A stretch of DNA of 22,389 nt from a virus: the IMG/VR virus record IMGVR_UViG_3300049460_000204, positions 1 through 22,389 of that record; one strand, given 5' to 3'. A program made the position numbers and the translations under genes. A model generated the notes under the pieces. It was given only the letters and a program-made list of their open reading frames with translations, made no database searches and was not told the DNA's origin. Positions 1 through 22,389 of the stretch are shown here, piece after piece; the first letter of the stretch is position 1, and every line of letters starts with the position of its first letter.

Positions 1-575
1 GTCATGCCTGCGGCATAGAACGGCGGCAAAGGGATACCGTGATCGGCAATGCACTTTTCGACATCTGCCGTTGTCCAATGGGCTATCGGGAATAGCAGTT
101 GGATGCCTTCGATTACCGATCCATTCACGACGTGGCTTTTGGTGCTATCTTCGTCTCGCTGCCCGCGCATCAGCAACGTGATGCCGTCTGCTTTCATGCG
201 CTCGTGCATGGGAACCATAATCGAGTGGAAGCAGCAGTTGTGGCGGTCGATCAATGGCACATAGCCGTCGATGTCATCGCGGGCAAACTGGAAGCCTGTA
301 CCCGGCTGCATGACATCGCTAGGCCAGCCCATCCGCTCGTGAACCTCGTTGACACGTCCCATAATTTCAACGAAGCGCGGCACCACATTTTTCACCGCGT
401 CGATGAGCGCTCTTGTTTCTGGATACGCGTCACCGCTGTTCGTGTAGTAGACCGTGATGCGATCCCAATACGGGCGCAAGGCAAGCAGCAAAGCAAGACT
501 GTCACGGCCACCACTGAACTGAACAGCAATGCGCTTATGCGCATCGATCACGGAGTTGAAATCCACGTTAGCCAT
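1..575 (-). CDS. PP-loop / PAPS-reductase-family protein (3' end beyond left edge)
   Basis: An open frame runs from ATG at 575 off the left edge (191 codons seen) and begins MANVDFNSVIDAHKRIAVQF. Residues 21-26 are SGGRDS, the ATP-pyrophosphatase PP-loop (usually SGGKDS). Further family marks are TNSGDAYPET near 45-54, a Cys-Cys pair in RHNCCFHS near 111-118, RGQRDEDSTKSH near 137-148 (compare the GxRxxES region of CysH-type enzymes) and the closing pattern FPIAHWTTADVEKCI. Family members activate substrates with ATP, as in 3'-phosphoadenylylsulfate reduction, tRNA thiolation or DNA phosphorothioation. Phage copies are common, but their substrate is generally unknown. Its ATG overlaps the stop of the preceding 511-residue gene (TAATG), so it is probably translationally coupled and expressed late. 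The family call is firm; the reaction is not. Confidence 0.85.
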   Translation of the reverse strand, partial: MANVDFNSVIDAHKRIAVQFSGGRDSLALLLALRPYWDRITVYYTNSGDAYPETRALIDAVKNVVPRFVEIMGRVNEVHERMGWPSDVMQPGTGFQFARDDIDGYVPLIDRHNCCFHSIMVPMHERMKADGITLLMRGQRDEDSTKSHVVNGSVIEGIQLLFPIAHWTTADVEKCIADHGIPLPPFYAAGM

Positions 576-2110
576 TAGAACGCAATAGCCGCTGCTGCCG
601 CGAGCGAACCGACTGTGCCCATTGTCGAACTCGCGTTCGCACTGTTTTGTGCCGCGACACCAGAGTTGTACTGACCTGTAGCGCTGGCCGCACCTGAGAG
701 GTCCGCACCCGGCGTGTAACCCGCTGCGGTAAAGCTAGGCATTGATGGGCTGTTGACTTGCTGACCTGTCAGAACCGCGTTCATGCTGTTCAGCGGCTGC
801 AAGTAATTCTGGTACTGATTCTGATACGCGGTCATGTACTGCTGCATCGCCTGCGCATACGACTGCTGTTGAGCCGCATTGCTGTTCTGTATTGCTTGCT
901 GGTTCGTGCCGTACGTACCGAGTGCCTGACTGTAAGCTTGGCCGGCTGCCGTGTTGTACGCGGCTTGATTTTGCAAGGCCGCTGAATTCTGCGCCAAGCC
1001 ATTGCTCAAGCCCTGCGTTGCGGCTGCATTGTTGGCGTTGAATCCAGACAGGTCTTGGCCGTACTGTTGAGCCGCTGCCGAGTTATTCAATGTAGCATTG
1101 CCCATGTTCTGGCTGTACTGCTGACCTGCTGCCGTATTGGCCGCACCGAAGCTGCTAAGGCCTTGCGAGTAGGCTTGATTTTGGGCTGCATTACCTGCCT
1201 GATAGCCCGCCAGCGCCGACGCGTAATTGGTGTTGGCAAGTTGGTTGCCGGTGAGGACAGCTTGATTTGCCAACTGGTCTTGTTGCTGGCCTTGGACGCG
1301 CAACGTGTTCTGCATCGCGTTGTTATAGGCTTCGGTGCCGGGAGTCAAACCCTGCATGCGCAGTTTGGAATCCAGATTGCTCTGGTCTTGCTGCCATCCA
1401 TCGGTAAGCAAGCTAGTCGATGCCTTGTAGGCTGCTTGGGTTCCTGCATCTGCCGTGGATTGATCGAACTTCGGCGCGTTCAAATTGACGCTGCCCGCTG
1501 CCGACGTGTACGCGTTCGGATCGGTTTGCACTGGCGCACTGGATACCGAGCTTTGCAAAGGCTTGGCGCTAGACGTGAAGTTCTGGTTCAGCCCCTTGTA
1601 CGCGCTGGTATAGCTCGACGGATCGTATTGCGTTTGATTGACAGCGCCGACTCCAGATGCCGAAGGATTGAAGCCTTGAAAATTGGTGCTGATACCCGGC
1701 ACGCCATTCAAGTACGAAGACATGTCAGGCGGTTTAAATCCGTTCGCCATCTGGCTTGCGACTTGGCCTTGCAAGGTCGTTGCCAATGACGACTGGTTCT
1801 GCTGGATGTGCTGCTGGTCGTTGAGCGCTGCTTGCTCCGCTGGCGTCAGCGTCGTGGTGTTTGTCCACTTCGTATACGTGTTGGCATCCGGTCTGGTCTT
1901 CGGGTCAGAACCCGACGCCTGCCAGTTCGCGAGCGCCGTATTGTAGGCGGCATTATCTGAAGTTGATGCCCAGGTAGACGAACCCCACGGAGTAATTTGA
2001 TCGGGCCGGTTCGCGTATGTTTGCGCATTTAGATTTTGTGCGTTGCCTGCGGCAGTCGCTTGCGCTGCACCGGTGTAGTCTGGTGCTGGTGCTGATGATC
2101 CTTTGGACAT
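575..2110 (-). CDS. Ala/Gln/Asn-rich virion protein, probable ejection or internal protein
   Basis: This 511-residue protein has a strongly biased composition. The N-terminal APDYTGAAQATAAGNAQNLN, then PDQITPWGSSTW near 36-47, TLTPAEQAALNDQQ near 87-100 and LRMQGLTPGTEAYNNAM near 250-266 form a layout I recognise from large podovirus proteins annotated as internal virion, DNA-transfer or tail-fibre-domain proteins. Residues about 303-430 are degenerate repeats of roughly 20-26 residues built on N-AA-Q-x-Y-x-Q-x-L, probably helical. The C-terminus is a small hydrophobic Gly/Ala run (TVGSLAAAAAIAF). An ejection or internal role is inferred from composition and from its place after the tail nozzle gene. 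The ATG at 2110 has GAGGAC about 7 bases upstream. Residues about 404-426 recur in the 166-residue protein at 18612-19112. Confidence 0.8.
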   Translation of the reverse strand: MSKGSSAPAPDYTGAAQATAAGNAQNLNAQTYANRPDQITPWGSSTWASTSDNAAYNTALANWQASGSDPKTRPDANTYTKWTNTTTLTPAEQAALNDQQHIQQNQSSLATTLQGQVASQMANGFKPPDMSSYLNGVPGISTNFQGFNPSASGVGAVNQTQYDPSSYTSAYKGLNQNFTSSAKPLQSSVSSAPVQTDPNAYTSAAGSVNLNAPKFDQSTADAGTQAAYKASTSLLTDGWQQDQSNLDSKLRMQGLTPGTEAYNNAMQNTLRVQGQQQDQLANQAVLTGNQLANTNYASALAGYQAGNAAQNQAYSQGLSSFGAANTAAGQQYSQNMGNATLNNSAAAQQYGQDLSGFNANNAAATQGLSNGLAQNSAALQNQAAYNTAAGQAYSQALGTYGTNQQAIQNSNAAQQQSYAQAMQQYMTAYQNQYQNYLQPLNSMNAVLTGQQVNSPSMPSFTAAGYTPGADLSGAASATGQYNSGVAAQNSANASSTMGTVGSLAAAAAIAF

Positions 2111-2189
2111 CTGTGCGTCCTCATTAATTGGTGTTCAGTTGCTATTTAGCGAGTGATGACACTCCTTTCTGTCGTTGCCGACAAATGAA

Positions 2190-2429
2190 TTAACGCTGCT
2201 GGTTCGGATTGAAAACCGTACCGCCCTGTATCGTTTGCGTTTGCATTCCCGGTGAGATTTGCTGCTGCGATCCCGCAGGTACAGCCGATCCGCCTTTACC
2301 CAATTGCGACATGAGCATCGTTATCGCCTTCAGTTGGTTGTCGCTCAATGACGACGCATTTGGTGCGCCCGTTGCTGGTGCCGCTGGTGCTGCCGGTGCT
2401 ACTGGTGGTGGTGATGTGCCTTGACCCAT
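2190..2429 (-). CDS. small Pro/Ala/Gln-rich protein in the tail operon
   Basis: This encodes 79 residues, starting MGQGTSPPPVAPAAPAAPAT, followed by NASSLSDNQLKAITMLMSQLGKGG and a Gln-rich tail. The low-complexity Pro/Ala N-terminus and single short amphipathic helix suggest a mostly disordered virion-associated or adaptor peptide. I do not recognise a family. The ATG at 2429 lies one base after the acetyltransferase stop (TGA-A-ATG), and AGGA sits 8 bases upstream inside that gene's end, so the two are coupled. Position and frame preservation make it credible; function is unknown. Confidence 0.7.
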   Translation of the reverse strand: MGQGTSPPPVAPAAPAAPATGAPNASSLSDNQLKAITMLMSQLGKGGSAVPAGSQQQISPGMQTQTIQGGTVFNPNQQR

Positions 2430-2430
2430 T

Positions 2431-2919
2431 TCATTTTTCCTGATGTTTTGAAGGCTTTGACCATGGGCCTGCCAACCATTGTTTTCGCGTCAATCCGTAG
2501 ATCAACGCATCCTTGTCTTCGCCGAATGCATCTTCCAGACGCGCGGCAAAAACGTGACCTAATTTCTCGTGCATGGTGATTGCTGCCGTGTTATCCACCG
2601 ACACCGTAAAGTTGAAGCGGGTTTTGCCTGCGTGACGGAAAACGAAGTCGTAGACCGTGAACGCGAAGTCGCGAGTAAGCCATCGACGTGAGCCATTGCT
2701 TGCAATGTTCCCTTCGCAGGCAAAGGGACTCCATCGGTTGATGGCAACGACAGCTAGGATTTCGGGTGCTCGATCATCGTGCATGATCAAGTGCGCGATC
2801 GTCCTGCAATCGCTCGCATTAAAGTCGCCGACACAGCCAATGCGCTCCTGCATCCATTTCAGGAACAACGGCGCATGTCGCTGGTCGGTAATGATCACGT
2901 GCTTAGGCAAAGGGGCCAC
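2431..2919 (-). CDS. GNAT-family N-acetyltransferase, phage type
   Basis: This 162-residue protein has a GNAT-like layout. Residues about 75-90 (ACEGNIASNGSRRWLTRDFA) match the region following the acetyl-CoA beta-strand in phage GNATs. FNFTVSVDNTAAITMHEKLGHV near 103-124 is the classic end of the fold (V-x-x-x-N-x-x-A-x-x-x-x-E-K-x-G), followed by a strand ending DALIYGLTRKQW. Family members move an acetyl group from acetyl-CoA to an amine; copies among podovirus tail genes are common but their targets are unknown. The first codon is probably GTG at 2919, overlapping the nozzle gene's end by 17 bases with no clear Shine-Dalgarno; GTG at 2898 is an alternative. It shares an operon with the PP-loop gene two genes downstream. 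Confidence 0.82.
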   Translation of the reverse strand: MAPLPKHVIITDQRHAPLFLKWMQERIGCVGDFNASDCRTIAHLIMHDDRAPEILAVVAINRWSPFACEGNIASNGSRRWLTRDFAFTVYDFVFRHAGKTRFNFTVSVDNTAAITMHEKLGHVFAARLEDAFGEDKDALIYGLTRKQWLAGPWSKPSKHQEK

Positions 2920-4552
2920 CCGGCGCGACTAACAAATCGGTCGCGCTCCAAAGAGTGTCGGCGGTCGCACTGACGGATACCGTGACCGCCACATACGTGC
3001 CGGGGAACGAAGACACGCCCGTCCAACGATTCACAGTAGTGAGGTTGCCTACCCATGTGGTGTTTGGGTCATCCCATCTAGCGGTATCCCAGACTGCACC
3101 TGTCGCAGGATTGACAGTCGCGCTGCCAATGATCGGAGTCAGATCAAAGTCCGTGTTGACGCCCACATAGACGTTCGGACTTGAGCTGCCAGTAACCAGA
3201 AACGGCTTTACCTGCTTGACGTGCTTGACGACGCCACTGCCGAAGGCTGCATCCATGGAGCTGAACGCGGTCATGGCCGTGGCGATGATGTTGTTGCCCC
3301 CTGCCCCATTGATGTCGGCTCCGTCCTGATAACCGATGAACGCGAGTGCTACGAAGCCAGTACCACCGAAGTAGAACGCGTCGTTGAATAGGCCGTAGCA
3401 CTGTGCAGGCCAGCCGGTGAATTGAGTCCAGCCCTGAGTGATGGTGTTGAAGCAGAACTGGAAGTTGTTCGATTGAAGGCTCTGCGGAATGTTCAGCAGC
3501 ATGATGTTCGCACCTGGGTACACCGATGCTTCAAAGCCCGGAGTATTGGAAAGCGAAGCAACCAGATTGCTGATGGTCGGTGAAATTTTGTACGTGAGCG
3601 CCGATGCGCTTTCGACGCGTGCGCTTTGCAGGTATTTGCTCATCGGGTTCAGACCATCTTGAGTCAAGATGAGCAAGTCGCCTTCATACTGCGTGGTACA
3701 ACGGCGGCCAACTGGCGAGCCAATTTTGTATTGGCCGATCATCGACCATGCCGTTGCATCGCTTGGGTTCGTGCCTTGGAATACAACGACATCACCCTTG
3801 TCGGAGACGCCGACAAGCATCGCCTGCGTGCCACTCGATCCGCCGCTATCCATCGTCCACGTCGCAAGCTTTTGCAACTTGCCGCCATTCGGGAAGAACG
3901 GGCCGAAATCCAACGGATGCAACGCCCCGCCGACTTGGCCTATGTCGCAGTAGTAGCCGACAGTTGTATTGTTCGCGACAAACCACAGACGCTGCTGGTG
4001 CAGCACGACATCTACGAAATTGCTGATGCTGACTGGATTAGAATTGGCGTCAGCTGCCGCAAACTGGCCGACGCCCGCAGGGCTGGCAACCTGAGTGCAT
4101 GTCTTCCAAACGGAGCCGTCATACAGGCGCGGTGCGTCGGCGCCATTAACTGCTATTAGAATGCTTGACGAGGCCTGCGTGTACGTCTGCACGACGCTTT
4201 GCCAGTAGTTGTTCGTGGCGCTTAGTCCAGACACCATAGGCGCGCCCACGACGCCGCCGCTGGTCACGTCGTAGATTCCGCTACCTGAGCAAGCAAACAA
4301 CCTGCTGGCCCCGTTGAAACGTCCGTGATACGCGAGCAGACTAGTGACCGTTCCCGGTAAACCAGTCGCCCATTTACGATAGCCAGGTCGTACAGCCAAG
4401 CCCTGATTCGTAGCGACGAAATTCTGGATGCTGAGGCCGTAGCTGGGGTCCATCGACTGCAATGGGTCAAGCGTGTTGATGCCTCGGAACGGCGCGGGCA
4501 TCTGCACGTTTTGCGCGCTGCGCTGTTGCGGCGTGAATGACGTTTTTCCCAT
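2903..4552 (-). CDS. tail nozzle / tail tubular protein B-like structural protein
   Basis: I chose ATG at 4552 (MGKTSFTPQQRSAQNVQMPA), giving 549 residues. This ATG overlaps the stop of the tail adaptor gene as TAATG, and the 68 codons open upstream are out-of-frame coding of that gene. The protein is rich in Gly, Ser, Thr and aromatics with little charge, as expected for an all-beta propeller or nozzle. FRGINTLDPLQSMDPSYGLSIQNFVATNQGLAVRPGY near the N-terminus resembles the start of P22 gp10 / T7 gp12-like tail proteins ('ends up in N-F-x-P-x-x-G-x-x-x-R-x-G'). Its place directly after the adaptor protein fits the usual adaptor-nozzle gene order. The assignment rests on composition, the N-terminal motif and order, not on an alignment. 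Confidence 0.75.
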   Translation of the reverse strand: MGKTSFTPQQRSAQNVQMPAPFRGINTLDPLQSMDPSYGLSIQNFVATNQGLAVRPGYRKWATGLPGTVTSLLAYHGRFNGASRLFACSGSGIYDVTSGGVVGAPMVSGLSATNNYWQSVVQTYTQASSSILIAVNGADAPRLYDGSVWKTCTQVASPAGVGQFAAADANSNPVSISNFVDVVLHQQRLWFVANNTTVGYYCDIGQVGGALHPLDFGPFFPNGGKLQKLATWTMDSGGSSGTQAMLVGVSDKGDVVVFQGTNPSDATAWSMIGQYKIGSPVGRRCTTQYEGDLLILTQDGLNPMSKYLQSARVESASALTYKISPTISNLVASLSNTPGFEASVYPGANIMLLNIPQSLQSNNFQFCFNTITQGWTQFTGWPAQCYGLFNDAFYFGGTGFVALAFIGYQDGADINGAGGNNIIATAMTAFSSMDAAFGSGVVKHVKQVKPFLVTGSSSPNVYVGVNTDFDLTPIIGSATVNPATGAVWDTARWDDPNTTWVGNLTTVNRWTGVSSFPGTYVAVTVSVSATADTLWSATDLLVAPGGPFA

Positions 4553-5271
4553 TACACGCCACCAAAGCCAGTATCTGGAATGTTGGCAGTCGAGAGCAAC
4601 GGAATGCCACCAGTGCCACCGCAGATGTTTAAACGGCGTGGCGCGGTGTCGGTGCTTTTCGCGTATTCCAAAGCGCGGGCGTAATCGACCAATGCCGCCG
4701 TCGTATCCATGTTCACACTCGCGAGCCATTTCAACTTCGCGCCATAGGTCACGCAACGATGGTCAAGAACGACCTTGTCACTGTCCTGCTGGAATGCGCT
4801 TTGCGGAACACCTGCACTGCTGGTGCAATACGCATTGCTGATGTACTCGTAGACGAATGTGTAGGGCGTCGATCCGGGTACGGGATACAGGAACATCCTG
4901 TTGTTCATTATTCGATAACGAATGAATGGGCTGGATGCCAGTTGCGATACCTTGACCTGTTCCCACTCAGGTCCGGTCAATGGCCCCATCATCGGCCAGC
5001 GATTATTCTGGTCAAAGAACGTACTGCCGATGAAGCGCTCTTCGTCAGTTGGAAACGGGTAGTTATCAACTCCGAGAGTAGTGGTAAATGTGTAGCTCTT
5101 CTGTAAAACCTGCCAATCGAACTCGCGAAGCAAGTCATCGCAAGTGGCTTGGATCATGCCAAGCAGCTTCAAGATGTTGGTATCGGTAGACGACACAACA
5201 GTTGTCGGTGCGGGAAATCCAAGTTCAGTGGTGATCGTCTTCGCGATCTCTAAAAGGGTCTTCTGAACCAT
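4552..5271 (-). CDS. tail adaptor / tail tubular protein A-like (P22 gp4, T7 gp11 type)
   Basis: The product has 239 residues. It opens with a helical segment (TLLEIAKTITTELG), then NILKLLGMIQATCDDLLREFDWQVLQKSYTF near 32-62, DNYPFPTDEERFIGSTFFD near 70-88, and a strand-rich middle with RYRIMNNRMFLYPVPGSTPYTFVYEY. This pattern (helix, W-x-x-L, Y-x-L/F-P-x-D, a 'yri-x-x-n-x-l-x-l-x-P-x-P' strand, then a C-terminal helix with AxLxWLAS) is characteristic of podovirus head-to-tail adaptor proteins that sit on the portal ring and bind the nozzle. Length is typical for the class. The ATG at 5271 follows a short gap after the 234-residue gene, with a CTAAATA motif 27 bases upstream. Confidence 0.78.
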   Translation of the reverse strand: MVQKTLLEIAKTITTELGFPAPTTVVSSTDTNILKLLGMIQATCDDLLREFDWQVLQKSYTFTTTLGVDNYPFPTDEERFIGSTFFDQNNRWPMMGPLTGPEWEQVKVSQLASSPFIRYRIMNNRMFLYPVPGSTPYTFVYEYISNAYCTSSAGVPQSAFQQDSDKVVLDHRCVTYGAKLKWLASVNMDTTAALVDYARALEYAKSTDTAPRRLNICGGTGGIPLLSTANIPDTGFGGV

Positions 5272-5300
5272 GTCGTTGTGTCGCCTCGTTAAATCCTTAT

Positions 5301-6005
5301 TTAGTTGATGCCGTCTTCATTTGGTTTTGCCTTCTTGGACTCTTTCGGGAGCGCTTGCGCCAACATGGCAGCGAAGCGATCTTCCATCGCCTTGAGTTCG
5401 GCCTTGTGGCGTGCTTCCTGTTCTTCCATCTGGGCGCGCACTACAGCGGTAGAATTCTTGTCTTTCGCATCTTCCAAAAACTGCTTGGCCTTGTGCTTCC
5501 AGGCGTAGAAGCCGCGCAACACGCCGCTTGAACTGTCCGAGAGGTCGGCAAGCTGTTCAACCGTACGAATGCCGTGATGCTTCAACTCAGCGATTTGCGC
5601 CGGCTGCATAGCTGGCCACAAGTCCAATGGAGTCCCCATCACGACCGCGCTTTGCCCTTGCTTAAACTGCGCGTACTCCAAAGGAAAACGCCATTCGTAG
5701 AAGTCGGTCACTGGCGCATGCACGATCAGATCGCGATTGCCCGGTATCGTGATCGTGATGAAATCCATGTCGATGTACTTGGGCACGCCGCCAGCAAAAT
5801 ACGTCTCGCGCTTGGAAAACACCGATTCGACGGTGAATTTCACGTTCAGCCCCGTGTCGTCGCCGTAGTCTGTGTGCTTCATCAGTCGGCCAGTTCGTGG
5901 ATCACGAACGCCGCGTGTTTCTTCTTCTGCGAATCGGTTGATGCCACCCTGATTGGCGATGGCTACATCAAGGTTGATCTGGTCTTGGGTATTGTCTGTA
6001 CTCAT
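5301..6005 (-). CDS. conserved virion-type protein with C-terminal coiled coil, function unknown
   Basis: The product has 234 residues. The middle (VPKYIDMDFITITIPGNRDLIVHAPVTDFYEWRFPLEYAQFKQG, about 93-136) is followed by GTPLDLWPAMQPAQIAELKHHGIRTVEQLADLSD (about 143-176), which looks like a helix-hairpin-helix-type motif ('L-x-x-x-G-I-x-T-V-E-Q-L-A-x-L'). A long charged helix follows (about 185-222, rich in Lys/Glu/Ala) and probably forms a coiled coil. The gene lies between capsid and tail adaptor, so a head-completion or minor structural role is plausible, but I recognise no defined function. AGGAG lies 8 bases before ATG at 6005. The unit is separated from the capsid gene by a terminator and a reverse-strand gene, so it probably has its own promoter or relies on read-through. 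Confidence 0.7.
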   Translation of the reverse strand: MSTDNTQDQINLDVAIANQGGINRFAEEETRGVRDPRTGRLMKHTDYGDDTGLNVKFTVESVFSKRETYFAGGVPKYIDMDFITITIPGNRDLIVHAPVTDFYEWRFPLEYAQFKQGQSAVVMGTPLDLWPAMQPAQIAELKHHGIRTVEQLADLSDSSSGVLRGFYAWKHKAKQFLEDAKDKNSTAVVRAQMEEQEARHKAELKAMEDRFAAMLAQALPKESKKAKPNEDGIN

Positions 6006-6088
6006 TGGAATCTCCTGCCATGATGGAGCGAGTAACGCTTGTTATCGCGGCTCTCCGATCTGGTGGCAAACAGCAGTGGCGTCATTGC

Positions 6089-6109
6089 CCTGCTGTGGTA
6101 TTTAGCAGG
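6089..6109. repeat. short inverted repeat enclosing a CTAAATA motif
   Basis: Arms CCTGCT (6089-6094) and AGCAGG (6104-6109) flank a 9-base loop. Read on the minus strand, the copy of CTAAATA (6105-6099) spans the arm and loop. It lies between the 234-residue late gene and the divergent moron, 94 bases before the late gene's start. It could be a regulatory hairpin in the leader of that gene; the arms are short. Confidence 0.35.
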
Positions 6110-6244
6110 AGGATGCCCATGACTGGGATGACAACTACACCTGGATGAGTTAGAGTCGAGTGATTGCCGCTTTCGGCCAGAAGCGGACTCTTAGCCTGCG
6201 GCCTGACGTCGAGTTGGTTTATTAATTTTTTAGGCACCACTGCT

Positions 6245-6691
6245 ATGCGAAAACTTTTCCCGACCTTACTTTTCATTGGAGTTATTCCTATGGCCACGGC
6301 AGCACCTGATTTCACCACGCCCGAAGGAGCTGTTAAAGCATTGGAAGCAGCTTACGCAAATAAGAGCATTGAGGATGCTGTAGCTGCCAAGAACTTCAAT
6401 GCAGAGGCAAGGTACATGCTGTTGCGTATACAACCGGAGCTTGCGCGTGATGCAGAGGTTTTGAAGCAAATGGCCGAGGTGCTAGAGCTTTCGTTCCGCA
6501 AGCAAATCGACAAAGAAGGGTTTCCTGATTTCACGTCGTTCAAATGTTCATTGAGTAGGCCGGAGCAAGTTTCCGAGACTCTGGTGAAGGTGACTGAAAC
6601 TTGCCGTTCCCCGGAGGGAATAACGTCGCTTCAGGACCTACATGTCAGTAAGGACGCTAACGGTTGGCGCGTAGTAGTTGTCGCTCTTTAG
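6245..6691 (+). CDS. secreted moron-like protein, unknown function
   Basis: Translation from ATG at 6245 gives 148 residues starting MRKLFPTLLFIGVIPMATAA. This is a signal peptide: two basic residues, a hydrophobic core and a likely signal peptidase I site after ATA or TAA near residue 20. The mature part begins PDFTTPEGAVKALEAAYANKSIEDAVAAKNF; this 'PEGAVKAL..A...KD' opening resembles small NTF2-like periplasmic proteins of Proteobacteria, but I cannot assign a family. Two cysteines (KCSL and ETCRS) could pair in the periplasm. It is the only plus-strand gene inside the leftward structural operon and sits between two late-gene units, the hallmark of a moron expressed from the prophage. An in-frame TTG at 6164 would extend it but would place the signal peptide internally. 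No strong Shine-Dalgarno is visible. Confidence 0.72.
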   Translation: MRKLFPTLLFIGVIPMATAAPDFTTPEGAVKALEAAYANKSIEDAVAAKNFNAEARYMLLRIQPELARDAEVLKQMAEVLELSFRKQIDKEGFPDFTSFKCSLSRPEQVSETLVKVTETCRSPEGITSLQDLHVSKDANGWRVVVVAL

Positions 6692-6817
6692 CCATGTACT
6701 GTAGCTGCGGTTCACGCGGCAGCGAAGCAGTATTCAAACACAGCCCTGGAGGTCTGCTTAGGGCGGAAGCCGACGGTGGCACCGGCCACAAACAGCAATT
6801 CCTATGAAGTGATAAAA

Positions 6818-6841
6818 AAGGCTCCTCGTTGAAGGAGCCTT
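6818..6841 (-). terminator. rho-independent terminator after the major capsid gene
   Basis: A perfect 9-base stem, AAGGCTCCT (6818-6826) and AGGAGCCTT (6833-6841), has a 6-base loop. Read leftwards it runs into TTTTTT, the normal layout for a terminator 20 bases after the capsid stop. Read rightwards the trailing sequence TCTTGTT is less T-rich, so any action on the moron would be weaker. It probably lowers expression of the downstream tail genes relative to capsid. Confidence 0.85.
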
Positions 6842-6860
6842 CTTGTTAGTTCAAAACAGA

Positions 6861-7832
6861 TTACGTATTGCTGTAGATACCTGAAAACTGCGGACCACTC
6901 ATGGTCAAGTTACCTGCCCATACCAAGGTCTTGACAGTGCTATCCTGATTGACTGCATTTTTGTCGTCCAAAGCGATCATGTTGCGATCCTTGTGGGTGC
7001 GCCATTTCATGTAGTCGGTATTCAAGAAGTAAGCAGACTGCGCGCCAATACCAGCAGCATTCGTGTCGAAAACGACCGGGATGTTCTGGAACTGGGTAGT
7101 CACGAAACCGGCGTCAGCCATGCTCGAATCAGAAACACGCTGCATGACTTGCAGACCTGATTGGAACAGGGAGTACACGGTTGGCGATGCCAAGATGATT
7201 TTCGGACGATCCGTGCCACGTGTCATGCTCAGAACGAAAGTGTTCCACTGATTGATCAACGCAGTGCCGGTAGTCGCTGCTGCGCCACCATCTACCGAAG
7301 CTTGATACTTCTGATTGCGCCAGAAGGTTGACGTAACGCGACTGATGCCGCCGTAGGTGCCAAGGGTATTCGCCAGCGGGATAGCAGCAGCCAGGCCGGT
7401 GATGTTCTTGCCGCTGTTGCCCGTACCATCCAGATAGAAGTGTTGGTTCAGCCGATTTTGCATCGTTGCTTCAGCGACCTTGACGCGCGCCTCTACGAGG
7501 TCGATCAATGCCTCTTTGCCGCTGTTGATCAATGTTTCACGACCTGAGAAGGTCACTGGCACCGCGTACTGCGCGAAACCGTATTGGGCTGCTGAGATTA
7601 CGTCAGCGGCGCCTGTTGGCAGTGTGTCATAACCACTATACGAACCACCGTTGCCGTTTTCTGCGAACGACAGGTTTTCGTTGATGTAAGTACCACCATC
7701 AAAGGTAGCGAAGCCACCACTTTTCTTCATTGCCAGAAGTGCGGCGTTATGTTGTGTGACGTTATCGGCGATGTCCTTCGAACGGTATTCGATGGTGGTT
7801 GCCGCGAGGTCACTAAGATTTGGAAATGCCAT
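6861..7832 (-). CDS. major capsid protein
   Basis: The product has 323 residues and is the shell-forming subunit, presumably with an HK97-type fold. It starts MAFPNLSDLAATTIEYRSKD, the usual 'x-x-N-L-x-D-L-x-A-T-T-x-x-x-R' opening of this podovirus capsid group. It continues with FATFDGGTYINENLSF near 45-60, FSGRETLINSGKEALIDLVEARVKVAEATMQNRLNQHFYLDGTG near 95-138 (a long spine-helix-like segment) and PKIILASPTVYSLFQSGLQVMQR near 203-225. Length and position straight after scaffold are typical. AAGGAC precedes ATG at 7832. A strong terminator follows the gene. No decoration-protein gene is evident beside it unless the 75-residue neighbour plays that part. Confidence 0.9.
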   Translation of the reverse strand: MAFPNLSDLAATTIEYRSKDIADNVTQHNAALLAMKKSGGFATFDGGTYINENLSFAENGNGGSYSGYDTLPTGAADVISAAQYGFAQYAVPVTFSGRETLINSGKEALIDLVEARVKVAEATMQNRLNQHFYLDGTGNSGKNITGLAAAIPLANTLGTYGGISRVTSTFWRNQKYQASVDGGAAATTGTALINQWNTFVLSMTRGTDRPKIILASPTVYSLFQSGLQVMQRVSDSSMADAGFVTTQFQNIPVVFDTNAAGIGAQSAYFLNTDYMKWRTHKDRNMIALDDKNAVNQDSTVKTLVWAGNLTMSGPQFSGIYSNT

Positions 7833-7877
7833 TTTTATTGTCCTTAGTAGACGAAGCGACCGTTTCTAATCGAGTCT

Positions 7878-8105
7878 TTATTCATCACCTGCGGTTGCTG
7901 TTACATCTGTCTGGCCGCTTTCACTCGTGTTGTCTGGATGCGCATCCAGAGCATTTGTGTCGGCGGTTTGATCAGCTTGCTCGGCTGGACCTTGGTCTTG
8001 GTTATCGACACGCGATGAGTATTCGATGTGTGCTGTCAATCTAGGATCGACAACTGGCACTTCGGCACCTCGCGCCACAGTCAAAGAGAAAAGCGAAACA
8101 GTCAT
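7878..8105 (-). CDS. 75-residue protein between scaffold and capsid
   Basis: It begins MTVSLFSLTVARGAEVPVVDPRLTAHIEYS, a strand-rich N-terminal half, and ends with an acidic, Asp/Thr/Asn-rich tail (QTADTNALDAHPDNTSESGQTD) that is probably disordered. The codons run from ATG at 8105, with AAGGGG 8-13 bases upstream and a CTAAATA motif 36 bases upstream. Its position between scaffold and capsid would fit a minor head or decoration protein, but I see no recognisable motif. The frame is intact and tightly packed with its neighbours, so it is likely real. Confidence 0.7.
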   Translation of the reverse strand: MTVSLFSLTVARGAEVPVVDPRLTAHIEYSSRVDNQDQGPAEQADQTADTNALDAHPDNTSESGQTDVTATAGDE

Positions 8106-8158
8106 TGGTCAATCCCCTTCGTGTGTTTGTAATTTTTATCTATTTAGCCAAATGGCTT

Positions 8159-9196
8159 CTATTCACCAGTGTGCTTATTCCAAGCCAGTTCTGCCGCTTC
8201 CCGTAAACTCTTTGGACGTGGTTGTGTCTGACCGCCTCGGCCATTAGATGCGAGCGAGGGCTTGACGCTTTGAACTGCTTTCGCTTTAACGGTTGTCGGT
8301 TGAACCGACAAATCAGCGGCGCGATTGGCTAAAATCTGCTTCACTTCGGGATGTTGGTTCGCTGCGAATTCGTATGCATTACGGAACAATGTAGGGAAGT
8401 CGTTACCTGTTACAAAGCCAGCTTCAATCGCTTTGCCCATCAACTCGCCCAGGTCGTCCGTGAACTCATAACGGGGATCAGCTTTGAACTGATCAATGGA
8501 AGCTTGGATGGCGGCTTGCTGCTGTTCTATCTCGCGGGCTTGAAGGCGCTGATTAACCAGCTCATCAACACTTGGAGCTGGCTGTGCAGGTTGGACCTGC
8601 TGGACTTGGCCGCCGTTAAACAGATGACTTAATGTTTGCGCGTCTGGCTGGAATTGCACCATCAGCTTGTGAATGATCTGCGCCTTTTGTTGGGCGCTGC
8701 CAGTGTGCAGTTGGTGAGACATGCTGAATAAGTCCTTTGCATGTTCAACCGCGCTAACGCCATTTTGACGGAACGTATCTTGATACGGTTCGGCGGCCTG
8801 ATGAAAGTCCTTCGCCAGCTTGCGTTGGTCGGCTGTCTCTTGAAGCTTTACCTGCATGTCGCGTTCGCGGTCAACCCAGAATTTCTGGTATTCACGGGGG
8901 ACTGTGCCCCACTTCTCACGCAAGGTCGGCGTCATGGTGCTAGGTGCGCGAATCGGTTCAATCTCGCGACCGCTAATCGGGTCTACTTCTTTTGCGGGTT
9001 CGGCGCTTGCGGCATCCGCCGTCGCGACTTCTTTATCCGAGTTTTTTTCAAATGCCTTCATCACCGCATCGCGCAGATTTTTCGGTTCAGGCGACTCAAC
9101 GACTTCCGGCGCAGCTACTTCGATTTCTGCTACTTCTGGGACGTTGGTCGTGATCTCATCATTAGGCTCGACGCCGTTAATGTTTTGGTCTTCCAT
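8159..9196 (-). CDS. capsid scaffolding protein
   Basis: This 345-residue, very acidic and helical protein starts MEDQNINGVEPNDEITTNVP. Residues 1-80 are Glu/Pro/Val-rich and disordered. A recognisable core follows: PTLREKWGTVPREYQKFWVDRERDMQVKLQETADQRKLAKDFHQAAEPY (about 87-135), the 'W-x-x-l-p-x-x-x-q-x-x-x-x-R-E-x-d-m-x-x-g' block typical of podovirus scaffolds. A Gln-rich helix with REIEQQQAAIQASIDQFKADP comes next, then a basic C-terminal helix (about 305-345: KAKAVQSVKPSLASNGRGG...SLREAAELAWNK), the end expected to bind coat protein. It guides procapsid assembly and is lost or cleaved afterwards. Gene order (portal, scaffold, capsid) agrees. GAGAG lies before ATG at 9196. Confidence 0.85.
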   Translation of the reverse strand: MEDQNINGVEPNDEITTNVPEVAEIEVAAPEVVESPEPKNLRDAVMKAFEKNSDKEVATADAASAEPAKEVDPISGREIEPIRAPSTMTPTLREKWGTVPREYQKFWVDRERDMQVKLQETADQRKLAKDFHQAAEPYQDTFRQNGVSAVEHAKDLFSMSHQLHTGSAQQKAQIIHKLMVQFQPDAQTLSHLFNGGQVQQVQPAQPAPSVDELVNQRLQAREIEQQQAAIQASIDQFKADPRYEFTDDLGELMGKAIEAGFVTGNDFPTLFRNAYEFAANQHPEVKQILANRAADLSVQPTTVKAKAVQSVKPSLASNGRGGQTQPRPKSLREAAELAWNKHTGE

Positions 9197-9243
9197 GGTG
9201 TCTCTCGTATTGTTATTTGCTCACACTATGTGAACGCACTTAT

Positions 9244-9612
9244 TTAAGGCGCTTGCTGCGTCACGACTTTGATTACTGCATCACGGCGTTTTTTATCGTC
9301 GGCTGCTGCAATGTTCTTCTTTTGAAGTTTGGCTTCCGATTCCGCTTCGTGAGCTGGTAGCTTATTGTTGTCACGCAGGTACTTCTTATAGTCGTTGCCA
9401 GATTCGATCCAAGTGCCCCTGCCGCCCTGCTTCCCATCTGGCATGTGAAAGCCCTTGTGACCACTAAACGACATCGCGCCAATGGCCGGTGTGGTAAGGC
9501 CCATTACAGTCGGGACGCCGCAGCATTCAGGCGTTTGGTGTCGGTCAGCGACCTTGCGAATGTAGTCATACGATTCGTCGCATGTATGGCATCGTGATAC
9601 ATAGGTGGGCAT
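9244..9612 (-). CDS. FmdB-like zinc-ribbon protein
   Basis: Its 122 residues begin MPTYVSRCHTCDESYDYIRK, which matches the MPxYxYxCxxCGxxFE start of the FmdB/CxxC zinc-ribbon family. The first metal pair is C8/C11 and the second is C30/C31 in PECCG, where the family usually has CPxCG; the second pair is adjacent rather than spaced, so zinc binding may be altered. The rest is a Gly-rich linker and a lysine-rich C-terminal helix. Comparable small zinc-ribbon proteins occur beside portal genes in related podoviruses, with no established role. ATG at 9612 is three bases after the portal stop, so it is coupled to portal translation. Confidence 0.75.
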   Translation of the reverse strand: MPTYVSRCHTCDESYDYIRKVADRHQTPECCGVPTVMGLTTPAIGAMSFSGHKGFHMPDGKQGGRGTWIESGNDYKKYLRDNNKLPAHEAESEAKLQKKNIAAADDKKRRDAVIKVVTQQAP

Positions 9613-9615
9613 CGC

Positions 9616-11718
9616 TTACTGGCCTGTAAATGGTGGTTTGGAATTCATGAGCGCTGCCGAGTGGGTCAGGATCGTTGCGGCTTGTTCATGAGCGACCTTT
9701 GCGGCCAACTCGCCTTGGCGAAGCTGCACTTGGGTTTCGCGTAATTGGCTGTCGCGCTCGTTCTGCATCTGCGCCAATTGCATTTCCTGCTGCTTGAGCT
9801 GGGCCTGCATCTGCGCGATCTGGATTTTGGTCTGCTCTTGCATCTGCGAGATCTGCAAATCGATCTGCGCTTTTTGCGTGATCGCTTGTGCCTTGGCTTC
9901 GTCAGGTGATGGCGGCTTAGGTGCGCCCTGACCTTGAGCGCCTGGCTGTTTAGCCTGCATGAGTTGCTGTAAGGTCTGAGCGATCATGCCTTCAATCGGC
10001 TGTGCGCCCTTGAAGCCACTAACAGCCCACTTGATCATCTCAAGGCCGAACGGTGCAATTTCAGGCGTATGTTGAACAGCCGGAAGAATCTGACCCAACA
10101 GGCCAGTGATTGCCTGAAGCGATGCGCTACGCTCTGCCTTTTCGGTGTTCCAGTTATCGAGCTGTAAGCTGTCCACGCTGACGCTCAATAGGAAGCTGCT
10201 CATCTGCTCATCTTGTAAAAGCTGTAGCGCAGGACCGATGAATTGCTGATCGACTGGCGACAGCGGCATGGCGCGCTTTGCCAACAAAGCTGGATCGTGG
10301 AATTTGCACATCAGGTGTGCTTTGAGGCGCAGTAGCTTCGCCACGTAGGTTGCGACATCGGCCTGACGACCAGCAAAGCGGCCAAACGACTGCTGGCTTT
10401 TTGCCGTTGTGGCGGTCGCTGTTTCATACGGCGTGGCTTGGCCGCGCATGATGTCGCTGATGCCTTCAACCTCGTAAATCTGGGCCTTGATCTGCTCGAT
10501 CTGCTGTGTGGCGATAGCTGACGTGCTGGCGATCTGATCCAGCGGGGCGAATTGGATGCTGCCAGCCAAACCGCCCTTGTCGCCTGCGAATGACGCCCAG
10601 TTCTTGACGCCGATACCGGAGTTCTCCGCAACGCTCGTGTACAGCTCTTTTATTTCGGGGCTAGCGGCGTCGTACACAAATCGCACACCAAGGGCTTTCG
10701 TCAATGCCGTGCTGCGCTGGTTCAACTCATCCAGTTCCGCATACTTGCCCTTGACCAGATGGTAGTCGCTGATCGGAATGGTATTGGACGTGGTGAAGCG
10801 ACCAAGCGGCGGCATCGGTGTCGGATAGAATCCTTCAAAGTTGGTCGTGTCTTCCTGCACATCCAAGGGCACTGGTGACGATTCGGTAATCCAGAAAATC
10901 AACTCGCGCTGCTTGTCCCAGATTTCGTACACGTCAGCAGTCGGCTCGGTCTGGTTTTGCGGATTCAGTTTCGCCTTGCTGGAATCCTGCGATTCCGACT
11001 TGGTGCTATACGCGATCTCCTTCATGATGGCGTCATCGACCTTATCGCCGAAGCGCGCCTTGATGGCTTCCCTAGTCATCGGGATACGACGAGCAACCCA
11101 ACTGCACAAGCTCCACACTTTGCAGGGACTCCAGAAGAAGTCATCCCACGCCACGTAATCCGTACATGCTTCCTGATGCGTGACCATTGGCGGCTGCGGC
11201 ATCAACATACCGGTCGTCGGATCAATAACATCGGGCTGATGCTGCTCTTCCTGTTCAAGTCGCAACCAGCTAACGCCAATGCCTGTTACCACGTTATCGA
11301 ACAGCACCTGTTTGAACGTGTCGTCGAAATTGCAGTTATCCATTTCGTAGCTGAGATTGCGCTGTAGGATCAAGGCAGCGACACGCGACACGTCATCCTG
11401 GCTGTCGTCATTGCGGCGCTTGATGTCGGGCTTCGGCGTTTTCGCATACAAGGCGGCAAGCTTGATGTCCGTGTTCATGAAGTAGATGTTGTACATTTTG
11501 GAATTGGCGAAGCCATCCTTACGCACATCGCCGTAGCGGTTCAGCGATTTGACCGCTTCCTCATTGAAGCTTTTGCGCTCCTTGCGGCATGCCTCCAATG
11601 CCTTTTGCCACTTGTCCTGCTCGGATTCAGTCTGGTATTGCGTGAGGACTGGATCGCGGTCAAACGGCTCTTCGCTGACGCCGCTGTCCATCCCTTCGTT
11701 ATCGTTATCGGTGATCAT
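9616..11718 (-). CDS. portal protein
   Basis: With 700 residues it has the length of P22-like portals, the dodecameric ring at the capsid vertex through which DNA is packaged and to which the tail adaptor binds. Seen in order: a charged N-terminus; RRNDDSQDDVSRVAALILQRNLSYEMDNCNFDDTFKQVLFDNVVTGIGVSWLR near 100-154; YVAWDDFFWSPCKVWSLCSWVARR near 187-210; IKAQIYEVEGISDIMRGQATPYETATATTAKSQQSFGRFAGRQADVATYVAKLLRL near 410-468, the typical portal stem/clip region; and a long Gln/Lys-rich coiled coil near 610-690 (QISQMQEQTKIQIAQMQAQLK), like the P22 barrel. GGAGA precedes ATG at 11718. Confidence 0.88.
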   Translation of the reverse strand: MITDNDNEGMDSGVSEEPFDRDPVLTQYQTESEQDKWQKALEACRKERKSFNEEAVKSLNRYGDVRKDGFANSKMYNIYFMNTDIKLAALYAKTPKPDIKRRNDDSQDDVSRVAALILQRNLSYEMDNCNFDDTFKQVLFDNVVTGIGVSWLRLEQEEQHQPDVIDPTTGMLMPQPPMVTHQEACTDYVAWDDFFWSPCKVWSLCSWVARRIPMTREAIKARFGDKVDDAIMKEIAYSTKSESQDSSKAKLNPQNQTEPTADVYEIWDKQRELIFWITESSPVPLDVQEDTTNFEGFYPTPMPPLGRFTTSNTIPISDYHLVKGKYAELDELNQRSTALTKALGVRFVYDAASPEIKELYTSVAENSGIGVKNWASFAGDKGGLAGSIQFAPLDQIASTSAIATQQIEQIKAQIYEVEGISDIMRGQATPYETATATTAKSQQSFGRFAGRQADVATYVAKLLRLKAHLMCKFHDPALLAKRAMPLSPVDQQFIGPALQLLQDEQMSSFLLSVSVDSLQLDNWNTEKAERSASLQAITGLLGQILPAVQHTPEIAPFGLEMIKWAVSGFKGAQPIEGMIAQTLQQLMQAKQPGAQGQGAPKPPSPDEAKAQAITQKAQIDLQISQMQEQTKIQIAQMQAQLKQQEMQLAQMQNERDSQLRETQVQLRQGELAAKVAHEQAATILTHSAALMNSKPPFTGQ

Positions 11719-11752
11719 CTTGTCTCCGTGCGTCTTGCGCGCACTTAATGTC

Positions 11753-13213
11753 TTAGTCGTATGCTCGACTTAAATTGTTTGATCGGGCTGCAAGCTGGCG
11801 GTCACGATCAGCTAACGCCTCGTCAAAGGTCATGCGTCTGGTATTTACTTGATTGGGATTTTCAATGCGGTACTGGCGATCACGCGCCCGCTCGATTGAA
11901 CGTCCAATGTCGTCGTCACTGATCGACAGCACGGCGTAGCGGAAGGCATCGGCACCATGTGACCACTCGTTGTGGTCGGCATCGCTGCCAAACGTGTTGG
12001 AGGTACGGTTGAATTTTCTTGAGTAATTTTTCAATGCCTCGATGCCGCGATGGCATCTGTCGGAATCGATGGCGAAGTTGCCGAGTCGCAGGAATTTTCG
12101 TACCGCGTCAATGCCGTGCATGATGCGGCGGCCCGCGTCTGGGTCTGGTGCAATGCGTGCGGGCAGGTTATGAGCCATGAAGGTGTCGATGACAGACTGC
12201 TTGGTCTGAAACGTCCGGTGCTTGGCATCATGCGGAAGCCAGACAGCCTCGTATGTGTACGGCTTAAGCGCGAGCATGTCGCATACCTCTTCGGCATCGA
12301 ACCCGCTTTGCTCCCAGTAGTCGAAGAAACGCACTTCGCCGTTGATCACTTGCCAGAACCAGATAACAGCCGCATCAGCACGGCCCAAGTCCATCGCAAG
12401 TGACACAGGCTCATCAACCACATACCCGTATGGGCATTGCTTATCGATCAGACTGCGGAACCTGTTCTGTGATTGCGCGACTGCAAGGTGCTTGCCGTAG
12501 AACGACCCACGAAACGCGGCATCAAACGAACATTCAAGCTCTTGCTCCCATTCCTCGACTTCCATCTCCGACTTCATGTCTTCGATTTCTCGCGGGTCCA
12601 GAATGCCGCTATCGCTGGCCTTTAGGCAGATGGAAAAGTATTCGTTGGGCTTTTGCTGGGCGAGCTGCCAGCGTTTATAGAAGTCGTTCTTGCCCTTCGG
12701 CGTGCCCATGAACACGACCCAGCCCAGACGGTCGGAAAGCGCCGGACGGATGACGGTGCTGTAGACCTCTGGCTTCATGTCGCCGTATTCATCAAGCACG
12801 ACGCCATCGAAGTACAGACCACGCAAGTTATCTGGGTTGTCAGCGCCGGCGAGGAAGATGCGGGCCTTGTCGCCAGTAACCGTTGGGATTTCAATCCACA
12901 GTTCAGTCTCGTTCTTCTTGATGCCAGGTATCGCCTTCGTGAACTCGATCAGGTATTCCCAAGCAACCTTCTTGGCCTGCCCCTTGTACGGACACAGATA
13001 GGCGAAGATGGGCTTGCTGAACAACTTGCCGGTCTTACCGTTTTTCTTCTGGAAGTTGAGCGCACGAGCAACCAAGTCCTGAATAACGCTGTACGTCTTA
13101 CCGGCACGGCGATGGGCGACGATTACCGTCTTGCGCTTGCTGCGATTATGGAAAGGTAGGAATGCTGGGCGAGGAACGTATGGGAGATGGACGGTCTGAA
13201 CGCCGTTACTCAT
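11753..13213 (-). CDS. terL: terminase large subunit
   Basis: The DNA-packaging ATPase and nuclease has 486 residues from ATG at 13213. That start gives an ATGAGTAA overlap with the small-terminase stop; the 62 codons open upstream are out-of-frame coding of the small subunit. Visible motifs: Walker A AHRRAGKT (about 33-40), Walker B GVVLDEY (about 137-143, with D141 and E142), coupling motif FMGTPKG (about 168-174), and RNase-H-like nuclease acidic residues at about D275 (AMDLGRAD), D329 (WLPHDAKH) and D422 (HGADAFRYA). All catalytic positions look intact. The family is that of Terminase_6-like proteins in Burkholderiales podoviruses; headful or cos packaging cannot be decided from this window. 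Confidence 0.92.
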   Translation of the reverse strand: MSNGVQTVHLPYVPRPAFLPFHNRSKRKTVIVAHRRAGKTYSVIQDLVARALNFQKKNGKTGKLFSKPIFAYLCPYKGQAKKVAWEYLIEFTKAIPGIKKNETELWIEIPTVTGDKARIFLAGADNPDNLRGLYFDGVVLDEYGDMKPEVYSTVIRPALSDRLGWVVFMGTPKGKNDFYKRWQLAQQKPNEYFSICLKASDSGILDPREIEDMKSEMEVEEWEQELECSFDAAFRGSFYGKHLAVAQSQNRFRSLIDKQCPYGYVVDEPVSLAMDLGRADAAVIWFWQVINGEVRFFDYWEQSGFDAEEVCDMLALKPYTYEAVWLPHDAKHRTFQTKQSVIDTFMAHNLPARIAPDPDAGRRIMHGIDAVRKFLRLGNFAIDSDRCHRGIEALKNYSRKFNRTSNTFGSDADHNEWSHGADAFRYAVLSISDDDIGRSIERARDRQYRIENPNQVNTRRMTFDEALADRDRQLAARSNNLSRAYD

Positions 13214-13607
13214 CTTCGTCATCGTCCATGTCCAGGACATCGCCCATGTCGAGCGGGGACGCAGGCACGTTGTGGAATACCTGCACGACTGCCGGGCCTG
13301 AGTCTTTCTTCTCGGCTTCTGGCAATAGACGGGCGTAAAGCTTGTAGAACTCACCCGGGTTCTCATGGCCGTACTGCGCAAGACGCGGGATGCCACCAAT
13401 CAGGTCAAACGCGACATTGAGTGCATCCGCGACAAATTGCCGATCCCGGTTCTTGAACACGTAATCTTGGGGAATGGCTGGCAAGTGCTGTTCGAAGATG
13501 TCGATCAATCCGCTCTGGCGAATGTCTTCTTCTCGGCTTGCAAGCTTGGTCAGCGTCTCGGCGCTGATTTCCGCGACCGCATTGGTCGGTTTATTGCTGT
13601 CTTCCAT
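13206..13607 (-). CDS. terS: terminase small subunit (putative)
   Basis: The product has 133 residues and lies directly upstream of, and overlaps by 8 bases, the large terminase. It starts MEDSNKPTNAVAEISAETLTKLAS, with a helical core (EEDIRQSGLIDIFEQHLPAIPQDYVFKNRDRQFVADALNVAFDLIGG) and a strongly acidic tail (DMGDVLDMDDDEDE) that could contact terL or the portal. The sequence is not a textbook small terminase, so the call depends mainly on position, size and helical, acidic character. GAGGT lies 8 bases before ATG at 13607, and a CTAAATA motif lies 36 bases before it. Confidence 0.7.
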   Translation of the reverse strand: MEDSNKPTNAVAEISAETLTKLASREEDIRQSGLIDIFEQHLPAIPQDYVFKNRDRQFVADALNVAFDLIGGIPRLAQYGHENPGEFYKLYARLLPEAEKKDSGPAVVQVFHNVPASPLDMGDVLDMDDDEDE

Positions 13608-13621
13608 GTAAATACCTCATC

Positions 13622-13636
13622 GGCTCACCTGGAGCC
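13622..13636. repeat. short inverted repeat between divergent genes
   Basis: GGCTC (13622-13626) and GAGCC (13632-13636) flank a 5-base centre in the 51-base space between terS (leftward) and the rightward 141-residue gene. It sits between the CTAAATA motif and the terS ribosome-binding site. It could be an operator or leader hairpin, but five-base arms are weak evidence. Confidence 0.25.
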
Positions 13637-13658
13637 ACGAGCTATTTAGGAGGAACCT

Positions 13659-14084
13659 ATGAAGGAAGGCGATAGACGCGCATTGCGCAGCGTGCGGATG
13701 CAAAACATGACCCGGTTACGTGACCTGGGACTGCCAACTGACTTATTCAGTGATGGCTTCTGGAAAAGAGAACAGGAAGCGAGACAACGGGAATTGATGC
13801 TGCTGGCGATGTTTGAAGCAGCTTGGAAATCTGGCTATTGGAACAAACTGTCTCTGCCCTTTCAGGACATCATCGACCGCTGGAAAGCAGAGATAGCTAG
13901 TCCCATGCATTTCGCAAGTATTGGACCGAACCCTAGATGGATGCCAATGCTGAACCGCACTGAACGTGAGTGGAAACGCAGGAATGATGGTCGAATGGGG
14001 CAGAGTTGGAAGGCTTACAAGCGCAAGATGCTGATAAAAAATCGTGCAGCAGCAGGCAAACCACCGCCTAAGTTTAGAACGTGA
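13659..14084 (+). CDS. hypothetical 141-residue basic protein
   Basis: ATG at 13659 has AGGAGG 7 bases upstream, the strongest Shine-Dalgarno in the area. The product (MKEGDRRALRSVRMQNMTRL...) is rich in Arg, Lys, Trp and Met. It contains a helical middle (QRELMLLAMFEAAWKSGYWNKL) and a very basic end (SWKAYKRKMLIKNRAAAGKPPPKF), suggesting nucleic-acid contact. I do not recognise the family. It is transcribed away from the packaging genes and towards the H-NS-like gene 65 bases downstream, so the two may form a small rightward operon. Confidence 0.72.
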   Translation: MKEGDRRALRSVRMQNMTRLRDLGLPTDLFSDGFWKREQEARQRELMLLAMFEAAWKSGYWNKLSLPFQDIIDRWKAEIASPMHFASIGPNPRWMPMLNRTEREWKRRNDGRMGQSWKAYKRKMLIKNRAAAGKPPPKFRT

Positions 14085-14149
14085 CGTTTCTTTGTATGTC
14101 GCGGCCAATGTGTGCCATCATTATGGTTAATTTCACTAGGAGGTTGTAA

Positions 14150-14470
14150 ATGGATTTGTCGAAACTGAGCTTGGCCGAACTGCGGGATTTGTCTGTACGG
14201 GTAACGGAGGAAGAAAAGAAGCGGGCGAAGGCAGATGTTGACGCAGCCCGCAATGAAATCTACGCAATCGCTCACCGACTCGGTATACCACTCAAAGTCT
14301 TGATCGGTACTGGCAGTGTCGTTCGCAAGCCTACTGGCAAAGTCGCCGTGCAATACCGCAATCCCCGTGATAGCTCGCAAGAATGGTCTGGTCGTGGTCG
14401 TCAGCCGGGATGGGTAAAGGAGCTGATCGCATCTGGAGCAGACTTGCAAACCGCGAAGGTAAAGTCCTGA
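14150..14470 (+). CDS. H-NS-family nucleoid protein, phage-encoded
   Basis: The product has 106 residues, the usual size for H-NS. An N-terminal helical oligomerisation domain (LSLAELRDLSVRVTEEEKKRAKADVDAARNEIYAIAHRLG, about 6-45) is followed by a linker and the C-terminal DNA-binding motif YRNPRDSSQEWSGRGRQPGWV (about 69-89). That motif is the signature of betaproteobacterial H-NS proteins (Y-R-x-P...W-S-G-R-G-R-x-P-x-W). H-NS proteins coat AT-rich DNA and silence it. A phage copy may silence cargo genes, replace or antagonise host H-NS, or protect the prophage. AGGAGG lies 6 bases before ATG at 14150. An AT-rich repeat tract lies 50 bases past its stop. The family call is secure; the function in this element is inferred. 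Confidence 0.9.
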   Translation: MDLSKLSLAELRDLSVRVTEEEKKRAKADVDAARNEIYAIAHRLGIPLKVLIGTGSVVRKPTGKVAVQYRNPRDSSQEWSGRGRQPGWVKELIASGADLQTAKVKS

Positions 14471-14520
14471 TCCGTAGACGCCAGATGAAAATGATGGATT
14501 GATCCGACACAGGAAGTAAA

Positions 14521-14569
14521 TCAATCCAATCCAATCAATTTAACCCAATCAATTCAATCAATTCAATTT
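14521..14569. repeat. AT-rich CAATCAATT repeat tract
   Basis: Three exact copies of CAATCAATT occur at 14532-14540, 14546-14554 and 14555-14563, bordered by the partial units CAATC and CAATT. The tract is strongly biased to A, T and C on this strand. Phased AT-rich repeats of this kind can be replication iterons, a DNA-unwinding element or an H-NS nucleation site; the adjoining H-NS-like gene makes the last attractive. No replication gene is in view. Confidence 0.7.
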
Positions 14570-14890
14570 TGGTTTATCCTTCTTCTACTACGTTGTACAC
14601 TTTTTGGCCGCAGGATAGGTCGATTTTTTGGTTGATGCCACCTACCGCCTAGCAGCTAAGCAGTGCAGCATGTCATTTTCGGGATCGAGGTATGGGGAGT
14701 TATTCACAGGCTGGATCAAAAATGTGAATAAGTGCAGGAACATCAGAAGAAACATGAGCATACGTGACTCGACTGTGCTGCAAGCTGACCTGCGCAATAA
14801 GGTTAGTATTACTGACCTCGCCAGAATGCCTTTGCTATCAAGCACCTACATGACGATGGTCTGTCGTGTGCAAATAATGTACAAAATCCA

Positions 14891-14912
14891 GTTCTAGTAC
14901 TGGAACTAGAAC
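14891..14912. repeat. perfect inverted repeat, candidate operator
   Basis: Arms GTTCTAGT (14891-14898) and ACTAGAAC (14905-14912) are exact complements around a 6-base centre; a second nested repeat, CCAGT...ACTGG, overlaps the left arm. There is no T tract, so it is not a terminator. A dimeric repressor site is plausible, 220 bases before the 391-residue gene. Confidence 0.5.
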
Positions 14913-15134
14913 AGTGCTGCATCCGCTGCCCCGATAGCCTACGACAGGGTTAGTGGGCTCGCAACACGTCATACGGCGTCTCCAGACGTCACTGGCTGCG
15001 TCAAACGGCATAATTCGACACAGGGTAGCTGAGTTATGTTCAATCGATCTGGTGACTGTTGCATTACAGCAATTCAGGGTCGCGTAGCCTCATCCAGTAG
15101 ACTCTGCTGCGAATTTTAAAAGGAGGTTGTGGGC

Positions 15135-16310
15135 ATGATAGGCGACTATAAGATAACGGACCTAACAAACCTCGGATTTTCATCGGTTGAAGTTGAAGGT
15201 TCGTCTTTTCACATGCAGGATCTACACGAGATGATTGGACGCACAGGCTACATGACTAGCTTTCAGTTCCGATCAGCGAGCGGCACCAGTCTGATCTATG
15301 GGCAAGTTATTACCGGGACACTCTTCAACAGCTTCAACACCCTAAACTTCCTGGAAGGTGCAGAGCCTTCCACATCACTGCCCGATCTATCGATCCTCAG
15401 GATTGACTCTCCAGATCGCTTCCTAAGCATTGAGCAGAAGAAATCACTGAAGTATCAAGGCGTTTCGATAAATGACTTGGAGAAGATTTCGTATTTTTCT
15501 TACTCCCGAGCTATCGAGCGACACGCGTCAGGTGAGAAAAAGATACCGAACGTTGTGGAAATCGAGGCTGACTTCTCTGACATTGATGAAAGCAATTTAC
15601 TTATCAACTACCTCGTCGCAAAGAATAACTCAGGTTGCGAGTTAGTTCACTTCGAAAAAGAGGAACTGATTGGAACATTGCTCGGAAAGCACGGTTGCAT
15701 TGATAGGCGTCTCCTGGAACATCTTCGTCTTACCCTCGAAGATGTGAAAATTAACATTAACATAGGACTGGCGCGCCTAAAGGCGAAATCAAAACACCAT
15801 CACTTAACTGAAGACGATGAAAAAGAGAAAGTCGACTTGTTATTCATTAAACGAGCTGAAACAATAATGGCGGTCGCAGCGGAGATGGAGAAGGCAAAGT
15901 TATCAAAAACAATGCTCCCCACTGTCGAGGAAGCCTTAAGGGCAATTGTAAAGTCTGCCAATGAGTTTAGACCGGGAATTCTCTTGCACGGGAAGAAACA
16001 AATTTTTTGGGACCTCAGGTCTTATCTGCACATTGCAATGCGCCACCTCAGCGACTTCCAACTTGGAAAATTCGAAGAAAAAACTGTCCTACCGTACAGA
16101 CCGAAAGATCTTAGCGCCTTAATAGAAAAGGTGTTAAGCCGGATTGCGGATGAAATTGAGCTGCACTTCAAAACAGAAAAATCCCCGTTCAGACGAAGGG
16201 GCGGAATGGCTGTTTTCTTTAATGGCGATTACTTCAGTCTCATAATTGATAGCGATGGTCGAATTGAACAATTCCACTCATTAGGCAAACAACATCGCAA
16301 GGCCAGTTAA
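15135..16310 (+). CDS. unknown AT-rich cargo protein, 391 residues
   Basis: ATG at 15135 lies 8 bases after AGGAGG; GTG at 15129 is too close to it. The protein (MIGDYKITDLTNLGFSSVEV...) has a strand-rich N-terminal half and a helical C-terminal half. Around 191-260 there is a helix pair ending in LARLKAKSKHHHLTEDDEKEKVDLLFIKRAETIMAVAAEMEKAK, then FRPGILLHGKKQIFWDLRSYLHIAMRHLSDFQLGKF near 278-313 and a helix, basic turn (FRRRGG) and short beta ending near 360-380. No signal peptide, transmembrane segment or catalytic motif stands out, and I recognise no family. It is notably richer in AAA, AAT and ATT codons than the phage structural genes, which suggests a separate origin. Its place among non-structural cargo suggests an accessory role. 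Confidence 0.75.
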   Translation: MIGDYKITDLTNLGFSSVEVEGSSFHMQDLHEMIGRTGYMTSFQFRSASGTSLIYGQVITGTLFNSFNTLNFLEGAEPSTSLPDLSILRIDSPDRFLSIEQKKSLKYQGVSINDLEKISYFSYSRAIERHASGEKKIPNVVEIEADFSDIDESNLLINYLVAKNNSGCELVHFEKEELIGTLLGKHGCIDRRLLEHLRLTLEDVKININIGLARLKAKSKHHHLTEDDEKEKVDLLFIKRAETIMAVAAEMEKAKLSKTMLPTVEEALRAIVKSANEFRPGILLHGKKQIFWDLRSYLHIAMRHLSDFQLGKFEEKTVLPYRPKDLSALIEKVLSRIADEIELHFKTEKSPFRRRGGMAVFFNGDYFSLIIDSDGRIEQFHSLGKQHRKAS

Positions 16311-16511
16311 CATTACAGACTGACCAAGAACGGAAATCGCCAATGGATTAAGACTACTTGGACCGTAGTATTGGTCTTCTTGAGTTTTTACTCGGCACTA
16401 TTCAAGCTTGGTTTGAAGATTAGGTAGTAGCTGTCTCACAGAAGACTGGCATCATGCAATTCTAGCTCGCGTGAATTAACAGCATAGCCTACTCACCCAC
16501 CACTAAACTGT
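16311..16511. other. convergent intergenic gap
   Basis: The 201 bases between the stops of two convergent genes contain no open frame of note. AAGACTAC and a partly complementary GTAGT...GGTCTT segment near 16350-16378 could form a weak hairpin followed by a T-rich stretch, but pairing is interrupted, so I do not call a terminator. Confidence 0.4.
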
Positions 16512-17420
16512 TTACTTCTTTTTTTGTTCCTCAGCAACCATCTTAGCCATCTTTTTTCTAAAGTCGCTTGCCAGCATCTCATAGGCGGATTTTTCAATCT
16601 GCCCAAATTCTTCTCCTATGATCTTCGTTCCATCAACGATCTGCGAAATGCGAGGCTTAGGCAATTTATCCAGTATTGTACCGAGGATTTCGCAGTCCCC
16701 TCCTCCATTACGCGTTATGTAGAAGAACTCCCTCGTTTTAAAATTAAGATTAAATGAAACAGTTCGACACACCGTGGTGGTCTCTTGAGGGACTGCATCA
16801 ATACTGTCTTCGTCCCAACGTGAGATCTTGAGGTACTCGGTGCCATGTTCGATCACTTGATAACTCTGCGGCCACGAGTCTTTGTTTAGAACTGCAATAC
16901 TAATCTGGTCGAACTCGCAATAGTTCGCCTGTCTCCAACATCTCAATTTAACATGGTTGATTGGCAGATAAATCTTATCGTCCAGAATTTTCATCGTTCC
17001 TTGGACAAAGGCAGAATCATTGCTCTTCCGTGACGAGAATTCAGCAGAAAAAAGAATCCGCGAGAGCTTCTGCATACTTGAACGTTGTCCAAGGCTGTCG
17101 ATTTGCGAAACGGTAAGGAGACCAGAAGGGGCATCCCCAAGATCAATTTGAAATGCTTTGACAGCCGCCTTATAGTCACCCATCCCAGGATACATTAGTT
17201 GATTAAGCTGCATCGCGAATAGAACCTCCGATCCCTTTGTGAGTCCCAGTTCTGCAGCAAATTGAAAATTAGCAGGTAGGTCGTTTTGGAGGATCTTCTC
17301 GGGCAGGCTTTTTATTTGATCAGGAGTGTAGTTTCGATACTTCTTGACAGCCTTCTCGTCCGCAAACGCAGAGAATTGAAAAATGAAATTGAATAATAGA
17401 AATGCGATAACTCGATTCAT
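16512..17420 (-). CDS. secreted protein with peptidoglycan-binding-like segment
   Basis: The product has 302 residues. MNRVIAFLLFNFIFQFSAFA is a signal peptide with a probable cleavage after AFA (residue 20). Residues about 82-112 (DYKAAVKAFQIDLGDAPSGLLTVSQIDSL) resemble the peptidoglycan-binding domain pattern 'A-V-K-x-F-Q-x-x-x-G-x-x-x-x-G-x-L-T-x-x-x-x-x-x-L'. The rest, with cysteines near 163, 170, 220 and 246, is predicted beta-rich and unassigned; the C-terminus is a lysine-rich helix (FRKKMAKMVAEEQKKK). It may act in the periplasm or cell wall as a moron product. GGAGA lies 9 bases before ATG at 17420. The gene is AT-rich compared with the structural operon. Its start overlaps the end of a short hydrophobic frame. 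Confidence 0.72.
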   Translation of the reverse strand: MNRVIAFLLFNFIFQFSAFADEKAVKKYRNYTPDQIKSLPEKILQNDLPANFQFAAELGLTKGSEVLFAMQLNQLMYPGMGDYKAAVKAFQIDLGDAPSGLLTVSQIDSLGQRSSMQKLSRILFSAEFSSRKSNDSAFVQGTMKILDDKIYLPINHVKLRCWRQANYCEFDQISIAVLNKDSWPQSYQVIEHGTEYLKISRWDEDSIDAVPQETTTVCRTVSFNLNFKTREFFYITRNGGGDCEILGTILDKLPKPRISQIVDGTKIIGEEFGQIEKSAYEMLASDFRKKMAKMVAEEQKKK

Positions 17421-17488
17421 TTTTTCAATTCTCCAATGTCGACGTAAACTGTCAGAACCTGTAAAAAGATTACGAGCAGCGTACTCAT
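17417..17488 (-). CDS. possible 23-residue hydrophobic leader peptide
   Basis: ATG at 17488 opens a 23-codon frame (MSTLLVIFLQVLTVYVDIGE, then LKK) whose TGA overlaps the ATG of the 302-residue secreted protein as ATGA. A G-rich run (GGGGGG) ends 7 bases upstream and may serve as ribosome-binding site. The peptide is a single transmembrane-length hydrophobic segment with no charged residue before position 17. It may couple translation of the secreted gene or sense membrane state. The same frame is open upstream to a TTG at 17617, so a longer 66-residue membrane protein cannot be excluded. Confidence 0.4.
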   Translation of the reverse strand: MSTLLVIFLQVLTVYVDIGELKK

Positions 17489-17519
17489 CTTACGCCCCCC
17501 GAACGCAAAGGACCTTACC

Positions 17520-17548
17520 ATTCTGCTACCGACCAGTATTGCAGTCAA
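17520..17548 (-). promoter_or_regulatory. candidate sigma-70 promoter for leader and secreted protein
   Basis: On the minus strand, TTGACT (17548-17543) is followed by a 17-base spacer and CAGAAT (17525-17520), five of six and four of six matches to the consensus hexamers. It would start transcription near 17513, about 25 bases before the hydrophobic leader ORF and 93 bases before the secreted protein. This was read by eye only. Confidence 0.45.
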
Positions 17549-17613
17549 GAAAAGTCGATAAAATCCCCAAAAAGACCATGGCCTTTGCCTCTTTTTTGAT
17601 AGCGCAAACTGAG

Positions 17614-17720
17614 TCAACGCATGTGCAGCGGGTTCTCAGCCACTATCTGCAAGCGTTCAAGTGTAGTGAAAGCCATTGCGCCGTAACCCAGCGCCCTTGC
17701 CTCCTTGATTTTTCCGGGAA
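17614..17720 (-). pseudogene. decayed duplicate of the 3' end of the 135-residue gene
   Basis: These 107 bases align without gaps to 18078-18184, the 3' end of the 135-residue gene, with 89 identities by hand count. Translated in the matching frame it reads PGKIKEARALGYGAMAFTTL, then ERLQIVAENPLHMR and TGA, against PGKVKEAIALGYGAMAFTTP then ERLQILGENPQHMK. In frame just upstream of the match is a TGA, and no start is available, so only a 36-codon remnant survives. Substitutions preserve the reading frame, which suggests that it diverged while still coding or arrived from a related element, and was then truncated. Confidence 0.8.
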
Positions 17721-17735
17721 GTCATGCTATTCGTG

Positions 17736-17760
17736 AAAAAAGCCCACTAGTTGTGGGCCT
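17736..17760 (-). terminator. rho-independent terminator after the 69-residue membrane protein
   Basis: GCCCAC and GTGGGC form a 6-base stem with loop TAGTT, and the minus-strand transcript then runs into TTTTTT. It lies about 20 bases past the 69-residue gene's stop. It also insulates the duplicated remnant from upstream transcription. Confidence 0.8.
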
Positions 17761-17779
17761 TGGTATGGGTCGAACGTGC

Positions 17780-17989
17780 CTACTTGCCTCGCATTGCTGC
17801 TCCCAGTTGACGAACCATGATCAGCAGCAGCTTCCATGCAAAGTAACTACCGACCAAGCAGAACCAGATGAACAGGCAGTAGGCTGTAATGTTCAAATTA
17901 GTCCTATTTTCTTCCGTAGAAGGCAACAAGCTCAAGCGAATGAAGACGACGACCAGCACTGCAAATGTCGTTGAAGCGAGTTTAATCAT
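17780..17989 (-). CDS. small two-span membrane protein
   Basis: The product has 69 residues. Two hydrophobic stretches are clear: LASTTFAVLVVVFIRLSLL (about 4-22) and AYCLFIWFCLVGSYFAWKLLLIMV (about 36-59), joined by a polar loop STEENRTNLNIT and ended by a basic tail (RQLGAAMRGK). Size and layout would suit a holin, a superinfection-exclusion protein or an inner-membrane toxin; nothing in the sequence decides between them, and no endolysin gene is adjacent. GGGAGG lies 7 bases before ATG at 17989. A terminator follows directly, so it is expressed as a unit of its own or with the 135-residue gene upstream. Confidence 0.72.
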   Translation of the reverse strand: MIKLASTTFAVLVVVFIRLSLLPSTEENRTNLNITAYCLFIWFCLVGSYFAWKLLLIMVRQLGAAMRGK

Positions 17990-18077
17990 TTAAACCTCCC
18001 TATTAGATGTCTGGAGTGTGCTGCCGTGGCATTTAGAAATCAATAACCTTGTCAAGATACAACGACAGCCCGACTGT

Positions 18078-18485
18078 TCATTTCATGTGCTGCGGATTCT
18101 CACCAAGTATCTGCAATCGTTCAGGTGTAGTGAAAGCCATTGCGCCATAACCCAATGCGATTGCTTCCTTGACTTTGCCGGGAACTACATCCCAGGTGCA
18201 GGCCGTACTGACCAGCAAAAGTCGTTCATCTAACTGCTGGACTGTATGCTCAGTCACAAATGCTCGTGCTTGATCGCGCATACGCTCATCTGCCACATAG
18301 GTGAAGTTACCGGTCAGGGCATTCTTTTTACCGGGTACCAAAAGGATAAAGAAGCCCAGATCGTTTGGCTTGAATGGTAAGGCCTTTAGGTCTTCGTCAT
18401 TGCATAGCATTGCAGTTGGTGGAGGATTACTGATTAGTAGATCACGGATTTTTTGTGCTTCTTCGAATACGCTGAAATGGAGCAT
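18078..18485 (-). CDS. hypothetical 135-residue protein
   Basis: The product begins MLHFSVFEEAQKIRDLLISN and contains PFKPNDLGFFILLVPGKKNALTGNFTYVADERMRDQARAFVTEHTVQQLDERLLLVSTACTWDVVPGKVKEAIALGYGAMAF. The alternating strands and helices suggest a compact alpha/beta cytoplasmic protein; there is no signal or transmembrane segment. I do not recognise a family. The last 36 codons occur a second time as a decayed copy 464 bases downstream. GAGG lies about 11 bases before ATG at 18485. No terminator is visible between it and the small membrane-protein gene 88 bases downstream, so they may be co-transcribed. Confidence 0.7.
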   Translation of the reverse strand: MLHFSVFEEAQKIRDLLISNPPPTAMLCNDEDLKALPFKPNDLGFFILLVPGKKNALTGNFTYVADERMRDQARAFVTEHTVQQLDERLLLVSTACTWDVVPGKVKEAIALGYGAMAFTTPERLQILGENPQHMK

Positions 18486-18560
18486 GGCAGTGGCCTCGTG
18501 AGTGTGGGGTCGCGAGTTTAATGCCTGCGTGCCGGGTTATCAAATGCGGCGTGACAGAGA

Positions 18561-18591
18561 AAAAAATGCCCAGCAAGTGCCGGGCATTTTT
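18561..18591 (-). terminator. bidirectional hairpin terminator
   Basis: AAATGCCC and GGGCATTT, extended by GC/GC pairing across a one-base bulge, form a strong stem with A-runs on the left and T-runs on the right. Leftward transcripts of the 166-residue gene meet it 20 bases after the stop and then enter TTTTTT. Confidence 0.85.
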
Positions 18592-18611
18592 ACGTTTTGG
18601 GAGACTACCCG

Positions 18612-19112
18612 TTATTTAATTGCGTCTATCTTGATTGTGTCGAACGTCAGTGCGAACATCGTTGCATCGGTTTCATTCTTAAATGCGCGTGGGTACTGTG
18701 CATCAAACTGCCAGACATCGCAATGTGGCAGCGTAGGTGAGTCGCAATGCTCGTGACACCATTCTTCGTGCATCTGGTAATCAGTGCTGCTGGCTGCGCG
18801 GAAATACAGATAGCCTTGCTCTTGAAGCTTGGGCATGATCTTCTCCTTGTAGCTGGCGAATCTGTCGATTTGCGCCGCCTTTATTGCCATGTGCATCTTC
18901 GCCGTGTGCATCTTCGCCGTGTATTGCTGCATCGCCTGATTATAAGCCTGCTGCTGAGCCGCATTGCTGATCTGTATCTGGGTAAGCGGAGACATCGCGA
19001 TAGTTGGTTCAACCAACAAGTCTGATGGTTTAGGTTTGCGTTTTAATCGAGTAGGCTGCAATGCGCCGTTGAGTAGATGTTTGAGTTGCTTGATAAGGGT
19101 GATGGTTGTCAT
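18612..19112 (-). CDS. chimeric 166-residue accessory protein sharing a virion-protein segment
   Basis: The N-terminal 40 residues are basic (TRLKRKPKPS). Residues 45-66 (TQIQISNAAQQQAYNQAMQQ) closely match residues 404-425 of the ejection-type protein (QAIQNSNAAQQQSYAQAMQQ). A perfect tandem 15-base repeat then gives TAKMHTAKMH, followed by a distinct C-terminal domain with a cysteine/histidine cluster (HEEWCHEHCDSPTLPHCDVW, about 115-134) that could bind metal. I recognise no family. The layout suggests a gene assembled by recombination: a virion-protein helix grafted to another domain. AAGGAG lies 6-11 bases before ATG at 19112. A dedicated terminator follows. Confidence 0.7.
   Translation of the reverse strand: MTTITLIKQLKHLLNGALQPTRLKRKPKPSDLLVEPTIAMSPLTQIQISNAAQQQAYNQAMQQYTAKMHTAKMHMAIKAAQIDRFASYKEKIMPKLQEQGYLYFRAASSTDYQMHEEWCHEHCDSPTLPHCDVWQFDAQYPRAFKNETDATMFALTFDTIKIDAIK
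18891..18920. repeat. perfect 15-base tandem duplication inside a gene
   Basis: The unit GTGCATCTTCGCCGT occurs twice in direct succession (18891-18905 and 18906-18920) and adds one extra five-residue unit in frame to the 166-residue protein. It abuts the segment shared with the virion protein, so it may mark slippage or recombination at the junction. Confidence 0.85.
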
Positions 19113-19177
19113 AAGGAGTCCTGTTGTGTCAGGTATTTATTCTCAAGTCCCCTTTAGGTCGCGATAGTCATGAAAAA

Positions 19178-19209
19178 GGGCACCTGAGGAATCCCTTTCT
19201 CAAGTGCCC
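19178..19209 (-). terminator. terminator after the small acidic protein
   Basis: GGGCACCTGAG (19178-19188) and CTCAAGTGCCC (19199-19209) form an 11-base stem with one mismatch and a 10-base loop. The leftward transcript continues into TTTTT. It lies about 25 bases past the stop of the gene at 19234. Confidence 0.85.
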
Positions 19210-19233
19210 TACACGGTAAACTGCCAAGTCTAT

Positions 19234-19422
19234 TTAGTAGTAGGCGTCCGAGTAACCGCATGGGTTATGCAAACCCTCGCGCAGCAATGCATCGTATACG
19301 TCGCCACAAGTCAGCTCATTGGTGGTTGCAACCTGCATTAGCGCTTCGGCTTCCGTCGCGCCTACGTCGATGTAATCAATGTATTCACGGAAGACTGCTT
19401 GGTCGTTGTGTGCTTGGTTCAT
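19234..19422 (-). CDS. small acidic protein, 62 residues
   Basis: The product MNQAHNDQAVFREYIDYIDV... GYSDAYY is acidic and helical, with a repeated-looking TEAEALMQVATTNELTCGDVYDALLREG in the middle; no family is recognised. The in-frame ATG at 19422 is preceded by GGGA at a good distance. An in-frame ATG at 19455 would add 11 residues (MAAVKPTGNSK) but has a weaker site. The stop codon is part of CTAAATAG, and a terminator follows, so this is a self-contained unit. Small acidic phage proteins often inhibit host enzymes or mimic DNA, but nothing here proves that. Confidence 0.62.
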   Translation of the reverse strand: MNQAHNDQAVFREYIDYIDVGATEAEALMQVATTNELTCGDVYDALLREGLHNPCGYSDAYY

Positions 19423-19531
19423 TTTGCTGTTCCCGGTTGGTTTAACTGCTGCCATACCACATTGGAACGCCAGGTTGACAAGCCATCAACAAATGAATGA
19501 CGTCAAGTGTCATTCTGTTTAGCCAAACGAA

Positions 19532-19553
19532 AACAGCGGCTTTCGCCGCTGTT
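19532..19553 (-). terminator. terminator after the 153-residue gene
   Basis: A perfect 9-base stem, AACAGCGGC (19532-19540) and GCCGCTGTT (19545-19553), has the tetraloop TTTC (GAAA on the transcribed strand). The leftward transcript continues TTTTCGTTT. It lies 20 bases past the stop at 19573. Confidence 0.87.
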
Positions 19554-19572
19554 CAGTTAATCGATTGGACTA

Positions 19573-20034
19573 TTAGGCTGCTGGTGCCGCTTCAGTTTTC
19601 GGCTTCTTGGGCTCCCGTGCGCTATCTCGGAAGGCCTTATCCAACTCGCCGGTTTCACTTGCTGCCCTGGCAGCTTCAATCAGATTTATAGCCGCAACTG
19701 CATTTGGTACTTTGAAGTAAACAGCTCCATTCAATTCCATGGAGCGGTTGCCGTTGCGGAAATTGATCAAGTAGCCGTCTGGAAGCTTGCGGAAGAACTT
19801 GGCAGTGTCAGCAGAAGCTTTAATCAGCTTGATTGCCTCATCGCAGTTTGCAGCGAACTTGGTACGCGCAGCCACGAGTGGGTCTTTTTTAGCCGCAACT
19901 TCCGACAGGTCAGTAATCGGAGTTGCAAGCGTGGTCAGTTGGTCGAGGAAGCTCAAAACCGCTTGCTCAATAACTGGCGCAGCTTGTTCGTTGATTGGGG
20001 TAGCTGGGTTGCTGGTTGCGCTTTTGGTTGCCAT
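19573..20034 (-). CDS. hypothetical Ala/Lys-rich protein, 153 residues
   Basis: I chose ATG at 20034 because GGAGA lies 9-13 bases upstream; ATG at 20040 is only three bases from it. The protein has a flexible Ala/Thr/Pro N-terminus, a helical region (VIEQAVLSFLDQLTTLATPITDLSEVAA), a small strand-rich central part with KLPDGYLINFRNGNRSMELNGAVYFKVPNAVAA and a Lys/Pro/Ala tail (REPKKPKTEAAPAA). It is soluble and I recognise no family. Its leader contains a palindrome (20059-20076) that may be an operator, and it ends in its own terminator. Confidence 0.7.
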   Translation of the reverse strand: MATKSATSNPATPINEQAAPVIEQAVLSFLDQLTTLATPITDLSEVAAKKDPLVAARTKFAANCDEAIKLIKASADTAKFFRKLPDGYLINFRNGNRSMELNGAVYFKVPNAVAAINLIEAARAASETGELDKAFRDSAREPKKPKTEAAPAA

Positions 20035-20058
20035 TTTCATGTTCTCCGTTAAGTTGCT

Positions 20059-20076
20059 GCGTTATCGCAGTAACGC
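20059..20076. repeat. palindrome in the leader of the 153-residue gene
   Basis: GCGTTA (20059-20064) and TAACGC (20071-20076) are exact complements around a 6-base centre; CTGCG...CGCAG forms an alternative, overlapping inverted repeat from 20057. It lies 25 bases upstream of the start, between the two divergent genes. Either a repressor site or a hairpin with two alternative pairings fits. Confidence 0.45.
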
Positions 20077-20144
20077 TATTAGGCATTCAGGTTTACGGCC
20101 CATCAAGCGAAGATTGACGAAGTGCCAACACACAACGAACCAGA

Positions 20145-20150
20145 TTGACA
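20145..20150 (+). promoter_or_regulatory. consensus -35 hexamer, candidate rightward promoter
   Basis: TTGACA matches the sigma-70 -35 consensus exactly, 91 bases before ATG at 20241. At 17 bases downstream the -10 is poor (CATCAA), so a promoter would need help from an activator. A TTAAATA element (20189-20195) similar to the late-gene motif, on the plus strand, lies between them. Confidence 0.3.
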
Positions 20151-20240
20151 GTTTTTTCGCGCTATTTCATCAAAATCGAGGGTTTCCGTTAAATAACCAT
20201 GTACGCGAGACATAAGGCTCGTTTAACTGGAGAATGGAAA

Positions 20241-20591
20241 ATGAAAGACAAGCTGAAAGCACGCAATCTGGACATCGTGATCACCAAGATCACTGCCAAG
20301 ACGGTTTACTATGACTTGGCAGGGAATGGACAATCTGAGAAATGGAAGATTCCAGCGGAGAGCAGCTTCGATACGACTGCGCTAGTCGTTGGCGAACGCT
20401 ATCATGTAATGACACGCGTAATCCGCAGCTTGCAGTGGGATCACATCGCCAAGAAGAAAATCATGAAGGATCGTTATGATTGGCGGTATGCGGAACGTCG
20501 TGCAGCGACTGCTAAGGTCACGGCAAAGGCCAAGCGTGACACGAGCAACGATTTGCTACTTGCAGACGATGGCTCGTTGTTTAGTTGGTGA
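20241..20591 (+). CDS. hypothetical basic protein, 116 residues
   Basis: ATG at 20241 has GGAGA 8 bases upstream; GTA-rich sequence before it lacks a site, so the in-frame ATG at 20199 is less likely. The product MKDKLKARNLDIVITKITAK... is strand-rich in its first 60 residues (TVYYDLAGNGQSEKWKIPAESSF, VVGERYHVMTRVIRS) and ends in a basic helix (YAERRAATAKVTAKAKRDTS). I do not recognise it. It is divergent from the 153-residue gene across a 206-base gap and convergent with the AlbA_2 gene. Size and charge would suit a small nucleic-acid-binding or host-interaction protein. Confidence 0.7.
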   Translation: MKDKLKARNLDIVITKITAKTVYYDLAGNGQSEKWKIPAESSFDTTALVVGERYHVMTRVIRSLQWDHIAKKKIMKDRYDWRYAERRAATAKVTAKAKRDTSNDLLLADDGSLFSW

Positions 20592-20720
20592 TCTGTAATG
20601 GCTCAGTTTCAAACTGACAGGGTATGTCAGCAATGGGGGCAGCTCCCGCCTGACCCAACCGTCCGGCACTAAACTAGGTGCGGCCAGATTGGGTACAATG
20701 AAGTTTATTTACTACGACTT

Positions 20721-21929
20721 TTAGTGCTTTCTGGGAGCAAAGGCACCAGACACTTCATCGAAGTCAAGGCAGCGCTCTGCACCAAATGCTTGCCACAATG
20801 TGTCCAGCAAAGGCCGAATAGCGCTATCGATGTCGATAGCATCAATGTCTTCGATCCATAAATCTGGTGGCACCAGGTGTGGTCGGTCCGCCGAAACTCG
20901 GCGGGAACGGTAAAAAGCGTCACCTATGCCGAGTTCGTATCCCTTGACATTGAGGATGGCGACACTCAAAACTGCAGGGCCGGCAAATCCCCATTTCTTC
21001 GCGGATGCTAAGAATTTCGTTATTGAATTGTGGAAGAACTTAGACATTTCCAGGGACCAGACGATGGATCTATCGACTCCTGGCGAAATCTCTCGGGTTT
21101 CTCCTCCAAGTTGCGCGCCTTCTAGTGCCCCATTTCGAAAGATGTGATTGTAGGCATAGTAACCATCATCTTGATTTCCACCGGGGTGAACAAGTAGACC
21201 ATCAAAGTTGAACGTGCGACTGCCGCCCCCCCAGTTCTGACCAAGAAATTCTGCAAAAGTCTTTGTGTAGATAGTCCTTAAATCAACGGTTTTTCGACCT
21301 GCCAAGCCTGCAATCGGAACGAGGTGCACCACCCATTGTGGTCCGGCGAGGAGCGGTGCCGTTGTCTCTTTATTTGCGATTAGCTGAACTCGGTCCGCAA
21401 TGAATCGACGTGCGAGCTCCGCAAGCGTAGCTGTACGATCAAATGCAGCGCGTAATTGATCGTAAGACATGTCTGTGATGTTCGTACCGTTGCGCATGAC
21501 GAATCGCCTATTGTTGTTAACGCGAATGGAGTGCGGGCCATCGAACGAGGCAGGCACGCGAACGACAAGCGCATAGCCTCCGGGGACGTCAATAGGCCGC
21601 ATCTTTAGCCCCTGGACCCTTGGCTCGATCGTTGCGTCTAGTATCTGAGCGATACGTCGTACAGCAGCGTCGGAAAGCTCGCCAACGATCGGTGAAATGG
21701 CACCAGCGCCTCCATCCTTTTCGTCAATGCCATAGACCAAATCCCCCCCGTCGGTGTTTGCTAAAGCAGCGACATCCTTACAAAGTTCATGCTTATCTTT
21801 ATCTGAATTGCCGGGGAGTTCTCGTTTAAATTCCAGCGTTGCGGATTCGGGGCATCCGTCTTCGCACAGCTTTACCAAATGACCGTTTTCTAGCTGATCC
21901 AGCGGTTGGAGTATCAAGTTGTGCTCCAT
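20721..21929 (-). CDS. AlbA_2 (Schlafen-type) putative DNA-binding domain protein
   Basis: The product has 402 residues. Residues 28-70 (ESATLEFKRELPG...KDVAALANTDGGDLVYGIDE) are the signature of the AlbA_2 fold (E-S-x-x-L-E-F-K ... D-V-x-A-x-A-N-T-x-G-G-x-L-x-x-G-I), and FVMRNGTNITDMSYDQL near 143-159 is the usual end of that domain. The remaining 240 residues are unassigned, with several aromatic-rich strands (EFLGQNWGGGSRTFNFDGLLVHPGG). The domain occurs in transcription factors, in Schlafen tRNases and in antiviral gene clusters. A single cargo gene of this class next to the putative prophage-host junction is a plausible defence or exclusion gene, but this copy is untested. ATG at 21929 has no clear Shine-Dalgarno. 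Confidence 0.8.
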   Translation of the reverse strand: MEHNLILQPLDQLENGHLVKLCEDGCPESATLEFKRELPGNSDKDKHELCKDVAALANTDGGDLVYGIDEKDGGAGAISPIVGELSDAAVRRIAQILDATIEPRVQGLKMRPIDVPGGYALVVRVPASFDGPHSIRVNNNRRFVMRNGTNITDMSYDQLRAAFDRTATLAELARRFIADRVQLIANKETTAPLLAGPQWVVHLVPIAGLAGRKTVDLRTIYTKTFAEFLGQNWGGGSRTFNFDGLLVHPGGNQDDGYYAYNHIFRNGALEGAQLGGETREISPGVDRSIVWSLEMSKFFHNSITKFLASAKKWGFAGPAVLSVAILNVKGYELGIGDAFYRSRRVSADRPHLVPPDLWIEDIDAIDIDSAIRPLLDTLWQAFGAERCLDFDEVSGAFAPRKH

Positions 21930-22006
21930 TTAGCGAGGGAAGTGGTTGACTAAAGATTTATTTCACGCTCAGCTCTTTATTTGCTGCGAGCGGCTGCTTG
22001 TGGCTG

Positions 22007-22035
22007 CATTTACAGAACTCTACCCTATTTGACAA
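22007..22035 (-). promoter_or_regulatory. weak candidate promoter for the AlbA_2 gene
   Basis: On the minus strand TTGTCA (22035-22030) is followed 17 bases later by TAAATG (22012-22007). The -10 match is poor. It would give a leader of about 70 bases before the start at 21929. Read by eye only. Confidence 0.3.
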
Positions 22036-22076
22036 CTCGTGTCAGATTAAGGCTGAAGGTAATCCGTATAAAATGC

Positions 22077-22112
22077 AAAAGCCCCAAGCGCCGAAACAAG
22101 CTTGGGGCTTTT
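22077..22112. terminator. strong bidirectional terminator at the element boundary
   Basis: A perfect 13-base stem, AAAAGCCCCAAGC (22077-22089) and GCTTGGGGCTTTT (22100-22112), with a 10-base loop, has runs of A on the left and T on the right. It would stop leftward transcription of the CBS gene before it reaches the AlbA_2 gene's promoter region. Confidence 0.9.
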
Positions 22113-22154
22113 TAATGAGGAAGCGGCAAAGGCACTGTGCTGCGCCGCTCAAAT

Positions 22155-22182
22155 TGTGAATTTTCTTTATAAATAATTCACA
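22155..22182. repeat. 8-base inverted repeat, candidate operator or att-associated site
   Basis: TGTGAATT (22155-22162) and AATTCACA (22175-22182) are exact complements around an AT-rich 12-base centre. A second, shorter repeat GTGCA-TTTTT-TGCAC follows at 22189-22203. Both lie just outside the truncated CBS frame. Paired AT-rich repeats next to a prophage end could be integrase arm-type or excisionase sites; a transcription-factor site is equally possible. Confidence 0.4.
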
Positions 22183-22235
22183 CTTTTCGTGCATTTTTTG
22201 CACATGCGATACTTGATGATGGGAGAACCTGATGG

Positions 22236-22389
22236 CTACAGGCTTTCCTCTGAGTAACTTGCTACCCCGAGTATTTGTGATGTCGACGAGATGATCGGCA
22301 GGTGCCGGAACTTATGCCGCTGCATGATCAGCACGGCGTCCGAGACGGTGGTCTCAGGCGAGATGAAACGCGGGTTGTGGGTCATGATG
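22236..22389 (-). CDS. CBS-domain protein, fragment running off the right edge, apparently truncated
   Basis: The frame enters from the right edge and reads IMTHNPRFISPETTVSDAVL, then IMQRHKFRHLPII, the first half of a CBS domain (I-M-T-x-x-P-x-x-I-x-P-x-x-T-V-x-x-A-x-x-x-M...R-H-L-P-V). It then passes into SSTSQILGVASYSEESL and stops at TAG (22236-22238). A complete CBS pair would need at least 60 more residues after this point. Base use changes from GC-rich to AT-rich codons after the second ATC of HLPII, which suggests that the true 3' part was replaced. CBS domains bind adenosyl ligands and regulate host enzymes. I infer a host gene interrupted by the element. Confidence 0.65.
   Translation of the reverse strand, partial: IMTHNPRFISPETTVSDAVLIMQRHKFRHLPIISSTSQILGVASYSEESL

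Follow-up and report, generated by a model that had tools for sequence, protein, structure and literature searches.

SLFN11 loses its nuclease activity when E209, E214 or K216 is mutated, but not when D252A is introduced (PMC9482658), and the corresponding three acids matter in SLFN13 (PMC5862951). Bacterial Schlafens have been reported as anti-phage defence in a 2025 preprint (bioRxiv 10.1101/2025.07.24.666596) that is cited in PMC12839542; the latter article mentions Schlafen RNases adjoining BREX as well. In P2-like prophages, antiviral genes occupy hotspots (PMC9122126). Here we describe a prophage gene whose product carries a domain of the Schlafen type. The window, i.e., the whole stretch of DNA that was analysed, comprises 22,389 nucleotides (positions 1 to 22,389 of IMG/VR virus record IMGVR_UViG_3300049460_000204). 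The gene and its parts are:

20721-21929, minus strand: SLFN_AlbA_2-domain gene of 402 codons (398 if read from the TTG at 21917)
21468-21848, minus strand: AlbA_2/Schlafen-core domain, residues 28-154, with Pfam, HMM and fold matches
21825-21848, minus strand: putative catalytic signature E28-x4-E33-x-K35, with a third acid, E70, further on
20724-21422, minus strand: residues 170-402, forming a C-terminal domain that is kept across the family and matches no named family

According to the original prediction, which was made from the letters of the window, a 402-residue AlbA_2 protein is encoded at the edge of a prophage, next to host-like sequence. The open reading frame was confirmed on the minus strand, which the prediction had left unstated, and Pfam SLFN_AlbA_2 (PF04326) matched residues 28-154 with an E-value of 6.4e-16 and 59.4 bits (cutoff 25.3), covering profile positions 1-117 of 118. 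Neither did any NCBIfam family match the full protein nor did PADLOC give a match for it. The closest relative, a protein of 73% identity, is encoded by Betaproteobacteria bacterium SCN2 (L002). Since codon positions 1, 2 and 3 of the two genes are identical at 79, 87 and 43%, respectively, strong purifying selection acts on the protein. Its true start may be the TTG at codon 5 (21917), because GGAG is located six bases upstream, the SCN2 relative possesses a TTG at the matching position (there without an obvious GGAG), and residues 1-4 of the 402-codon product are disordered in the structural model (pLDDT <50).

The surroundings of the gene were compared with sister prophages, which had been picked through terminase relatives at 95% identity. 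The terminase relatives belong to podovirus-like phages, e.g., Rhodoferax phage P26218. The relevant landmarks are:

19573-20591: two conserved phage genes (155 aa, minus strand; 130 aa, plus strand), the inner border of the slot
20607-21935, no strand: variable cargo slot, where sister prophages diverge and hold other genes; empty in a distant relative; inner edge at ~20,606, outer edge inside the promoter region shared with L025
22017-22045, minus strand: sigma70-like promoter CTGACA-17-TAGAGT for the cargo gene
22077-22112, no strand: bidirectional terminator-like hairpin with a 13-bp stem, 5' of the cargo gene and kept in L025
22186-22267, no strand: phage end sequence common to L025, running through CTTGCTACCC at 22258-22267
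22236-22388, minus strand: truncated host CBS-domain ORF (Pfam CBS 1.4e-9), cut off within the domain

For L024, L025 and L027, the alignment to the window holds as far as 20,596-20,606, after which these sister prophages diverge. Both inner-border genes are present in all three and also in L047, L048 and L039. In place of the AlbA_2 gene, two genes (237 aa and 144 aa) are present in L025, and a lipoprotein-like gene of 96 aa in both L024 and L027. A 362-aa gene plus others were found in the more distant L039, while in a further distant pair, which has one end sequence in common, the slot is empty in L047 and occupied by a 194-aa gene in L048. The slot is thus a site of high gene turnover between conserved phage sequences. 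Past its own cargo, L025 rejoins the window and shares with it the promoter region, the 13-bp-stem terminator and the phage end; the alignment of the promoter stretch reached a score of 79, compared to a maximum of 43 in 300 shuffles. Beyond ~22,267 the host flanks differ, the window continuing with the CBS-domain gene and L025 with a LysR-type gene (identified by eye). A DNA search with the CBS flank returned only short, partial matches. Homology to the CBS domain ends near residue 40-44, at ~22,263-22,268, and thus coincides with the phage end. A 30-kb IMG/VR record (L003, corresponding to L015 and L016) matches the window at 99.99% over 7.7 kb and has the identical end base. Because L025 shares promoter, terminator and phage end with the window and the host DNA differs only beyond them, sequence comparison assigns the cargo gene to the prophage itself, where it occupies a small variable slot approximately 340 bases from the prophage end. 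The predicted position at the prophage edge was hence borne out, and so was the host-like sequence following the gene, which is represented by the CBS-domain ORF.

The other slot genes mostly lack a Pfam family; among their products are the 96-aa lipoprotein-like protein, one that resembles LRAT/NlpC and others without a name. Six of these proteins were subjected to PADLOC and gave no match, so that it would be premature to speak of a defence hotspot. With its conserved promoter and terminator and its swapped genes, the slot is a practical place to search for further accessory genes in this phage group.

Some further observations were made on the ends and on the remainder of the window. The sister prophages sit in different host genes, which encode a CBS-domain protein in the window, a LysR-type protein in L025 and a crystallin-like protein in L024, and the end sequence common to L047 and L048 differs from that of the window. 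No integrase was noticed among the ORFs of the window or of the first 9 kb of L015, and no terminal repeats were found between both ends of the 30-kb sister record (L015/L016). A second variable stretch (15093-17735), across which the sister prophages fail to align, harbors a 393-aa ORF on the plus strand and a 302-aa ORF on the minus strand without Pfam or PHROG match; L025:5746-6456 reads histidine kinase-like by eye. The variable early region also contains a 101-bp direct repeat of 85% identity (17620-17720 and 18084-18184). Another stretch of 58 bp, which codes for a Q-rich peptide, occurs twice on the same strand with 86% identity (835-892 and ~18920-18977) and is thereby common to a virion structural protein gene (575-2110) and a 166-aa ORF (18612-19112). 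Within the phage structural region, a PAPS-reductase-type gene (3-575) and an acyltransferase-type gene (2431-2919) were seen.

As to expression of the cargo gene, the promoter search of the stretch yielded one candidate, whereas 1.9 would be expected by chance. For this reason the promoter is a weak argument by itself, and the stronger one is its conservation in L025, where the promoter region is kept ahead of a different gene. A TGACA-n5-TGTCA inverted repeat (22029-22044) overlaps the -35 region of the promoter and recurs in L025 with a single mismatch. An operator is conceivable here, although arms so short are common by chance. The gene had moreover been predicted to be bounded by a terminator with a 13-base stem. 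The hairpin itself is real, with -22 kcal/mol on either strand and z values of -4.0 and -4.6. Its location, however, is upstream (5') of the gene, where it would block transcription coming from the host side. This position led us to reject the idea that the hairpin terminates the gene itself at its 3' side.

The relationship of the N-terminal domain to Schlafen nucleases was studied by profile searches and by structure prediction. An HMM of the family, run against PDB sequences, matched CbCash (9ylu) with 5e-16, followed by SLFN14, SLFN8/13, SLFN11 and SLFN5 with 2e-7 to 2e-5. A whole-protein AlphaFold2 model was built from a ten-sequence alignment (pLDDT 83, pTM 0.63). VIA-align superimposed this model on the catalytic lobes of SLFN14 (Z 12.3), SLFN11 (Z 11.6) and SLFN13 (Z 11.5), with an rmsd of 2.7-2.8 over 122-125 residues, and on the SAMD9 tRNase domain (Z 10.9 over 169-173 residues). 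E28, E33 and K35 are equivalent to E209, E214 and K216 of SLFN11 at identical spacing, and this spacing is also that of the residues needed in SLFN13. Of the 24 family sequences with an intact N-terminus (that of the window among them), all have E28 and K35, and all have E or D at position 33. E70 takes the place of the third acid in the profile alignment, and position 70 is E or D in 21 of 25 family sequences. The E-x-K motif is general in AlbA_2 proteins and is thus to be regarded as a necessary condition for a Schlafen RNase and not as a proof. The window protein contains a single AlbA_2 stretch, its second half showing no AlbA_2 match, and hence lacks the two-lobed core. To imitate that core of the animal proteins, a single lobe would have to form a homodimer. 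Following AlbA_2, neither an HATPase_c_4 nor a winged-helix domain was detected, nor was there any other Pfam match with E-values up to 1.

The C-terminal part had been predicted to match nothing, which proved correct: Pfam failed to recognise the domain in any of ten family members, and PDB sequences gave no significant match to residues 170-402. The structure prediction that had been proposed for these residues yielded a confident model (pLDDT 84, pTM 0.86 when modelled alone), and no known fold was significantly similar. Foldseek returned nothing below E 0.18. The best VIA-align hit was human AdoMetDC (Z 7.2, 118 residues aligned), and TBP-like proteins came out with Z near 5; scores of this size do not stand out from chance. 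Across the family, P205, G244, G267 and an acidic residue at position 270 are invariant in this domain. A lone 240-aa ORF (L021:1388-2110, minus strand) matches the C-terminal domain only. It adjoins a recR-like gene, has no AlbA_2 part beside it, and is either the remains of a longer gene or a case in which the domain is used by itself. The original prediction had furthermore seen the effector in the C-terminal half. The reverse is probably true, as the signature E28/E33/K35 resides in the N-terminal half: the sequences make it more likely that AlbA_2 is the effector and that the C-terminal domain is the sensing, regulatory or oligomerising part. A C-terminal effector is less probable.

Full-length relatives of 22-33% identity were found on plasmids of Proteobacteria and of a haloarchaeon, on chromosomes and in unrelated prophages. 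As a search of 50,697 GenBank phage records did not reveal a related protein, the family is unseen in deposited phage genomes at that sensitivity. When genomes from the class to which L002 belongs were sampled, 2 of 369 possessed a full-length member; for its phylum the count was 8 of 398, with L002 included in both. The relatives are rare and patchy and reside on prophages and plasmids. Their prophage neighbours were read by eye from the sequence. In the L057 prophage the family gene lies antiparallel inside the tail module together with a small lipoprotein gene, in L050 it is located in another tail module, in L049 it adjoins the integrase, and in L054 and L055 it is found upstream of a putative small terminase gene. 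On plasmids and chromosomes, the neighbours identified within a few kilobases of some relatives are Gabija, type I restriction-modification together with an Abi-family gene and RelBE, a Tn7-like transposition module, integrases or the PADLOC candidate PDC-S06. The member on the Rhizobium tropici plasmid pRtrCIAT899a (L006:8007-9189) is situated downstream of Gabija genes. It is annotated as two overlapping ORFs, one for AlbA_2 and one for the C-terminal part, which reflects a frameshift or a natural split. Other members have no neighbours of these kinds; among them is the chromosomal copy of L002, which is surrounded by ordinary genes and has neither defence nor phage genes next to it. The evidence from defence neighbourhoods is a count of examples, in which Gabija, restriction-modification, Abi or PDC-S06 genes lie near some relatives of a gene that itself occupies a variable slot and recurs in other prophages.

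In our opinion the gene is best read as one for a Schlafen-type RNase with which the prophage brings about superinfection exclusion, for which we estimate a probability of about 55%. The supposed role as a defence gene thereby gained support through the variable slot, the occurrence as cargo in unrelated prophages and the defence genes beside some relatives. This reading is supported by the signature, the fold and profile matches, the swapped slot, the recurrence in prophages, the defence neighbours, the rarity of the family and the precedent of bacterial Schlafens. It is opposed by the lack of PADLOC matches for the slot genes and for the protein itself, the generality of the motif, the single lobe and the lone L002 copy. 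The cargo (moron) gene would be expressed in the lysogen from its own promoter. Its AlbA_2 domain, with a putative metal-binding and catalytic site of E28/E33 plus K35, would be an RNase, probably working as a homodimer, with tRNA or some other structured RNA as its substrate. The RNase might be kept off by the conserved C-terminal domain and be switched on by it upon infection by another phage. Translation would then be halted and the competing phage would fail, which amounts to a superinfection exclusion of the abortive-infection type. The prophage would gain a protected host.

Other functions have to be weighed against superinfection exclusion. The gene might be a moron conferring another benefit, be it as a toxin/addiction module, as a host-fitness gene or in counter-defence against host systems. 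The remaining slot genes (lipoprotein-like, LRAT/NlpC-like, unnamed), none of which gave a defence match, and the L002 copy without defence neighbours would fit such a role. Yet the slot does not contain an antitoxin-like partner, and Gabija, type I restriction-modification and Abi genes accompany some relatives. We regard this explanation as unlikely. We consider it slightly less probable that AlbA_2 binds DNA or RNA and regulates prophage or host genes without cutting. The family has long been described as a putative DNA-binding domain (PMC6299218, PMC5445408), but HATPase_c_4 and winged-helix domains were not detected here, the residues essential in SLFN11 are retained in all 24 sequences with an intact N-terminus (E or D at position 33), and, unlike a core regulator, the gene is exchangeable cargo that not all sister phages have. 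A nuclease-dead or decayed passenger without function in the prophage is very improbable: decay does occur in the family, as seen in the split Rhizobium plasmid copy and the lone C-terminal ORF in L021, but the ORF of the window is intact, under purifying selection and equipped with every invariant residue, and its promoter region is kept with L025. A location of the gene in host DNA, outside the prophage, is hardly credible and was rejected. In its favour, phage-core homology to the sister prophages ends at ~20,606, before the gene; but L025 and the window have the promoter, the terminator and the phage end on the far side of the gene in common, the CBS homology ends there and host DNA starts only after ~22,267.

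Because defence by bacterial Schlafens has already been reported, only the C-terminal domain and the recurrent use of a single gene by prophages are possibly new. We tentatively suggest that the unnamed C-terminal part might be a new phage-sensing or activating domain, and that AlbA_2 joined to it might constitute a distinct single-gene mobile family of Schlafen-type RNases, which extends across Proteobacteria and further bacteria to haloarchaea and serves unrelated temperate phages time and again in excluding competitors; at present this is possible rather than probable. If superinfection exclusion by such an RNase is true, temperate phages have repeatedly acquired a Schlafen-type RNase encoded by a single gene and turned it against other phages.

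Compared with known systems, the locus resembles the hotspots of P2-like prophages (PMC9122126) in that a small locus with high gene turnover lies beside conserved phage genes. It differs in that the window's phage group is podovirus-like and that the slot adjoins the prophage end and has no validated defence gene yet. CbCash (PDB 9ylu, 9ylv, 9ylx), on which a literature search revealed no paper, is the closest PDB sequence, matched over AlbA_2 by the family profile; it is a protein of 297 aa, and the match leaves out the C-terminal domain of the window protein. With the bacterial anti-phage Schlafens, as described in PMC12839542, the window protein shares a presumed SLFN/AlbA_2 RNase effector joined to another domain and a mobile or defence context. 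The minimal histidine kinase and wHTH mentioned there for BREX-linked Schlafens are absent from it. SLFN11, SLFN13 and SLFN14 of animals are similar in the fold of the catalytic lobe and in the E-x4-E-x-K site; they possess two lobes in a chain, whereas the window protein has one, no helicase or linker domains and another C-terminal domain. The tRNase domain of SAMD9/SAMD9L is likewise a single domain of the AlbA_2 type with an E-x-K motif (E196/K198), matching the predicted structure over ~170 residues, while the SIR2, STAND NTPase, TPR and OB domains of the SAMD9 family have no counterpart in the 402-aa protein. If true, our reading would tie the antiviral Schlafen and SAMD9 nucleases of animals to a bacterial counterpart that is compact and has another regulatory domain.
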